Part shown: one piece after another, positions 1 to 64,000 of the stretch
Layout of the letters: each line of letters opens with the position of its first letter
How positions within the stretch are numbered: position 1 is the stretch's first letter
DNA from: Candidatus Edwardsbacteria bacterium RifOxyA12_full_54_48
GTDB lineage: Bacteria > Edwardsbacteria > AC1 > EtOH8
Reading direction: 5' to 3'
Length of the DNA: 64,000 nucleotides
NCBI GenBank assembly: GCA_001777915.1
Contig: MFFN01000008.1
Coordinates: 73,222 to 137,221 of the forward strand
The notes under the pieces: generated by a model
What the model was told of the DNA's origin: nothing
Database searches by the model: none
What the model saw: the letters and a program-made list of their open reading frames with translations, nothing else
Position numbers and translations under genes: made by a program

Positions 1-1
1 T

Positions 2-1498
2 GCCTCGATGATGGCCAATGTCATAGGGGGCCTGGATCAGCGCAGCAGCCAGATGGTGGCCCAGGTAAAGCTGGACAATCCGGAGTGGTCCGACGTGGTG
101 CGGGAGCTGCTGACCAAGTATTCCGACCAGGAGCTGGCCAAGCTGATCATCGACAAGACCGAGGTGCTGGCCCTGGAGACCAAGAACGACCCGGTGGTGC
201 TGGCCGAAAAACTGCGGGGGATGGTGGCCTCCATCCCGGCCGACAATTTCCGCAAGCAGACCCTTTTGCCGCTGGTCCAGGCCAAGCTGCAGTATTACGG
301 ATTGAGCGCCGAGGATTGCGCTTTTGTCTTCGGGCAGATATCATCCACCCAGCCGGTATTGGAGAGATATCTGGCTGACATATCCTCCCGCCCGGCGGCC
401 GAGATGGCCTCGGAGGACGAGGTGAAAACCCTGCGCTGGATAATAAGGCGCGACGAGAACTGCAAACCGGCCCTGGAGGGTTTTTTGAAACTGCTGGGCG
501 GGGCCGATCCCGGGGTCAGGGAAAGTGCTCTGGAAAAAATGATGCTGCTGGAGAACGACCTGCTGTCCATCGAGCGTTTCGACCTGGTGGAGCTGGTGAT
601 AGACAATATCACCAGCCGGCTGCGCCAGGAGAGCGAAATCAGGATATATCAGCAGGCTCTGGCGGTGATCCAGCTGATGGCGGACCAGATCAAGAACACC
701 CGGCACCAGTCCCTGGTCTCCCGCATCAGCAAGGATATCTCCGACATCATGCTGCTGATGGCCGATAAGCCGGTGGCCAGGGACATGATAAAGATCCTGG
801 CGCTGATCGGAGACGAGGCGGCCATCCGTTCCCTGATACTGGGCCTTTTGAAGGATCCCATTCTGGAGGCCGCCGCCAGCGCCCTGTCCGGCATCAAGGA
901 AAAGGCCCTGCCCTATCTTATGGATACGGTCAAGGAGAGCGAGGACAGCAACATGCGGCTCAAGTGCATGTATGTGCTCAACAAGATCGGGCAGGGCGTG
1001 GAATCCCTGGCCATCAAGGCTTTGGGGGAGGATCGCTGGTTCGTGCGCCGCAACATGGCGGTGTTGCTGGCCCTGATGGGCACCGAAGACTCCGTCCCCC
1101 ATCTGGGAGAGTCTCTCGACGACAAGGATGTCCGGGTGCGGCTCGAGGCGCTGAAGGCCATCTACAAGATCAGCGGCAAGGATTCCGAAGCCTGGCTGAT
1201 CCGGGCCCTGGGCGACAAGGAGCCCGAGGTCAAAAAGCTGGCCATCGAGTACCTGGCCAAGGTGGGAGACGAGGCCTCGGTGGACGCCATGACCGAGCTA
1301 TATGCCAAACGCGACCTGCTGAGCCGGGGGGAGACGCCGGAGGTCAAAAGACAGATCCTGGTCTCCCTGGGGCAGATAGAGCTGAAGAGCTCGGCCGGTT
1401 TCCTGATGAAGGCGTCCAAGGACCGCGACCCGGATCTGGCCCGGACCGCCCAGGACGCCCTGGCGGGGCTGCTCAAGAAAATGAAACCGCAACAGTAA
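2..1498 (+). CDS. HEAT-repeat protein, probably 5'-truncated by window edge
   Basis: The frame is open from the first bases. ATG codons occur at 8 and 11, but the true start may lie outside the window, so the N-terminus is uncertain. At least 496 residues are present. From about residue 250 to the end the protein is a run of paired helices of roughly 30 residues, with recurring patterns such as EDSVPHLGESLDDKDVRVR and KEPEVKKLAIEYLAKVGDE, typical of HEAT/PBS-lyase-type repeats used for protein binding. The first half is helical and unrecognised. I see no signal peptide or catalytic motif, so a cytoplasmic scaffold or adaptor is the best guess. It ends 16 nt before guaA on the same strand and may be co-transcribed with it. 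Confidence 0.7.
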   Translation, partial: ASMMANVIGGLDQRSSQMVAQVKLDNPEWSDVVRELLTKYSDQELAKLIIDKTEVLALETKNDPVVLAEKLRGMVASIPADNFRKQTLLPLVQAKLQYYGLSAEDCAFVFGQISSTQPVLERYLADISSRPAAEMASEDEVKTLRWIIRRDENCKPALEGFLKLLGGADPGVRESALEKMMLLENDLLSIERFDLVELVIDNITSRLRQESEIRIYQQALAVIQLMADQIKNTRHQSLVSRISKDISDIMLLMADKPVARDMIKILALIGDEAAIRSLILGLLKDPILEAAASALSGIKEKALPYLMDTVKESEDSNMRLKCMYVLNKIGQGVESLAIKALGEDRWFVRRNMAVLLALMGTEDSVPHLGESLDDKDVRVRLEALKAIYKISGKDSEAWLIRALGDKEPEVKKLAIEYLAKVGDEASVDAMTELYAKRDLLSRGETPEVKRQILVSLGQIELKSSAGFLMKASKDRDPDLARTAQDALAGLLKKMKPQQ

Positions 1499-1514
1499 AT
1501 TATCGGAGGGCCTT

Positions 1515-3059
1515 TTGGACAGGATAAACATCATAGATTTCGGCTCGCAGTATACCCAGCTGATCGCCCGCAAGGTCAGGGAGCAGAAGGTCTATTGCCA
1601 GATCATCCCCTGCAATGCCGGGACCGAAAAAATCCTGGCGGGGAATCCCAGCGGGCTGATCCTGTCCGGCGGGCCATCCAGCCTGTTCGACAAGAACGCC
1701 CCCACCATCGACGCCGGAATATTCTCCGCCGGAATACCCATCCTGGGCATCTGCTACGGCATGCAGCTGACCGCCCTGCTGCTGGGGGGGAAGGTGCAGC
1801 GAAGCCGGGAGCGGGAATACGGCCACGCCATTTTAAAACTGGCCCGCAATGATTCGGCCGGCTGGCTGTTCTCCGGGATGCCGGACGCCACCCAGGTGTG
1901 GATGAGCCATGGGGACAGCGTGCTCAAGGCCCCGGCGGGCTTCGAGACCATCGCCTCCACCGACAGCTGCCGGATAGCGGCCATGGCCGACAAGAAGCGC
2001 CGGATCTACGGGCTTCAGTTCCATCCCGAAGTGGCCCACACCCTGAACGGCCACAAGATGCTGTCCGGCTTTTTATTCAAGGTCTGCGGCTGCAAGGGCG
2101 ACTGGACCATGGACTCCATCATCGAACAATCGGTCCAAAGCATCCAGGTGCAGGCCGGCAAGGCCAAAGTGGTGCTGGGCCTTTCCGGCGGGGTGGATTC
2201 CTCGGTGGCGGCGGTGCTGATCTCCCGGGCCCTGGGAAATCAATTGCACTGCATCTTCGTGGACAACGGCCTGCTGAGGATGAACGAACGCCAGGAGGTG
2301 GAGAAGGTCTTCAAAAAGCAGTTCCGGATACCGTTGATGACCGTGGACGCCTCCAAAAGATTCTACAGCAAACTGAAGAATGTTCAGGATCCCGAAAAAA
2401 AGCGGAAGATAATCGGAAGGGAATTCATAGAGATATTCGCCGGAGCGGCCAAAAAGATCGGCAAAGTGGGCTTTCTGGCCCAGGGCACCATCTATCCCGA
2501 TGTGATCGAGTCGGTCTCCTTCAAGGGTCCCTCGGCCACCATCAAGAGCCATCACAATGTGGGCGGGCTTCCCAAGAACATGCGCAACCTTAAGCTGATC
2601 GAGCCCCTGCGGGAACTTTTTAAGGACGAGGTCAGGCAGGTGGGGCTGTCCCTGGGGCTGCCCCGGGAGATGGTGATGCGCCACCCCTTCCCGGGACCCG
2701 GCCTGGCGGTGCGGGTTCTGGGGGAGGTAAACAAGGAACGCTGCGACACCCTGCGGGCGGCCGACCGCATCTTCATCGAGGAGATCAGAAACGCCGGATG
2801 GTACGACCGCATCTCCCAGGCCCTGGCGGTGCTGCTGCCGATCCGGGCGGTGGGGGTGATGGGCGACGAACGGACCTACCAGAACGTGCTGGCCCTGCGG
2901 GCGGTCAACACCACCGACTTCATGACCGCCGAATGGACCCGGCTGCCGGAAGATCTTCTGGCCCGGGTCTCCAACCGGATCGTCAACGAGGTCAAGGGCA
3001 TCAACCGGGTGGTCTACGACATCTCCAACAAGCCGCCGGCCACCATCGAGTGGGAATGA
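1515..3059 (+). CDS. guaA: GMP synthase (glutamine-hydrolysing)
   Basis: This enzyme converts XMP to GMP using ATP and ammonia from glutamine, the last step of guanine nucleotide synthesis. At 514 residues it has the usual length. The class I glutamine amidotransferase domain has its nucleophile at C80 (GICYGMQ) and the His/Glu pair at about 170-172 (FHPE). The ATP pyrophosphatase domain has the P-loop LSGGVDS at about 223-229. The C-terminal dimerisation domain ends in the family-typical KPPATIEWE. The start is TTG at 1515, with GGAGGG at 1505-1510 just upstream. No riboswitch-like leader is visible, and the gene probably reads through from the HEAT-repeat gene. Confidence 0.97.
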   Translation: MDRINIIDFGSQYTQLIARKVREQKVYCQIIPCNAGTEKILAGNPSGLILSGGPSSLFDKNAPTIDAGIFSAGIPILGICYGMQLTALLLGGKVQRSREREYGHAILKLARNDSAGWLFSGMPDATQVWMSHGDSVLKAPAGFETIASTDSCRIAAMADKKRRIYGLQFHPEVAHTLNGHKMLSGFLFKVCGCKGDWTMDSIIEQSVQSIQVQAGKAKVVLGLSGGVDSSVAAVLISRALGNQLHCIFVDNGLLRMNERQEVEKVFKKQFRIPLMTVDASKRFYSKLKNVQDPEKKRKIIGREFIEIFAGAAKKIGKVGFLAQGTIYPDVIESVSFKGPSATIKSHHNVGGLPKNMRNLKLIEPLRELFKDEVRQVGLSLGLPREMVMRHPFPGPGLAVRVLGEVNKERCDTLRAADRIFIEEIRNAGWYDRISQALAVLLPIRAVGVMGDERTYQNVLALRAVNTTDFMTAEWTRLPEDLLARVSNRIVNEVKGINRVVYDISNKPPATIEWE

Positions 3060-3191
3060 TCTGGTGATCAGTGGATCGATATTAGATGACGGGGGATGGA
3101 CATTGGATCGTAAGGATATCCACGGACACTTCCGGCCCAATCAGGCTGGAGAGGTAAATCGGTCATAACGCAAATTAAAACTGGGATTATT

Positions 3192-3881
3192 ATGTCAGAA
3201 GATTACATCGATCTGGGGAACAAGCTGGAGAAGCACGGCCATCTGGACCAGGCCCTGAACGCCTTCGAGAGCGCCCTGCAGGCCGAGCCGGACAACGCCG
3301 AGGCCTGGTTCAGCAAGGCCCGCATCCTGAGCCGGATGGAGAGCTTCGACCAGGCCATCAAGGCCTACGATCAGGCCATCACCCTAAGGCCCGATTTTGC
3401 CAAGGCCTGGTGCAACAAGGGCATTGTGCTTGGGGTGCTGGACAGCGACCAGGAGGCGGAGGCAGCCCTGGACAAGGCCATCAGCCTGGACCCCAAGATG
3501 ATCGCCGCCTGGTACAACAAGGGGCTGGCGGTGCGTGACCTGGGGCGCTTTGACGAGGCGGTCAAAATATTCGACCAGGCCATCAAGCTGGACGCCGAGT
3601 ACAACGACGCCTGGTACAGCAAGGGCGTCACTTTGCGCCGGATGCAGAAATACGACGAGGCCATGGTGGCCCTTAAAAAATCCCTGGTGATATACTCCGA
3701 TGATGCCGATGCCTGGTACGAGCTGGCCCGGGTCCAGCTGTTCAAGGGGGATGTCAATGCTTCCCTGCAGAGCCTGGCCAAGGCCATCGAGAACGACGAG
3801 GATTACAAGGAGAACGTTACCCAGGACGAGGATTTCAAATCATTGTGGGAGAATCCGGAGCTGAAGAAGCTGTTGGTCTAG
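3192..3881 (+). CDS. Tetratricopeptide repeat (TPR) protein
   Basis: A 229-residue protein built almost wholly of six consecutive 34-residue TPR units, about residues 5-204. Each has the W/Y-x-x-G/A and A-x-x-x-Y/F-x-x-A-I-x-L-x-P spacing. TPR arrays bind protein partners; the sequence does not reveal the partner. There is no signal peptide or membrane segment, so it is probably cytoplasmic. The last 25 residues are acidic and end in a short helix. It stands 132 nt after guaA and is followed by a palindromic repeat at 3898-3927, so it may be monocistronic. Confidence 0.85.
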   Translation: MSEDYIDLGNKLEKHGHLDQALNAFESALQAEPDNAEAWFSKARILSRMESFDQAIKAYDQAITLRPDFAKAWCNKGIVLGVLDSDQEAEAALDKAISLDPKMIAAWYNKGLAVRDLGRFDEAVKIFDQAIKLDAEYNDAWYSKGVTLRRMQKYDEAMVALKKSLVIYSDDADAWYELARVQLFKGDVNASLQSLAKAIENDEDYKENVTQDEDFKSLWENPELKKLLV

Positions 3882-3897
3882 ATCGCCTTTCTGAGCC

Positions 3898-3927
3898 TGG
3901 ATTCCCATATGCATGGGAATGACAAAG
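3898..3927 (+). repeat. Short palindromic repeat, GGATTC...GAATGACA type
   Basis: The arms TGGATTCCCATA and TGCATGGGAATGACA form a hairpin. The outer bases match the elements at 7695-7720, 7746-7772, 7784-7808 and 30107-30155. It lies between a stop codon and the next start. Confidence 0.6.
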
Positions 3928-3977
3928 CGTGTCATTTTAAAACGTAAAATATACGGTCATTGTTAAGGAGAATATCC

Positions 3978-5279
3978 ATGGTCAAGAAAAAGCCGGGCAA
4001 AAAGAAGGCTGTCAAAAAGACCATAGCCAAAAAGAAAAAAGTTCAGGTCAAAGCGGTAAAAAAATCCCCTCCCAAAAGGAAGGCCGTCAGAAAACCGCTT
4101 AAGGCCCAGGCGGCTCCGCGGAAAAAAACAAAAAAGAAGGCAACCGTCGCCAGTAAGGCAATAAAAAAATCACCGTCGGTAAAAAAGGTCCCTAAGTCAG
4201 ATAGGGCCGCAAAAGATTTTTTGATACTGGTGCTCAACCCGGGCTCCACCTCCACCAAGGTGGCGGTCTACCGGGGCTCAAAACAGCTGGTGGCCGAATC
4301 CATCGGGCACGATAAATCCGAGATAGAGAAATTTCCCCGGATAGTGGACCAGTACCCCATGCGCAAGGCGGTGGTGCTGGATTTTCTGTCGCGCAATAAG
4401 ATCGGCGTCAGAGAACTTTCCGCGGTGGTGGACCGGGGCGGGCTGTTAAAGCCCATCTCCTCGGGCACCTATCACATAAACCAGTCCATGCTGGACGACC
4501 TCAAGGAGGCCAGGCGGGGCGAACACATCTCCAACGTGGGGGCCTTCATAGCCAAGGAGATCGCCGAGCAGGCCGGCTGCCGGGCCTTTATAGTGGACGC
4601 CGTCTCGGTGGACGAGTTCGATCCGCTGGCCCGGATCTCCGGCCTGGCCGAGATCGAGCGCAAGTCATTGTTGCACGCCCTGAACATGCGGATGGCGGCC
4701 CTGCAGGCCTGCCAGGAACTGAAGAAGAAACTGGCCGAGGTCAACCTGATCGTGGCCCATCTGGGGGGAGGGATCTCCATCTCCCCGCTGGATCACGGGA
4801 AATTCATAGATGTAAATAATGCCAACGAAGGCGGGCCGTTCTCCCCGGAGAGGGCCGGCGGGGTGCCCACCGGAGCCCTGGTCAAGATGTGTTTCTCCGG
4901 CAAATACACCGTTGACGAGATCAAGAAAAAGCTTACCCGCAGCGGGGGCCTGTCGGCCTATCTGGGGACCAACATGGCCAACCAGGTCAAGGACCGGGTG
5001 CTGGCCGGGGACCAGCAGGCCGAGGAGGTCTTCAGGGCCATGGCCTATCAGATAGCCAAGGAGATCGGGGCCTGCGCCACGGCGCTTAAAGGGCGGGTTG
5101 ACGCCATCGTGGTCACCGGGGGAGTGGCCTTCAATGAGATCTTCACCGACTGGATAAAGGAACGGGTGTTGTTCATCAGCCCCAGGTTCCTGGTCTATCC
5201 CGGCGAGGACGAGATGCCGGCCCTGGCCGCCGGGGCCTTAAGGGTTTTAAGAGGAGACGAAAAGGCTAGAGAATATTAG
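3978..5279 (+). CDS. Butyrate kinase-family enzyme with a lysine-rich N-terminal tail
   Basis: The catalytic part (from about residue 81) is an ASKHA acetate/butyrate kinase. It has the N-terminal phosphate loop VLNPGSTSTKVAVY, an HLGGGIS phosphate motif and GGPFSPERAGG, which make acid plus ATP from an acyl phosphate. The first 77 residues are unusual: 30 are lysine, with Ala, Pro and Val between them, in the style of histone H1 or AlgP tails. I chose ATG 3978 because AAGGAG at 3965-3970 is well placed; a TTG further upstream adds only six residues. A plain paralogue follows at 5859. The tail could bind nucleic acid, polyphosphate or membranes; this is inference. Confidence 0.85.
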   Translation: MVKKKPGKKKAVKKTIAKKKKVQVKAVKKSPPKRKAVRKPLKAQAAPRKKTKKKATVASKAIKKSPSVKKVPKSDRAAKDFLILVLNPGSTSTKVAVYRGSKQLVAESIGHDKSEIEKFPRIVDQYPMRKAVVLDFLSRNKIGVRELSAVVDRGGLLKPISSGTYHINQSMLDDLKEARRGEHISNVGAFIAKEIAEQAGCRAFIVDAVSVDEFDPLARISGLAEIERKSLLHALNMRMAALQACQELKKKLAEVNLIVAHLGGGISISPLDHGKFIDVNNANEGGPFSPERAGGVPTGALVKMCFSGKYTVDEIKKKLTRSGGLSAYLGTNMANQVKDRVLAGDQQAEEVFRAMAYQIAKEIGACATALKGRVDAIVVTGGVAFNEIFTDWIKERVLFISPRFLVYPGEDEMPALAAGALRVLRGDEKAREY

Positions 5280-5280
5280 A

Positions 5281-5370
5281 CCTCACCCTCCTGTCCACTT
5301 CGGCAGCATAATAATTCACCATACTCAATGCAGGCTCTCTCCAAATAAATTTGGCGAGGGATAGTTAGGG
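5281..5370 (+). repeat. Dispersed 3'-flanking hairpin repeat, copy 1
   Basis: Begins right after the kinase stop codon with CCTCACCCTC. It contains TCAATGCAGGCTCTCTCC at about 5325, followed by CAAATAAATTTGG. The same block recurs at 6930-7003 and 32982-33066. In the best copy CTCTCCAAAT pairs with ATTTGGAGAG. It could act as a 3' mRNA-end hairpin. Confidence 0.6.
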
Positions 5371-5439
5371 TCACAACACAGGGTTCATAATGGCAGCAGT
5401 AGGCTTAAAAACATTAACTCAAAAGGGGGTCTCATCAAC

Positions 5440-5808
5440 ATGGCTCACGATGTCAAGCAGGACCTGGAAAGGAACCTGGTGGTAATCAAACATTCAGAAC
5501 ATGTGGACAAGGATGACCTGTGGAATGCCCGGCTGGAGGCCCTGAAAATGGTGCAGGGCCATGAATCACCCAGGATCCTGGTGGACATGCGGAACATCGA
5601 TCTGACCACCACCACCATGGAGCGGTACGAGTTCGCCCAGTCGCACAACAAGTATTTCACCAGCCGCACCAAGATAGCCACCCTGATAACCAAGGACGAT
5701 CCCAAGAAACAGGACCACCAGTTCGTGGAGACGGTCAGCCTTAACCGGGGGTTCCTGCTGAGGGTGTTCGAGGACCAGGGCGAGGCCGAGCAGTGGCTGC
5801 TGGGATAG
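5440..5808 (+). CDS. SpoIIAA/STAS-like small protein
   Basis: A 122-residue soluble protein resembling the SpoIIAA-like (STAS-fold) family: an N-terminal strand pair (NLVVIKHSEHVDKDDL), a central helix, then ILVDMRNIDL and a C-terminal helix with FEDQGEAEQWLLG. Such proteins are typically small, single-domain, and often sit beside unrelated metabolic genes. No phosphorylatable Ser motif of the anti-anti-sigma type is evident, so a switch role is not supported. It lies between the two butyrate kinase genes, which suggests but does not prove a role with them. The start is ATG 5440 after AAAAGGGGG. Confidence 0.6.
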   Translation: MAHDVKQDLERNLVVIKHSEHVDKDDLWNARLEALKMVQGHESPRILVDMRNIDLTTTTMERYEFAQSHNKYFTSRTKIATLITKDDPKKQDHQFVETVSLNRGFLLRVFEDQGEAEQWLLG

Positions 5809-5858
5809 GGAAGGTAAAATATTAATATCAAATATCAAAATTTCCGGAGGAACCATCA

Positions 5859-6929
5859 TTGCCCTTCAAAGTTTTGGCCATCAATCCCGGCTCGACCTCG
5901 ACCAAGATAGCGGTCTTTGAGGACGACAAGCCGACCTTCAAACAGACCCTGAGCCATTCCGCCGAGGAGCTGGCCCCCTTCAAGCGCATCACCGACCAGT
6001 ACGATTTCCGCAAGAAGGTCATAGAGGAGGTGCTGGGCAAGGCCGGCATCAATGTCAAAGAACTCCATGCGGTCATCGGGCGGGGCGGGCTTTTCAAGCC
6101 CATTCCCTCGGGCACCTATGCCGTCAGCCAGCCCATGAAGGATTATATCCTGGCCGGCACCGGAGGCGACCATGCCTCCAACCTGGGCTGCCTGATCGCC
6201 GATGACATCGCCCGCGATGCCGGGGTCAAGGCCTATATCGTCGACCCGGTGGTGGTGGATGAACTGAACCCCCTGGCCCGCTATTCCGGCCTGCCGGAGA
6301 TCCCCCGGGTCAGCATCTTCCATGCCCTCAACCAGAAGGCGGTGGCCCGCCGGGCCTCGAAGGACCTGGGCAAAAGATATGAGGAGCTGAATCTGGTGAT
6401 GGTGCACCTGGGCGGGGGCATCTCGGTGGGCATCCATGAAAAGGGGAAAGTGGTGGACGTCAACAACGCCCTGACCGGCGACGGGCCGTTCGCACCGGAG
6501 CGCTCCGGCGGCCTGCCCACCGGCGACCTGGTGAAGATGTGCTTCTCCGGCAGATACACCCAGGCCGAGATGATGAAAAAGCTGGCCGGCCAGGGCGGCT
6601 GCGTTTCACATCTGGACACCAACGACGGAAGGGAAATGGAGAAGCGGGTCAAGGAAGGCGATGCCAAGACCACCCTGATCATCCAGGCCATGGCCTACCA
6701 GGTCTCCAAGTGCATCGGCGAGATGGCCACGGTGGTGAACGGCAAGGTGGACGCCGTCGTGCTGACGGGTTCCTTCGCCTACTTCCCGGAATTCATCGAG
6801 TGGATCAAGGAGCGGGTGGCCTGGATCGCCGAGGTCCTGGTCTACCCCGGCGAGGACGAGATGACGGCCCTGGCCGAGGCCGGGATGAGGATACTGAAGG
6901 GCGAGGAGCAGGCCCGGGAATATAACTGA
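5859..6929 (+). CDS. buk: Butyrate kinase
   Basis: 356 residues, the usual family length. It transfers phosphate from butyryl (or a branched-chain acyl) phosphate to ADP. The N-terminal loop INPGSTSTKIAVF, the central HLGGGISVGIHEKGKVVDVNNAL, GDGPFAPERSGGLPTG and the C-terminal LVYPGEDEMTALAEAG are all family-typical. The start is TTG 5859 with GGAGG at 5846-5850; this gives the expected N-terminus MPFKVLAINPG. It shares its whole fold with the tailed paralogue at 3978, so the cluster holds two kinases. The acyl specificity of each cannot be read from the sequence. Confidence 0.93.
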   Translation: MPFKVLAINPGSTSTKIAVFEDDKPTFKQTLSHSAEELAPFKRITDQYDFRKKVIEEVLGKAGINVKELHAVIGRGGLFKPIPSGTYAVSQPMKDYILAGTGGDHASNLGCLIADDIARDAGVKAYIVDPVVVDELNPLARYSGLPEIPRVSIFHALNQKAVARRASKDLGKRYEELNLVMVHLGGGISVGIHEKGKVVDVNNALTGDGPFAPERSGGLPTGDLVKMCFSGRYTQAEMMKKLAGQGGCVSHLDTNDGREMEKRVKEGDAKTTLIIQAMAYQVSKCIGEMATVVNGKVDAVVLTGSFAYFPEFIEWIKERVAWIAEVLVYPGEDEMTALAEAGMRILKGEEQAREYN

Positions 6930-7003
6930 CCCCTCCCCAGCCCACTTCATAAGGCAAAATAAAATTTATCTCAGTGCAGGCTCTCCCCCAAAGGGAGAGG
7001 GAA
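6930..7003 (+). repeat. Dispersed 3'-flanking hairpin repeat, copy 2
   Basis: Immediately downstream of buk. It shares CCTC...CCCACTT and TCAGTGCAGGCTCTC with the copies at 5281 and 32982. Here the hairpin is CTCTCCC-CCAAA-GGGAGAG. Confidence 0.6.
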
Positions 7004-7022
7004 AAAAGAACGATATTGTAGG

Positions 7023-7042
7023 GGGCGATTCGCGAATCGCCC
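7023..7042. repeat. Perfect 20-nt palindrome GGGCGATTCGCGAATCGCCC
   Basis: An exact inverted repeat with no loop, 10 nt before the next coding start. It resembles dispersed palindromes found in many bacterial genomes. No second copy was noticed in this window. Confidence 0.6.
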
Positions 7043-7051
7043 TGGAAGGCA

Positions 7052-7678
7052 ATGATAAATAAAATATTTGTCTATTTTTGGCTTACGGGTCTATTCATCT
7101 CTCCGGTTTTCGGGCAGGAGTTCGGATCGGCAGTGATCACCTCTGTGCCCGACAGCGCCGATGTTTACATTGACGGATATTATTTCGGCAAGACGCCGTT
7201 CTGCCCAGTCAAGGTTGTTCCTGGCACCTATGAATTGAAGCTTAAGCATCAGGGTTATGACTCGCTGCTGACTGAAATGACGATCGAAAACGGAAAGCGG
7301 CTGGTGGGAAAGATCGCGCTCAAGGCTAAGAATGATTCACTGAATACAGATCCTATTGTTGAAGAATCAAGGGATATTCCCCGGCGGAATGAGTTCGTAG
7401 AATTTAAAGTCCCGCCGGAGATCAAAGATAAACAGAACGCATACTATCCCAGTTTGGCAAAGGCAAATGGCGTGGAAGGAAAAGTTTATTTGCAATTATT
7501 GATAGATATTGATGGTTCTATTACGGATGGAGTTGTGGCGAAAAGCAGCGGGGCTTTTTGTCTGGATTATGAAGCCATGAAATCGGGGTATTCTTTAAAA
7601 TATAGTTCGGCGATCGGTAAAGACAATAAGCCCACAAGGGTTTGGGTAATGTGGCCGATAACGTTTAAACTTAGATAG
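7052..7678 (+). CDS. Secreted PEGA-domain protein with TonB C-terminal-like domain
   Basis: 208 residues. A signal peptide covers residues 1-21 (cleavage near VFG-QEF). A PEGA domain follows at about 24-92, with TSVPDSADVYIDG and the characteristic GKTPF. From about 120 the sequence matches the TonB C-terminal fold: YYPSLAKANGVEGKVYLQLLIDIDG followed by MKSGYSLKYSSA and VWVMWPITFKLR. There is no N-terminal membrane anchor for ExbBD, so this is a periplasmic or surface protein using the domain outside classical TonB transport. It sits between buk and ptb but looks unrelated to them. Base composition is less GC-rich than its neighbours, a mild sign of separate origin. Confidence 0.8.
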   Translation: MINKIFVYFWLTGLFISPVFGQEFGSAVITSVPDSADVYIDGYYFGKTPFCPVKVVPGTYELKLKHQGYDSLLTEMTIENGKRLVGKIALKAKNDSLNTDPIVEESRDIPRRNEFVEFKVPPEIKDKQNAYYPSLAKANGVEGKVYLQLLIDIDGSITDGVVAKSSGAFCLDYEAMKSGYSLKYSSAIGKDNKPTRVWVMWPITFKLR

Positions 7679-7694
7679 AAGTATTGAAATAAAA

Positions 7695-7808
7695 TGGATT
7701 CCTGCCTTCGCAGGAATGACCATAATGGTTACGTAAAATGAGCCGTGGATTCCAGCTTTCGCTGGAATGACACGAAAGAATAAGATTCCTGCCTTCGCAG
7801 GAATGACA
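7695..7808 (+). repeat. Three palindromic repeats in a row
   Basis: Units at 7695-7720, 7746-7772 and 7784-7808. Each is a hairpin with the arms ATTCCTGC/GCAGGAAT (or TTCCAGC/GCTGGAA) around a CTTC/TTTC loop, and each ends in GAATGAC. Together they fill most of the gap between the PEGA gene and ptb. Confidence 0.8.
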
Positions 7809-7833
7809 TGTTAGCAATAATACAGGAGCATAC

Positions 7834-8730
7834 ATGATCAAATCCTTTTCCGATCTGATGAAACAGGCCCAGGCCAGCGGGCCCAAAAAAGTGGCGGTGG
7901 CGGTGGCCCAGGACGAGGTGGTGCTGGAAGCATTGAGCGAAGCCGCCAAAGAGAAGATCGCCACCCCCATATTGTTCGGCGATAAGGCCGCCATCGAGCA
8001 GGCCGCCCAGAAGGCGGGCGTTAACATCAAGGGCTGGGAGATCCATGACATCAAGGACATGGCCCAGGCCTCCAAGGCCGCGGTGGCTGCCGTCTCCAGC
8101 GGGAAGGCCGATTTTTTGATGAAGGGCCTGGTGGCCACCTCCACCTTCCTGAAGGCGGTGCTGGACAAGGAGGTCGGCCTGCGCACCGGGCGCCTGCTGT
8201 CGCACGTGGCGGTGATGGAATCTTCGTCCTATCCCAAGCTGATCCTGGTCAGCGACGGAGGCATGAACGTCAAGCCCGACCTGATGGCCAAGGTGGACAT
8301 CATCAACAATGCGGTGGCCATAGCCCACAAGCTGGGGGTGGAGAAGCCCAAGGTGGCGGTGCTGGCCGCCATCGAAGTGCTCAACCCGGAGATGCCGGAC
8401 ACCATAGACGCCTCGCACCTGGCCAAGATGGCCGACCGGGGGCAGATCAAGGGCTGCCTGGTGGACGGCCCGCTGGCCCTGGACCTGGCGGTCTCGGCCG
8501 AGGCCGCCGCCCACAAAAAGATAAAGAGCCAGGTGGCCGGCGAGGCGGACATCTTTCTGACGCCGGAGATCGCCTCCGGCAACATGCTGGTCAAAGGCTT
8601 GATCTACCTGGGCGGGGCCCAGGCCGCCGGGATCATCGCCGGGGCGGCCAAGCCGGTGGTGATGCTCTCCCGGGCCGACTCCAAGCAGCAGAAGCTGAAC
8701 TCCATCGCCCTGGGAGTGGTCAGCTGCTGA
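7834..8730 (+). CDS. ptb: Phosphate butyryltransferase (first copy)
   Basis: 298 residues of the phosphate acetyl/butyryltransferase family. It swaps CoA for phosphate on an acyl-CoA to feed butyrate kinase. Family features seen are DFLMKGLVATSTFLKAVLDKEVGLR, LLSHVAVME, MADRGQIKGCLVDGPLALD and DIFLTPEIASGNMLVKGL. The length excludes the long Pta with its DRTGG N-terminal domain. The stop TGA overlaps the ATG of the diguanylate cyclase gene (TGATG at 8728-8732), so the two are translationally coupled. A second copy lies at 9712; acyl preference is unknown. Confidence 0.93.
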   Translation: MIKSFSDLMKQAQASGPKKVAVAVAQDEVVLEALSEAAKEKIATPILFGDKAAIEQAAQKAGVNIKGWEIHDIKDMAQASKAAVAAVSSGKADFLMKGLVATSTFLKAVLDKEVGLRTGRLLSHVAVMESSSYPKLILVSDGGMNVKPDLMAKVDIINNAVAIAHKLGVEKPKVAVLAAIEVLNPEMPDTIDASHLAKMADRGQIKGCLVDGPLALDLAVSAEAAAHKKIKSQVAGEADIFLTPEIASGNMLVKGLIYLGGAQAAGIIAGAAKPVVMLSRADSKQQKLNSIALGVVSC

Positions 8731-9668
8731 TGGCCGCCCCAGCCGAAAATAATCCCCCGGGACTGCCCTGCCAGACCTATCAGGCCATTCTGGACCAGAC
8801 CTATGACGGGGTCTATTTTGTGGACAACGACCGGCGGATCACCTATTGGAACAAGGGGGCCGAAAACATCTCCGGTTACCAGTTGAAGGACGTGTTGAAT
8901 TTTCGCTGTTCCGATGATCTGTTATGCCACATCGACACCGGGGGCCGGGGGATGTGCGGCCCGCTGTGCCCCTTGAGCCGGGCGGTCAACCACGGGCAGG
9001 CCACCGGACAGACCCGGGTCTACCTGAAGCACAAGGACGGACGCCGGGTGCCGGTGGACGTGGTCTCCTCGCCCATCAATGATCCCGCCGGCCGGCGCCT
9101 GGGGGCGGCGCAGATATTCCGGGACGCCAGCATCTACGAGGAGGAGGCCAAGGCCTCGGAGCTGCTGTCCAAGCTGGCCGCCATGGACCCCCTGACCGAG
9201 CTGCTGAACCGCCGCAAGATAGAGATGGAGCTGGACCTGGAGCTGAAAAAATCCCGGCGGCTGGGCCTGCCGCTGTCGCTGATCTTCTGCGACCTGGATT
9301 ATTTCAAGAACATCAACGACCAGTACGGCCATCCGGTGGGGGACGAGGTTTTAAAAGGGGTCTCCCGGCACCTGCAGGCCGGGATCCGGGAGTACGACCG
9401 GGCGGCCCGCTACGGCGGCGAGGAGTTCCTGATCATGCTGCCCCAGACCAAGGCCGAGATCGCGGTGGAGATAGCCGAGAGGCTACGCCTCTCCATCGAA
9501 AGGTGGAGGCTGATCCATCGGGAGAAGCTGTGGCCTTTCAAGGTCACCATCAGCCTGGGGGTGGCCGAGCTGAACCGGGACGAATCGATGGTGTCCCTGA
9601 TAGACCGGGCCGACAAGGCCCTGTACCGGGCCAAGCAGGGCGGCCGCAACGCCGTTTACTTGAGTTAA
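8730..9668 (+). CDS. PAS-GGDEF diguanylate cyclase
   Basis: 312 residues with no membrane segment. A PAS domain spans about 15-140, beginning ILDQTYDGVYFVDNDRRITYWNKGAE. It carries a Cys cluster in its second half (FRCSDDLLCHID, GMCGPLCPL) that could bind a cofactor or sense redox. The GGDEF domain covers about 150-310. The active signature is GGEEF at 229-233, with an inhibitory-site RxxD (REYD, 220-223) exactly five residues upstream, so it should make cyclic di-GMP and be product-inhibited. Its start overlaps the ptb stop by one base, and a second ptb follows, placing c-di-GMP synthesis inside an acyl-phosphate cluster. Confidence 0.93.
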   Translation: MAAPAENNPPGLPCQTYQAILDQTYDGVYFVDNDRRITYWNKGAENISGYQLKDVLNFRCSDDLLCHIDTGGRGMCGPLCPLSRAVNHGQATGQTRVYLKHKDGRRVPVDVVSSPINDPAGRRLGAAQIFRDASIYEEEAKASELLSKLAAMDPLTELLNRRKIEMELDLELKKSRRLGLPLSLIFCDLDYFKNINDQYGHPVGDEVLKGVSRHLQAGIREYDRAARYGGEEFLIMLPQTKAEIAVEIAERLRLSIERWRLIHREKLWPFKVTISLGVAELNRDESMVSLIDRADKALYRAKQGGRNAVYLS

Positions 9669-9711
9669 AAACAACCAAAATACATAAAATATAAAAATCG
9701 GAGAGTAAAAA

Positions 9712-10617
9712 GTGGCACAAGTGACATCATTGAAGCAGATGGCGGAACTGGTAAAAGGCGGACCCCTCAAGAAAGTGGCGGTGGCCTGCGGGCAGGACCC
9801 GGACATCATCGGAGCCCTGGCCCGGGCGGTCAATGAGAAACTGGCTCAGGCCATTCTGATCGGCGACCAGAAGAAGACCGAAGCTTTGGCCAAAGAGAAC
9901 AACATCGATCCCAGGATATTCACCTTGATAGACCAGACCGATTATAAAAAAGCGGCCACCCAGGCGGTGGAGATGGTCAAGAAGGGGGAGGCCGACGTGC
10001 TGATGAAGGGGCTGATAGACACTGCGATCTACGCCCGGGCCTACCTGAACAAGGAAACCGGCCTGACCACCGGGGCCACGGTCTCCCACGTGGCAGTGTT
10101 CGAGGTACCCAACTACCCCCGTCTGCTGATACTTACCGACGCCGCCCAGATACCGTATCCTGATTTCGGCCAGAAGGTGGACATGATCAACCACGCCGTG
10201 GCGGTGGCCAGAAAATTGGGGGTCGAAACCCCCAAGGTGGCGGTGCTCACCGCCACCGAGAAGGTCAATCCCAAATGGCCCTGCAGCCTGGAGGCGGCCC
10301 AGCTGGCCAAGATGGCCGACCGGGGCCAGATCAAGGGCTGCATAGTGGACGGCCCGCTGTCCATGGACGCGGCGGTCAGCCCGGAATCCGCGGCAGGCAA
10401 GGGGCTTAAATCCCCGGTGGCCGGGTATGCCGATATTCTGCTGACCCCCGATATCCAGGCCGGCAACATCCTGTACAAGACCCTGACCCAGCTGGCCAAG
10501 GCCGAACTGGCGGCCATGGTGATCGGCACCAGCGCTCCGGTGGTCCTGACCTCGCGCACCGATTCCGACGACACCAAGTTCATGTCGATAATCCTTTCGG
10601 TGCTGATGGCCAAATAG
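9712..10617 (+). CDS. ptb: Phosphate butyryltransferase (second copy)
   Basis: 301 residues, paralogous to the gene at 7834. It has ADVLMKGLIDTAIYARAYLNKETGL, TVSHVAVFEVPNYPRLL, MADRGQIKGCIVDGPLSMD and DILLTPDIQAGNILYKTL. The start is GTG 9712, after GGAGAG at about 9700. The two Ptb proteins differ enough in the substrate-facing segment (ATSTFLKAVLDKE against IDTAIYARAYLNKE) that different acyl-CoA substrates are plausible. With two kinases at 3978 and 5859, the cluster could hold two matched kinase-transferase pairs. There is no clear terminator after it, though a 222-nt gap follows. Confidence 0.92.
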   Translation: MAQVTSLKQMAELVKGGPLKKVAVACGQDPDIIGALARAVNEKLAQAILIGDQKKTEALAKENNIDPRIFTLIDQTDYKKAATQAVEMVKKGEADVLMKGLIDTAIYARAYLNKETGLTTGATVSHVAVFEVPNYPRLLILTDAAQIPYPDFGQKVDMINHAVAVARKLGVETPKVAVLTATEKVNPKWPCSLEAAQLAKMADRGQIKGCIVDGPLSMDAAVSPESAAGKGLKSPVAGYADILLTPDIQAGNILYKTLTQLAKAELAAMVIGTSAPVVLTSRTDSDDTKFMSIILSVLMAK

Positions 10618-10789
10618 CCGGGCCGGCTTGTCAGACAATGTTTGAGGATCAATGATAAAAGCCGGGCGATGTTAAGACTGTCCGGCAGGTGGTCTCAAAG
10701 ATGTTTAAAATGGTTCAATCATCAAGCGGTGTTTGTCTGCTTGTTTCTCAAAGATTGCGCATTCTGGCAAGCAGACATCTCCAGGGTTA

Positions 10790-10818
10790 TTGACTTTATA
10801 CCAGTGATAATTTATTCT
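10790..10818 (+). promoter_or_regulatory. Possible sigma70 promoter for rpiB
   Basis: TTGACT (10790-10795), a 17-nt spacer, then TATTCT (10813-10818), 22 nt before the rpiB ATG. The -10 box matches only four of six bases. Confidence 0.4.
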
Positions 10819-10839
10819 TAACCCAACAAAGGCTGTTAT

Positions 10840-11289
10840 ATGAAAGTTGCCATCGGGTCCGACCATAGGGGCTATCTCTTGAAGGAACAGATCAAGAGCA
10901 CCTTTTCCCCCGACAATATAGAGTTCTCCGATCTGGGCACCAAGAGCGCGGAATCGTGCGATTTTCCCGATCACGCCTTCCCGGTGGCCCAAGCGGTGGC
11001 TAGCGGCCAGGCCGACAAGGGCATCCTGATTTGCAGCACCGGCAACGGCATGGCCATGGCGGCCAACAAGGTCAAGGGCATCCGGGCGGCGCTGGCCCTC
11101 ACCCCCGATATGGCCCGGCTGTCGCGCCAGCACAACAATGCCAACATCCTGGTGCTGCCGGCCGATTTCGTGGACCTCCAGATGGTCCCCAAGATGGTCA
11201 AGGTGTGGCTGGAGACCGAGTACGAGGGGGGCCGCCACCAGCGGCGCCTGGACAAGATCACAAAATACGAGGAGGATCATTCCAAATGA
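10840..11289 (+). CDS. rpiB: Ribose-5-phosphate isomerase B
   Basis: 149 residues, the RpiB/LacAB sugar isomerase family, interconverting ribose-5-P and ribulose-5-P. The N-terminal MKVAIGSDHRGYLLKEQIK, the catalytic-Cys stretch ICSTGNGMAMAANKVKGIRAAL and the phosphate-binding HNNANILVLPADF are all typical. The final residues (EGGRHQRRLDKI) match the usual RpiB C-terminal helix. Its stop overlaps the start of the thioredoxin-like gene by three bases (ATGA at 11286-11289). Confidence 0.95.
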   Translation: MKVAIGSDHRGYLLKEQIKSTFSPDNIEFSDLGTKSAESCDFPDHAFPVAQAVASGQADKGILICSTGNGMAMAANKVKGIRAALALTPDMARLSRQHNNANILVLPADFVDLQMVPKMVKVWLETEYEGGRHQRRLDKITKYEEDHSK

Positions 11290-11933
11290 CGCGCATTGCA
11301 GCCTGCGGTCTTTTATTGATGGTTATCATGGCATCGTCCCTGACGGCCGGGACGGCCGACCCCGGCCTATGCGGCCAGCCGGCCCCGATCGTGGTCCTGA
11401 AAACGCTGGACGGAAAGGATTTCTACCTGCGGGATCATTGCGGGCAGGTCCGGGGGCCGCGCCACAAGCAGGAACGGGAAGCGGTGGTCCTCAGTTTTTT
11501 TACCTCCTGGTGCAAGAACTGCAAGACCGAGATCCCGGTGCTCCAGCAATTGGCCTCGGAGATGGCCGGGCTTCCGGTAAAGTTCTACCTGGTCAACGTC
11601 GGGCAGTCCCGCGACACCGTGGAGAATTACGTCTTCAACAACGTGGTCTCCCTGCCGGTGCTGATGGACCAGTACGAGGTGGCCTCCAAGAAATACCAGG
11701 TCAAGGAACTGCCCACCCTGGTGATGATAGACAAGGACGGCATACTCAAAGAATACCACACCGGGTTCATCCCGGCCTACGGCGACAGCATCAGGATGAA
11801 GATCCATTCGCTGCTGGGCATGGGCCAGGCAGGGAATTCCGGCCATGCGGCGGTCCGGCCGGATACGACCAAAGCTGATACCGTAAAGGTGACAGAAAAA
11901 CCGGGCATTAAAAAGAAGAAAACAAAGAAGTAA
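11286..11933 (+). CDS. Secreted thioredoxin-like (TlpA/ResA-type) protein
   Basis: 215 residues. A signal peptide (about 1-22, hydrophobic LLLMVIMASSLTAG) puts it outside the cytoplasm. A redoxin fold follows, with the active site SWCKNCKTE (CxxC) and a cis-Pro loop KELPTLVMIDKDG. Such proteins reduce or shuffle disulfides, often for cytochrome c or cell-envelope proteins; the partner is unknown. The last about 30 residues are Lys/Thr-rich (KPGIKKKKTKK) and probably disordered. Start 11286 overlaps the rpiB stop, indicating coupled translation. Confidence 0.85.
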   Translation: MTRIAACGLLLMVIMASSLTAGTADPGLCGQPAPIVVLKTLDGKDFYLRDHCGQVRGPRHKQEREAVVLSFFTSWCKNCKTEIPVLQQLASEMAGLPVKFYLVNVGQSRDTVENYVFNNVVSLPVLMDQYEVASKKYQVKELPTLVMIDKDGILKEYHTGFIPAYGDSIRMKIHSLLGMGQAGNSGHAAVRPDTTKADTVKVTEKPGIKKKKTKK

Positions 11934-11951
11934 TATATTAAGGAAATAACC

Positions 11952-12047
11952 ATGAGCGACCTCAAAAACCGGGACCCCGAGATATTCCAATCCATCCAGG
12001 ACGAGACCAAGCGCCAGGAATACGGCCTGGAGCTGATCGCCACATAA
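11952..12047 (+). pseudogene. glyA: Orphan 5' fragment of glyA (31 codons then stop)
   Basis: Encodes [31 protein letters not shown] and then TAA. Codons 8-30 match the start of the intact glyA at 12690 at 63 of 69 bases; the first seven codons differ more. Homology stops abruptly at 12041, where the intact gene continues into SENFVSEEV. An AGGAAA ribosome-binding site is kept. It is a broken end left when the DNA carrying hicBA became joined to glyA. Confidence 0.85.
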
Positions 12048-12131
12048 AACTGCGCAACCGAGTTTCTCTACAGGCAGCAGAAAACAATTATTGAGTGAAT
12101 AAAGTGACACTCTCAAAAGCAGGAGGGCAAA

Positions 12132-12359
12132 GTGAAAAACTATAAACACCGGCAATATAACTTCAGCGTCCTGATAGAACAGGACGAGGATGGTTATTTT
12201 GTAGCCACAGTTCCGGCCTTAAAAAGTTGCTATACTCAGGCAAAAAAGCTGGAGGACTTGTATCCCCGCATCAAGGAAGTTATCGAACTTTGTCTGCGGG
12301 AAGAAAAGCCGGCGGTTATGAAATTCGTCAGTTTGCAGCAAGTCCAGGTTGCTGTCTGA
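12132..12359 (+). CDS. hicB: HicB-family antitoxin
   Basis: 75 residues, the short HicB form. It has a partial RNase H-like fold with YNFSVLIEQDEDGYFVATVPALKSCYTQAKKLEDLYPRIKEVIELCL, which is diagnostic, and no separate C-terminal DNA-binding domain. HicB neutralises the HicA mRNA interferase in a type II toxin-antitoxin pair. The start is GTG 12132 with AGGAGG at 12121-12126. The stop is one base before the hicA ATG. The order antitoxin-then-toxin is opposite to the classical hicAB order. Autoregulation would need a DNA-binding part that this short form lacks. Confidence 0.88.
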   Translation: MKNYKHRQYNFSVLIEQDEDGYFVATVPALKSCYTQAKKLEDLYPRIKEVIELCLREEKPAVMKFVSLQQVQVAV

Positions 12360-12360
12360 C

Positions 12361-12612
12361 ATGTCAAGGATACCAGCCATTACTGCAAAGACCATTATTC
12401 GGTTTTTACAATCGCAGGGTTTTGAACAGGCGCGGCAAAAGGGAAGCCACCGGTTTTTTAGGCATTCCGACGGCCGCACCGCCACCGTGCCGGACCATGC
12501 AGGAGAAACTCTGGGAAAAGGTATTATGACCCGTATTCTAAAGGACGCAGAACTTTCAATTGGTGTTTTCTTGCACTGGCATACAGGGCGAAAGACAGGG
12601 ATTGCCAAATAA
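12361..12612 (+). CDS. hicA: HicA-family toxin (mRNA interferase)
   Basis: 83 residues. The double-stranded RNA-binding-like fold of HicA is clear: ITAKTIIRFLQSQGFEQARQKGSHRFFRH, with the catalytic His in GSH, then GRTATVPDHAGETLGKGIMTRILKDAELS. HicA degrades mRNA when free of HicB. I start at ATG 12361, directly after the hicB stop at 12357-12359; an in-frame upstream TTG would overlap hicB. The last 17 residues (GVFLHWHTGRKTGIAK) extend past the usual HicA end. All conserved residues are intact, so it is probably functional. Confidence 0.9.
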   Translation: MSRIPAITAKTIIRFLQSQGFEQARQKGSHRFFRHSDGRTATVPDHAGETLGKGIMTRILKDAELSIGVFLHWHTGRKTGIAK

Positions 12613-12689
12613 AGAAATTGATCAAGTCAATAAAAACTTTCAAATAACAAAAGTAATTTCAAGTTCACCAATTTTCAAGGATAAAAAAC

Positions 12690-13997
12690 ATGAGCAATCT
12701 ATCCCAGTTCGATCCCGAGATCTATCAATCCATCCAGGACGAGACCGGGCGCCAGGAATACGGCCTGGAGCTGATCGCCTCTGAGAACTTCGTATCCGAG
12801 GAGGTGATGGAGGCCCAAGGCTCGGTGATGACCAACAAGTACGCCGAGGGCTATCCCGGCAAACGCTACTACGGGGGCTGCGAGTTCGTGGACGTGGCCG
12901 AGAACCTGGCCCGGGACCGGGCCAAAAAACTCTTCAACTGCGAGTACGCCAACGTCCAGCCGCACTCCGGCTCCACCGCCAACCAGGCGGTCTACTTCAC
13001 CTTCTGCCAGCCGGGCGACACGGTGCTGGGGATGGACCTGGCCCACGGCGGCCATTTGACCCACGGCTCGCCGGTGTCCTTCTCCGGCAAGATGTACAAG
13101 ATAGTATCCTACGGGGTAAAAAAAGAGACCGGATACATCGACATGGACGACGCGGCCAGAAAGGCCCGGGAGCACAAGCCCAGGATGATCATCGTGGGGG
13201 CCTCGGCCTACAGCCGGCATTACGATTTCGCCAAGTTCCGGGAGATCGCCGACCAGGTGGGGGCCTATCTGTTCGCCGACGTGGCCCATCCGGCCGGGCT
13301 GATCGCCGCCGGGCTGCACCCCTCGCCCATCCCCCATTGCCACGTGGTGACCACCACCACCCACAAGACCCTGCGCGGCCCCCGGGGCGGGATGGTGCTG
13401 ATCGGAAAGGACAGCGAGAACCCCTTCGGGATCAAGCTAAAGACCAAGGCCGGTGAGCGGCTGAAGTTGATGTCCGAGGTGATGGACAGCACCGTGATGC
13501 CCGGCATCCAGGGCGGCCCGCTGATGCACGTCATCGCCGCCAAGGCGGTGGCCTTCAAGGAGGCCCTGGAGCCGTCTTTCAAGGTCTACGCCCAGCAGGT
13601 GATAGACAACGCCCGGGCTTTGGCCGCTAGCCTGGTGGAGAGGGGATATCAGATAGTCTCCGGCGGCACCGACAACCACCTGATGCTGATCGACCTGAGC
13701 AACAAGACCATCACCGGCAAGGAGGCCGAGAACGCCCTGCACGCCGCCGGGATCACCGTCAACAAGAACATGGTGCCGTTCGACACCCGCAGCCCCTTCG
13801 TGACCTCCGGGTTCCGGATGGGCACCGCGGCCCTGACCACCCGGGGCATGAAGCAGGGCGAGATGAAGACCGTGGCCGGGATGATCGACCAGGTGCTGTC
13901 CCATATCGGAAACCAGAGCAAGATCAAAGAAGTATCCGGCGAGATCAAGGAGCTGTGCCGGCAATTTCCCCTGTATCCCAACCGATTGAAAGGATAA
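12690..13997 (+). CDS. glyA: Serine hydroxymethyltransferase
   Basis: 435 residues, slightly longer than the usual about 415. This PLP enzyme interconverts serine and glycine with tetrahydrofolate. Landmarks are the N-terminal [34 protein letters not shown], the PLP-lysine region [17 protein letters not shown], and the C-terminal [14 protein letters not shown]. Its first 30 codons have a diverged second copy at 11952, with hicBA between. Spacing to the next gene is 4 nt. A folate link to folK at 14931 fits. Confidence 0.97.
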
Positions 13998-14001
13998 GAA
14001 A

Positions 14002-14415
14002 ATGGGAGAGATCAAACAGCTAGGCAAGGTCCAGTTCGGGGATGTGGTGGGCACCGCCATCAAGGAGCACTGGTCCGGGGTGCTGACCATCGACAATCCC
14101 GAATACACCGAATACGTGGAATTCAAGGGGGGCTCCATCTCGGGCTTCTCCTCGGCCGAGCGCAAGAAGCTGATCGGCGAGATCCTGACCGCCGGCGGCC
14201 ATTTGAGCCCGGAGGAGGTCAAGAGGGCGGTCGACCACCAGAAGAAGAACGGGGGCCGGCTGGGGGACATACTGGTGGAGCTGGAGATGATAACCCGGCA
14301 GCGGCTAGAGGAGGCCATGGCCCTCCATCAGATGAGCGTGCTGGCCCTGTGCCTTTCGGCCAAGGACAGCGAGCTGTCCTTCGAGCCGGACATCGCCCTG
14401 GAAAGCAAGAAATAG
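14002..14415 (+). CDS. Small DUF4388/PATAN-like protein with an MshEN-like tail
   Basis: 137 residues. The N-terminal half (HWSGVLTIDNPEYTEYVEFKGGSISGFSSAE) has the pattern of DUF4388/PATAN domains found in two-component and gliding-type regulators. The C-terminal half (LIGEILTAGGHLSPEEVKRAVDHQKKNGGRLGDILVELEMI) resembles the N-terminal domain of GspE/PilB ATPases (MshEN), some of which bind c-di-GMP. No catalytic residues are visible. It starts four bases after glyA and ends three bases before the dCMP deaminase start, so it is in the same operon. A c-di-GMP link to the cyclase at 8730 is speculative. Confidence 0.6.
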   Translation: MGEIKQLGKVQFGDVVGTAIKEHWSGVLTIDNPEYTEYVEFKGGSISGFSSAERKKLIGEILTAGGHLSPEEVKRAVDHQKKNGGRLGDILVELEMITRQRLEEAMALHQMSVLALCLSAKDSELSFEPDIALESKK

Positions 14416-14418
14416 ACA

Positions 14419-14934
14419 ATGCCGCTTAAGAAGAAGGCCTCCAGACCGGCCCAAAAATCCGGCCGGGCTAAAATTTTGCCCCGGGGAAAAACCCGGCCCA
14501 GCTGGGAAAAGTTTTTTATCAGCCTGGCCCAGATGGTCTCCACCCGGTCCACCTGCCTGCGGCGCCAGGTGGGGGCGGTGGTGGTGCGCGACAAGCGGAT
14601 ACTGGCCACCGGGTACAACGGGGCTCCTTCGGGACTGGAGCATTGCGACCGGGTGGGCTGCATCCGGGAGCAGCTGAAAGTGCCCTCCGGGGAGCGGCAC
14701 GAGATCTGCCGGGCCATCCATGCCGAGCAGAACGCCATCATCCAGGCGGCCACCTGTGGGGTGTCGCTGGCCGGGGGCACCATCTACATAACCCATCATC
14801 CCTGCGTGCTGTGCTCCAAGATGATCATCAACGCCGGGATCAAGAAGGTGGTATTCCTGGAGGGCTATCCCGATGAGCTGTCCCGCCAGATGCTCCGGGA
14901 GGCAAAACTCAAAACAACCAAGTTTCGATCATGA
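14419..14934 (+). CDS. dCMP deaminase (ComEB-type)
   Basis: 171 residues of the zinc-dependent cytidine/deoxycytidylate deaminase family, making dUMP for thymidylate synthesis. Zinc ligands and the catalytic Glu are in [11 protein letters not shown] (HAE) and [11 protein letters not shown] (PCxxC). Conserved [29 protein letters not shown] precedes them. The first about 25 residues are basic and absent from most relatives; a later start is possible, but ATG 14419 directly follows the upstream stop. Its stop overlaps the folK ATG by four bases (ATGA). Confidence 0.92.
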
Positions 14935-15452
14935 AAATATCCAAGGAGAAGGCCGTCCGGGCTTACATAGGGTTGGGCTCCAACCTGGGCAAGCGCCTGG
15001 GAAACATCCGGAGCGCCATCGCCGCGCTGGAACAGGTCCCGGGCATCATCATTATGAACACCTCGTCGGTCTACGAGACCGAGCCGGTGGGAAACGTCAA
15101 CCAGCCGAAGTTCCTCAATTCGGTGATGGAGATCGAGACCCGGCTGCCGGCCGCCGAACTGCTGATCTCCCTGCAGCGGATAGAAAAACACCTGGGCCGG
15201 AAGCGGCAGCGGAAAGATGAACCCCGGATCATCGACCTGGACATCCTGTACTACGATCAGCTGGTGACCAGCACCGAGCAGCTGACCCTCCCCCATGCCC
15301 AGGCCGCCATGAGGGCCTTCGTGATGGTCCCCCTGCTGGAGATCGCCCCGGATCTGGTCGACCCCTCCCGTAAAAAGAAAATAAGCGAAATCCTGGCAGG
15401 CTTGGATATCGACGGCCAGGGAGTGAGAAAATTAGATAAGAGCAGATATTAA
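14931..15452 (+). CDS. folK: 2-amino-4-hydroxy-6-hydroxymethyldihydropteridine diphosphokinase
   Basis: 173 residues. It transfers pyrophosphate from ATP to the pterin alcohol in folate synthesis. Seen are [41 protein letters not shown], and the signature [17 protein letters not shown] with its catalytic acidic residues. ATG 14931 overlaps the previous stop. The deoxynucleoside kinase gene follows 4 nt later, so folate and nucleotide genes form one unit from glyA on. Confidence 0.95.
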
Positions 15453-15456
15453 AAAG

Positions 15457-16110
15457 ATGGCACAGATACCCAACTACATAGCGGTGGAGGGCGTGATCGG
15501 GGTGGGCAAGACCTCGCTGGCCCGAATGCTGGCCGAGCGCTTCAAATCCAAGCTGGTGCAGGAGGAAGTGGAGGAGAACCCCTTCCTGACCAAGTTCTAT
15601 TCCGACCGGCGGGCCTTCGCCTTCCAGACCCAGATCTTCTTCCTGCTGTCGCGCTTCAAACAGCAGCAGAACCTTTTCCAGCAGGAGCTGTTCAGCCAGG
15701 GCATAGTGTCCGATTACCTGTTCGCCAAGGACAAGATCTTCGCCTACCTGAACCTGGACCAGAACGAGATCTCGCTCTACGAGCATATGCTGCCGCTGCT
15801 GGAGAGGAACATCAACCAGCCCGACCTGGTGGTCTATCTGCAGGCCGAGGTGGACGTGCTGCTCCGGCGGATCAAACACCGGGGGCGGCCCTTCGAGCAC
15901 GGAATGCAGCGGGAATACCTGGCCGAGCTCTCCGAGGCCTATAATCATTTCTTTTTCCATTATTCCGAGACCCCGCTGTTGGTGGTGAACGTCAACGACA
16001 TAGATTTCGTGAACAACCAGGATGATTTCAACGACCTGGTGGCGAAGATCTGCCAGCCCCATCCCGGGACCAGATATTATGTGCCGGTGGGCAGCAAGGG
16101 CAAGAGGTAG
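15457..16110 (+). CDS. Deoxynucleoside kinase (dGK/dAK/dCK family)
   Basis: 217 residues. It phosphorylates deoxynucleosides for salvage. P-loop GVIGVGKTS lies at about 13-21. EEVEENPFLTKFY matches the substrate-binding Glu region, SDYLFAKDKIFA stands where relatives have the DRS-type motif, and RRIKHRGRPFE is the lid. The protein resembles the bacterial dGK/dAK pair members; which base it prefers cannot be told. It follows folK closely and is the last gene before a 75-nt gap to dapA. Confidence 0.88.
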   Translation: MAQIPNYIAVEGVIGVGKTSLARMLAERFKSKLVQEEVEENPFLTKFYSDRRAFAFQTQIFFLLSRFKQQQNLFQQELFSQGIVSDYLFAKDKIFAYLNLDQNEISLYEHMLPLLERNINQPDLVVYLQAEVDVLLRRIKHRGRPFEHGMQREYLAELSEAYNHFFFHYSETPLLVVNVNDIDFVNNQDDFNDLVAKICQPHPGTRYYVPVGSKGKR

Positions 16111-16185
16111 AAGCCGAGACCATGAACAGAGGACTGAAAATGATAATAATCATACCGATAAACAATATTAAGGAGCGGGATTAAA

Positions 16186-17067
16186 ATGATAGATTGGAAA
16201 GGCTCTTTCGTGGCCATCGTAACGCCGTTCAGAAACGGTACCCTGGACGTACCGGCCCTGGAACGGCTTTTAGATTTTCATGCGGCCAACGGCACCGCCG
16301 GGGTGGTCTTCGCCGCCACCACCGGGGAGGGGCCGACGGTCCTGCCGGAGGAATACAAAAAGATCGTCGAAACAACCCTGAAGAAGGCCCAGGGCAAAAT
16401 GAAGGTCCTGGCCTATACCGGCACCAACGACACCCTGAAAAGCATCACCAAGACCCAGGAGATGGAGAAAATGGGAGTGGACGGGGCGCTGGTGGTCACT
16501 CCTTATTATAACAAGCCCAGCCAGGAGGGGCTTTACCAGCATTTCAAGGCGGTGGCCTCGGCTACCAAACTGCCCATCATGCTGTACAACGTCCCCGGCC
16601 GGACAGGGGTCTCCCTGGATCCGGCCACTGTCTGCCGCCTGGCCGCCATCGGGAATATCGTGGCCATCAAGGAGGCCTCGGGAAACCTGGACAATGTCAG
16701 CCAGATAATCACTCTATGCGGGGAAAATATGGCGGTGTTCTCTGGAGAGGACTCCCTGACCCTGCCGATGCTGGCCATCGGGGCCCAAGGGGTGGTATCG
16801 GTGGTGGCCAATGTCGCCCCCAAGGATACCGCCAAAATGGTGGATAAATTCCTCAAGGGGGAGGTTGATGGGGCCCGAAAGATACACCTCAAGCAGTTTT
16901 CCCTGATCAAGGCCCTGTTCGTGGAGACCAGCCCCGGGCCGGTCAAGGCCGCCCTGAATCTGATGGGGCTGTGCCATGCCGAGATGCGGATGCCGCTGGT
17001 GGAGGTGTCGGAGGCCACCAAGAAACTGCTTAAAGCCGAGCTGAAAAAATACGGACTTATAGTTTAA
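16186..17067 (+). CDS. dapA: 4-hydroxy-tetrahydrodipicolinate synthase
   Basis: 293 residues. It condenses pyruvate with aspartate semialdehyde, the first committed step to diaminopimelate and lysine. The N-terminal FVAIVTPFRNGTLDV, TTGEGPTVLPEE, the pyruvate-binding YNVPGRTGVSL (with the catalytic Tyr) and the Schiff-base Lys in VAIKEASGNLDNV are all present. The family also includes N-acetylneuraminate lyase-like enzymes, but these motifs favour DapA. AAGGAGCGGG precedes ATG 16186. QueH starts 3 nt after its stop. Confidence 0.94.
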   Translation: MIDWKGSFVAIVTPFRNGTLDVPALERLLDFHAANGTAGVVFAATTGEGPTVLPEEYKKIVETTLKKAQGKMKVLAYTGTNDTLKSITKTQEMEKMGVDGALVVTPYYNKPSQEGLYQHFKAVASATKLPIMLYNVPGRTGVSLDPATVCRLAAIGNIVAIKEASGNLDNVSQIITLCGENMAVFSGEDSLTLPMLAIGAQGVVSVVANVAPKDTAKMVDKFLKGEVDGARKIHLKQFSLIKALFVETSPGPVKAALNLMGLCHAEMRMPLVEVSEATKKLLKAELKKYGLIV

Positions 17068-17070
17068 CCG

Positions 17071-17607
17071 ATGTCCCGGCTTTTGCTGCATATCTGCTGT
17101 GCTCCCTGTCTCTGTTATCCGCACCAGTCGCTGTCGGACGAAAAGGCGGGGATCACCGGTTTCTGGTTCAACCCCAATATCCATCCCTACAGGGAATACC
17201 AGGCGCGACTGGGCTCGGTCCGCGATTTTGCCCAAAACCACGGACTGGAAATGATCTATGACGATTCCTATCCATTGGAGGAGAATGTTTCCCTGCTGCT
17301 TAAGGACCGCTGCCGGGCCTGTTATTCCATCCGGCTGGAGGCCGCCGCCCGGGAAGCCGCCCAGCGGGGATATGACGGCTTTTCCACCACCCTGCTGTAC
17401 AGCATATATCAGAAACACGACCTGATCAGGGGCCTGGGGGCGGAGATCGGCCGGGAACACGGGGTGAAATTCATCTACCGGGATTTCAGAAAAGGCTGGG
17501 AGGAGGGCCGGACCAAGGCAATGGAACTGGACCTTTACCGCCAAAAATATTGCGGCTGCATCTTCAGCGAGCGGGACAGATATATGAAAACCAAAAAGAA
17601 AATATAA
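17071..17607 (+). CDS. queH: Epoxyqueuosine reductase QueH
   Basis: 178 residues of the QueH (DUF208) family, the non-orthologous replacement of QueG that reduces epoxyqueuosine in tRNA to queuosine. The iron-sulfur and metal Cys are seen in LLLHICCAPC, CRACYSIRLEAAA and QKYCGCIFSERD. The motif DGFSTTLLYSIYQKHDLI is also typical. It pairs with queA (22663) and tgt (23780) in the same window, although the nickel operon lies between. An anaerobic-leaning lineage would fit QueH, but that is inference. Confidence 0.93.
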   Translation: MSRLLLHICCAPCLCYPHQSLSDEKAGITGFWFNPNIHPYREYQARLGSVRDFAQNHGLEMIYDDSYPLEENVSLLLKDRCRACYSIRLEAAAREAAQRGYDGFSTTLLYSIYQKHDLIRGLGAEIGREHGVKFIYRDFRKGWEEGRTKAMELDLYRQKYCGCIFSERDRYMKTKKKI

Positions 17608-17625
17608 AAGATCAAAAAAAGGACG

Positions 17626-18051
17626 ATGAATCAGAAAAAGGAAAATATCCTGCGCTTCGGGGTCTCGGTGGAGGAGAGCCTGGTCGAGAAATTCGAAAAA
17701 CTCATCCGACGCAAGGGATACACCAACCGTTCCGAGGCCATCCGGGACATGATCCGAAATCTGCTGGCGGCCCAGGCGGCCGAGAGGGGGCAGGAGATGG
17801 TGGGGGCCATTCTGATAATCTACGACCATCACCGGCCGCACCTGGTGGAGAAACTGCTGGCCCTGCAGCATGACGCCGACGCCGAGATCGTCGCCTCCCA
17901 GCATGTCCATCTGGACCACCATCACTGCATGGAGACCATCATAGTCAGGGGGCCGGTGGAAAAACTGGAGGACCTTCAGGGAAGGATCGGGGCCCTGAAA
18001 GGGGTGGGCCAGTGCCTGCTGTCCCGGGCCAGCTGTCAGGTGCTGCACTGA
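17626..18051 (+). CDS. nikR: Nickel-responsive transcriptional regulator NikR
   Basis: 141 residues. An N-terminal ribbon-helix-helix DNA-binding domain (RFGVSVEESLVEKFEKLIRRKGYTNRSEAIRDMI) is followed by an ACT-like tetramerisation domain. The four high-affinity nickel ligands are present with exact family spacing: H82, H93, H95 and C101 (the QHVHLDHHHC stretch). NikR represses nickel uptake genes when nickel is plentiful. A perfect inverted repeat overlapping the promoter of the following nickel operon starts 32 nt after its stop. NikR itself appears to be transcribed with dapA-queH, outside that promoter. Confidence 0.95.
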   Translation: MNQKKENILRFGVSVEESLVEKFEKLIRRKGYTNRSEAIRDMIRNLLAAQAAERGQEMVGAILIIYDHHRPHLVEKLLALQHDADAEIVASQHVHLDHHHCMETIIVRGPVEKLEDLQGRIGALKGVGQCLLSRASCQVLH

Positions 18052-18068
18052 CGGCAGAATAAATTACC

Positions 18069-18097
18069 TTGACAGGTTTTGTAAATCGTGCTACAAT
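18069..18097 (+). promoter_or_regulatory. Sigma70 promoter of the nickel operon
   Basis: TTGACA (18069-18074), a 17-nt spacer, TACAAT (18092-18097), with TGC just before the -10. It is a near-consensus promoter placed between nikR and the first nickel uptake gene, about 45 nt before the RNA would reach the start codon. Confidence 0.85.
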
Positions 18098-18119
18098 TAT
18101 ATTAATCGTAGCACGATTT
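18083..18119. promoter_or_regulatory. Candidate NikR operator: 12-bp perfect inverted repeat
   Basis: AAATCGTGCTAC (18083-18094), 13-nt spacer, GTAGCACGATTT (18108-18119), all 12 pairs matching. Half-site centres are 25 nt apart, wide enough for a NikR tetramer, whose E. coli site is also two separated palindromic halves. It covers the -10 box and the probable transcription start, as a repressor site should. Confidence 0.8.
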
Positions 18120-18148
18120 TAATTTATAAGAGGGCAAGGAATTCTGGG

Positions 18149-18844
18149 ATGCTGAGAATGTTTTTGGGGATCATGCTGGTTTGGTTTGCCGGCTGGGCGC
18201 AGGCCGCCCGGCCGCTGGACACCGACGACGCCGGAACGGTGGAGAAAGGGAAATCGGAAACGGAGGTATCGTTCGACCATTGCCAATACCGGCCGGACGG
18301 GACCTGCCAGGTTCCGGGGATCGCCATCAAACACGGCCTGACCGACCGCCTGGACCTCGGGCTGGGCTTTTCCCACAGCACCGATCAGGATGCCGACGGA
18401 AACACTGTTGGCTGGGGGATGTCACCGCTGGAAGTGGGCTTTAAAATGGCTCTGCTGAAAGAACATCAAACACTGCCGGATATCTCCTTAAGCGCCGGCT
18501 TCGAGACCGGCTCAGCCGGATACGGCCTCAATCTTATCTTCAGCCGGGAATATGGAGATCTGGGCCTGCACTATGACCTGGGTTACAATTCATCCGGGGA
18601 AGCCTTGGTCCGGGGCAGCATCGGAACCTCCCTGGCGGCCGAATATACCTTTGCCGACAAGTACCGGATCTGCGCCGAGCTCAACGGGGAGATCTTGGAT
18701 GACCGCTCGGAGGTCATTGGGAACAGCGGTCTGATAGGCGGCTCGATTACATTGGGTCCGGTTGACTGGGACCTGGGCATCCGAATTCATGATCAGCGCG
18801 GCCCCCAGACCACAATCACCACGGGCATCACCGCAGGATTTTAA
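18149..18844 (+). CDS. Outer-membrane beta-barrel protein of the nickel operon
   Basis: 231 residues with a signal peptide (about 1-20, ending GWAQA). The rest alternates hydrophobic and polar residues in strand-like stretches (GLGLTFS-, ISLSAGFETG-, LGLHYDLGYN-type) and ends in GITAGF, a terminal Phe typical of barrels folded by BamA. The family resembles the small porin-like proteins annotated as DUF3187 or phenol-pathway transporter. As the first gene behind the candidate NikR operator, it is a candidate outer-membrane nickel channel, but nothing in the sequence proves that. A start at ATG 18158 is also possible. Confidence 0.7.
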   Translation: MLRMFLGIMLVWFAGWAQAARPLDTDDAGTVEKGKSETEVSFDHCQYRPDGTCQVPGIAIKHGLTDRLDLGLGFSHSTDQDADGNTVGWGMSPLEVGFKMALLKEHQTLPDISLSAGFETGSAGYGLNLIFSREYGDLGLHYDLGYNSSGEALVRGSIGTSLAAEYTFADKYRICAELNGEILDDRSEVIGNSGLIGGSITLGPVDWDLGIRIHDQRGPQTTITTGITAGF

Positions 18845-18860
18845 CAACAAGGAGAGGAAA

Positions 18861-19727
18861 ATGAAAACCTGGACTTTGTCGCTGGCATCGGCGGTGATTT
18901 TGCTGGCCGGCTGCTCAAAAAAGGAAGAGCCAGCCCGGCTGACTGTGGTCACCTCCTTCTATCCCATGTACATCATGACCGCCAATATCGTCAAGGATGT
19001 TCCGGGGGTCAAACTGATCAACATGGCCCCGCCTTTCACCGGCTGCCTGCATGACTATCAGATGACGCCCCAGGACATGAAGACCCTGAGCCGGGCTGAT
19101 ATTCTGGTGATCAACGGGGCCGGGATGGAGTCATTTCTGGACGATGTGATCCGGCAGAACACCAAGCTGTCGGTAATAGATGCCAGCAAGAATATCGAGT
19201 TGATCGAAGAAAAGGGCCACGCCAACCCCCATATATTTGCCAGCATTTCCGGGGCCATCCAACAGGTGCGCAATATCGCGGCCGGGCTGGAGAGGGCCGA
19301 TCCGGAATACATCGGCTATTATCGGGAGAATGTCCAACGGTATCTGGTGAAGCTGGAATCGCTCAAAGCCAGGATGAACTTAGCCCTCAAGGATGTCCAG
19401 AACAGGAATATCATCACCTTTCACGAGGCCTTTCCCTATTTTGCCCGGGAATTCGATCTGAACATCATGGCGGTGATAGAAAGAGAACCGGGCTCCGAGC
19501 CCAGCGCCGGCGACCTGGCCCAAATCATCGAGCTAGTAAGAAAAAACAAGGTCAAAGCCATCTTCGCCGAGCCCCAGTATCCGGCCGGGTCCGCCCGGGT
19601 GATTGCCCGGGAGACCGGGGCCGAGGTCTACACGCTTGATCCCGCGGTCACCGGACCCATGGAGCCGGAGGCCTATGTTCAGGCCATGGAGAAGAATCTG
19701 GAAGTGCTGAAGGAAGCGTTAAAGTAG
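18861..19727 (+). CDS. ZnuA-like metal-binding lipoprotein
   Basis: 288 residues with a lipoprotein signal (LLAGC, Cys at about 18). It belongs to the cluster A-I (ZnuA/TroA) solute-binding fold. The usual ligands appear in order: LHDYQMTPQDM, HANPHIFASISG, IITFHEAFPYFA and TLDPAV, i.e. three His and an Asp. The His-rich zinc loop is absent. Start ATG 18861 has AAGGAGAGG upstream. There is no ABC permease pair for it here; instead an ECF transporter follows. Being in a presumed NikR-controlled operon suggests it binds nickel, which is inference. Confidence 0.85.
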   Translation: MKTWTLSLASAVILLAGCSKKEEPARLTVVTSFYPMYIMTANIVKDVPGVKLINMAPPFTGCLHDYQMTPQDMKTLSRADILVINGAGMESFLDDVIRQNTKLSVIDASKNIELIEEKGHANPHIFASISGAIQQVRNIAAGLERADPEYIGYYRENVQRYLVKLESLKARMNLALKDVQNRNIITFHEAFPYFAREFDLNIMAVIEREPGSEPSAGDLAQIIELVRKNKVKAIFAEPQYPAGSARVIARETGAEVYTLDPAVTGPMEPEAYVQAMEKNLEVLKEALK

Positions 19728-19756
19728 TCCAAATACATATTGAGGAGCAATGTAAC

Positions 19757-20803
19757 ATGCACATGGCAGATGCCCTGATCTCGCCGGCGGTGGGCGGAGC
19801 AATGTGGGCCGCCACCGCAGGAGTGGCCGCCTATTCCATCAAAAAGGTCCAAGAGGGGTTGGACCAGAAAAAAATTCCCCTGATGGGCGTGATGGGGGCC
19901 TTCATCTTTGCCGCCCAGATGATAAATTTCTCAATACCCGGCACCGGTTCCAGCGGGCATCTGGGCGGGGGGTTGCTGCTGGCCATACTATTGGGCCCCT
20001 ATGCCGGGTTCCTGACCATGTCCTCCATCCTTATAATTCAGGCCCTGTTCTTCGCCGACGGCGGCTTGCTGGCTCTGGGTTCCAATATCATCAACATGGG
20101 TTTTTTCACCTGTTTTGTGGCCTATCCGCTGATCTATAAAAAAATGATCGGGAAAGATATTTCCCCCAAACGGATCATGATCGCATCGATGGCTGCCGCC
20201 ATCATTGGACTTCAGCTGGGGGCTTTTGCAGTGGTCCTGGAAACGCTGTTCTCCGGCAAGACCGAACTGCCGTTCAGCACTTTCGTTCTCTTGATGCAGC
20301 CCATCCATCTGGCCATCGGGATGGTCGAGGGATTGGTGACCGCGGCGGTGATATCCTTCGTCTGGAAGGCCCGGCCGGAGATCATGGAAAGGGCGTCATT
20401 GAACCAGGCCCTGGGCGGCGGCCTGTCCCTTAAAAAGGTGATGACCGGCCTGGCGGCGGCGGCGGTATTGACCGGGGCGGTGCTCTCCTGGTTCGCCTCC
20501 ACCCATCCCGACGGCTTGGAATGGGCCATGTTCAGAACCTCCGGCCAGGAGGAATTGGAGGCCGCCGACCCGGCTCATGAAAAACTGGCCGCAGTGCAGC
20601 AGAGGACCGCTTTTCTGCCGGATTACGGGTTCAAGGTTTCCGGAGGCGAAAGGCCGGCCGGTGAACAAAACGAAAAATGGCCGGCGGTCAACGGCGGCAC
20701 CAGCCTCTCCGGACTGGTGGGCGGCATGATGACCCTGCTGTTGGCGGCCTTTATGGGCTTCATTATCAACCTGAGCAATAAAACCAAGAAAAAGTCAGCC
20801 TAA
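19757..20803 (+). CDS. nikMN: Energy-coupling factor nickel transporter, fused NikMN substrate-binding subunit
   Basis: 348 residues. The N-terminus MHMADALISP has His2, a ligand of the bound metal in CbiM/NikM. Several membrane helices follow up to about residue 205. The C-terminal part holds a helix (about 230-250), an extracytoplasmic loop with HPDGLEWAMFR as in PDGLEW of NikN/CbiN, and a final helix before KTKKKSA. So NikM and NikN are joined. The operon context with nikR favours nickel over cobalt. It is the third gene of the operon. Confidence 0.92.
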   Translation: MHMADALISPAVGGAMWAATAGVAAYSIKKVQEGLDQKKIPLMGVMGAFIFAAQMINFSIPGTGSSGHLGGGLLLAILLGPYAGFLTMSSILIIQALFFADGGLLALGSNIINMGFFTCFVAYPLIYKKMIGKDISPKRIMIASMAAAIIGLQLGAFAVVLETLFSGKTELPFSTFVLLMQPIHLAIGMVEGLVTAAVISFVWKARPEIMERASLNQALGGGLSLKKVMTGLAAAAVLTGAVLSWFASTHPDGLEWAMFRTSGQEELEAADPAHEKLAAVQQRTAFLPDYGFKVSGGERPAGEQNEKWPAVNGGTSLSGLVGGMMTLLLAAFMGFIINLSNKTKKKSA

Positions 20804-20951
20804 AAAACAAACAGACCACCGATAGGATATGAAGGCCCAATTAATAAACTTTATAAATAAGTATTTGTGTCTTGGTGCCACTTCGAAAGGGGTACAGTGA
20901 ACCTGTCGAACTGCTCAGTGCATAGCTTTGTGGTAAAAAATTATTGAGTAT

Positions 20952-21761
20952 ATGTCCAATATCATAAACGCCATATATAACATCCGGCAGTTTGACGAGC
21001 TGGCCGGCCGGGATTCCTTCATCCACCGATTGCATCCCCTGGCCAAGCTGCTGTCCACCCTGGTTTACACGGTGCTGCTGGTCTCCTACGACAAGTACGC
21101 CACAATTGCCCTGCTGCCTTTGGTATTCTTTCCGGTATTCGTTGCAGCAGCAGCGAAAATCCCCGTGGACCCCCTGTTAAAGCGTCTCTTGTACATCGAA
21201 CCGATGATAGTGGGCATAGGTCTTTTGAACCCCTTGTTCGATCAGGGGACCGTAAATTATTTGGGATATACGATGTCGTCCGGATGGCTGATCTTCTGGT
21301 CGATATTTTTAAAAGGGACCCTGGCCGTGACCTCGGCCCTGCTGCTGATAGCCACCACCGGTATGGATGGGGTGGCGCTTTCCCTGAGAAAACTGAAGGT
21401 TCCCAGGATATTCGTTCTCCAGATGATCCTGACCTACCGGTACATATCCGTTCTGCTGGAGGAGGCCGCCAGAACCGTCCAGGCTTACGCCTTGCGGGCT
21501 TTCAGTTCCCAAGGGCTTAAACGGGAGGTGTGGGGCCCGCTGCTGGGGCAGATCCTTTTAAGGACCGTGGACCGGGCCCAGAGGGTCTATGATGCCATGT
21601 GCCTGCGGGGCTTTAGAGGCGAATACCATACCGGAAAAGGGCCGGGGGCGGGCTGGATCGACATCATGTATGTATCGACCTGGGGCGCATTTTTTGCCCT
21701 GTCCCGCATGATAAACCTCCCCTTGTGGCTGGGAAACGTGATGACGGGAGTTTCAAAATGA
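20952..21761 (+). CDS. nikQ: Energy-coupling factor transporter transmembrane protein (T component)
   Basis: 269 residues of the CbiQ/NikQ family. It has several N- and C-terminal membrane segments. The signature Ala-Arg motifs are seen around RTVQAYALRAFS and YDAMCLRGFRGEYH, which couple to the ATPase. The 148-nt gap before it holds no gene, and it contains a fragment related to the GCACTGAGCTTGTCGAA repeat found at 40332-40513. Its last codons overlap the ATPase start (ATGA at 21758-21761), so the two are translationally coupled. Confidence 0.93.
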   Translation: MSNIINAIYNIRQFDELAGRDSFIHRLHPLAKLLSTLVYTVLLVSYDKYATIALLPLVFFPVFVAAAAKIPVDPLLKRLLYIEPMIVGIGLLNPLFDQGTVNYLGYTMSSGWLIFWSIFLKGTLAVTSALLLIATTGMDGVALSLRKLKVPRIFVLQMILTYRYISVLLEEAARTVQAYALRAFSSQGLKREVWGPLLGQILLRTVDRAQRVYDAMCLRGFRGEYHTGKGPGAGWIDIMYVSTWGAFFALSRMINLPLWLGNVMTGVSK

Positions 21762-22525
21762 GCCATCATATCACCGAGGCCAAAGATCTATTCTATTCCT
21801 ATCCCGACGGCCATCAGGCCGTCAACGGCCTGTCCTTCCGCATCCACCACGGGGAATCGGTGGGCATCATCGGCGCCAACGGGGCGGGGAAATCCACCCT
21901 GCTGATGCTTTTGACGGACATTCTTACGCCGGCAAGGGGCGAGGTGGTCATCGGCGAGGTCGGGCTTACCAAGCACACCCTGAACATGATCCGGCAGAGG
22001 CTGGGGATGGTGTTCCAGAATCCCGACGACCAGCTGTTCATGACCACGGTCCATGACGACGTGGCCTTCGGCCCGCGCAACCTGAAGATCGACGAGCCCC
22101 AGGTGGAGCAGAGGGTGGTCTCAGCGTTGGAACAGGTCGGCATACTGCATCTTAAAGACCGGGCCCCGTTCCATCTCTCGGCCGGGGAAAAACGGGCCGC
22201 CGCCATCGCCACGGTGCTGTCCATGTCCCCGGACATCCTGATACTGGACGAGCCCACCTCTTCGCTGGACCCCAAGTCCCGGCGGCGTTTGATGAATATA
22301 CTCAGGGGATTCGAGCATACCAAGATAATCACCTCCCACGATCTGGATATGGTGCTGGAGATCTGTCAGCGGGTCATCGTCATGAAAGACGGACAGGCCA
22401 TAGCCGACGGCCCGGCCAAAGATATTCTGACGAACCAGGGATTGATGGAGGAGGCCGGCCTGGAGATCCCCTTAAGCCTGCAAGGGTGCCCGGTGTGCGG
22501 AAGATCGAAATCGGGCACAGATTAA
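21758..22525 (+). CDS. nikO: Energy-coupling factor nickel transporter ATPase
   Basis: 255 residues of the CbiO/NikO ABC ATPase family. Walker A is GANGAGKST, the Q-loop lies near GMVFQNPDDQLF, the signature is LSAGEKRAAAIA, and Walker B is ILILDEPTSSLD; the switch His is in ITSHDLDM. Start ATG 21758 overlaps the nikQ stop. A family-atypical ending, GCPVCGRSKSGTD, gives a CxxC pair at 244 and 247 that might bind metal. A strong hairpin terminator begins 38 nt after the stop. Confidence 0.94.
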   Translation: MSHHITEAKDLFYSYPDGHQAVNGLSFRIHHGESVGIIGANGAGKSTLLMLLTDILTPARGEVVIGEVGLTKHTLNMIRQRLGMVFQNPDDQLFMTTVHDDVAFGPRNLKIDEPQVEQRVVSALEQVGILHLKDRAPFHLSAGEKRAAAIATVLSMSPDILILDEPTSSLDPKSRRRLMNILRGFEHTKIITSHDLDMVLEICQRVIVMKDGQAIADGPAKDILTNQGLMEEAGLEIPLSLQGCPVCGRSKSGTD

Positions 22526-22562
22526 CGCTGATCAGGTGGATCAAATATAGATGCTTTTCGAG

Positions 22563-22586
22563 GACGCCTTAAAAGGCGTCTTTTTT
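22563..22586 (+). terminator. Intrinsic terminator of the nickel operon
   Basis: GACGCCTT (22563-22570), AA, AAGGCGTC (22573-22580), then TTTTTTAT. An 8-bp perfect stem followed by a U-run. Confidence 0.9.
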
Positions 22587-22591
22587 ATGAA

Positions 22592-22620
22592 TTGAACAAA
22601 CCAGTATCATATGCTATAAT
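22592..22620 (+). promoter_or_regulatory. Sigma70 promoter for queA
   Basis: TTGAAC (22592-22597), 17-nt spacer, TATAAT (22615-22620), about 43 nt before the queA start and directly after the nickel-operon terminator. Confidence 0.75.
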
Positions 22621-22662
22621 AAAATCAAGGTATGATTCAAAATAAAACAGCTGACGATTCTG

Positions 22663-23688
22663 ATGAATATGAAACTCTCCTCCTTTGACTATAATCTCCC
22701 TCCGGAGCTTATCGCCAAAAGCCCCGCCGAGAAGCGGGATGCCTCCCGGCTGATGGTGCTTCATCGCGGTGACGGCCGGATAGAACACCGCCGGTTCAGT
22801 GATATCGTTGAGTACCTAAGGCCCTCCGATATCCTGGTGGTCAACAATACCAGGGTGATCCCGGCCCGGCTGATGGGCCATAAAAAAAGGACCGGGGGAG
22901 AAGTGGAGATCCTTTTATTGCGGCAGGAGGCTGAAAGCCGGTGGAACTGCTTGGTTCGTCCCGGGCGCCGCCTGATGCCGGGGGCCAAGGTCGGGTTCGG
23001 GGACGGGATGATGGAGGCTGAGATAATTGAATACCGCCCGGGCGGACAGAGGCTGGTCAGATTCACTCATCAGGGCGACTTTTATGTAACTCTGGAAAAG
23101 GTGGGGCAGGTGCCCCTGCCGCCCTATATCGACCGAGGTCCCCATCAGGCGGACAAGGACCGCTATCAGACCATCTATGCCAAGGACGCCGGGGCGGTGG
23201 CTGCGCCGACCGCCGGCCTGCACTTCACACCGGAGCTGATGGAGAGGATCAAGGCCAAAGGGGTCGAAGTGCTGGAGATCCTTTTGCATGTCGGCTGGGG
23301 AACCTTCAAGGGGGTGGAGGCCGATGATATCCGGGAACACAAGATGGAGGCCGAGTACTATAATATCAGTCAGGCAGTGGCGGTGATATTAAAAAATGGG
23401 AAATTGGAAAATCGTAGAATCGTGGCCGTGGGAACAACCACCAGCCGGGCTTTGGAGAGTTTTGGGCAGAGCGGCCAGCTGTCGGATTGGACCGAGATAT
23501 TCATATACCCGCCGTATGAGTTCAAATTAGTAGATTCGATGATCACCAATTTCCATCTGCCGAAATCCACCCTGATCATGCTGGTGTCGGCCCTGGCCGG
23601 GCGGGAGAAGGTAATGAGGGCCTACCAAGAGGCAATTCAGGAAAAGTATCGTTTCTATAGCTACGGCGACGCCATGATGATAGTCTGA
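22663..23688 (+). CDS. queA: S-adenosylmethionine:tRNA ribosyltransferase-isomerase
   Basis: 341 residues. QueA adds epoxy-cyclopentane from SAM to preQ1 in tRNA. Recognised stretches are FDYNLPPELIAKSPAEKRDASRLMVL, VNNTRVIPARLMG, the DRYQTIYAKDAGAVAAPTAGLHFTPEL core and FHLPKSTLIMLVSALAG near the end. ATG 22669 (giving MKLSSFDY, the usual N-terminus) is an equally possible start. Tgt follows 91 nt later. The gap holds a 22-nt perfect palindrome. Confidence 0.96.
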   Translation: MNMKLSSFDYNLPPELIAKSPAEKRDASRLMVLHRGDGRIEHRRFSDIVEYLRPSDILVVNNTRVIPARLMGHKKRTGGEVEILLLRQEAESRWNCLVRPGRRLMPGAKVGFGDGMMEAEIIEYRPGGQRLVRFTHQGDFYVTLEKVGQVPLPPYIDRGPHQADKDRYQTIYAKDAGAVAAPTAGLHFTPELMERIKAKGVEVLEILLHVGWGTFKGVEADDIREHKMEAEYYNISQAVAVILKNGKLENRRIVAVGTTTSRALESFGQSGQLSDWTEIFIYPPYEFKLVDSMITNFHLPKSTLIMLVSALAGREKVMRAYQEAIQEKYRFYSYGDAMMIV

Positions 23689-23700
23689 ACCACCCCCAAC

Positions 23701-23722
23701 CCCCTCCTTGATCAAGGAGGGG
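23701..23722. repeat. Perfect 22-nt palindrome after queA
   Basis: CCCCTCCTTGATCAAGGAGGGG, flanked by CAACC and ATGTAGGGG. It resembles the CCCCCTAACCCC...GGAGGGGG block inside the gene at 33435. It could be a terminator stem, but no U-run follows. Confidence 0.6.
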
Positions 23723-23779
23723 ATGTAGGGGAGGTCTATTTATAAAAGAGCCATAACCCATTCAGTCCAACGAAAAGAA

Positions 23780-24901
23780 ATGCATTTTAAATTAGAACAT
23801 ACTTCCGGGCGGGCCAGAAAAGGCACGATCACCACCGCCCATGGCGAGATCCCCACCCCCATCTTCATGCCGGTGGGCACCCAGGGCACGGTCAAGGCCA
23901 TGACCCCGCAGGATCTTGAAGCTGCCGGGGCCCGGATCATCCTGGGCAATGCCTACCACCTCTATCTGCGGCCCGGACAGGAGCTGGTCAAAAAGGCCGG
24001 AGGCCTGCATAAGTTCATGGGCTGGGACCGGCCGATCCTGACCGATTCCGGGGGATTCCAGGTCTTCAGCCTGGCCGATCTAAGGAAGATCAAAGAAGAC
24101 GGGGTGGAGTTCCAGTCGCACCTGGACGGCTCCCATCATAAATTCACCCCCGAGAATGTGATGCAGCTGGAGGTCGACCTGGGGGCCGACATCATCATGA
24201 ATTTTGACGAGTGCATTCCCTATCCCTCCACCCCTGAATATACCGAGGACTCCACCGCCCGGACCACCCGCTGGGCCAAAAGATGCCGGGAGAAATTCCT
24301 GGAACTGAAAGAAGGCGACACCGACAGCCAGGCGCTTTTCGGGATCGTCCAGGGCGGCACCCATCCGGAACTGCGCCAGCGCAGCGCCCGGGAGATGCTG
24401 GAGATAGGATTCGAGGGATATGCCATCGGCGGGCTGGCCATCGGGGAGCCCAAGGAGGCCACCTGGGAGGCCATCGAGGCCGCCAACCAGATCCTTCCTA
24501 CCAATAAACCAAGGTACATGATGGGAGTGGGCTTCCCCGAGGACATCATCAAAGGCGTCTGGCTGGGGGTGGACATGTTCGACTGCGTGATCCCCACCCG
24601 CAACGCCCGGAACGGCTCCCTGTTCACCTCTTCGGGCAAACTGGCCATGAAGAACGCCGTTCATCAGAACGACCTGGGCCCGGTGGACGAAGGCTGCGAC
24701 TGCTACCTGTGCCGCAACTTCAGCCGGGCCTACCTCCGGCACCTGTTCATGTCCGGAGAGATACTGGCCGCCCACCTGGCCACGGTGCACAACCTGCGGT
24801 TCTACCTGGCGATGATGGAAAATATCAGACAGGCCATATCAGATGATAAGTTTGATGAATGGAGCCGGGGATTTCTTGACAGCTATCACAGCCAGCAATG
24901 A
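23780..24901 (+). CDS. tgt: Queuine/preQ1 tRNA-ribosyltransferase
   Basis: 373 residues. Tgt exchanges guanine 34 of tRNA for preQ1, the step before QueA. Motifs seen are FMPVGTQGTVKAMTPQDL, DSGGFQVFSLADL (with the catalytic-site Asp), GGLAIGEPKE, DMFDCVIPTRNARNG, and the zinc ligands CDCYLCRNFSRAYLRHL with a later His (HNLRFY). Length is standard. With queA and queH the window covers three queuosine steps but not preQ1 synthesis. Confidence 0.97.
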   Translation: MHFKLEHTSGRARKGTITTAHGEIPTPIFMPVGTQGTVKAMTPQDLEAAGARIILGNAYHLYLRPGQELVKKAGGLHKFMGWDRPILTDSGGFQVFSLADLRKIKEDGVEFQSHLDGSHHKFTPENVMQLEVDLGADIIMNFDECIPYPSTPEYTEDSTARTTRWAKRCREKFLELKEGDTDSQALFGIVQGGTHPELRQRSAREMLEIGFEGYAIGGLAIGEPKEATWEAIEAANQILPTNKPRYMMGVGFPEDIIKGVWLGVDMFDCVIPTRNARNGSLFTSSGKLAMKNAVHQNDLGPVDEGCDCYLCRNFSRAYLRHLFMSGEILAAHLATVHNLRFYLAMMENIRQAISDDKFDEWSRGFLDSYHSQQ

Positions 24902-24935
24902 CCCTGCTGGCTTTTAAAATATTCCATCATTTATA

Positions 24936-24963
24936 TTGCTTTTAGGGACATAATCGGTATAAT
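24936..24963 (+). promoter_or_regulatory. Possible sigma70 promoter for the phosphatase-TPR-copA unit
   Basis: TTGCTT (24936-24941), 16-nt spacer, TATAAT (24958-24963), 26 nt before the ATG at 24990. Confidence 0.5.
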
Positions 24964-24989
24964 GGAAGTGGTTTCACATTTCAAAGGAG

Positions 24990-25628
24990 ATGTCGGTGGA
25001 GCTGATATTGGTCAGGCACGGCCAGACCCAATGGAACCGGGAACAGATATTCCGGGGGTCAAAGGACATAGAGCTGGACGAGACCGGGCGCCAGCAGGCC
25101 GAAGCCCTGGGAGAACGGCTGAGATCGCGCCGGATAGATGCCATCTATTCCAGCTCGCTCAAACGGGCCATGTACACCGCCGAGGCCATCGCCCGCCTGC
25201 AGGGACTGCCGGTGATGGTGGGACCCGGGCTGGTGGACATGTGCTTCGGGGAGTGGGAGGGGCTGGCCCACCAGGAGGTGAAGCAGAGGTATCCCAAGCA
25301 ATACCAGGCCTGGCGGGAGAACCCCTGGAAGGCCAGGATCCCGGGGGCCAGCAACATCAAGGATATCCAGGCCCAGTCCCTGAGGGCCATCAAAGGCCTG
25401 ATCGAGGACAATCTGCCGGAATCCACCGTGGCGGTGGTCACCCACCGGGTGATCCTCAAGCTGATCCTGATGAAGATGCTGAACATGGGCCCGGAGGGGT
25501 TCTGGAACATCAAGCTGTCGTCCTGCGGCCTGACCACCGTGGAATGGGACGGAAAAAGGTTCGTGCTGACCTGCCTGAACGACACCGGCCATCTGGATGA
25601 TCTGAACATCAAACAAATAGATTTCTAA
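24990..25628 (+). CDS. Histidine phosphatase family protein (phosphoglycerate mutase-like)
   Basis: 212 residues. The catalytic His is in LVRHGQTQWN. FGEWEGLAHQEV carries the acid, VTHRVILKLIL the second His and SSLKRAMYTAEAIA a phosphate-binding Arg. Members include alpha-ribazole phosphatase (CobC) and broad phosphatases; there are no cobalamin genes here to favour CobC. AAAGGAG precedes ATG 24990. The TPR gene starts 12 nt after the stop, so it is in an operon with that gene and copA. Confidence 0.85.
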   Translation: MSVELILVRHGQTQWNREQIFRGSKDIELDETGRQQAEALGERLRSRRIDAIYSSSLKRAMYTAEAIARLQGLPVMVGPGLVDMCFGEWEGLAHQEVKQRYPKQYQAWRENPWKARIPGASNIKDIQAQSLRAIKGLIEDNLPESTVAVVTHRVILKLILMKMLNMGPEGFWNIKLSSCGLTTVEWDGKRFVLTCLNDTGHLDDLNIKQIDF

Positions 25629-25639
25629 AAACCAAGATA

Positions 25640-27067
25640 ATGCACAAGGGATGCTATAAAATAGAACGGCACTGGATATCGTCAGCCGACGGCAACAAAG
25701 AATGCTATCCCAGCGGTATCGCCCTGAGGAAGGCCGAGGTCCAGGTGGTGACCGGACTGTGGGACAAAGCGGTCGATCTGTATCAGCAGGTGCTGGCCGC
25801 CGCTGAGCGCCTGGGGGCAGATCACCAAAGGGCCGAAAGCCTTTTCCGACTGGGGGAGGTGTTCAGGCTGAAGAGCGAATACCCGGCGGCATTGGAGCAT
25901 TTATCAAAAGCCAAGCAGTTGTTTGAGGAGCTGAGCGAAGGGGGAGGAGCGGCCAAAGCGGCAGGCGCCATGGGCGGAGTATTTGGAGAGCAGGGAGATT
26001 ATCAGCAGGCCCTGGAATGCTTTAGCGAACGAAAAGACTGGGCGGAAAAAACCGGGGATAAAATGGAGCTGGGGATAGCCTGGGGCAACCTGGGGGTGAT
26101 CTATGCCGAGCAGAAGATGCTGGACCGGGCCCTGGAATGCTACCGGCAGCAAAAGAAGCTGGCCGAAGAGACCGGCGACCTGTTGGGAGTTTCGCTGGCC
26201 GAGGGGAATTCCGGCAATATGTACCTGTACCAGGGCGAATATGATACGGCCATTGAGCATATGCAAAGGCAGATGGAGCTGGCCGCCAAGATCGGGGACA
26301 AAAGGACCCTCTGCGGCGTGACCTGCAATCTGGGGTTGTTGTTTAAGAGACAGGCCCAGCTGGAGAAATCGCTGGAATATCTGCATAAGGCGGTCCAGGC
26401 GGCTTCGGAAATAGGGTATATCCGGGTGGTTTCCGTGGCCACGGGGAATGAGGGGGTGGTCTGCCTGCAGCTTGGCCGGTGGGATCAGGCCAGACATCAT
26501 CTTGAGGAGCATAAAAAACTTACCGAAGAAATGGAGGATTGTCCGGGCCAGATCATAGCACTGGTGAATCTGAGCAAACTGGAGGAGTTGGCCGGGGACC
26601 CGGACAAGCCCCAAAGCCTTTTGCGCGCCGCCCTGGAGATTGCCGGCAAAAGCAAGCTGACCAACCTGAGGGTGATCATTTTAAACACCCTGGCAGAACT
26701 TTTATTGGAACAAAATAATCCCGCCGAAGCTTCCAATTTGCTCCGGCAGGCAGCATCGTTGAACCGGGAACAGGAGGATCCCGAGCAGACAGCCGTGATG
26801 GGATTTTTGTCTTTATTGCTGGAACTGGAACAGGGGGAAGCTTCGGCACTCAAGGGATTAAAAGAACTGGCTGAAAGTGAAGCATCGGAATCCATCAAAA
26901 TGGGGGCCTGCATCGGGCTTTACCGGCATACCGGCGATAACGATTACCTTGAGGCGGCCGGAGAGCTTTCGGAAAAGTTGTATGCCCAGACCCGGGATGT
27001 GGAATACAAGATAAGGATGGACCGGCTGCGGGCCAGGAAACCAGTCAAGACGAGAGAGTATACATGA
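25640..27067 (+). CDS. Tetratricopeptide repeat protein coupled to copA
   Basis: 475 residues with about nine TPR-like units of the 40-residue LGN/TPR_12 kind from about residue 28 to 420, e.g. AWGNLGVIYAEQKMLDRALECYRQQKKLAEETGD and TCNLGLLFKRQAQLEKSLEYL. No signal peptide, membrane segment or enzyme domain is visible. It is probably a cytoplasmic interaction scaffold. Its stop overlaps the copA ATG by four bases (ATGA at 27064-27067), which implies translational coupling, yet no known TPR partner of CopA explains this. Confidence 0.75.
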   Translation: MHKGCYKIERHWISSADGNKECYPSGIALRKAEVQVVTGLWDKAVDLYQQVLAAAERLGADHQRAESLFRLGEVFRLKSEYPAALEHLSKAKQLFEELSEGGGAAKAAGAMGGVFGEQGDYQQALECFSERKDWAEKTGDKMELGIAWGNLGVIYAEQKMLDRALECYRQQKKLAEETGDLLGVSLAEGNSGNMYLYQGEYDTAIEHMQRQMELAAKIGDKRTLCGVTCNLGLLFKRQAQLEKSLEYLHKAVQAASEIGYIRVVSVATGNEGVVCLQLGRWDQARHHLEEHKKLTEEMEDCPGQIIALVNLSKLEELAGDPDKPQSLLRAALEIAGKSKLTNLRVIILNTLAELLLEQNNPAEASNLLRQAASLNREQEDPEQTAVMGFLSLLLELEQGEASALKGLKELAESEASESIKMGACIGLYRHTGDNDYLEAAGELSEKLYAQTRDVEYKIRMDRLRARKPVKTREYT

Positions 27068-29499
27068 AAAAAACCGAGATCCCCGTCCGCGGGATGCATT
27101 GCGCCTCCTGCGTCAATAACCTCGAACAGCATCTGAAAAAGCTCGGAGGGATAGTTTCGGCCAGCGCCAACCTGGCCGCCGAGAAGGCCTTCATCGAATA
27201 CGATGAGGGGCAGATCGATGTCGCCGGGATAGTCAAGGCCGTCAGCGATGCGGGCTATCAGGTCCCAGTCCAGAAGCTCTCCCTGCCGGTGGGCGGGATG
27301 CACTGCGCCTCCTGCGTGCTTAACGTGGAGAAGTCCTTGAAGAAAAGCCCGGGGGTGGTATCGGCCAGCGTCAATCTGGCCACCGAGCAGGCCGACATCT
27401 CATATCTTCCGGAGATGACCAGCCGGGATAAAATAAAGACCGCCATCACCGAAGCCGGATACCAGGTGTCGGAAGGATCCGCCAAATCCGAAAATGTGCC
27501 AGTTGCTCCGGCGGTCTCATTGGATGTCCGGCGGGAGGAATATTACCGGTCGCTTAAGCGAAGGTTTCTGTTCGCCCTGATATTTGCCGTTCCGGTCTTC
27601 CTGGGCGGGATGCACATGTTCCTGCCATTCCTTCCCGGCTGGCTGCATGATCCCTACATCATGCTGGGCCTGGCGGCCCCGGTCCAGATATTCTCCGGCT
27701 GGCCGTTCTACCAGGGTTTGTGGGCCTCCATAAAACGGCGCAATGCCGATATGAATACCTTGGTGGCGGTGGGGACCACCGCCGCCTTCGGCTACAGCCT
27801 GGCGGCCACCTTCTGGCCGGAATTCTTCGCCGGTGCGGGACGGGAGCCGGCCTACTATTACGATTCGGCGGCGGTGATCATCACCCTGATCCTGCTGGGC
27901 CGAATGCTGGAGGCCAAAGCCCGGGGCCGGACCTCGGAGGCCATCAAGCGGCTGGTCGGCCTGCAGGCCAGGACCGCCCGGGTGGCCAGGGATGGCAATG
28001 AGATCGAAGTGCCGCTGGATCAGCTTATAGTCGGGGATATCATCATTGTCCGGCCGGGGGAGAGGATCGCCGCCGACGGGGTCATCACCCAGGGGTATTC
28101 CACCATCGACGAATCGATGATCACCGGGGAGAGCATTCCGGCTGACAAAAACATCGGCGACCAGGTCATGGGCGGCACCATCAACAAGACCGGAGCCTTT
28201 CGCTTCAGGGCATCAAAGATCGGGCGGGATACCATGCTGGCCCGGATCATCAGACTGGTGGAGGAGGCCCAGGGCAGCAAGGCTCCGATCCAGAGGCTGG
28301 CCGACCGGATCGCCGCCATCTTCGTCCCGGTAGTGATGGCGGTGGCCGCCGCCACCTTTGTCGCCTGGCTGATCTGGGGGCCGTCGTTCAATATGGCCCT
28401 GATCAACGCGGTGGCGGTGCTGGTGATCGCCTGCCCCTGCGCCCTGGGGCTGGCCACCCCCACCGCCATCATGGCCGGCACCGGACGGGGGGCCGAGCTG
28501 GGGATACTGATCCGGCGGGGCGAGGTGCTGGAACAGGCGGGCCGCATCACCAGCATTCTGTTCGACAAGACCGGGACCCTGACCTCAGGGAAAATAGCCG
28601 TCACCAATGTGGCGGTGATGCCGGAATTCAATGAGGACGAACTGCTGGCCCTGGCTGCTTCGGCCGAAAGTTCATCCGAGCATCCCATCGGCCAGGCCAT
28701 AATGGATTACGCCCGGCTGAAAAAAATATCATTGTTGGAAGTTTTAGATTTCAAGGCTTTGCCAGGCTCCGGCCTCAGCTGCCGGGTGGGCGGGCGGATG
28801 GTGGAGGTCGGCCACCGGCAGATGATGGAGCAGAAAGGCATCGGCTACACCAAGCTGGAAAAACTGGCCGGACGCCTGCAGCAGGAGGGCAAGACGGTGG
28901 TCTATGTTGCCATAGATTCCCGGCCGGCCGGGATCATCGCGGTGGCCGACACCCTGCGGGAGAATGCCGTCCGGGTCATCGCCGACCTTAAGGGCCTGGG
29001 TCTGAGGACCGCCATGATCACCGGGGACCACCGGGAGGCGGCCATAAACATCGCCGGACAGCTGGGGATCGACCAGGTGCTGGCCGAAGTTCTACCCGGC
29101 GATAAGGCAGCCGAAGTCAAAAAGCTGCAAGCCGCCGGGCAAAAGGTGGCCATGGTGGGCGACGGGATCAACGACGCTCCGGCCCTGGCCCAGGCCGACA
29201 TCGGGATAGCCATGGGCCGGGGCACCGACGTGGCCATCGAGTCGGCCGACATCATCCTGATCAGTGATAATCTGGAACTGATAGCCGGATCGCTGAAGCT
29301 TTCTAAGGCCACCCTGAGGGTGATCAAGCAGAATCTTTTCTGGGCCTTCTTCTACAACGTCATCGGGATACCGGTGGCCGCCGGGGCGCTGTATCCCCTC
29401 TGGGGGATACTGCTCAATCCCATGCTGGCGGCGCTGGCCATGGCCTTCTCCTCGGTCAGCGTGGTGAGCAACAGCCTTAGGCTGAGAAAGTGGAAATAA
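27064..29499 (+). CDS. copA: Copper-translocating P-type ATPase
   Basis: 811 residues, a P1B-type ATPase that exports Cu(I). Two N-terminal metal-binding domains carry GMHCASC (about 11-17 and 79-85). The CPC motif in transmembrane helix 6 is at about 457-459 (IACPCALGLA), the phosphorylated Asp in DKTGT is at about 501, and the hinge is GDGINDAPALAQADIGIAMG. The late helices keep YN (FFYNVIG) and MAFSSVSVVSNSLRLR, the signature for copper specificity. The last 67 bases of the gene recur at 29974-30040 with one mismatch. Confidence 0.96.
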   Translation: MKKTEIPVRGMHCASCVNNLEQHLKKLGGIVSASANLAAEKAFIEYDEGQIDVAGIVKAVSDAGYQVPVQKLSLPVGGMHCASCVLNVEKSLKKSPGVVSASVNLATEQADISYLPEMTSRDKIKTAITEAGYQVSEGSAKSENVPVAPAVSLDVRREEYYRSLKRRFLFALIFAVPVFLGGMHMFLPFLPGWLHDPYIMLGLAAPVQIFSGWPFYQGLWASIKRRNADMNTLVAVGTTAAFGYSLAATFWPEFFAGAGREPAYYYDSAAVIITLILLGRMLEAKARGRTSEAIKRLVGLQARTARVARDGNEIEVPLDQLIVGDIIIVRPGERIAADGVITQGYSTIDESMITGESIPADKNIGDQVMGGTINKTGAFRFRASKIGRDTMLARIIRLVEEAQGSKAPIQRLADRIAAIFVPVVMAVAAATFVAWLIWGPSFNMALINAVAVLVIACPCALGLATPTAIMAGTGRGAELGILIRRGEVLEQAGRITSILFDKTGTLTSGKIAVTNVAVMPEFNEDELLALAASAESSSEHPIGQAIMDYARLKKISLLEVLDFKALPGSGLSCRVGGRMVEVGHRQMMEQKGIGYTKLEKLAGRLQQEGKTVVYVAIDSRPAGIIAVADTLRENAVRVIADLKGLGLRTAMITGDHREAAINIAGQLGIDQVLAEVLPGDKAAEVKKLQAAGQKVAMVGDGINDAPALAQADIGIAMGRGTDVAIESADIILISDNLELIAGSLKLSKATLRVIKQNLFWAFFYNVIGIPVAAGALYPLWGILLNPMLAALAMAFSSVSVVSNSLRLRKWK

Positions 29500-30217
29500 T
29501 AAAAACAGGTTGCACATCCAATGGTTAGGCCGGATGTTACTTTCTTGTGACCAAGAAAGTAACCAAAGAAGTCTTTGCCGCCCAGTTCCGCGGATAGCAA
29601 GGCTTACGCCCCGGCATTCATTGAACCAGAACAAGCAGGAGGCACATGACGCAATGACTGCTTTTTCGGGGCTGAAGCATAGCCGCTCCGCTGAAGGCGG
29701 GAACCCACCTCCGGGTCGCATCAGCGCTGCTGTCCGGCTAAAAGCTGCCGTGAAAAATGTTTTGCCTGCGGGTGCCTAATTTCGTGATCAAGACATTTAG
29801 GCAGCTGGCTATAAAAACTACCAGGCAGCGGTGCAGCGACAGTTCTTCCGCCACCGCAGGTAAATCCATATAGGCGGATCCGCCTTTGGCGTGACTTTGT
29901 AGCTTTCTCTTCAAAGAGAAAGCGGAGAAAGGATAATTTTACGGAAACGGGAAATAATCTGAAGAGTCTTATTGCGGCGCTGGCCATGGCCTTCTCCTCG
30001 GTCAGCGTGGTGAGCAACAGCCTGAGGCTGAGAAAGTGGAGGCCCTAAGAAGGTTTGAAATATTGAGTATGTCATTCCAGACTTGATCGGGAATCCACCA
30101 GAGATATGGATTCCTGCTCCCCGCCTTTGCGAGGACAAGCTTCGCAGGAATGACATACCGTGTTTATATCTTTTGGGATTTATATTAAAAGCAAAAATAG
30201 TGTTTAAGGAGGCTGAC
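29500..30217 (+). repeat. Non-coding repeat element bracketed by copA 3' ends
   Basis: A 718-nt gap with no convincing gene. It starts with a 12-bp hairpin, GTTACTTTCTTG/CAAGAAAGTAAC (29536-29547/29552-29563), and has a 10-bp hairpin, GCTTTCTCTT/AAGAGAAAGC (29902-29911/29914-29923), near the other end. A second copy of the final 67 bases of copA follows at 29974-30040 and ends in frame with a stop. Palindromic repeats lie at 30071-30155. An open frame at 29510-29779 and the antisense frames look like by-products. The form suggests an inserted dispersed element, not a recognised insertion sequence. Confidence 0.65.
29974..30040 (+). pseudogene. copA: Duplicate 3' end of copA
   Basis: Matches 29428-29494 at 66 of 67 bases. 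It encodes AALAMAFSSVSVVSNSLRLRK-like codons and then WRP stop. The orphan lacks any upstream copA sequence. Confidence 0.9.
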
Positions 30218-31207
30218 ATGAAAAAACTCTTATTGACTATCACTGCCCTGCTGGGCCTGGTCTCTCTGGCCGCGGCCCAGACCGATTCGGGAGCCGTCTA
30301 CATCCAGATGGCCAACACCAGCTACGGGCAGAAGCTGTACCGGCAGTCCATCGAAGATTACCAGGCGGCATTAAGATTCCGGCCGGGGCATACCACGGTG
30401 ATCTACAACATCGCCTGCAATTACAGCCTGCTGGGCGATGAAAAGCAGGCGCTGGCCTGGCTCAACCAGGCCATCGACGCCGGGATGTACAATTTTGATC
30501 AGGACGAGGATTTTAACAACATCCGCAAATCCAAGGGCTATAAAAAGGCCCTGGCCCGGTCGGCAAAATTAATGGAAAAGATAAAGGGCCGCACCAACCA
30601 GCCGGTGGTGCTGCTGCCCGAGGGGTTCGATCCGGGGAAAAAATATCCCCTGCTGATAGCCATGCACGGCTTCGGAGGAGAGCCGGTGAACTTCTCCAAG
30701 GCCTTCAAAGCGGCCGGCAGCAAGAAGGGCTACATCGTCTGCTGTCCCTACGCACCCGAGGTGATGGGCAAGAACAGCTTCAACTGGGGGGAGTGGGAGC
30801 AGGCCGACCGGCGGATCATGGAGACCATCGCCTTGCTGAAGGCCAAGTATCAAATAGACGAAAAGCGGATGATCATCGCCGGCTTCTCCCAGGGCGGGTA
30901 TTACAGCTACTACCTGGGCCTGAAGCATCCCGACATCTTCATCGGCTCCATTCCCATCGGTCCGGGCTACGGGACCGAACTGGATCCCCTGATGGCCGAA
31001 GCCGCCAAAAATAAGATCATATTTTATGTGCTGATGGGCGAGCTGGAGCCGGAGGAAAGGATAGAGAAGAATATCCAGGCCATCAGGCAGTTCACCAAGG
31101 CCGGGATCACCGCCAGCTTCAATTTCTTCTCCGGGGTGGGGCATGCCCTGCCGGGGGATGCGAACTTCGAGCTGGTCCGGGCCATAGAGTGGATAGAGAA
31201 GTATTGA
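30218..31207 (+). CDS. Secreted TPR and alpha/beta-hydrolase (esterase-like) protein
   Basis: 329 residues with a signal peptide (about 1-21, SLAAA-QTD). Residues about 25-115 form two to three TPR units, including ALRFRPGHTTVIYNIACNYSLLGDEKQALAWLNQAID. The rest is a feruloyl-esterase/dienelactone-hydrolase-like domain with YPLLIAMHGFGG, the nucleophile elbow GFSQGGYYSYY, and the His in GVGHALPGD. Residue 283 or so (LMGELEPEE) is the likely acid region. ATG 30218 has AAGGAGG upstream, so I use it over a longer frame. The substrate is unknown; polysaccharide-linked esters are one option. Confidence 0.8.
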   Translation: MKKLLLTITALLGLVSLAAAQTDSGAVYIQMANTSYGQKLYRQSIEDYQAALRFRPGHTTVIYNIACNYSLLGDEKQALAWLNQAIDAGMYNFDQDEDFNNIRKSKGYKKALARSAKLMEKIKGRTNQPVVLLPEGFDPGKKYPLLIAMHGFGGEPVNFSKAFKAAGSKKGYIVCCPYAPEVMGKNSFNWGEWEQADRRIMETIALLKAKYQIDEKRMIIAGFSQGGYYSYYLGLKHPDIFIGSIPIGPGYGTELDPLMAEAAKNKIIFYVLMGELEPEERIEKNIQAIRQFTKAGITASFNFFSGVGHALPGDANFELVRAIEWIEKY

Positions 31208-31546
31208 GGGGCTATGCCACAAAGACACAAAGGCACAGAGCGACTTATGGTTCTAGTCATTGCGAGAAGACATCTGCGCCTGACGGATGAAGCAATCCAA
31301 GTTTTTGGATCGCTTCGCCTAGGCTACCTTATTTGACCACTTCCAGTGCCGTAGCTTCAGCGAAGGCACTCGCATGTTTGATATCGGGCATTACTCGCGA
31401 TGACGTAGGCCGCGGATATTTTATTGCGAATTCACTTGCATTATCATGGGGCGGGGTGTATATTTCATAAAGGCACATGGCAAAACATATAAATTCAAAA
31501 GCCATGTGCAAATGTCCTAAAAATCATTAAATAGGAGATATCAAGC
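31208..31546 (+). repeat. Gap with repeat copies and promoter
   Basis: 339 nt without a gene. It holds CACAAAGACACAAAGGCACAGAGCG, a repeat of the 40.3 kb type, at about 31211-31235. A minus-oriented copy of the GCGCC...CTATGGCGC element lies at 31311-31370, and a promoter at 31436-31464. Confidence 0.6.
31436..31464 (+). promoter_or_regulatory. Promoter with GGGGCGGGGTG spacer
   Basis: TTGCAT (31436-31441), 17-nt spacer, TATATT (31459-31464). TGGGGCGGGGTGTATA is shared with the promoter at 33372-33400. It lies 83 nt before the T9SS cargo gene. Confidence 0.65.
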
Positions 31547-32959
31547 ATGTTTAAACCTTTCATCTCTTTTATGATGGCGATGGGCCTCGCTTTAACGGGG
31601 GCGGTTCTTAATGCCCAGGAATTCCCGGTTGCCGTAGGAAGGGATTCCACCATTGGGTCGTGCGCGGTCTATGGGGGCGAGAACGGAATTATAACCATTT
31701 TGGGAGATACCTTGGATCAGAGCAATGTCACCGCCCAGCTGATCGGGTACCCGGATAGCCTGATCGGGGCCAGGATCTCGATCGGCCGGCAGGCCGAATT
31801 CCCCGGGGCGCTGACGGCCTTCGACGGGACCAACTATCTGCTGGCCTGGCGGGAGAGCGACAATTCCCTCAACGGCCAGTTCATCAGCACCTCGGGCGGA
31901 TTGGTGGGAAGCTATTTTACCATCGCGGCAAACGCATCCCTGATGCATCCCGGCGACTTCGGCCTGGCCTTCAACGACACCTCTTATATGGTGCTATTCG
32001 TCAAGACCGACACCCTGCTTTACGGCCAGCGGGTTTCCAAGAGCGGCAGCCTGATCGGCGGGCAGATCCAGATCAGCAGCAATCTGGCCCGCGACATCTC
32101 CCTGGCTTATGACGGGGCCAATTATCTGACGGCCTGGGTCGAGGTGATCCAGGACAGCGACAAGGATATCTATGGGCAGTTCGTCGGAGGCAACGGTTCC
32201 CTGAGTGGATCCAATTTCCTGATCGACGGCGGACCGAACCTGAGCGATAATCCGACCAGCTTGGCCTTCGACGGCTCCAGGTATCTGCTGGTCTATCACG
32301 AAACGCCCGACACCGGCACCAAGTGGACCATAATGGGGCGATTCATCACCACCTCGGGGGTGCTTCAGGATTCTATTGTGGTTTGCGACTCAATCCTGGA
32401 CCCCGGCATGCCCAGCATCGCTTTTGACGGGACCAATTACCTGATAACCTGGTCGCAGTACTCCATTCTGTCGCTCTTGGGAAGATTCTGGTCACCGGCT
32501 GGGATTCCGGTCGATGCTCCATTTGTAATATTCGATTACGTAGCCGGCAAGGTTCCCGTTGGAGGCTGTGGGTTCGGCGGCGGCAAGTACCTGGCCGTCG
32601 GTTCAAGGATGGATTATAATTTCACTGACGGCGATGTTTACGGAAGGTTCATTGAACCGCTGACCGGAGTGGCGGGCCGGGAAGAGCGGCCGACAGGTCG
32701 GTTTGCCTTGACCCAGAATTATCCCAATCCGGCCGATCGGCCGGCGGTGATCAGCTATCAGCTGCCCGCCAGCGTTTTTGCTGAACTGAAGGTTTACGAC
32801 ATGCTGGGCCGGGCGGTGAAGACGCTGGTCAGCGAACACCAGGGCGCAGGGAGCCACAGCGTTAAATTTAATCCCGGCAGCCTGGGGAACGGGGTATATT
32901 TTTATCGTTTACAGGCCGGTGGTTTTGTGGAGACGAAAAAACTGGTGTTGATGCGGTAA
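31547..32959 (+). CDS. Secreted protein with T9SS type A sorting domain
   Basis: 470 residues with a signal peptide (about 1-23, AVLNAQ). The body repeats units like ALTAFDGTNYLLAWRES, LAYDGANYLTAWVEV, LAFDGSRYLLVYHET and IAFDGTNYLITWSQY, about 60 residues apart, which suggests a beta-propeller. Residues about 385-470 are a typical C-terminal sorting domain: NYPNPADRPAVISYQLP, LKVYDMLGRAVKTLVSEHQGAG and GVYFYRLQAGGFVETKKLVL. This is the export signal of the type IX secretion system. Its function is unknown, possibly surface adhesion. Confidence 0.82.
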   Translation: MFKPFISFMMAMGLALTGAVLNAQEFPVAVGRDSTIGSCAVYGGENGIITILGDTLDQSNVTAQLIGYPDSLIGARISIGRQAEFPGALTAFDGTNYLLAWRESDNSLNGQFISTSGGLVGSYFTIAANASLMHPGDFGLAFNDTSYMVLFVKTDTLLYGQRVSKSGSLIGGQIQISSNLARDISLAYDGANYLTAWVEVIQDSDKDIYGQFVGGNGSLSGSNFLIDGGPNLSDNPTSLAFDGSRYLLVYHETPDTGTKWTIMGRFITTSGVLQDSIVVCDSILDPGMPSIAFDGTNYLITWSQYSILSLLGRFWSPAGIPVDAPFVIFDYVAGKVPVGGCGFGGGKYLAVGSRMDYNFTDGDVYGRFIEPLTGVAGREERPTGRFALTQNYPNPADRPAVISYQLPASVFAELKVYDMLGRAVKTLVSEHQGAGSHSVKFNPGSLGNGVYFYRLQAGGFVETKKLVLMR

Positions 32960-33434
32960 GCAGGATTGATATCATTTTATTAGACCTCACCCCTGCCCAC
33001 TTTCGTTTGTCATTTATTATCGCCATCTCAGTGCAGGCTCTCTCCAAATAAATTTGGAGAGGGTGTTAGGTTAGGCCCGGATGGAAGGCCATCCGGGCTT
33101 ATGTTTTTATTCAGCGATACCATTCCGCCAAAGGCGGACAGGAAATAATATCGCTGGTAATTCAACAAGGCTTTGCCGAAGCCTATTGGCAGAGGCCGCA
33201 ACTGCGGCCTTGTGCGCCTTCGCCGTAGCTACGGCGCTTGAAATTGCCAACAATACAAGCGTAGGCGAATGATACCAAGCGATAGGCTTCCTCCTACGCT
33301 TTGGCTGCGGCGGATAAATTAGCCTATCGCTAAAACACAAAACCTGATAAAACCATTTATGAAATTTCTTCTTGATTTTGCCTGGGGCGGGGTGTATAGT
33401 TGATACTGTAAACACTAAATATATCGGTGATGAA
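32960..33434 (+). repeat. Repeat-rich gap
   Basis: 475 nt without a convincing gene. It holds the third copy of the 3'-flanking hairpin repeat (32982-33066, stem CTCTCCAAAT/ATTTGGAGAG at 33040-33061). A plus-oriented copy of the GCGCC...GGCGC element is at 33214-33272. The promoter lies at 33372-33400. Short open frames here are composed of these repeats. Confidence 0.7.
33372..33400 (+). promoter_or_regulatory. Promoter of the CsgG-like gene
   Basis: TTGATT (33372-33377), 17-nt spacer ending GGGGCGGGGTG, TATAGT (33395-33400), 35 nt before ATG 33435. It shares the spacer with 31436-31464. Confidence 0.65.
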
Positions 33435-34640
33435 ATGAATCTTAAATATTTTGCCTTATTCATTTTTCTTATCGCCCATGCCGCCCTGGCCGGACCCAGG
33501 CCCACCGTGGCCATCATGGATCTGCAATGCCAGGGCCTTTCTGCTGCCGATGCTGTCATAGTAACCGACCGCCTCCTCTCGGAGCTGGGCAAGGCCGGGA
33601 CTTACGACATCGTAGAGCGCACCAAGCGCGATGAGATATTAAAAGAACAGGGTTTTACCATGACCGGGGCCTGCGACCAGACCAGCTGTCTGATCGAGGC
33701 CGGCAAGATGCTGTCGGCTTCCAAGATGGTGGGCGGCAGTATAGGCAAGTTCGGGCAGGCCTGGGTGGTGAATTTAAGGCTGGTGGACGTTACCACCGGA
33801 AAGATAGATAAGACGGTGGACCGGGATTTTAACGGGCCGCAGGAGAGCCTGCTACTTTTAATGCGGGAGGCGGCCGGGGAACTGGTGGACAAGGATATTT
33901 TATTGCCCGAGGAAAAAGCCCTGCTGGAAAAGGGGCGCAAGGACATTGAAAAGATAGAAACGGAATACGCCCAGTCTCAGCAACAAAACCAAACTTTTGA
34001 ACAGGAAAAGATCTCCGAGGCCGAGGCCAGACGGCGGCAGGAGGAGGCATACAAGGCCAGGCTTTACGCCCAGAAACAGGAGGAGGAACGACGGATAAGG
34101 CTTAAGGCGCTGGAGAAGGAGAACGAACAGAAGAAAGGGGAATACCGGAAGCAGTTGAAGGAAAAGGCCAAGCAGGACGAAAAGGAACGCCGGGAACGGC
34201 TGATGGCCCTGGGCTACATTAAGCCCTACCGGGGCACGGCCAAGGCTTTTATGTGGTCGGGGGTTGGTTTGACCGCTGGGGCCGGAGTGCTGAAGATACT
34301 TGCCAATAAGGAATACGACAAATACCAAAGCGCGGAACTGACCGCCGATGCCGTGGAGGCCCGGGACAACACCGAGAAATTAGACAAGTTTACTTATATA
34401 ACGGCCGGCACGGCCGGGGCTTGTTTTCTTACTTCGGGGATTTTATATTTGGTTGGCAATAAAAAGCCGATGAGCCTGACGGAAAATGGTCCGGAATTGG
34501 ACCTATATTTTACTGACCGCCCCCTAACCCCCTCCCGTGAGGAGGGGGAACAGGAAGCCCCTTCCCTTGCGGGGAAGGGGGTGCCTGCACGCCGTAGCCT
34601 TTGCGAAGGCGTGGGGTTAGGTCTGACCTGGAGGTTTTAG
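33435..34640 (+). CDS. CsgG/TolB-N-like envelope protein with coiled coil and repeat-derived tail
   Basis: 401 residues. A signal peptide (about 1-19) leads to PTVAIMDLQCQGLSAADAVIVTDRLLSEL, IVERTKRDEIL and LVDVTTGKIDKTVDRDF, the pattern of CsgG-family lipoproteins and TolB N-domains, to about residue 150. Residues about 170-265 are a charged coiled coil (EAEARRRQEEAYKARLYAQK...). Two hydrophobic segments follow (AFMWSGVGLTAGAGVLKILA and AGTAGACFLTSGILYLVG). The final about 40 residues come from a GC-rich palindromic repeat (34518-34622). The start is ATG 33435, matching the signal peptide. Confidence 0.7.
   Translation: MNLKYFALFIFLIAHAALAGPRPTVAIMDLQCQGLSAADAVIVTDRLLSELGKAGTYDIVERTKRDEILKEQGFTMTGACDQTSCLIEAGKMLSASKMVGGSIGKFGQAWVVNLRLVDVTTGKIDKTVDRDFNGPQESLLLLMREAAGELVDKDILLPEEKALLEKGRKDIEKIETEYAQSQQQNQTFEQEKISEAEARRRQEEAYKARLYAQKQEEERRIRLKALEKENEQKKGEYRKQLKEKAKQDEKERRERLMALGYIKPYRGTAKAFMWSGVGLTAGAGVLKILANKEYDKYQSAELTADAVEARDNTEKLDKFTYITAGTAGACFLTSGILYLVGNKKPMSLTENGPELDLYFTDRPLTPSREEGEQEAPSLAGKGVPARRSLCEGVGLGLTWRF
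34518..34622 (+). repeat. GC-rich palindromic repeat inside a coding sequence
   Basis: Two hairpins occupy the 3' end of the CsgG-like gene: CCCCCTCCCGTGAGGAGGGGG (34530-34548 region) and CCCCTTCCCTTGCGGGGAAGGGG (34558-34580 region). They are followed by GCCGTAGCCTTTGCGAAGGC (34592-34611), a short minus-oriented relative of the copies at 31311 and 38076. The frame is kept through it. Confidence 0.75.
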
Positions 34641-34642
34641 CA

Positions 34643-35956
34643 ATGAAAAAATATATTGCCCAATTATCTGTTATCTGTGTGCTGTTATCTATTGTGGGTT
34701 GCGGGAGGAAGTGGAATAATCCAGTGGAATCTGCTGTGCCATTGCCGGGGGTGCCCGGTTTAATTTCACCTGCCAATAATGCATGGATTTGGAATGCACA
34801 AGATACGATTACATTTACATGGTCTAAAGTTGATGGTGCGACAAAATATAAATTACGGCTGAGTAATTATTCAACCATATCTGATTCATTTGTTGCAATT
34901 GAAATAGCGGACACGTTTTATAATTGGGTAGATACTAATAAGTTAGGTAAAATTTATTGGCAGGTAAAGGCGTGGAATCCGATCAATGAATGGAAACCAA
35001 GTTTAATAAATGTATTTGAAAAAGGTCCATATGTAATTGGAAAAACATTTACCACATATTATGGTGGAGAACCCAATTGCCAAATTATTTATAATAATTA
35101 CACGTATTTTTTTTATAATACAGAAATTGCCATTTACGATATATCTAATTACAACACACCGCTCCATATAAAAAATGTTATTTATCCCAGAGGTAATTCA
35201 ACCGGGTTAAAGGCAATTTTAGCAAATAATTTGTTATATATACTTGTTGCTGGTGATGGTTTAAGCATTGCATCATTAACAGATCCATTAAACCCAACAG
35301 AAATAGGCTATGTAACTAATTGTACACAAATAGATGTGCCAAGAAATATTGGCATTGCCGTTCGTGATACTATAGCGTATGTTGCCAATTTCTATAATGG
35401 TCTATTTCTTATTAATATCAAAGACCCAAATAATCCAACCAATGTGTCTTCTTGCAATATTGGAAAATATTCATATGATGTAACTATATCAGGTAATTAT
35501 GCATATATAGCAAAACAAGATTCTGGAATAACTGTTGTTGATATTAGTGATCCAGTAATGCCCGTTGTTGTAAATAACATTAGTTGTCCAAGAACAATAT
35601 TTCACACTTTTGCGAATTCTAATATATTATATGCATCATATTATAAGTTCTCTTTAGCAAATCCAATATATCCCGAAATAATGTTAGAAGACATTGCTTT
35701 CTGGTTTCACAAATTAAGAATGGGCGGGGGTATATTATTTGGCGGTATGTATGTTTATCAAGAGAATAATATTACTAAAATTGCCGAGTGTGTTAAAATT
35801 AATGGTGATACTTTAGCAAGCTTTCCGGATTTTGATATTAACAGCAATTACCAGTATAGTTATGCCAGGTATTACAAACAGGTCAGTGGTGGGCGACAAG
35901 ATATTGGAAGTGGTGTTTGTGTTTTTAAAGTTGCGCCGTTTAGTGTTACTAAATAA
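34643..35956 (+). CDS. Lipoprotein with Fn3-like domain and beta-propeller (LVIVD) repeats
   Basis: 437 residues. A lipoprotein signal (LLSIVGC, Cys at about 20) leads to a fibronectin type III-like domain at about 38-130 (PGLISPANNAWIWNAQDTITFTW). The body then has a series of LVIVD-like strands, such as IAIYDISNYNTPLHI, LSIASLTDPLNPTEIG, LFLINIKDPNNPTNV and ITVVDISDPVMPVVV, typical of surface beta-propellers. The gene is strikingly AT-rich compared with its neighbours. Start 34643 follows the upstream stop by two bases. It ends 14 nt before the next gene. Confidence 0.7.
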   Translation: MKKYIAQLSVICVLLSIVGCGRKWNNPVESAVPLPGVPGLISPANNAWIWNAQDTITFTWSKVDGATKYKLRLSNYSTISDSFVAIEIADTFYNWVDTNKLGKIYWQVKAWNPINEWKPSLINVFEKGPYVIGKTFTTYYGGEPNCQIIYNNYTYFFYNTEIAIYDISNYNTPLHIKNVIYPRGNSTGLKAILANNLLYILVAGDGLSIASLTDPLNPTEIGYVTNCTQIDVPRNIGIAVRDTIAYVANFYNGLFLINIKDPNNPTNVSSCNIGKYSYDVTISGNYAYIAKQDSGITVVDISDPVMPVVVNNISCPRTIFHTFANSNILYASYYKFSLANPIYPEIMLEDIAFWFHKLRMGGGILFGGMYVYQENNITKIAECVKINGDTLASFPDFDINSNYQYSYARYYKQVSGGRQDIGSGVCVFKVAPFSVTK

Positions 35957-35970
35957 GCATTAAGGATATA

Positions 35971-36486
35971 ATGAAAATGGAAAAAGATTTATATATTAGA
36001 ATACTACAATTTGGAGATAAAAATCCGGAAGGTTTTAGTTATACCCAATTAATAAAGGAATGTAATATTAGAGACAAAGAGATTGACATTGTTGATAAAT
36101 ATTTTTCCCATGCTTATCATAACCCCTTTAAGGGCGCAAAGGGGGATCCGCCCCTTGAAACACCGTTTTTCTTATTATATGCACCCGCAAACCTTGAAGG
36201 TAAATATAAAGACGAAAAAATAAAATATATTTTAACGATTGAGGCAAAGTTTAAATATATTGATTACCTTGAATTAACCGAAGCAATGAAAAATGCAAAA
36301 ATAGCTACACGAATTGCCATTGCCTCAATATTAATTACTTTGGCTGTTTCAATATTCACAATATTTTTTAATAAAGTAGAAATAAAAAAGCCAATAGAGA
36401 TTATAAATAACAATGAAGAATCGATAAAAAGCATCAATCAAAAATTAGATACTTTGATAATGCAGACAAGAACATATAAAAAGTAA
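35971..36486 (+). CDS. Unrecognised AT-rich membrane-anchored protein
   Basis: 171 residues, no family recognised. One hydrophobic segment (about 112-134, TRIAIASILITLAVSIFTIFF) divides an N-terminal globular half from a C-terminal coiled-coil-like stretch (NNNEESIKSINQKLDTLIMQT). A GC-rich 40-nt block at 36121-36162 encoding NPFKGAKGDPPLE interrupts otherwise AT-rich sequence and contains CCCCTTT/AAAGGGG arms, so it looks like an inserted palindromic repeat kept in frame. It follows the lipoprotein gene closely and shares its base composition; they may have arrived together. Confidence 0.6.
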   Translation: MKMEKDLYIRILQFGDKNPEGFSYTQLIKECNIRDKEIDIVDKYFSHAYHNPFKGAKGDPPLETPFFLLYAPANLEGKYKDEKIKYILTIEAKFKYIDYLELTEAMKNAKIATRIAIASILITLAVSIFTIFFNKVEIKKPIEIINNNEESIKSINQKLDTLIMQTRTYKK

Positions 36487-36497
36487 AAAGACATGGC

Positions 36498-36526
36498 TTG
36501 AATATAAAAATTTATTCGGTTATAAT
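36498..36526 (+). promoter_or_regulatory. Sigma70 promoter before the MATE gene
   Basis: TTGAAT (36498-36503), 17-nt spacer, TATAAT (36521-36526). The RNA would begin just before a hairpin at 36536-36557. Confidence 0.65.
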
Positions 36527-36535
36527 ACACTCACG

Positions 36536-36557
36536 GTGCGGGTATTACTGCCCGCAC
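36536..36557 (+). terminator. Hairpin after promoter, GTGCGGG/CCCGCAC
   Basis: 7-bp stem with an 8-nt loop, followed by TAATTTATTTT. It could terminate the upstream AT-rich unit or act as a leader hairpin for the MATE transcript starting at about 36533. Confidence 0.55.
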
Positions 36558-36661
36558 TAATTTATTTTAGCCCGCTAAACACGCGAAAAGGCGCCAAAAC
36601 ATTTTAGTTTCTTTAGCGTATTTCGCGGGAAAGAATCCAACCCCTTCTCAGGAGAATCCAT

Positions 36662-38011
36662 TTGGACCGCACCCAGGAACTGGGCCATACCCCGGTAGGC
36701 AAACTGCTGTGGAAATATTTTCTGCCGGCCATCATCGGCGTGCTGGCCAACACCCTGTACAACATCGTGGACCGGATATACATCGGGCGGGGGGTGGGGG
36801 CGCTGGCGCTGTCCGGCCTGTCGGTCACCTTTCCCATCATGATCATCGCCATGGCCTTCGGCATGCTGGTGGGCATGGGCTCGGCTTCATTGGTCTCCAT
36901 CCGGCTGGGCCAGCAGAACAAGCCGGAGGCCGAGAAGATCCTGGGCAACGCCTTCACCTTGCTGATCGTCATCTCCTTCGGCATCACGGTGCTGGGGCTG
37001 GTCTTCCGGGACACCATTTTGTCCCTGTTCGGGGCCGGGCCGGACACTTTGGGCTACGCCAAGCAGTACATCACCATCATCCTGTGGGGGAACATCTTTC
37101 AGGGGCTGGGCTTCGGGATGAACAACATGATCCGGGCCGAGGGCCACGCCAAGACCGCCATGTACACCATGCTGATCGGGGCGGTGGCCAACGCCCTGCT
37201 GGACCCTCTGTTCATCTTCGTTTTTAAGATGGGAGTGGCCGGGGCGGCCATCGCCACGGTGATCTCCATGGCCATCACCAGCGCCTGGGTGCTGCTGCAC
37301 TTCACCGGGAACAAAAGCGGACTGCGGCTTAAGACCGCCAATCTGCGGCTGGAAAAGAAAATAGTGCTGGGGATCTTCTCCATCGGGATGGCGCCCTTCG
37401 CCATGCAACTGGCCGGCAGCGTCATCAACGCCCTGTTCAACATCCAGCTGATAAGATACGGCGGGGACCTGGCGGTGGGGGCCATGGGGATCATCAACAG
37501 CGTGGCCATGATGGTGGTGTTCTGCGTGATCGCCATCAACATGGCCTCCCAGCCCATCATCGGCTTCAACTACGGGGCCAAGCAATACCACAGGGTCAAG
37601 CGCACCCTCAAGCTGGCCCTGATCGCGGCCACCGGCATCACCGTAAGCGGTTGGCTGGCGGTGGAGATATTCCCCGGGGCCATCATTTCGCTGTTCAACA
37701 CCAGCGATCCCGGACTGCTGGCCATAGGGGTCAGGGGGATGAGGATCCTGCTGTTCATGTTCCCGGTGGTGGGCTTCCAGGTGGTGGGCTCCAACTTCTT
37801 CCAGGCCATCGGCAAGGCCAGAATCTCCATGTTCCTCAACCTGCTGCGCCAGGTGATCGTGCTGATACCGATGGTGCTGATCCTGCCGCCGCTTTTAAAG
37901 ATCGACGGGGTGTGGCTGTCCGGGCCGCTGGCGGATTTAATCGCGGCCTCCATCACCGCGGTGATGATCCTGAGGGAGGTGAAAAAGCTGAACCGGAAAA
38001 GCGGTGCTTGA
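36662..38011 (+). CDS. MATE-family efflux transporter
   Basis: 449 residues with twelve predicted membrane helices in two halves. Family motifs at the start are KYFLPAIIGVLANTLYNIVDRIYIGRGVGALALSGLSVTFP and later GIINSVAMMVVFCVIAINMASQPIIGFNYGAKQY. MATE proteins expel drugs or cationic compounds in exchange for Na+ or H+. TTG 36662 is chosen, with AGGAG at 36650-36654. It is monocistronic behind its own promoter; the next gene is 332 nt away. Confidence 0.9.
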   Translation: MDRTQELGHTPVGKLLWKYFLPAIIGVLANTLYNIVDRIYIGRGVGALALSGLSVTFPIMIIAMAFGMLVGMGSASLVSIRLGQQNKPEAEKILGNAFTLLIVISFGITVLGLVFRDTILSLFGAGPDTLGYAKQYITIILWGNIFQGLGFGMNNMIRAEGHAKTAMYTMLIGAVANALLDPLFIFVFKMGVAGAAIATVISMAITSAWVLLHFTGNKSGLRLKTANLRLEKKIVLGIFSIGMAPFAMQLAGSVINALFNIQLIRYGGDLAVGAMGIINSVAMMVVFCVIAINMASQPIIGFNYGAKQYHRVKRTLKLALIAATGITVSGWLAVEIFPGAIISLFNTSDPGLLAIGVRGMRILLFMFPVVGFQVVGSNFFQAIGKARISMFLNLLRQVIVLIPMVLILPPLLKIDGVWLSGPLADLIAASITAVMILREVKKLNRKSGA

Positions 38012-38243
38012 TAATTTACCGCGAAGACGCGAAGCCCACAAAGAAAAATTATAAAAATCTTGGCGCACTTGGCGCCTTCCGCTTACGCTTTATATCGGCT
38101 TCCTCGAGTGCCATAGCTACAGCGGAGGCACTGACGGTTCAAAAAGCAATTGCAATTAATATCAATAAGATCAGCGTTCATCAGCGTTCTATACAGTTGC
38201 GTTCAATGAAAAGGCTGAACGGTAAAATTCGTTAAAATATAGT

Positions 38244-38272
38244 TTGATTTTAGAAATGGCATCAACTATAAT
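38244..38272 (+). promoter_or_regulatory. Sigma70 promoter for the beta-barrel gene
   Basis: TTGATT (38244-38249), 17-nt spacer, TATAAT (38267-38272), 72 nt before ATG 38344. Confidence 0.7.
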
Positions 38273-38285
38273 TAGCACAGTAAAT

Positions 38286-38313
38286 AGGGTCATTATTTAA
38301 TTATAATGACCCT
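38286..38313 (+). promoter_or_regulatory. Leader hairpin AGGGTCATTAT/ATAATGACCCT
   Basis: 11-bp perfect stem, 6-nt loop, then TTCTATT. It would start about 7 nt into the transcript from the promoter at 38244. Attenuator, stabiliser or operator are all possible. Confidence 0.6.
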
Positions 38314-38343
38314 TTCTATTGGCTGGTCAAACAGGAGAAGATA

Positions 38344-39333
38344 ATGAAGAAATTGGTGGTTATTCTTGTTGGATTATTTTGCGTCAATATTTCTACTGCC
38401 AGCGATGTCCGGGTAAAAGGGCTGGGGGGCAGCACCATCATCGAAGATTTAGAAAACGATATCTATGATAATCCGGCATTAATGTCAGGCATGCAATATG
38501 ATTTTGCGGCTTTGGGTTTCAGCAACAGTTTAACCAGCAACGAGACTTTCTATGTTCTTGACAGCATCTGCCAGTATTATAAAACTTCCAGAAATTCACC
38601 AACGATAGATATAAAGGCTGGTTTGAATGACAGAAAGACAACTAATATTGCAATAAGTTATACCGAAAATATCAACATTAATGATTCCTCAAGAATCAAC
38701 TATGGAATCATCAATCTTGGATTGGCACAAAAGGCAGGCAGGTTCGGCTACGGTTTCGGTTATGACCGATCATTCAATGTTAATAATAATTGGTATGGTG
38801 TCAAAGCCGGGATATCAAACATGGACAGCCTGAATAACCTGGCGTTTCTCGTAAATTATTATAAAAGAAATTATGGGGAGACATATCTTATAGAATTGAA
38901 ATGGCGTTCCATTCGCAGCAAAAACAGGACCCTTTGTTTAAAAGGCGGGTTGAGCCAGCCTTTAGGACATCGCGGGAATTATTTCCGTCTGGGGGTTGGT
39001 ATGGCCTATTATCTAAGGCTATTAAGAACCAGAATAATATTTGATATTTACGAAGGTATTGATCTGGATATGAGCGAATATATTTCGCTTATTGGTGACG
39101 GGCATTTGGCATTAGAGACATATATATTATCCCCATGGACGGTACGTTGTGGAACGGATGGACCGGTGCTGGATCTGGGCACAACAGTTAAAATCAACGA
39201 AAAAATAAAAATCGAATATTCCTTTGAAACGGAAAACCACACAACTTATAAACGGGTAGATACTCTTTACGTTAATAATAGAACCGAATCAAAAACCCAA
39301 TGCCATTATTTAAAAGCCATTTACGCGTTTTAA
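38344..39333 (+). CDS. Predicted outer-membrane beta-barrel protein
   Basis: 329 residues. The signal peptide is at about 1-19 (STASDV). The rest is rich in alternating strand patterns (FGYGFGYDRSFNVNN, YLIELKWRSIRSKNRTLCLKGG, YFRLGVGMAYYLRL) and ends in LKAIYAF with a terminal Phe, consistent with a BamA-assembled barrel. The first 40 residues after the signal (VRVKGLGGSTIIEDLENDIYDNPA) resemble PorV-like or conjugal-type barrel openings in the FCB group. Function is not readable. It sits behind its own promoter and leader hairpin, and the GNAT gene follows 49 nt later. Confidence 0.65.
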   Translation: MKKLVVILVGLFCVNISTASDVRVKGLGGSTIIEDLENDIYDNPALMSGMQYDFAALGFSNSLTSNETFYVLDSICQYYKTSRNSPTIDIKAGLNDRKTTNIAISYTENININDSSRINYGIINLGLAQKAGRFGYGFGYDRSFNVNNNWYGVKAGISNMDSLNNLAFLVNYYKRNYGETYLIELKWRSIRSKNRTLCLKGGLSQPLGHRGNYFRLGVGMAYYLRLLRTRIIFDIYEGIDLDMSEYISLIGDGHLALETYILSPWTVRCGTDGPVLDLGTTVKINEKIKIEYSFETENHTTYKRVDTLYVNNRTESKTQCHYLKAIYAF

Positions 39334-39382
39334 TAGGTTATTCTAATACTGAAACGATAAGATCTGCGTTCATCAGCGTCCG

Positions 39383-40162
39383 ATGAGAGTATTGACTGAC
39401 AAGACCATCATCGAATCATTCCTGCGCCAAAACCCCGCCCTGCACCTCTATGAGCTGGGCGACCTGGACGATTTTTTCTTTCCCTACACCACTTGGTACG
39501 GTCATGAAGAAAACGGGGAGGTAAAATCCATTGCCTTGCTGTATAATGGTACCGAGCTGCCGGTCCTTTTGGCCCTGGACCAGCCGGGATCCCCTTTCAT
39601 GGAAGAGCTTCTGGCTCAGCTGGCCGGTGAATTGCCGGACAGGCTCTACTGTCATCTGACCCCGGGCCTGGAAGAGATCTTGAAAGAAAAATTTAGCTTA
39701 GAATCGCACGGCACCCACCATAAGATGGTGCTGTCCCGGCCGGAGGTTCTAAAAAATATCGATACTGCCGGGACCACGCCATTGGGTGCCTCCCACAGGG
39801 AAGAGATATCGGATTTCTACGCCGCCAGTTATCCCGACAACTGGTTCGATGCCCGGATGCTGGAGACCGGACAGTACTTCGGCCTGCGTAAAGAAGGCCG
39901 TCTGGCGAGCATCGCCGGGATTCACGTCTATTCGCAGCAGTACAAAGTGGCGGCGCTGGGGAACATCGCCACCTGGCCGGAACTGCGGGGCCAGGGGCTG
40001 GGGACAAAGGCCACCGCCGCGCTGTGCCAGAATCTTTTGCAGACGGTCGATGTCATCGGGCTCAACGTCAAGGCCGACAATGCCGGGGCCATCAGATGCT
40101 ACCGAAGGCTGGGCTTCGAGACCTGCGGGGAGTACGGGGAATTCATGGCCTACCGCACCTGA
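39383..40162 (+). CDS. GNAT-family acetyltransferase
   Basis: 259 residues. The C-terminal half (about 130-257) is a GNAT/FR47-type domain with the acetyl-CoA motif ELRGQGLGTKATAALC and LNVKADNAGAIRCYRRLGFE. The N-terminal half (about 1-125, LHLYELGDLDDFFFPYTTWYG and following) is a degenerate companion GNAT fold, as in two-domain relatives. The acceptor substrate is unknown. A GC-rich hairpin follows at 40225-40256. Confidence 0.85.
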   Translation: MRVLTDKTIIESFLRQNPALHLYELGDLDDFFFPYTTWYGHEENGEVKSIALLYNGTELPVLLALDQPGSPFMEELLAQLAGELPDRLYCHLTPGLEEILKEKFSLESHGTHHKMVLSRPEVLKNIDTAGTTPLGASHREEISDFYAASYPDNWFDARMLETGQYFGLRKEGRLASIAGIHVYSQQYKVAALGNIATWPELRGQGLGTKATAALCQNLLQTVDVIGLNVKADNAGAIRCYRRLGFETCGEYGEFMAYRT

Positions 40163-40224
40163 TCATAAGGCTTTACAAAAATATCCTTTCGGTGTATAAT
40201 TATTTCTGATCAATTATAAGAACA

Positions 40225-40256
40225 GCCAAGACCCCCCATGCTAGCGGGGCCTTGGC
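40225..40256 (+). terminator. Likely terminator after the GNAT gene
   Basis: GCCAAG-A-CCCC pairs with GGGG-C-CTTGGC around a CCATGCTAGC-type loop. A short CTTT follows; the U-run is weak. Confidence 0.5.
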
Positions 40257-40314
40257 CTTTCGGCGTTTACGGTTCGGGAACGCTGCCCACGAAATACACG
40301 AAAAACACAAAAAA

Positions 40315-40650
40315 TTAACCAAGAATATTTTCACACAAAGCATGCACTGAGCTTGTCGAAGTGACACAGAGGCACAAAGAGGTAATCTTAATACCCAAGA
40401 AACCCGAAACGAACTCAGTGATCTTGGTGGCTTAGTGAGAGGTGGGTTGTTTCTCACACAAAGCATGCACTGAGCTTGTCGAAGCGACACAGGGACACGA
40501 AGGGTAATCTTAGTTCTGGTAATTACAAAATAATCTTGGTGCCTTAGTGGCTCAGTGAGAGGTTGGTTGTTTCTCACACAAAGGCACAGAGGCGCAAAGT
40601 TTAAAATCATTATAATTAGTGGTCTTGGTGTCTTAGTGAGAGATTGAAAT
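40315..40650 (+). repeat. Degenerate tandem repeat array (about 110-nt period)
   Basis: Part of a 510-nt gap before mfd. CACACAAAGCATGCACTGAGCTTGTCGAAG recurs at 40332 and 40455. ATCTTGGTG..CTTAGTG recurs at about 40421, 40532 and 40622, and TTGGTTGTTTCTCACACAAAG is shared by two units. Units are imperfect and uninterrupted by unique spacers, so this is not CRISPR. Confidence 0.75.
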
Positions 40651-40672
40651 AAGTTTAATCACAAAATATAAT

Positions 40673-43600
40673 ATGATCTGGGATAAATTTTCAAAAGCGG
40701 TCTACCACAGCCCGTCGTTCGCCAAGCTTTTTAAGCTGTATGCCTCCGATCAGAAGCTTTTCGGCCTGACCGGGCCCTGCGAGGCCGGCAAGCCGGTGAT
40801 CGTCTCCGGGCTGTATGCCAAACAGCCCCGGACCCTGCTGTGGATCACCCCCGGCGACGAGGAAACCGAGCGGCAGCGGGACAATCTCTCCGTCCTGCTG
40901 GGCCCGGACAACATCAGATGGTGGGCGGCCTGGGACATCCTGCCGGGCGACCAGAAGGAGCCGGACGTGGAGCTGGTGGGCAGCCGGATGGAATGCCTCC
41001 AGGCCCTGTCGTCCAGACAGCCGGCGGTGATCCTGGCCTCGGCCCGGGCGGTCATCCAGCGCACCGTCAACCCGGCCGAGTTCGGCCAGCGGAGGATAGA
41101 CCTTTCTTTGGGCATGAAGATCGATCGGGAGGAGCTGCTGGCCCGGCTGATAGACTCCGGCTATGAGCGCCAGCCGGCCGTGTCGGGCATCGGGGACATC
41201 AGCCTGCGGGGCTCCATCATCGACATCGCCAGCTTCAGCGAGGAGGGGCCGGTCAGGCTGGAGCTGGACGACGACATCCTGGTCTCGCTGCGCCGCTTCA
41301 GCCTGCTGGACCAGCGCTCCACCGCCCGGCTGGAACGGGCCACCATCCTGCCCCGGATGGAGGTCTCCCAAAGGACCGCCTTGCTGCTGGAGCACCTGCC
41401 GGAGAATTGTTTGGTGATCATGGACGAGCCGGGGGAGATCTCCTCCGAATGGGCCGAGCTGTCCGAGGAGTACCGGGACATGGTCAACGATAACCGATTC
41501 GCCTCCGGCGAACAGTTCCGGCGGGGGCTAGCAACTTTCAGCCGACTGCTGGCGACCTCCGGGGCCGGCTTCGGGATGTCCGAGGAGAGGTCGCCCGAGG
41601 AGATCGTCCGCATCGGCATCCAGCCGGTGGAGCCCTTCATGTCCAATCTGGACCTGCTGGGGGCCAGGATCGAGAAACTGCACCAGGAGAACTTTCAGAT
41701 CTTTCTGCTGTGCGACAACCAGGGACAGCAGGAGCGCCTGAACGAGATCATCGACGGCCAGAGCCGGGCAAGGGTCGCCGAGATCACGGTGGCCGGGCTG
41801 CACAGCGGCTTCGTCTTTCCCGAGGCCCTTTTGTGCGCCGTCACCGAGCGGGAGATCTTCGCCCGGGAGAAACGGAGAAGGGCCCGAAGGTTCTTCAAGG
41901 GGGGCGGGGCCATCCGCAGCCTGGAGGCCCTGAGGAAGGGCGATTTCATGGTGCACGTGGACCACGGCATCTGCCAGTATCAGGGTCTGAGCAATCTTAA
42001 CATTGAGGGCCGGCAGACCGAGTGCCTGCTGCTGATCTTCCGGGACGGCGACAAGCTGTACCTGCCGGTGGACCAGCTGAAAAGGGTCCAGAAATACTCG
42101 GCCGAGGAGGGCCAACACCCCAACCTCTCCAAGCTGGGCTCGGCGGCCTGGGAGGAGACCAAGGCCCGGGCCAAGCGCTCGGCCCATGACATGGCCAAGG
42201 AACTGCTGGTCCTGTATGCGGCGCGAAAATCCCAGCCGGGGATAAGCTTCTCGCCCGACACCCTGTGGCAGAAGGAGCTGGAGGCCTCCTTCATCTACCA
42301 GGAGACGCCCGACCAGCTGAGGGCCATCGGGGAGATCAAGGCCGACATGGAGAGCGACAAGCCCATGGACCGCCTGCTGTGCGGCGACGTGGGCTACGGC
42401 AAGACCGAGGTGGCCATCCGGGCGGCCTTCAAGGCGGTGATGGACGGCCGCCAGGCGGCGGTGCTGGTGCCCACCACGGTGCTGGCCGAACAGCATTACC
42501 AGACCTTCCGGGAGCGGCTGGCCGACTACCCGGTGAAGGTGGAGATGCTGTCCCGCTTCCGCAAGCACGGCGACCAGAAGAAGGTCATCAAAGCGGTGGC
42601 CGCCGGCGAGGTGGACATCGTCATCGGCACCCACCGCCTGATCCAGAAGGACGTCCAGTTCAAAAAGCTGGGCCTGCTGGTGGTGGACGAGGAACAGCGC
42701 TTCGGGGTGGCCCACAAGGAGAAGCTCAAACAGCTGTTCAAGGCGGTGGACGTGCTGACCATGACCGCCACCCCCATCCCCCGGACCCTGCACATGTCAT
42801 TGCTGGGGGCCCGGGACATCTCCAACATCGAGACCCCGCCCAAGGACCGGCTGGCGGTGATCACCGAGGTGTCATTATGGAACGCCGACCGGATCAAAGA
42901 GGCCATCCTGCGGGAGGTGGACCGGGGCGGCCAGGTTTTCTTCCTGCACAACCGGGTGCAGTCCATCGCCGCCATGACCGCCTATATCGCCAGTCTGGTG
43001 CCGGGGGCCGAGGTGGCCCTGGCCCACGGTCAAATGGAGGAGCGGGAGCTGGAGCGGGTGATGCTGGCCTTCGCCGCCAAGCGCTACGACGTGCTGGTGG
43101 CCACCACCATCATCGAGTCGGGCCTGGACATGCCCAACGTCAACACCATCATCATCAACCGGGCAGATAAGTTCGGCCTGGCCCAGCTGTACCAGCTGCG
43201 GGGGCGGGTGGGGCGCTCCAACAAGCGGGCCTTCGCCCACCTGATCATTCCCAAGGGGGGGCGGATCAACGAAATTGCCCGCAAGCGGCTGAGGGTGATC
43301 GAGGAGCTGTCCGAGCTCGGCTCCGGTTTCCAGCTGGCCCTGCGGGACCTGGAGATCAGGGGGGCCGGGAACCTTCTGGGGCGGGAGCAGCACGGCAACA
43401 TGATCGCGGTGGGCTTCGAGCTCTACTGCCAGCTGCTGGAGGAGGCGGTCCGGGAGCTGAAAGGCCTGCCGGCGGTGCCCCAGATCGACGTCAAGGTGGA
43501 GATCCCGGGGAGGGCTTTGATCCCGCAGGATTATGTGGAGGATCCCAACGAGAGGATCAACCTCTACCGCCAGCTGAACAGGATCGGCGATATGGAAAAA

Positions 43601-43918
43601 TTCGACAGGATCCGCGAGGAGATGTCCGACCGCTTCGGCCCGCCGCCGGAGGAGGTCAGCCGTCTTATCGAGGCGGCCCGGCTCCGGCTGGGGGCGGCCA
43701 GCCTGGGCGCGGTCCGGATAAAATGGGAGGGGTCAAAACTGGAGGTCTGGTGGCCGGAGGACCGCAATCCCTCCCGGGAGAAGCTGGAAAAACTGGTCCG
43801 GACCATCCGCCAGCCCCTGGAGTTCATCGCCGCAAAAAATTTCTGCGCCAGGATAGCCCTGGGCAGCCGGCCGGATATATCGGCCGTTTCCGGGGAGCTT
43901 TTCGCCGCCGGAAATTGA
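40673..43918 (+). CDS. mfd: Transcription-repair coupling factor
   Basis: 1081 residues. Mfd displaces stalled RNA polymerase and recruits UvrA. The N-terminal UvrB-like domains are present (AVSGIGDISLRGSIIDIAS). The RNAP-interaction domain sits around GDFMVHVDHGICQYQGL. The superfamily 2 translocase has Walker A GDVGYGKTE at about 570, DEEQRFG at about 672, TATPIPRTL, and the helicase C-terminal ESGLDMPNVNTIIINRADKFGLAQLYQLRGRVGRS. The C-terminal TRCF domain is complete. ATG 40673 has no Shine-Dalgarno, and a TATAAT ends at the base before it. Confidence 0.96.
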   Translation: MIWDKFSKAVYHSPSFAKLFKLYASDQKLFGLTGPCEAGKPVIVSGLYAKQPRTLLWITPGDEETERQRDNLSVLLGPDNIRWWAAWDILPGDQKEPDVELVGSRMECLQALSSRQPAVILASARAVIQRTVNPAEFGQRRIDLSLGMKIDREELLARLIDSGYERQPAVSGIGDISLRGSIIDIASFSEEGPVRLELDDDILVSLRRFSLLDQRSTARLERATILPRMEVSQRTALLLEHLPENCLVIMDEPGEISSEWAELSEEYRDMVNDNRFASGEQFRRGLATFSRLLATSGAGFGMSEERSPEEIVRIGIQPVEPFMSNLDLLGARIEKLHQENFQIFLLCDNQGQQERLNEIIDGQSRARVAEITVAGLHSGFVFPEALLCAVTEREIFAREKRRRARRFFKGGGAIRSLEALRKGDFMVHVDHGICQYQGLSNLNIEGRQTECLLLIFRDGDKLYLPVDQLKRVQKYSAEEGQHPNLSKLGSAAWEETKARAKRSAHDMAKELLVLYAARKSQPGISFSPDTLWQKELEASFIYQETPDQLRAIGEIKADMESDKPMDRLLCGDVGYGKTEVAIRAAFKAVMDGRQAAVLVPTTVLAEQHYQTFRERLADYPVKVEMLSRFRKHGDQKKVIKAVAAGEVDIVIGTHRLIQKDVQFKKLGLLVVDEEQRFGVAHKEKLKQLFKAVDVLTMTATPIPRTLHMSLLGARDISNIETPPKDRLAVITEVSLWNADRIKEAILREVDRGGQVFFLHNRVQSIAAMTAYIASLVPGAEVALAHGQMEERELERVMLAFAAKRYDVLVATTIIESGLDMPNVNTIIINRADKFGLAQLYQLRGRVGRSNKRAFAHLIIPKGGRINEIARKRLRVIEELSELGSGFQLALRDLEIRGAGNLLGREQHGNMIAVGFELYCQLLEEAVRELKGLPAVPQIDVKVEIPGRALIPQDYVEDPNERINLYRQLNRIGDMEKFDRIREEMSDRFGPPPEEVSRLIEAARLRLGAASLGAVRIKWEGSKLEVWWPEDRNPSREKLEKLVRTIRQPLEFIAAKNFCARIALGSRPDISAVSGELFAAGN

Positions 43919-44239
43919 AAACTTCCAGCAATCCCACTTAGGTTGCCAGGGGTTGACAAAGCGGGGTTTAAGGGCTATATTTACTTATGTTAGCTGATAT
44001 GAAAGTATGGCACCATGATGAAGGCATTATACTTGTAAGCCCGATTATGTAGCGGCACTTATCCCTCAACTTGTGTTGCTTCGAAGTTCCCCTTCAAATG
44101 CTAACAAGACTGTCGGTATCAGGGCAGGCTCTCGGGATGACATTGCTATGTCCCCCTGAGGAAGCTATTATGTCTGACAGTCTGAATGGGTGCGGGAGTT
44201 TATTCCTCAATTATTTAAAAAATTATTGAACAACTCATT
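43919..44239 (+). promoter_or_regulatory. 321-nt gap holding the mcsA promoter
   Basis: TTGACA (43953-43958), 17-nt spacer, TATATT (43976-43981), then a leader of about 250 nt before mcsA. No CtsR-type operator (the heptad direct repeat GGTCAAANANA) was seen. A 21-codon open frame at 43987 has no ribosome-binding site. The rest holds nothing I can assign. Confidence 0.6.
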
Positions 44240-44749
44240 ATGATCTGCGATCTGTGCAAAAAAAACCAGGCGGTGATGCGCTACACCGAAGTGCGGGACA
44301 GCCGGAACACCGACTACAACCTGTGCCGGGAATGCGCCGAGCTCAAGGGCCTGGCCAAAAGCCTGAACCTGGCCCTGTCCTCCCTGGGGGACATGCTGGC
44401 CGGGATGATCCGCGATATCGGCGCTGAGCAGGATGACGATAATCAGGCCCAATGCCCCCAATGCGGGCTGGCCCTGACCGATTTCAAAAAACTGGGCCGG
44501 CTGGGCTGCCCCGGCTGCTATCAGGTGTTCAACGCCAGCCTCAAACCACTGGTCAGGCAGATACACGGCCTCAACGATCATCTGGGCAAGGCCGCCCCGG
44601 CCTCCGGTGAGATCAAAGCCGCCCCCTCCGAAAACCGGGTGGAGCGGCTTAAGCTGGACCTGCAGGCAGCGGTGCTCAAAGAGGAATACGAGAGGGCGGC
44701 AGCCTTGCGCGACCAGATCAAACAATTGGAGACCAGCGGGGCCAAATGA
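44240..44749 (+). CDS. mcsA: McsA, activator of the protein-arginine kinase
   Basis: 169 residues. Two CxxC pairs at the N-terminus (C3/C6 and C29/C32) and two more in QCPQCG and GCPGCY are zinc-finger-like, as in McsA. The C-terminal UVR domain is ERLKLDLQAAVLKEEYERAAALRDQIKQLE. McsA stimulates McsB and links it to ClpC. It overlaps mcsB by four bases (ATGA at 44746-44749). No ctsR gene precedes it, unlike in Bacillus. Confidence 0.92.
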   Translation: MICDLCKKNQAVMRYTEVRDSRNTDYNLCRECAELKGLAKSLNLALSSLGDMLAGMIRDIGAEQDDDNQAQCPQCGLALTDFKKLGRLGCPGCYQVFNASLKPLVRQIHGLNDHLGKAAPASGEIKAAPSENRVERLKLDLQAAVLKEEYERAAALRDQIKQLETSGAK

Positions 44750-45816
44750 ACCTTCCCGACAACGGCATACAGGGCCTGATCGGCCAGGAGGCCGGATGGC
44801 TTAAACCTTCGGACAGCGATCCCGGAGTGGTGATCTCCAGCCGGGTCCGGCTGGCCCGCAATCTGGCGGAGCATCTTTTTCCCGGCCGCTCCGGGCAGGC
44901 TGAGCGCAGCCTGGTCCGGGAGGAGGTCAGAAAAGCTTCGTCAGCGGTTAATTATTTCGGCGGTGCGGCCTTTTTCGACCTGGATATCCTGAACCAGCTC
45001 GACAGGACCGCCCTGTGGGAGCGCCGGCTGATCAGCTCGGACCTGATGGACAAAAAGAACGGGGCCGGGGTGCTGGTGGGAAGGGACCAGTCGCTGGACC
45101 TGATGATCAACGAGGAGGACCACATCCGGATGCAGAGCCTGCTGCCGGGCCTGGATCTGATCGAGGCCTTCCGGATAGTCGACCAGGTGGACGATCAGCT
45201 GCAGCGGAGACTGGCGATGGCCTATTCCCCGGAGTGGGGATTTCTGACCTGTTGTCCCAGCAACCTGGGGACCGGCTTAAGGGCCTCGCTGCTGATCCAC
45301 CTGCCGGCCCTGGTGCGGGCCAAAAGGATAGAAAAACTTTTGAATCAAATGGAGGAGCAGGGGATCCTGGTGCGGGGCTTCTACGGCGAGGGCAGCGAGG
45401 TGGCCGGGGATATCTTCCAGATCTCCAACCGGGCCACCCTGGGCCGGAACGAATTGGAGATAATAGAGCATGTGGAGCGGGTGGGCCGCAGCCTGATGGA
45501 ACAGGAAATGGAGGCCCGCCGATACATCATGGATCACGCCCGCCGGCAGACCGAGGACAACATCTGGAGGGCCTTCGGCATCCTGGCCAACGCCAGGATG
45601 CTTTCCTCCCGGGAATTTTTGGAGCTGACATCCTCCCTGCGTCTGGGCATTTTCCTGGGCCTGTTTCCCAGGATGGGGCTGAATGCCCTGAACAAACTGC
45701 TGATCACCACCCAGCCGGCCCATCTGCAGATCATGCTGGACGCCCAGCTGGAGGCCCATGAACGGGACGGGGAAAGGGCCAAAATGGTCAGGGCTATCAT
45801 GGCAGATTTTATTTAA
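44746..45816 (+). CDS. mcsB: Protein-arginine kinase
   Basis: 356 residues of the ATP:guanido phosphotransferase fold. McsB phosphorylates arginine on proteins, marking them for ClpC. Seen are SSRVRLARNLAEHLFPGR, ASLLIHLPALV after the active-site CCPSNLGTGLR, and EGSEVAGDIFQISNRATLG. The phospho-arginine-binding motif RDxxRA is intact as RDGERA at 340-345. Its stop is 44 nt before clpC. All parts needed for kinase activity appear present. Confidence 0.95.
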   Translation: MNLPDNGIQGLIGQEAGWLKPSDSDPGVVISSRVRLARNLAEHLFPGRSGQAERSLVREEVRKASSAVNYFGGAAFFDLDILNQLDRTALWERRLISSDLMDKKNGAGVLVGRDQSLDLMINEEDHIRMQSLLPGLDLIEAFRIVDQVDDQLQRRLAMAYSPEWGFLTCCPSNLGTGLRASLLIHLPALVRAKRIEKLLNQMEEQGILVRGFYGEGSEVAGDIFQISNRATLGRNELEIIEHVERVGRSLMEQEMEARRYIMDHARRQTEDNIWRAFGILANARMLSSREFLELTSSLRLGIFLGLFPRMGLNALNKLLITTQPAHLQIMLDAQLEAHERDGERAKMVRAIMADFI

Positions 45817-45860
45817 ACTTTTCAAACCTCAAAACAGTCCAATATCAATAAGTAATTATC

Positions 45861-48341
45861 ATGAAAGACAATAGATTCACCGAAAGGGCCAGAAGGGTCC
45901 TGTTCCTGGCCCGCGAGGAGGCCCGGCGCCTGCAGCATGACTACATAGGCACCGAGCATATCCTTTTGGCCGCTCTCCGGGAGGGCGAGGGGGTGGCGGT
46001 GGCGGTGCTGTTGAGCCTGGGCGTAAGCACCGAGCAGATCCGCCGTAAGGTGGAGGAGCTGATGCCCAAGGGCGGCCAGACCATCCTGATGGGCGAACTG
46101 CCATTCAACCTGTCGGCCCGCCGGGCCATGGAGCTGGCGGTGGAGGAGGCCAAAACCCTCCAGCACAATTATGTGGGCACCGAACACCTGCTGCTGGGGC
46201 TGATGGAAGATCAGGACGGCATAGCCTCCCGGGCCCTAGTGTCGTTGGGCATTAGTGCGGAGCTGATGCGCTCCGAGATCATGCGCCTGCTGTCCAGCGA
46301 GCCGGGATCATCGCCGACGCCTCAATCAAACGGGCAGAGCAAGACCCCGGCCTTGGATTATTTCTGCCGGGACCTGACCCGGCTGGCCCAGGACGGCAAG
46401 CTGGACCCGGTGATCGGGCGGGGCCGGGAGATAGAAAGGGTCATCCAGATATTGTCCCGGCGCAAGAAGAACAACCCCCTGCTGATCGGCGAGGCCGGGG
46501 TGGGCAAGACCGCCATCATAGAGGGGCTGGCCCAGAAGATAATCAGCGGCGAGGTGCCGGAGCCCCTGTTGTCCAAGCGGGTGATGGCCCTGGACCTGGC
46601 CGCGGTGGTGGCCGGGACCAAGTACCGGGGGCAGTTCGAGGAGCGGATGAAAGCTTTGATGAACGAGCTGCGCCAGACCCAGGACAACATCATCTTCCTG
46701 GACGAACTGCACACCATCGTGGGGGCCGGAGGGGCCGAGGGGGCGCTGGACGCCTCCAACATGCTCAAACCCGCCCTGGCCCGGGGGGAGATGCAGTGCG
46801 TGGGGGCCACCACCCTGGACGAGTACCGCAAGCATATCGAGAAGGACGGCGCTTTGGAGCGCCGGTTCCAGAGCATCATAGTGGAGGCCCCGTCGGTGGA
46901 CCAATCGCTGAAGATATTAAAGGGTCTGCAGGAAAGATACCAGGACCACCACAAGGTGAAATACAGCGATGAGGCCATTGAATCGGCGGTCCGGCTGTCC
47001 GACCGCTACATCACCGACCGCTATCTGCCGGACAAAGCCATCGACGTGCTGGACGAGGCCGGCTCGCGGGCCAGGCTGTCCACCTCCGAGCCGCCGGCCG
47101 AGATAAAATTCTTGGAGAGCCAGCTCAAGGACATAAAAGCATGCAAGGTAGAGGCGGTCAAGGGCCAGGATTATGAGAAGGCGGCCACCTTAAGGGATTC
47201 GGAGAGGAACAAGCGCCAGGAAATAGAGCGGCTGCGAGAGGCCTGGAAGAAGAGCCGCGACCTGGTGGCGGTAAAGATAACCCAGGAGGACATCGCCTAT
47301 GTGATCTCCCGCTGGACCGGGATCCCCATTGTCAAGCTGGAGGAGAAAGAGTCCGCCCGCTTATTGCGGATGGAGGAGGAACTCAGGAAGCGGGTGGTGG
47401 GGCAGGACCAGGCCCTGGAGGCCGTCTCCCGGGCGGTGCGCCGCAGCCGGGCCGGCATCCGGGACACCGCCCGGCCGATGGGCTCGTTCATCTTTCTGGG
47501 CCCCACCGGGGTGGGCAAGACCGAGCTGGCCAGGGTCCTGGCTTCTTTCCTGTTCGGAGATGAGAACGCCCTGATCCGGGTGGATATGTCGGAATACATG
47601 GAGAAGTTCGCCGTCTCCCGGATGGTGGGGGCTCCTCCGGGCTACGTGGGGTACGAGGAGGGCGGCCAGCTGACCGAGAAGATCCGGCGCAAGCCCTATT
47701 CGGTGGTCCTGCTGGATGAGATAGAGAAGGCCCATCCCGACGTGTTCAACATGCTGCTGCAGGTGCTGGAGGACGGCCAGCTGACCGATTCCTACGGCCG
47801 GAAGGTAAGCTTCAAGAACGCGGTGCTGATCATGACCTCCAATCTGGGGGCCCGGGAGATCAAGAAGGGCGTCAGCCTGGGATTCCAGAATAACGACCAG
47901 CTGCTGGCCTTCGACCAGATGAAGGACAAGGTGCTGTCGGAGCTTAAAAAAACCTTCAACCCGGAATTCCTGAACCGGGTGGACGAGGTGGTGGTATTCA
48001 ATTCCCTGGGCCGGCCGGAGATGGGCCGGATCGTGGACATCCTGATAGGCCAACTTTCCCTGCGGCTTAAGGAAAAGAACATCACCATCGGCATCTCGCC
48101 CCAGGCCAAGGAACTGCTGGTGGCCAGGGGATTCGATCCCACCTACGGGGCCAGGCCTTTGCGCCGCACCATCCAGAGGATGGTGGAGGACCCTCTGTCC
48201 CAGGAGATCCTGAAGGCCGATATCAGGTTCGGGAACAGGGTGCTGATAGAAGCCGAAGGTGAGGTCTTGAAATTCGTTCCCCAGTCCCCGGGAAAAATCA
48301 GGGGAGGCGTCAGGAAAAAAACTCCCCGGGCGAAGAAATGA
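45861..48341 (+). CDS. clpC: ATP-dependent Clp protease ATP-binding subunit ClpC
   Basis: 826 residues. Double Clp-N repeats (about 1-145) are followed by AAA-1 with GEAGVGKT, then a linker with a UVR-like motif ([22 protein letters not shown]). AAA-2 has [15 protein letters not shown] and the arginine finger near [14 protein letters not shown]. ClpC unfolds phospho-arginine-tagged substrates for ClpP; no clpP is in this window. A strong hairpin after the stop ends the mcsA-mcsB-clpC unit. Confidence 0.96.
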
Positions 48342-48344
48342 GTC

Positions 48345-48378
48345 CATGACCAGGCTGGCCATAGCCAGCCTGGTCATG
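48345..48378 (+). terminator. Terminator of the mcsA-mcsB-clpC operon
   Basis: CATGACCAGGCTGGC (48345-48359), 4-nt loop, GCCAGCCTGGTCATG (48364-48378): a perfect 15-bp stem, followed by TTTAATT. Confidence 0.8.
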
Positions 48379-48399
48379 TTTAATTGGCGAGGTTTTCAA

Positions 48400-48428
48400 T
48401 TGACTGCATAATCCCGGAATGTTATAAT
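48400..48428 (+). promoter_or_regulatory. Sigma70 promoter of the bamA operon
   Basis: TTGACT (48400-48405), 17-nt spacer, TATAAT (48423-48428), 69 nt before the bamA ATG. Confidence 0.8.
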
Positions 48429-48496
48429 TACAAGCCGATGCCCGCCCAAGTTTTTTTGGAACAGCTAAACCCGATAACTAAAAAAGAAAGACATAC

Positions 48497-50758
48497 ATGA
48501 AGCGCTTTTTATTTCCGTCAATAGTTATGGTAATTTCGCTCTTGGTCCAGACCTTGCCGGCCAATGCCGTCATCATAGCCGACCTCAGGGTAGAGGGTGT
48601 CGAACGAATCGATCCGGAGGTGGTGCTGAACGCATCGGGGATACTGCCGGGCGACCAGCTGAACGACAACAACATCTCCGAAGCGGTGAAGAAGATATAC
48701 CAACTGGGTTATTTCACCGAGGTGGCGGTGGCCAAAGATTCGACCGAGAGCGGATATCTGCTGGTATTTTCAGTGACGGAAAAAGCCATCGTGGAAAGGA
48801 TAGAATTCCTGGGCAATAAGAAGATCAAATCAGATCAGCTGGAGGAAAAGATCGCCCTCAAGCCCGGCAGTTTTCTGGATCCTCAGTACCTGGCCCAATC
48901 CAAGGATACCATCCGGGCCCTGTACATGGAGAAGGGCTACTTCAACGCCCAGGTTGAGGATACCCTGATAGAGTCGGGCAGCCGCTATGCGGTCCGTTTC
49001 AAGATCGAGGAGGGCAAGAAGATCCGGGTCAAGAAGATACTGGTCAGCGGCAACCAGGCCCTGTCAGACGGGGCCGTCATCAAAGCCATGAAGACCAAGC
49101 CCCGGGGCTGGACATTGGTCTGGAAGGTGATCCCCTGGTTCCGCAGCGGATCCTTCAACCAGGACACCCTGACCCAGGACCTGGACCGGGTGACCCGGCT
49201 GTACAAGAACCACGGCCATCTGGAGATAGCCGCCAGGCAGGATTCTCTGTCCTACAACCGGAAGATGGACCGAGTGGACATCCACCTGGAGGTGGCCGAA
49301 GGGCCGGAGTTCAAGATTGGCCGGGTGGAGTTCTCCGGCAACGACAAGATCGATACCAAGAGGCTCCACCGGATGACCGAGCTGAAGCCGGAAAAGATCT
49401 TCCGGATAGACGACGCCGACAAGACCCTGGAGAACCTGTTCTCCATCTACACCGAGGAGGGCTACATCTACTGCCACATCGAGCCCTTCCAGGACCTGCG
49501 GGATTCCACGGTGGACATCACCTATAACATCATCGAGAACAAACCGGCCTATGTCAACAAGGTGATCATCTCCGGCAACACCAAGACCCGGGAGAAGGTG
49601 ATCCGCCGGGTGCTGACCGTCAAGCCGGGCGAGCTGTTCCGGCGTTCCAAGGTGATGCGCAGCCAGCGGGAGATCTTCACCTTGGGCTATTTCGAGGACG
49701 TCCAGCTGAACTACCAGCCGGCCGACACCCTGGGCAACATCGACCTGATCTTTGACGTCAAGGAGAAGACGGTGGGCCAGTTCCAGATCGGGACCACCTA
49801 CGGGGCCACCGACGGCCTGGCCGGCTTCGTGCAGATCGGGGTCCCCAATTTCCTGGGCCGGGGCCAGCAGGTGAACCTGAAGACCGAGTTCAGCAACAAG
49901 AAGTTCAACGTCGATCTGGGCTTCACCGAGCCCTGGCTGTTCGACACCCCGACCTCGGTGGGCGTCAATGTCTATCACACCCAATATACCTATTCCGAGT
50001 ACACTCAGAAAAAGACCGGCGGCAGCCTGAGTCTGGGGCGCCCCATCCCCTGGCTGGATTACACCCGGGGCTACTGGTCCTACAGCCTGGAGCGGATCAA
50101 TATCACGGATATGTCCGAATCTTTTGCGCAAGCCATGAGCACTCAAGCATTCCCATCCATATCATCGAGCACCTCGTTTACGCTGGTGCGGGACAGCCGT
50201 GACCGGCCCTTCAACGCCAGCCGCGGCACCCGGACGGTGGGCCTGGCCAAGTACGCCGGCGGCATCCTGGGGGGCCGGATCGATTACCAGAAATACCTGC
50301 TGGAGTACCGGCACTACCGGCCGCTGTTCTGGAAGTTGGTGGGGATGGCCCGGGCCAAGACCGGGGTGGTGGACGGCTACAGCAGCCCCTCCACGGTGCC
50401 GGCTTATGAAAGATTCCGCATCGGCGGCTCGGGGGACGACGGGGTAAGGGGCTATCCCGACCAGAGCATCAACCGGGCCACCTACGGCGGCCGGATAATG
50501 CTGATCAGCAACCTGGAGGTCAAATACAGCTTCAACCAGAGCGTCTACCTGCTGGCCTTCGCCGATGCCGGGAACACCTGGACCCAATACGACCAGATCC
50601 ATCCCTCGGTGCTGTACAAGGGCGCCGGCCTGGGGGTCAGGGCCGAGGTGCCGATGCTGGGCGTCCTGGGCCTGGACTGGGGATGGGGATTCGACTGGGA
50701 CAAGAACGTGCAGTCAGACAAATGGCAGCTGCATTTCCAGCTGGGGACTTCGTTTTAA
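48497..50758 (+). CDS. bamA: Outer membrane protein assembly factor BamA
   Basis: 753 residues. A signal peptide (about 1-24) is followed by five POTRA domains (e.g. ADLRVEGVERIDPEVVL, VERIEFLGNKKIKSDQL, KIRVKKILVSGNQALSD, FKIGRVEFSGNDKIDTK and VNKVIISGNTKTREKV). The last is followed by the 16-strand Omp85 barrel from about 430. The lid-lock VRGY motif is present as VRGYPDQ, and the C-terminus is HFQLGTSF ending in Phe. BamA inserts barrel proteins. The operon continues with the Skp-like gene. Confidence 0.96.
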   Translation: MKRFLFPSIVMVISLLVQTLPANAVIIADLRVEGVERIDPEVVLNASGILPGDQLNDNNISEAVKKIYQLGYFTEVAVAKDSTESGYLLVFSVTEKAIVERIEFLGNKKIKSDQLEEKIALKPGSFLDPQYLAQSKDTIRALYMEKGYFNAQVEDTLIESGSRYAVRFKIEEGKKIRVKKILVSGNQALSDGAVIKAMKTKPRGWTLVWKVIPWFRSGSFNQDTLTQDLDRVTRLYKNHGHLEIAARQDSLSYNRKMDRVDIHLEVAEGPEFKIGRVEFSGNDKIDTKRLHRMTELKPEKIFRIDDADKTLENLFSIYTEEGYIYCHIEPFQDLRDSTVDITYNIIENKPAYVNKVIISGNTKTREKVIRRVLTVKPGELFRRSKVMRSQREIFTLGYFEDVQLNYQPADTLGNIDLIFDVKEKTVGQFQIGTTYGATDGLAGFVQIGVPNFLGRGQQVNLKTEFSNKKFNVDLGFTEPWLFDTPTSVGVNVYHTQYTYSEYTQKKTGGSLSLGRPIPWLDYTRGYWSYSLERINITDMSESFAQAMSTQAFPSISSSTSFTLVRDSRDRPFNASRGTRTVGLAKYAGGILGGRIDYQKYLLEYRHYRPLFWKLVGMARAKTGVVDGYSSPSTVPAYERFRIGGSGDDGVRGYPDQSINRATYGGRIMLISNLEVKYSFNQSVYLLAFADAGNTWTQYDQIHPSVLYKGAGLGVRAEVPMLGVLGLDWGWGFDWDKNVQSDKWQLHFQLGTSF

Positions 50759-50786
50759 TCAGTAAAAAAAGGGAGAGGCGTTGGGT

Positions 50787-51746
50787 ATGAAGATCAGATA
50801 TCCCCGAGAGATATTTTTCCTGCTTCTGGCGGTCTTGTTTTTGCCGGGCAGCGCCTACAGTCAGAAGGTGGGCTACCTGGATTCCAAGGCCGTGTTCGCC
50901 CAGTACCGGGGTGCCGCCGACGTTCGGCAGGAGATGAACCGGGTCATAGAAGGCTGGAACAAGGAGATCTCGGCCAAACGCAAGATGGTAGATTCTCTGG
51001 ATAAAAGCTTGGAGCTGACGGACCTGGTGATCAGCAGCGAGCGGCGCAAAGCCAAAAAAGAGGAGATAGCCCTCAGGAAACAGGAGCTGGAGGCCTTTGT
51101 AAAAGAGATCTTCGATCCGGGCGGAAAGGCCGACCAGAAGAACCGTGAGCTGTCCAAGCCCATGGCCGAGAAGATAGGGAATGTGGTCAAGCGGGTGGCC
51201 CTGGACAATAACCTGCTGATGGTGCTGGATTCATCGTCGGGACTGGTGGTCTATGCCTCCAAGGAACTGGATATCACCGAGCAGGTGCTGGAGGAGCTGG
51301 CCAAGGAGGAGGGAACGGCCGTCAAGGTTCTGCCCAGCATCGCCCTGTTTCCCGTCTGGGAGCTGGACGCCGAGGCCATCAAGAGGAAGTTCGGCAAGCA
51401 GGCTCAGGAGTTTATCTTCACTGCGCTGGAGAGGGGGCAGAAACTGAAGCCGGTGGCCAAGAAACAGGTTGAGGATATCGTAAAGGACAAGGGGCTCTCC
51501 AAGTCCGAGGTCAAGGAGGCCCGCGGCCTGGAGATGGCCAAGATACTCGATGCCAGCTATATGACCCTGGGGCAGATCACCCAGAACCTGGCCAACAATC
51601 AGATAACCATCACCATCAAGGTATACAACGTGGAGCGCGACCAGATGATAGCCGAGGAGAGCGAAAAGGTAGACGGCGAGGGCGAGCTGGTGATGGGCTG
51701 TGAAAGCCTGGCGGAAAAAATCAGCCAGAGGATATCCCAGCAATGA
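50787..51746 (+). CDS. OmpH/Skp-like periplasmic chaperone with extra C-terminal domain
   Basis: 319 residues, about twice the length of Skp. The signal peptide is at about 1-25 (GSAYSQ). The Skp coiled-coil begins KVGYLDSKAVFAQYRGA and runs to about 160 with the charged helices KRKMVDSLDKSLELTDLVISSERRK. A further domain follows (VKVLPSIALFPVWELDAEA, FTALERGQKLKPVAKKQVEDIVKDKG, AKILDASYMTLGQITQN, ITIKVYNVERDQMIAEE), whose strand-helix pattern resembles CsgG/TolB-N. ATG 50787 suits the GGGAGAGG at 50771-50778 better than TTG 50781. It overlaps the lpxD start. Confidence 0.75.
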   Translation: MKIRYPREIFFLLLAVLFLPGSAYSQKVGYLDSKAVFAQYRGAADVRQEMNRVIEGWNKEISAKRKMVDSLDKSLELTDLVISSERRKAKKEEIALRKQELEAFVKEIFDPGGKADQKNRELSKPMAEKIGNVVKRVALDNNLLMVLDSSSGLVVYASKELDITEQVLEELAKEEGTAVKVLPSIALFPVWELDAEAIKRKFGKQAQEFIFTALERGQKLKPVAKKQVEDIVKDKGLSKSEVKEARGLEMAKILDASYMTLGQITQNLANNQITITIKVYNVERDQMIAEESEKVDGEGELVMGCESLAEKISQRISQQ

Positions 51747-52783
51747 ACGGATACCAAGCCAGCCTGCTGGCCAGGGAATGCGGGGGACAGCTGCAGGGTC
51801 CGGATGTGGAACTGACCGGCTTGGCGGGCCTGAAGGAGGCCCAGCCCGGCCAGCTCAGCTTTTTGGCCAATCCCAGTTATGCCGAATATCTGGGATCCAC
51901 CAGGGCTTCCTGCATCATCGTCCCCCAAAATGTTGCGGCCCAGGGACGGACCCTGATAATTTCCGACAACCCATACTTAAGCTTCGCCAAGGCCGTGACC
52001 TTTTTTTACAATGCCGTCAAAATAAAGCCCCGTCCGGGCATCCACTCTGCCGCGATCGTCGATCCCACGGCTCACATAGACAAGAGTGCCACCATCGGGG
52101 CTTATGTGGTCATCGAGGCCGGGGCCAGAATAGGAGCCAATACGGTGATCATGCCCCTGTGCTATATCGGCCGGGAAACAATGGTGGGGGATGATTGCCT
52201 GATCTATCCCCAGGTTTCCATACGGGAGGGCTGCCGGATAGGCAACCGTATCATCATGCACGGCGGGGTGGTGGTGGGTGCGGACGGCTTCGGCTACGCC
52301 AAGGACGGAGATAGATATTTCAAGATCCCCCAGGTGGGCAATGTCATTCTGGAGGACGACGTGGAGGTGGGGGCCAACACCGCCATCGACCGGGGGGCCC
52401 TGGGGCCCACCATTGTCAAACAGGGGACCAAGATAGACAATCTGGTGCAGATCGCCCACAATGTTCATATCGGAAAAGACGGAGTTGTTGCCGGACAGTC
52501 TGGGGTGGCCGGCTCAACCTTCATCGGCGACCGGGTGGTGATGGGGGGGCAGGTCGGCATCATCGGACACCTGAAGATAGGCGATGACGTTACTTTTGGC
52601 GCCCAGTCCGGGGTCCTCAAATCCATCCCCAGCAAGACCGTGGCTTCCGGTTATCCGGCCAAAAAGCATACCGAGGCCCGCCGCCGGGAGGCCAGTGTGG
52701 CCCTGCTGCCGAATTACATCAAAAAGATAAACGCCATGGAAAAAAGAATAGTTGAGCTGGAGAAGAGGCTGAAAGATAAATAG
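51743..52783 (+). CDS. lpxD: UDP-3-O-acylglucosamine N-acyltransferase
   Basis: 346 residues. LpxD adds the N-linked acyl chain in lipid A synthesis. The N-terminal uridine-binding domain (GLKEAQPGQLSFLANPSYAEYL) leads to a left-handed beta-helix of hexapeptide repeats. The catalytic-His stretch is NLVQIAHNVHIGKD, and the C-terminal helix starts YIKKINAMEKRIVELEKRL. ATG overlaps the Skp-like stop (ATGA). With bamA it shows an LPS-bearing outer membrane, at least genetically. Confidence 0.96.
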   Translation: MNGYQASLLARECGGQLQGPDVELTGLAGLKEAQPGQLSFLANPSYAEYLGSTRASCIIVPQNVAAQGRTLIISDNPYLSFAKAVTFFYNAVKIKPRPGIHSAAIVDPTAHIDKSATIGAYVVIEAGARIGANTVIMPLCYIGRETMVGDDCLIYPQVSIREGCRIGNRIIMHGGVVVGADGFGYAKDGDRYFKIPQVGNVILEDDVEVGANTAIDRGALGPTIVKQGTKIDNLVQIAHNVHIGKDGVVAGQSGVAGSTFIGDRVVMGGQVGIIGHLKIGDDVTFGAQSGVLKSIPSKTVASGYPAKKHTEARRREASVALLPNYIKKINAMEKRIVELEKRLKDK

Positions 52784-52830
52784 CGGGGCATCATTCCGAT
52801 GACAATCCCGTGAGCAGGTGACTCCTGATG

Positions 52831-52862
52831 ACAGGCCCCTCTCCATAAGGGGAGGGGCCTGT
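52831..52862 (+). terminator. Hairpin between lpxD and tnaA
   Basis: ACAGGCCCCTC (52831-52841) pairs with GAGGGGCCTGT (52852-52862), an 11-bp stem. No U-run follows, so it may be a leader structure of tnaA. Confidence 0.6.
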
Positions 52863-52910
52863 CTTATGAACGTGGAAAATCAATATGAAATACCTTTCAA
52901 GGAGGGACGC

Positions 52911-54299
52911 ATGAATTTGCTTCCGTTTGCCGAACCGTACAAGACCAAGATGGTGGAGCCCATCCGCCGCACCACCCGGGCCGAGAGGGAAGAGCTGATC
53001 AAAAAAGCCGGGTACAACCTGTTCAACCTGAAAAGCGACGATGTGTTCATAGATCTTTTGACCGACTCCGGCACCGGGGCCATGAGCAGCGCCCAGTGGG
53101 CCGAGATAATGCTGGGAGATGAGTCCTACGCCGGGGCCAGCTCCTACTACAAGCTCAAAAAAACAATAGAAGAACTTCTGGGCATGCCATATTTTCTTCC
53201 CACCCACCAGGGCCGGGCGGCCGAGAATGTGCTGTTCTCCGCTTTGATGGGCATGGAGGCCCCCGACCTGGTGGTTCCCGGCAACAGCCACTTTGACACC
53301 ACCAAGGGCCATATCGAATTCCGCAAGGCCCAGGCCCTGGACTGCACCATCGACCAGGCCTTCGACACCTCCTCCCAGCATCCCTTCAAGGGCAACCTGG
53401 ACCTGAACAAACTGGAGGCTGTCTTCAAGAAACATCCCAAGGAGAACATCCCGCTGTGTTTGATCACAGTCACCTGCAATTCCTCGGGCGGCCAGCCGGT
53501 GTCGCTGGAGAACATCAAGGCCGTGTCGGCCATGTGCAAAAAATACGGGATCAGGTTGTTCTTCGACGCCGCCCGCTTTGCCGAGAACGCCTACTTCATC
53601 AAGCTGCGCGAGCCGGGGTATGCGGACAAAAGCATCAAGCAGATTGTGCGGGAGATGTTCGATCTGGTGGACGGATGCACCATGAGCGCCAAGAAGGACG
53701 GGATCGTCAACATCGGCGGGTTCATCGCCTTCAGGGACAAGGAATTGTTCGAGCAGGCCTGCACCTTCAACATCGTGTTCGAGGGCTACATCACCTACGG
53801 CGGGATGGCCGGCCGGGATCTGGGCGCGCTGTCGGTGGGCCTGCGCGAGGCCACCGAGTTCGATTACCTGGAGGCCCGGGTGCGCCAGGTGAGACTGCTG
53901 GGAGAAAAACTGATGTCCTGCGGCATCCCCATCCAGGAGCCGGTGGGCGGTCATGCCGTCTTCGTGGACGCCAAGAAATTTCTGCCCAACGTTCCCCAGG
54001 AGCAGCTCATAGCCCAGACCCTGGGGGTGGAGCTTTACAAGGAAGGCGGGATAAGGGGGGTGGAGATCGGAACGCTTTTGGCCGACCGGGACCCTAAAAC
54101 CAGGGAGAACCGCTATCCGGCCCTGGAACTATTACGTCTGGCCATACCGCGCCGGGTCTACAGCGACAATCACATGCTGTACGTGGCCGAGTGTTTGAAG
54201 AATGTCTACGATAGAAGGAATGAGATAAAGAAGGGTTATGCCATCGTGCGCGAGGCGCCGATCATGCGGCATTTCACGGTGGAACTTAAACCGGCTTAA
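52911..54299 (+). CDS. tnaA: Tryptophanase
   Basis: 462 residues. This PLP enzyme splits tryptophan to indole, pyruvate and ammonia. Signatures are EPYKTKMVEPIRRTTRAEREEL, VFIDLLTDSGTGAMS, the PLP-Lys in TMSAKKDGIVNIGGF, and KEGGIRGVEIGTLLADRDPKT. The GVEIG stretch matches tryptophanase and differs from the S-M-E-R-G of tyrosine phenol-lyase. ATG 52911 has AAGGAGG at the right distance; ATG 52866 upstream lacks one. No tnaC-like leader peptide was found. It may yield indole as a signal. Confidence 0.9.
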   Translation: MNLLPFAEPYKTKMVEPIRRTTRAEREELIKKAGYNLFNLKSDDVFIDLLTDSGTGAMSSAQWAEIMLGDESYAGASSYYKLKKTIEELLGMPYFLPTHQGRAAENVLFSALMGMEAPDLVVPGNSHFDTTKGHIEFRKAQALDCTIDQAFDTSSQHPFKGNLDLNKLEAVFKKHPKENIPLCLITVTCNSSGGQPVSLENIKAVSAMCKKYGIRLFFDAARFAENAYFIKLREPGYADKSIKQIVREMFDLVDGCTMSAKKDGIVNIGGFIAFRDKELFEQACTFNIVFEGYITYGGMAGRDLGALSVGLREATEFDYLEARVRQVRLLGEKLMSCGIPIQEPVGGHAVFVDAKKFLPNVPQEQLIAQTLGVELYKEGGIRGVEIGTLLADRDPKTRENRYPALELLRLAIPRRVYSDNHMLYVAECLKNVYDRRNEIKKGYAIVREAPIMRHFTVELKPA

Positions 54300-54325
54300 A
54301 TATCAGGATGCCTTTTTTGACAGGA

Positions 54326-54382
54326 GCGCCTCCGCTGAAGCTATGGCGCTTGAAGAAGCCCGACAATAAAGCGTAAGCGGAT
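54326..54382 (+). repeat. GCGCCTCCGCTGAAGCTATGGCGC element, intergenic copy
   Basis: GCGCCTCCGCTGAAGC then TATGGCGCTTGAAGAAGCCC and AATAAAGCGTAAGCGGA. It is homologous, in either orientation, to 31311-31370, 33214-33272 and 38076-38134. Confidence 0.7.
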
Positions 54383-54420
54383 TTACATGACTAACTGGAT
54401 TTAATTAAATAAACGGATAA

Positions 54421-54453
54421 CAAGAAAGCCCCGCTGGTAGCGGGGCTTTCTTG
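54421..54453. terminator. Bidirectional terminator between tnaA and the metallo-hydrolase gene
   Basis: CAAGAAAGCCCCGCT, loop GGT, AGCGGGGCTTTCTTG: a perfect 15-bp stem. U-rich bases follow on both strands (TTATT; TTATC on the other side), and the two flanking genes converge here. Confidence 0.85.
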
Positions 54454-54502
54454 TTATTCATTCAGAGTTACAATGAAGCAATTAACATGACGGGCTGTAT
54501 CT

Positions 54503-55252
54503 CTAAAGTTGTATGGTATCACCGGCAGAAAACTTAACTATTCCGAACTCATGGTGAAACCGAGCCAGGTTGGAAAGGTCTATGCAGTGCATCGGATAGA
54601 TATGCTTGGGCTGTTCCTTTTTAAAATAACGGACGGTTCCTTCCACCGCTTTCGGGTCGTTCCCAAACAAATGGAACCCGCCGATCACGGCGTAAAGCTT
54701 CTGTCCGGTCACCTGCTTGGCGTATTGGCATATGTTGCAGATGCCGGAATGCGAGCAGCCGGTGATGACCACCGCGCCGTTCTTGGTCTTGATGGCCATC
54801 GCTGAATCGTCAGGCATCCGCTTCCTTTTGAACAATCCTTTTTCAAAATTATTTACCCGGGGGATCTCCCCCAGATAAAAGATACCTTGGGAAAATTCCA
54901 GCGGTTCGGCAGAGGTGATGATCCTGAAATCCGTTTTTATCTTTCGGGACTCTTTTGCCGGCAGCTGGGCGATCAATTCCGGATGAGCCACGAGTTTCTT
55001 TTTGGTCTTAAAACCATGATGTTGCAACCCGCCGACGTGATCCCAGTGGTGGTGCGACAGCACTATGAAATCCGTTCGGTTCAAATTGATCTTCAACTGT
55101 TCGGCATTGTGCCAATAAACATTGGTATGTCCAGCATCGAAGAGGATATTGACAGCACCGGCCTCTATCAATAGAGAAAGGCCCCATTCGGCCAGAATGG
55201 ATCTGGAGCCGTTATGACCGGCTTGATTTTCGCAAAGTACGGATATTTTCAT
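54503..55252 (-). CDS. Metallo-beta-lactamase-fold hydrolase
   Basis: 249 residues. The zinc-binding motif is SHHHWDHVGGL (HxHxDH), with a later GCSHSGICNICQYAK and a final IYPMHCIDL that hold other ligands. The closest style is the 7,8-dihydropterin-6-methyl-4-beta-D-ribofuranosylaminobenzene phosphate synthase-like MBL group; the substrate is not known. It is the last gene of a minus-strand group, starting nine bases after the stop of the membrane protein. A bidirectional terminator lies beyond its stop. Confidence 0.85.
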   Translation of the reverse strand: MKISVLCENQAGHNGSRSILAEWGLSLLIEAGAVNILFDAGHTNVYWHNAEQLKINLNRTDFIVLSHHHWDHVGGLQHHGFKTKKKLVAHPELIAQLPAKESRKIKTDFRIITSAEPLEFSQGIFYLGEIPRVNNFEKGLFKRKRMPDDSAMAIKTKNGAVVITGCSHSGICNICQYAKQVTGQKLYAVIGGFHLFGNDPKAVEGTVRYFKKEQPKHIYPMHCIDLSNLARFHHEFGIVKFSAGDTIQL

Positions 55253-55261
55253 ATTACAAGG

Positions 55262-56134
55262 CTACTTGTCAGCAATGACGCGGTAATTCTTATGAATATA
55301 GACGAATCCGATGAAAACGATCAGGGCCAGGATGATGAAAACGACCAGATCCCGCATCATAAATGTGGGGTCATGGTTGAAATACATCACCAACCCCATG
55401 GCGTTGACCGCTAATATCATTGTAAGGAAAAAGCCATAGAACAGGAATTGTATGGAGTAGGTGGTATTGGGCCTGGTCCATAACAGATAGACGCTGACCA
55501 ATCCCAGCGGGATGGAGAATCCCAGGTCGAAGATACGCACCACCCAGAAAGCGGTGGGCGCGATGTCATAGGCCCGGGCGGTGCCGGTGGCCATGACCTC
55601 CAATACCTCCTTGACCCACATGGAGGCAAAGACCAGCAGGAAGAACGAGAACAGGACCGAATAGATGATCAGAGGCTTTTTCTTGAAGCGGCTTTCCACC
55701 TTCTTGGGAAAGATGGAAATCGAATAAAGCAGGATCAGGAGGGACGCGATCAGGATGAAAAGGAAATAGAAGGTGTACCCCTGGCTGTTGCCGGAATATT
55801 CCGGGGAGCTCCACTCCCAGCCGATGGTGTAGCTCAGCACATAGGATATCAGATAGAGCGGGGTGATGATCAAGAGATACTTTGATATTTGTTTCTTGAG
55901 GAAAAGTGTCGCCCCGCCGGCGATCAGGATGACGCTTAACAGGAACAGGTTCACCAGGTCCTGGCCGATCAGCTGATTGTTCAATATCTCCGCCGTCCTG
56001 TATTTGATCTGATGTAAAAACAGGGGGCCGTTGACCGCCAAAAAGATAAGAATGATGCCGGTCGCGATGGACAGAAGCCCCATAAAGATCCGTTCAAATG
56101 GGGTGCCAAAAGCGGTTATATTTTTGTTGTTCAT
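55262..56134 (-). CDS. Polytopic membrane protein of unknown function
   Basis: 290 residues with about eight hydrophobic helices (e.g. GLLSIATGIILIFLAVNG, YFLFILIASLLILLYSIS, FYGFFLTMILAVNAMGL). No family was recognised. No conserved acidic pair or metal site is obvious in the helices. The gene starts with ATG 56134 and lies upstream of the metallo-hydrolase in the same direction, nearly touching it, which suggests the two work together. Confidence 0.6.
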   Translation of the reverse strand: MNNKNITAFGTPFERIFMGLLSIATGIILIFLAVNGPLFLHQIKYRTAEILNNQLIGQDLVNLFLLSVILIAGGATLFLKKQISKYLLIITPLYLISYVLSYTIGWEWSSPEYSGNSQGYTFYFLFILIASLLILLYSISIFPKKVESRFKKKPLIIYSVLFSFFLLVFASMWVKEVLEVMATGTARAYDIAPTAFWVVRIFDLGFSIPLGLVSVYLLWTRPNTTYSIQFLFYGFFLTMILAVNAMGLVMYFNHDPTFMMRDLVVFIILALIVFIGFVYIHKNYRVIADK

Positions 56135-56189
56135 GTTGTGACAGTTCCGTATATTTGAATATCAGATATAATGGCGATCCTTTATTGTC

Positions 56190-57116
56190 TCATCCTAAAT
56201 ATTTCTTGACAAATCGGCAGATCTCTTCCATGGCTTCTTTGGCCTCGGGGAACATGGGGGCGCAGGCCGGATAGCAGTGGAACAGGCCTTGGCCAACGAT
56301 CAGGGTAACATCAACCCCGGCGGCTCTGGCCTTCTCGGCCAGCCGGGTGGAATCGCTCAATAACGTCTCGTCCCCGCCGGCGAAGATCAGCATCGGCGGC
56401 AGGCCGCGCAGGTCGCCGAACAACGGCGAGATCAAGGGATCCCTGGGGTCGTTCTCCCCGGCATAGTACCGGCTGAAGGTGGTCTGGGATTCCTTCCAGC
56501 AAAGGGTGTCCTTTTGGGCGTTGAAGGTCCAGGATTCGCCGGAGTTGCTGAGGTCGGTCCAGGGCGAGAGGGCGATGGACGCGCCGGGCAGGGGAAGCCC
56601 CTGTTCCTTAAGGGCCAGCTGGGCGGCAAAGACCAGGTTGCCGCCGCCGGAGTCGCCCATGAATATCATATTCTCCGGCTTGATGCCGTGCGCCAGCAGA
56701 TACTTGTAGGCGGCCACCGAATCGTTCAATCCGGCGGGGTAGGGATGCTCCGGGGCCAGGGAATAATCGAACAACAGGGATTGTATCCGGCACTTTTTTA
56801 CGAACTTGGCCACTATGCCCCGGTGGGCCCGGATGGAGCCCACCACCAGCCCGCCCCCGTGGAAATAGAGGATGGCCTTGTCCCGGGGCGCATCCTGGGG
56901 CCTCATCCATTCGGCCGACAGGCTGCCGATCATGACCGGGGCCAGGCTGAAGCCGTCCGGCAGTTTGCCGAAGAAGTCCGCCCCCCGCTCGACCTCGGCC
57001 CGCAGGGCCTGCAGGGAGGTGTCCTCGTCGACCGTGGTGGTCCTTTTCTTCTGAAATTTCAGCAGGTGCCGGTATTTAAGCAGAAAGATAAAAAAGCGGC
57101 TTTGCCAGCTGGGCAT
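56190..57116 (-). CDS. Alpha/beta hydrolase, hormone-sensitive-lipase (HSL) family esterase
   Basis: 308 residues. The oxyanion motif HGGG (ILYFHGGGLVVGS), the nucleophile GDSGGGN, the Asp in GGDETLLSDS and the His in GLFHCYPACAP give a complete HSL/family IV catalytic set. There is no signal peptide; an N-terminal basic-hydrophobic stretch (SRFFIFLLKYRHLLKF) may attach to a membrane. The start is ATG 57116. A longer frame to 57314 runs into the outer-membrane gene and is rejected. The enzyme probably cleaves short acyl esters. Confidence 0.9.
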   Translation of the reverse strand: MPSWQSRFFIFLLKYRHLLKFQKKRTTTVDEDTSLQALRAEVERGADFFGKLPDGFSLAPVMIGSLSAEWMRPQDAPRDKAILYFHGGGLVVGSIRAHRGIVAKFVKKCRIQSLLFDYSLAPEHPYPAGLNDSVAAYKYLLAHGIKPENMIFMGDSGGGNLVFAAQLALKEQGLPLPGASIALSPWTDLSNSGESWTFNAQKDTLCWKESQTTFSRYYAGENDPRDPLISPLFGDLRGLPPMLIFAGGDETLLSDSTRLAEKARAAGVDVTLIVGQGLFHCYPACAPMFPEAKEAMEEICRFVKKYLG

Positions 57117-57136
57117 AAAATATCCTAAATGGTATA

Positions 57137-57880
57137 TTAGAATTTTACTGTGATGCCGGCCGTCAGGTAATGGAACAGGGAAAAGGTGTACACTTTGCCA
57201 CCGCCGTCGGCGCCGCCCTCCAGCATCCGGTAGCCTATCCGGAGGGTGTGGCTTTCCTTGGGGCTGTATTGAAAGGCCAGCAGAACATCCTCGGCCCGGC
57301 CGTAGGGCGACCAAAGGGCGTCGCTCTCCAGCAGTAGGCCGGCCTTCTCCGTCATCTTGTAACGGACCATCAGGTTGATCAGCGGGACCACCCCCAGGTC
57401 GGTGCGGCGGGCATAGGCGGAATCGCTCATCAGGGCTATGCCGGCGCTGCGGATCTTGGCGGTCAGCCCAGCCCCCATACTGAAACCCGCTCTATCAATC
57501 GCTGTGTAGCGGTAGGTCAACCGGTAGGAATCGAAGCGGTAGGTGGAATGAATTTCTGTGCCCTGGCGAAATATTTTCCCCTGAAAGGTGATATCCCTCT
57601 CCAGGGTCCCGCTCCCCCGGACGGTAAGGGGCGCCGCCAAGATAAAGATGCTATGTCGCCCGGCCATGGTCAAACCTCCACGGGCCCTTAAAACCACAGC
57701 GGGGGATGACACTATCTCGTCGGTCAGGGAAAATCTGGTTCCGCTGTCGCTGGGGATCTGAACGTCATTGTAACCAGTGAAGGCGGCCCCTGCTTCAACA
57801 TCAATAAATCCTTGGGCGAAAAGGCCGGATCCGGTACAAAAGAAAAGGAAACCGACGAGATAAGAAACTAGAAATTTCAT
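57137..57880 (-). CDS. Predicted outer-membrane beta-barrel protein
   Basis: 247 residues. The signal peptide is at about 1-22 (SGLFAQ). Strand-like segments such as FIDVEAGAAFTGYNDV, AGFSMGAGLTAKI, LVPLINLMVRYKMTE and TLRIGYRMLEG alternate with turns, and the protein ends FHYLTAGITVKF with a terminal Phe. This fits an 8-12-strand barrel. ATG 57880 has GGAGGGAC just upstream; a longer frame to 57946 lacks such a site. Function is unknown. Confidence 0.65.
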   Translation of the reverse strand: MKFLVSYLVGFLFFCTGSGLFAQGFIDVEAGAAFTGYNDVQIPSDSGTRFSLTDEIVSSPAVVLRARGGLTMAGRHSIFILAAPLTVRGSGTLERDITFQGKIFRQGTEIHSTYRFDSYRLTYRYTAIDRAGFSMGAGLTAKIRSAGIALMSDSAYARRTDLGVVPLINLMVRYKMTEKAGLLLESDALWSPYGRAEDVLLAFQYSPKESHTLRIGYRMLEGGADGGGKVYTFSLFHYLTAGITVKF

Positions 57881-57932
57881 TTGTCCCTCCATGACTGTTT
57901 TGTAAAATTGGTATCGAGCAGGTGGCCATTCA

Positions 57933-58286
57933 TCAACGTTTGGCATGATAGCCCCTATCCCCGTAAGGCTGGAGCTTTTCGATCCAGATCTCCTCCAGGG
58001 CCTTCAGGTCCCGGGTGTAATCGTAGCTGATGCCCTCCTTGGGCTCCAGATGATCCAGCACCTCAAAGGAAAAACCGGCCTCCCCCAGCCGGCCATAATC
58101 CTTCTGCAGTTCCGAGTTGGGATGGGAGCCGTGATTGAGGCTGAATTTCTGGCTATTGATGATGCCGGGAAGGTTCTTGGCCTTCATTAATAATATCCTG
58201 CCGTTGGCCAGATTTTTTATCTGCAAAATGCCCATCGGGGTAAGCGTTTGCTTGTATTCTTTTATCAGTTTCTTTCTGTCGGTCAT
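57933..58286 (-). CDS. GIY-YIG nuclease-family protein
   Basis: 117 residues. The core QIKNLANGRILLMKAKNLPGIINSQKFSL and GSHPNSELQKDYGRLGEAGFSFEVLDHLEPKEGISYDYTRDLKALEEIWIEKLQPYG match a small GIY-YIG-like family, in which the first Tyr-Ile-Gly motif is degraded (GILQIKN). Whether it cleaves DNA is open; the Arg and Glu of the fold are partly present. ATG 58286 gives MTDRKKLIKEYK; an upstream in-frame Met only adds a nonconserved segment. It lies just after PBP1A on the minus strand. Confidence 0.75.
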   Translation of the reverse strand: MTDRKKLIKEYKQTLTPMGILQIKNLANGRILLMKAKNLPGIINSQKFSLNHGSHPNSELQKDYGRLGEAGFSFEVLDHLEPKEGISYDYTRDLKALEEIWIEKLQPYGDRGYHAKR

Positions 58287-58357
58287 CAATATCCTTATCT
58301 CTGGGTTTCCGCCGGAGTTTATACTGAATGAAATGAAGTGCGGGAATGACAATTATG

Positions 58358-60508
58358 TCATGGTTTGAAGTCCGGGTCGTTCAGGCTGCCGCGGTCCAGT
58401 TGTTCGAAGTTATAGTCCTTGCTCTGCATGTTCAGGTTCTGCAGACGGTGGATATCGCAGCTCTTGGCCGGCAGGTTGGCCTTGAGGAATATCTCGCTCC
58501 TGGGGCTGGGGCAGGCCGGGGTGGCCAGCAGTCCGGACTCGGTGCAGATGGTGGCCGAGACGATATCCCCCGGCACCGAAAAATCCTTGACCGGCAGGCT
58601 GTCGGTGGCCTGTTTCATAAAGGCCGCCCAGATGGGCAGGGCCAGCCCGGCCCCGGTGGCGCCTTCGGCCACGGTCTTCTTCTGATCGAAGCCCACCCAC
58701 ACCCCGCATACCAGGTCCGGGGTGTAGCCCACGAACCAGGTGTCGGTATAATCATTGGTGGTCCCGGTCTTGCCCCCGGCCGGGCGGGTGAATCCCAGGC
58801 TGCGGGCTGCAATCCCGGTGCCGTGGTCCACCACCGTCTTCATCATGTTGGCCATGATATAGGCGGTCTGGGGAGACAGCACCTCCTCGGCGTAGGGGTG
58901 GGTCTCCTCCAACACGGTGCCGTTCTTGTCCAGCACCTTCAGGATCATCAGCGGCTCCACCCTGATCCCGCGGTTGGCAAATACTCCGTAGGCGCTGACC
59001 ATGTCTATCATGCTGATGTCGGCCGAGCCCAGGGCCAGTGACAGCACCGCCGGCAGCGGGGTCCGGATGCCCATTTTGCGGGCGTAGCTGATGACGGTGG
59101 AGGGCCCGACGCTCTGGATCAGCTTGACCGCTATCAGGTTCTTGGACAGGGCCAGCCCCCGCCGCAGCGAGGTGGGGCCGTCGAATTTGCCGTCGTAATT
59201 GCGGGGATACCATGGTTCTCCCGATCCGTCATCCTCTATCACGATGGGGGCGTCCAGGATAACGTCGCCGGGGGAAAAGCCGTTGTCGATGGCGGCGGTG
59301 TAGATGAAGGGCTTGAAGGCCGAGCCGGCCTGGCGGCGCGACTGGATGGTCCGGTTGAATTTGCTGATCAGATAATCGCGCCCCCCGATCATGGCCAGGA
59401 TATGCCCGGTGTGCGGATCCAGGGCCAGCAGGGCGTCCTGGATATAGGGGGTGTTGACTATATCGGTCTCGACCTTGGGCGTTTTGAAATCCCTGCGCCG
59501 GGGAACCAGCCTGTAACGGTCCTCCAACTGTTCCAACCAGTTCTCGGAGACCTGGTTGGCGGCCTGCTGCAGCTTGATGTCCAGGGTGGTGTAGACCTGC
59601 ATGGCTCCCTGGTAGATGGCGTTGGCCCCGTATTTGGCCTCCAGGTATTTGCGGACCTCCTCCACGAAATAGGGGGCGTCATTGAGCCGCAATTCGCGGG
59701 GCTTGACCACTATCTCCGTCTTTCGGGCGGAATCGGCCTGGGTCCGGGTGATAGCTTCGGTGGCCACCATGGCCTCCAGCACGGTGTTCCTTCTTTTCAA
59801 AGCCGCTTCGGGATGGGTGTAGGGGGTGTATATCGATGGGCCGCGCGGCATCCCGGCCAACATGGCCGCCTGGGGCAGTGTCAAACTGTCCACGTCCCGG
59901 CCGAAATACATCTGGGAGGCGGTCTGGACCCCGTAGGCTCCGTGGCCGTAATTTATCTGGTTGAAATACAGTTCCAATATCTCGTCCTTGGAGAACAACC
60001 GTTCGATCTTCATGGCCAGTATGGCCTCGGCGATCTTGCGTGACAGGGTGCGGTCCTGGGTCAGGAACATGTTGCGGGCCAGCTGCTGGGTGATGGTGGA
60101 GGCGCCGCGCAAGCGCTTGCTGCGGCGCAGCACGAAGTCCTTGACTGCCGCGGCGTAGCCGAATAAATCGACCCCCCAGTGGGAGCGGAAACTGCGGTCC
60201 TCAATGGCGATGGTGGCATCGATCAGGTTTTTGGGTATCCTGGCCAGCGGGGCCACCACCCGATGCTCCTCGGCGAATTCGTAGATCAGGATGCTGTTCC
60301 GGTCGAAAACCTTGGTGCCCTGCTTGGGCTGCATTTCCTGAAGGGTGCGAGTGGATGGCAGTCCCCGGCTGTAGAAGGCGAAAGTCCCGGCCAGGAAACC
60401 TAGCAGGAAGATCAGGGCCAGTGCTGTAAAAAATCCCGCCCTGAGGAAATTTCTTCTTGTTTTACGTTTTACCTTGAGGGAAAATTTCCCCCTGTAGAAT
60501 TTTGCCAT
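58358..60508 (-). CDS. Penicillin-binding protein 1A (peptidoglycan glycosyltransferase/transpeptidase)
   Basis: 716 residues from ATG 60508 (722 from an upstream TTG; neither has a good Shine-Dalgarno). A membrane anchor at about 24-46 is followed by the GT51 domain with the catalytic Glu in TIAIEDRSFRSHWGVD and RGASTITQQLARNMFL. The transpeptidase has SxxK as SAFK in RRQAGSAFKPF (about 390), SKN in ALSKNL, and KTG in GGKTGTTNDYTDTWFVGY. This builds and crosslinks glycan. It is bifunctional and complete. Confidence 0.95.
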   Translation of the reverse strand: MAKFYRGKFSLKVKRKTRRNFLRAGFFTALALIFLLGFLAGTFAFYSRGLPSTRTLQEMQPKQGTKVFDRNSILIYEFAEEHRVVAPLARIPKNLIDATIAIEDRSFRSHWGVDLFGYAAAVKDFVLRRSKRLRGASTITQQLARNMFLTQDRTLSRKIAEAILAMKIERLFSKDEILELYFNQINYGHGAYGVQTASQMYFGRDVDSLTLPQAAMLAGMPRGPSIYTPYTHPEAALKRRNTVLEAMVATEAITRTQADSARKTEIVVKPRELRLNDAPYFVEEVRKYLEAKYGANAIYQGAMQVYTTLDIKLQQAANQVSENWLEQLEDRYRLVPRRRDFKTPKVETDIVNTPYIQDALLALDPHTGHILAMIGGRDYLISKFNRTIQSRRQAGSAFKPFIYTAAIDNGFSPGDVILDAPIVIEDDGSGEPWYPRNYDGKFDGPTSLRRGLALSKNLIAVKLIQSVGPSTVISYARKMGIRTPLPAVLSLALGSADISMIDMVSAYGVFANRGIRVEPLMILKVLDKNGTVLEETHPYAEEVLSPQTAYIMANMMKTVVDHGTGIAARSLGFTRPAGGKTGTTNDYTDTWFVGYTPDLVCGVWVGFDQKKTVAEGATGAGLALPIWAAFMKQATDSLPVKDFSVPGDIVSATICTESGLLATPACPSPRSEIFLKANLPAKSCDIHRLQNLNMQSKDYNFEQLDRGSLNDPDFKP

Positions 60509-60894
60509 GATCGGTTTATCCGTCAAAAATTGAAAAAATAGCTGTTCTGATCACATTCCATGCAGGCAGATCATACAGTAAAAAGGGAATGATAAAGCCT
60601 TCAAGACGATGGCGCCTGATGACCTACTTGCCAGAGTAATTCTAAACCTAAAAGGAAGGATAGTCAAGCATAAAACGTGTCTGAAGGAATCCGGTCCGGG
60701 GCATTTTAAATGAAATCTCTCTTGACAATAAACCTATCATTGTGCTACAATTTCTTTTGTGAAAAACAAGAAAGCCTTATACCACGGGCTTGCTTGCATA
60801 GGGGGCCATAATTTAAAAGCCTTTGTTCTCAGTTTTAATAACTGCGGGCAGGGGCTTTTGCACTACCGATCATACTTTTTTAAAAAAGGAGGCT
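60509..60894 (+). promoter_or_regulatory. Divergent gap with sigma70 promoter 60722-60751
   Basis: A 386-nt gap between diverging genes. TTGACA (60722-60727), 18-nt spacer, TACAAT (60746-60751), with GTGCTACAAT shared with the nickel promoter at 18088-18097. It points to the T9SS gene, whose RNA leader would be about 137 nt. No gene is visible in the rest. Confidence 0.7.
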
Positions 60895-62340
60895 ATGCTG
60901 AATATTAAGTTAAATATTTTGGCCGTTATCATAGTGCTGTTCTTTGCAAACATTGTCTCAGCCTGGTCACCACCCTACAACATCTCCAAGAACGACACCG
61001 CCTTGGTATCTTGTTCCCGGCCCTGTATAGCGGCTGATAAAAACGGCAAGGCGCATGTAGTCTGGGAGGCATGGAGGTATGACAATTATTGGGGGCCGCA
61101 TTGGGTAATGTATTCTTCCGGCAAAGACACAAATTGGTCAACGCCTATTTGGTTGTCGAACGACACACCCAGCGTTTCCTCATTGACGCCCAATATAGTA
61201 GTTGACACAAGCGGCAGGCCATTTGTAGGTTGGTCCGATGAAGGCAGCGGCAACATTTATTTTAGCTATCATAACGGAAGCAATTGGACAACTCCTCAAG
61301 CCATAGCAAATCAAGGTGGCGGTCATAGTGGTTTGCGTATGGCTGTTGATAAACAAAACAACATACATGCAACCTGGCATTCTTATGCTGACACATTTGG
61401 TGTTTTTTACAGCCGTTGGAACTGGAGCGATTGGTCTGCGCCGGTTGAGATGGCGCCGGATAGCAATATAAAAATGGGTTGGCCGGATATTGCCATTGAT
61501 AGTTACGGCAACCCACATATAATAGCAATGGACTACCGGAATAGCCTGGGATACCCGCTGGCTTACTTTCAATATAACGGCGTAGGCTGGCAAAAGATGC
61601 TGAATCCGCCGGATACTTCAACAGGGCAAACATGCTATCCCCGCATAAGCATCGGGCTAAATGATACTATCCATTTGGTTTGGGAGGAAAGATATGGCGG
61701 TTCTATAAGTTATTATACGTGCGGTAAAAATAATCTCTGGTCAACGCCTCGTAGACTAATGGACAGTCTATATTCATATGAACCGGGTATTGTTACTACA
61801 AATAAAATGGTGTATTGCGCTATAAATCCAGCCAATAAAGACTCGTTTTTAGGCGTAAGTATAGTAAAACGTGATAGCTTTGGACAATGGACTTTGCCAA
61901 TGCCTATAATTGAAGCCACACGGTGTGCGTTGCTAACGTTTTATACAAATAAATTTAATATTTATACTTCATGGTCTCATTCTGGCTGGATTGAATATAG
62001 CTATGATACTGTCTATGTGTCCGGCATTCAAAATGAAATAAATCCGTCCACAACTATAAGTCCACCATTATTGATTTTGAAAGACATTTACCCCAATCCT
62101 TTCAAAATAGATGCTAAGATTGTCTATGCCCTAAAAAACGCAGATAATATTATTCTTAATATTTATAACCTTGCCGGCCAGTTGGTTAAAAGCCGCAATT
62201 GTGGTTTTAAAAAATCCGGCACGCACAAAGTAACTATTACTGCTGATTCATCACTATCTTCGGGTGTTTACTTTTATAAACTAAAATTAAAATCAGGCAA
62301 ATATGCCACGCCTTTAAAGAAATTCATTATTATTCGTTGA
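60895..62340 (+). CDS. Secreted propeller-like protein with T9SS sorting domain
   Basis: 481 residues. The signal peptide is at about 1-22 (ANIVSA-W). The body has repeated motifs like KAHVVWEAWRYDN, RPFVGWSDEGSGNIYFSYHNGSNWTTP, NIHATWHSYADT and TIHLVWEERYGGSISYYT, a sialidase-like or Kelch-like beta-propeller. Residues about 395-481 are a T9SS C-terminal domain (IYPNPFKIDAKIVYALKNADNIILNIYNLAGQLV, GVYFYKLKLKSGKY). AAGGAGG precedes ATG 60895. It is followed by a peptidase gene with the same style of propeller, so they may act together on the cell surface. Confidence 0.8.
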   Translation: MLNIKLNILAVIIVLFFANIVSAWSPPYNISKNDTALVSCSRPCIAADKNGKAHVVWEAWRYDNYWGPHWVMYSSGKDTNWSTPIWLSNDTPSVSSLTPNIVVDTSGRPFVGWSDEGSGNIYFSYHNGSNWTTPQAIANQGGGHSGLRMAVDKQNNIHATWHSYADTFGVFYSRWNWSDWSAPVEMAPDSNIKMGWPDIAIDSYGNPHIIAMDYRNSLGYPLAYFQYNGVGWQKMLNPPDTSTGQTCYPRISIGLNDTIHLVWEERYGGSISYYTCGKNNLWSTPRRLMDSLYSYEPGIVTTNKMVYCAINPANKDSFLGVSIVKRDSFGQWTLPMPIIEATRCALLTFYTNKFNIYTSWSHSGWIEYSYDTVYVSGIQNEINPSTTISPPLLILKDIYPNPFKIDAKIVYALKNADNIILNIYNLAGQLVKSRNCGFKKSGTHKVTITADSSLSSGVYFYKLKLKSGKYATPLKKFIIIR

Positions 62341-62410
62341 TATTGGCTTACTTTTAAATGTGGGACTATTAACCAAAAAAAACTAAAACCATCAAAAGGA
62401 GGAAACACAA

Positions 62411-64000
62411 ATGCGGCAAAAATATGTCGGCTTTATTGTTGTTGCGCTGGTTCTTCTATTGACCGGCGCCGTAAGCTGGGCTAATCACAGCGCGGTGATA
62501 ATCACCGGCGATACACCGGCCAAGGAATCCAAGAGCGGGCTTTCCAGTTGGAAGATAGATTCCGAAGACCCCAATAAGGGTTACGACGAATTCTGGAACG
62601 ATACCTACCTGATGTGGGAATTGCTTTACAAGAACAAAGGCTGGGCGAATAACGATATCTACGTTCTTTATGGGAATGGTGATGATTACACTACATTAAA
62701 TGATCGCTACAAAGCATCTGTTCAAACAAACAATGTAATACCGAAGGCCACAGATTACCGCGCCTATTATACCGAAGTGGCCAACATATTCTCTTGGTTA
62801 GCCAACGGCAACGCCGGCCAGGGCATTCCCAAAATGACCGTCAATGACTTTCTTTTCGGCTATACCTTCAATCATGGCGGCACCACCGGCAACAACAACT
62901 CCACACTCGGTCTGATGGATGTCGAAATCACCGATACCGACTTTGCCAACAAAGTGAACCCCATACCATGCTGGGCCAGGGCGTTCTGGATGCAGCAGTG
63001 TTTCAGCGGCGGTTTTATTGACAACCTGCAAAACAGCAAAACAATGGTCAGCACCGCATGCACCGGCAGTGAATCCGCTTACCGGGCCGATAATATCTCC
63101 CGCAATGAATCGCCTCTTCCCGAGAATGAAACATATAATAGCGTGGTATATAATCACGGCGAGTACAACTTTCACATAATGAACTCTCAACGCGGCAAAG
63201 CCCTGTATCCGTATCATCTTCCATATCCGGTTAATGCGGATTATAACGGCAACGGGAAAGTGTCGCTATACGAAAGCAAAGAACACGAGCGTTGGTCCGA
63301 ATCAAGAGTAGAAACACCAATGTGGAGCGACCCCAGCGGGTGGGGGCCATATTTGTATTTAGAATATGGCAATCTAAGCTATAAAGCGCCTATTGCCAGA
63401 ATAAGCGCCTACTACGATCCGTATGCCAATCTTGCTTCAAAAGTGCCCGCTGGCGACACATATATCAATTGGTCTTCCGTGGTCGGAACTTTTCCGGTAA
63501 AAACATATACGCTGACCTATGATCGTTTTCGCGATGGTAACTGGGTCACTTTGTTACAAAATACCACCGCTACTTCCTACACTTTTAAATATTTTTGCCC
63601 CTATACATCAGGCACTGCCTTTAAGGTAAGCGCTTATGATGGAAAGGACAATACATGGTCTAATACCTATATTCTTTACCCGCCTAATCCCGGCGATCCC
63701 ATCGTTTCCTACTCCACCACCCCGGAAGCCACCGCCCATTCCAACGGCAAAAAACTGGTCATAGACAACTCCGGCAAACTGCATGTGGTCTTTACCTCAA
63801 ACGATACCGTTTACCACACTACTTCGGTAGACGACGGCGAAACCTGGTCAACCCAGTCCGCAGTGGGCCAGGGCAAGAACCCGGCCATCGAACTGACAGC
63901 GAGCCAGACGCCCACAATCTGCTGGTCAAAGGGCAATGAACTGTATAATTCCCAACATAGCGCTGATGTTTGGGGCGCGCCTCAACTTATTTATACGGGG
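62411..64000 (+). CDS. Secreted clan CD cysteine peptidase (C13/caspase-like), 3'-truncated by window end
   Basis: Open from ATG 62411 (AGGAGG upstream) to the window end, at least 530 residues. A signal peptide covers about 1-24 (SWA-NHS). The catalytic domain has the His in FNHGG (H155) and Cys in QQCFSGGF (C197), the His-Cys pair of clan CD peptidases such as legumain and caspase. A calcium-loop-like D-x-N-x-N-G motif lies at 277-288 (DYNGNGKVSLYE). After a strand-rich Fn3-like region, an Asp-box (SVDDGETW, 472-479) starts a propeller. The C-terminus, possibly a T9SS domain, is outside. Substrate unknown. Confidence 0.8.
   Translation, partial: MRQKYVGFIVVALVLLLTGAVSWANHSAVIITGDTPAKESKSGLSSWKIDSEDPNKGYDEFWNDTYLMWELLYKNKGWANNDIYVLYGNGDDYTTLNDRYKASVQTNNVIPKATDYRAYYTEVANIFSWLANGNAGQGIPKMTVNDFLFGYTFNHGGTTGNNNSTLGLMDVEITDTDFANKVNPIPCWARAFWMQQCFSGGFIDNLQNSKTMVSTACTGSESAYRADNISRNESPLPENETYNSVVYNHGEYNFHIMNSQRGKALYPYHLPYPVNADYNGNGKVSLYESKEHERWSESRVETPMWSDPSGWGPYLYLEYGNLSYKAPIARISAYYDPYANLASKVPAGDTYINWSSVVGTFPVKTYTLTYDRFRDGNWVTLLQNTTATSYTFKYFCPYTSGTAFKVSAYDGKDNTWSNTYILYPPNPGDPIVSYSTTPEATAHSNGKKLVIDNSGKLHVVFTSNDTVYHTTSVDDGETWSTQSAVGQGKNPAIELTASQTPTICWSKGNELYNSQHSADVWGAPQLIYTG

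Follow-up and report, generated by a model that had tools for sequence, protein, structure and literature searches.

A predicted NikR operator of the deltaproteobacterial class within a nickel-uptake promoter of Candidatus Edwardsbacteria

In a 64,000-nucleotide stretch of the genome of Candidatus Edwardsbacteria bacterium RifOxyA12_full_54_48 (hereafter the window), a large palindrome lies on a promoter between nikR, which encodes a nickel-responsive repressor, and a set of metal-transport genes. Two questions are raised by this locus: whether the palindrome is the operator of NikR, and whether its sequence represents a recognition class of its own, a possibility put forward in the initial annotation. 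On the evidence of the sequence elements, of how well they are conserved, and of the genes present, the best explanation, with a probability of roughly 0.93, is that NikR uses the palindrome as an operator, that this operator belongs to the published deltaproteobacterial class, and that it is built into the extended -10 element of the only promoter detected ahead of the operon, where it would mediate repression by Ni(II)-NikR.

The regulator, the promoter, and the palindrome

The regulatory features of the locus are as follows.

17626-18051, + strand: nikR, Ni(II)-responsive ribbon-helix-helix (RHH) repressor of 141 aa, with NikR_C and RHH_1 domains and the beta-strand RFGVS
18069-18074, + strand: -35 hexamer TTGACA, kept at the same place in relatives
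18083-18119, unstranded: predicted NikR operator, perfect 12-bp inverted repeat AAATCGTGCTAC-N13-GTAGCACGATTT, conserved in Candidatus Edwardsbacteria
18088-18094, + strand: left half-site GTGCTAC (published motif GTGTTAC-N13/14-GTAACAC; PMC545781)
18092-18097, + strand: -10 hexamer TACAAT, within the operator, in the same register at nine exact nik-adjacent sites of Edwardsbacteria
18108-18114, + strand: right half-site GTAGCAC

The nikR product was assigned to the NikR family by the presence of both an N-terminal ribbon-helix-helix domain (RHH_1, E=1.5e-10) and a C-terminal NikR_C domain (E=2.9e-26) in Pfam searches. It also scored above the cut-off of the NCBIfam NikR equivalog NF003381, its relatives in the PDB include 2bj1, 2ca9, and 1q5v, and it is the sole NikR_C match in the genome. 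Alignment with the Pyrococcus and Helicobacter proteins placed the nickel ligands at H82, H93, H95, and C101. These have the same spacing as H76, H87, H89, and C95 of E. coli NikR, and the earlier claim of four correctly spaced ligands was thus borne out. The protein shares 89% identity with one Candidatus Edwardsbacteria record, and the next-nearest named records belong to UBP2.

The annotated promoter was confirmed at 18069-18097, downstream of the end of nikR at 18051, with a spacer of 17 nt from TTGACA to TACAAT, an extended -10 TG at 18089-18090, and 11 of 12 consensus bases in a promoter scan. Three promoter-like sites (at least 9/12) were found in the 1.4-kb region, versus 0.6 in shuffles. 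The perfect 12-bp repeat over the -10 hexamer was likewise found as described, with arms at 18083-18094 and 18108-18119 and a 13-nt spacer; when one mismatch was allowed, the arms lengthened to 17 nt and the gap shrank to 3 nt. The left half-site GTGCTAC contains the TG of the extended -10 and reaches three bases into the -10 hexamer.

The window contains five perfect 12-bp inverted repeats whose loops measure 3-20 nt, so such repeats are not unique to this locus; because only 0.05 per window were expected from second-order Markov simulations, the repeat at 18083-18119 is not attributed to chance. A single copy of the core GTGCTAC-N13-GTAGCAC is present in the 2.74-Mb genome, where a reversed control pattern had no matches. 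The four further repeats have short loops (29536-29563, 48348-48375, 52830-52863, and 54424-54450) and are probably terminators.

The operon and its predicted substrate

Five genes follow the promoter.

18149-18844, + strand: outer-membrane beta-barrel, first gene of the operon, 231 aa (predicted structure, Foldseek)
18861-19727, + strand: ZnuA-family metal-binding lipoprotein, a binding protein (PF01297, E=3.7e-69)
19757-20803, + strand: NikMN fusion, ECF S component CbiM plus PDGLE (PF01891, 1.9e-59; PF13190, 4.1e-29)
20952-21761, + strand: NikQ, ECF T component (PF02361, 7.8e-30; TIGR02454 above cut-off)
21725-22525, + strand: NikO, ECF ATPase (PF00005, 1.9e-32; best NCBIfam matches are ECF ATPases)

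The M, N, Q, and O components that together characterize NikMNQO were found in one operon, as CbiM plus PDGLE, CbiQ, and an ECF ATPase. The gene content thus agrees with the nickel-uptake operon of the initial annotation, with the amendments that NikM and NikN are fused and that the two leading genes had gone unmentioned. The model of the barrel has 13 predicted strands and a mean pLDDT of 73.8, and its Foldseek matches include FapF, NanC, and the COG4313 channel 4rl8; a profile match to Phenol_MetA_deg was weak. Known NikMNQO operons of the ECF type (PMC545781; PMC2667541) share the NikM, NikN (PDGLE), NikQ, and NikO components and the link to NikR. Unlike in those operons, a ZnuA-family lipoprotein and an outer-membrane barrel precede the transporter here, as do a TonB-dependent receptor and a DUF364 protein in some relatives.

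A need for nickel is plausible because the genome also carries, at another locus, a gene for a [NiFe]-hydrogenase-type large subunit. This gene and the link to NikR are the two observations that point to nickel rather than cobalt as the predicted NikMNQO substrate. In principle, the metal could include zinc or cobalt, because the operon encodes a ZnuA-family binding protein. The gene for this lipoprotein (18861-19727) has no neighboring ZnuBC-type permease within the window (compare loci L091, L002, L094, and L114). If the ZnuA-type protein does feed the ECF transporter, the pairing would be an unusual one.

Conservation within the phylum and alternative readings

The site and the promoter were conserved in nine of ten Candidatus Edwardsbacteria genomes. 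An exact match to GTGYTAC-N12-14-GTARCAC was likewise present in 9/10 genomes, versus 1/10 for the reversed control, and the symmetric GTGCTAC form predominated. In eight genomes (G000-G004 and G007-G009), the exact site was beside nikR and/or directly before the operon. The ninth genome with nikR, G006, contains two tandem copies of GTGCTATAAT...GTAGCAC with one mismatch each, accompanied by TTGACA-N18-TATAAT. No nikR was detectable in G005, a genome of 88% completeness, and neither of its two motif copies is beside nik genes. A lack of conservation upstream of homologous operons had been named in the initial annotation as the finding to look for against the operator; the search was carried out, and the site proved to be conserved across the phylum.

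The coupling to the promoter was equally regular: each of the nine exact Edwardsbacteria sites that adjoin nik genes had TTGAC(A/G/T)-N17-TACAAT in identical register, and the probability of meeting an exact TTGACA by chance at a spacing of 16, 17, or 18 nt is about 0.0007 per site. The site was kept where the surrounding genes vary. For example, the barrel gene is missing in G007 and G008, and NikMNQO is swapped in G008 and G009 for an unrelated putative polytopic permease with an H-x5-DH motif, which in G008 has weak RcnA-like and DsbD_2 matches. In G001, two copies of the site are 3.9 kb apart: one adjoins nikR and precedes a TonB-dependent receptor cluster, and the other precedes the barrel gene.

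Three other readings of the palindrome were weighed. A role as a terminator or RNA hairpin closing the nikR transcript, though suggested by a stem of at least 12 pairs (-17.2 kcal/mol, z -5) followed by a T-rich stretch, is very improbable: a terminator scan found none, and the fixed N13 spacing and the promoter hexamers held in register argue against it. Another gene stands between nikR and the site in G007, G008, and G009, the second G001 copy is remote from the one beside nikR, and in Nitrospirota, Poribacteria, and Omnitrophota the motif is upstream of nikR. The conserved promoter register and the sites upstream of nikR were taken as grounds for rejecting this reading. Binding by another metal repressor of the Zur or Fur type has a marginally smaller chance of being correct. 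The ZnuA-family gene in second position in the operon and one single-mismatch site of G006 upstream of a gene assigned by eye to the Fur family speak for it, but the 27-bp span, the 7-bp half-sites, and N13 fit NikR rather than Zur or Fur boxes (PMC545781), and in other phyla, too, the motif is found next to nikR.

The third reading, in which NikR binds a genuinely new recognition sequence through contacts unlike those of known NikR classes, was considered just as improbable as a Zur or Fur site. Its attraction is that the half-site is unlike GTATGA of E. coli and that symmetric GTGCTAC prevails in Edwardsbacteria. Against it, each half-site is one base off a deltaproteobacterial consensus derived in 2004, from which a Desulfuromonas site deviates at the same position (PMC545781), and Desulfuromonadales have both mixed and identical sites ahead of nikMN. 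In addition, the RFGVS strand, the commonest among the relatives found (35/75), accompanies both the T and the C variants, and no covariation was seen between half-site position 4 (C/T) and the residues of the NikR beta-strand. A new class was rejected on the published motif and the Desulfuromonadales sites. The difference from E. coli noted in the initial annotation stands, while the novelty drawn from that comparison alone is not supported. The operator assignment itself is strongly supported by the position of the palindrome, the conservation of site and promoter, and the match to the published motif.

The operator class, its distribution, and its predicted function

The NikR signal published for deltaproteobacteria, GTGTTAC-N13/14-GTAACAC upstream of nikMNQO, agrees with the window site in length, N13 spacing, inverted layout, regulator family, and type of target operon, as well as in 12 of 14 bases (6/7 per half-site), position 4 of each half-site being C here and T in the published signal (PMC545781). 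The location, upstream of nickel-transport genes and/or nikR and conserved among relatives, is also that of the class. Judged by its bases, the window site is within the natural variation of this class, where the Desulfuromonas site reads GTGccAC-N13-GTAACAC (PMC545781). With a close variant already in the literature, it counts as an unexceptional case, although a very clean and well-conserved one. The E. coli operator before nikABCDE, GTATGA-N16-TCATAC (PMC7055735), is likewise an inverted repeat of 27-28 bp through which Ni(II)-NikR represses a nickel importer, as is predicted here. The window site does not match that sequence, and the two systems differ in half-site, NikR beta-strand (RFGVS here), and importer (ECF NikMNQO versus NikABCDE).

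Among 75 nikR loci of other phyla, the four exact motif matches were all at spacing 13, with none at other spacings from 4 to 25; with up to one mismatch, ten matches were at spacing 13 versus zero or one at each other spacing in that range. Mixed sites (T/C) were found in Nitrospirota, Poribacteria, and Desulfuromonadales. A search of 14 further genomes yielded exact sites in six, five of which are Desulfuromonadales or Deltaproteobacteria with the site about 150-200 bp upstream of NikMN, and the sixth a member of Poribacteria with the site beside nikR. In one of the five, a Desulfuromonadales genome, GTGCTAC-N13-GTAGCAC is identical to the window site. The class is generalized here as GTGYTAC-N13-GTARCAC. 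A recognition class known from deltaproteobacteria is thereby extended to several further phyla, one of them uncultured, and with this degenerate form nickel regulons could be predicted for genomes available only from metagenomes.

The placement of the operator on the promoter was seen again at one locus each in Poribacteria and Omnitrophota, and in Nitrospirota with weaker -10 boxes. It is not universal, because by inspection the sites of five Desulfuromonadales/Deltaproteobacteria genomes (L115-L119) are just upstream of a -35-like, TTGACC-like hexamer, in contrast to the window operator on the -10. Promoter geometry thus varies between lineages with the same half-sites.

Classical repression is the likeliest mechanism, and, by analogy with the NikR family, it is predicted to depend on nickel and to involve binding of the NikR tetramer. 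When cellular nickel is sufficient, Ni(II) would fill the H82/H93/H95/C101 sites, and each half-site would be occupied by one RHH dimer of the tetramer, with the two dimers separated by about two turns of the helix (20 bp center to center). The left dimer would cover the -10 and block RNA polymerase at the extended -10. Under nickel scarcity, NikR would leave the DNA and the near-consensus promoter would drive synthesis of the uptake system; because of the block by Ni(II)-NikR, the uptake genes would be expressed only in that state.

Judging by the genes conserved downstream of the operator, candidate parts of nickel uptake include a TonB receptor, the outer-membrane barrel, DUF364, and the ZnuA-type protein. 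In G006, the tandem sites precede a longer same-strand run that holds the same operon, with a TonB-dependent receptor, a radical SAM protein, a second ECF module, DUF364, the barrel, the ZnuA-type protein, a cupin, NikMN, and NikQ, where the receptor, radical SAM, ECF, DUF364, and cupin names were given by eye or by likeness to scanned genes. TonB-dependent receptors under NikR-type operators were observed in two relatives (L114 8032-10323 in G006 and L091 6651-8891 in G001), which suggests active uptake of nickel or a metallophore across the outer membrane. It is tentatively proposed, as a possibility less likely than its opposite, that NikR in Candidatus Edwardsbacteria controls a complete envelope-spanning route for nickel, possibly as a metallophore, through a TonB-dependent receptor or barrel, a DUF364 chelation protein, a ZnuA-type protein, and an ECF or other permease, and that the operator is hard-wired into the extended -10 in several phyla, so that half-site and promoter co-evolve. 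A literature search on nickel in Edwardsbacteria returned nothing relevant.

Several minor observations were made in the relatives. A DUF364/DUF4213 protein (putative heavy-metal chelation) is encoded between the operator and the barrel gene in two of them (L002 6511-7107 and L114 3636-4391). The second ECF-type module of G006 (L114 4540-7363) comprises two ATPase domains, a T component, and an unknown membrane protein, and adjoins the radical SAM-like protein. Where another permease replaces NikMNQO (G008 and G009), the ZnuA-family gene remains under the operator. Exact NikR-like palindromes were also found away from nik genes in G004, G005, and G007 (L102, L107, L108, and L109, around 1501-1528 in each), two of them with N14; examples lie upstream of a metG-like gene and upstream of an adenosine-deaminase-like gene. 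Because of these few copies, the motif alone is not fully specific. Additionally, G004 encodes a second, divergent NikR (L096 5961-6329, G004:C80; 43% identical) beside its own NikMN and NikQO. A clear N13 operator was looked for at this second cluster and none was found; its intergenic region holds several direct copies of GTAGCACG.
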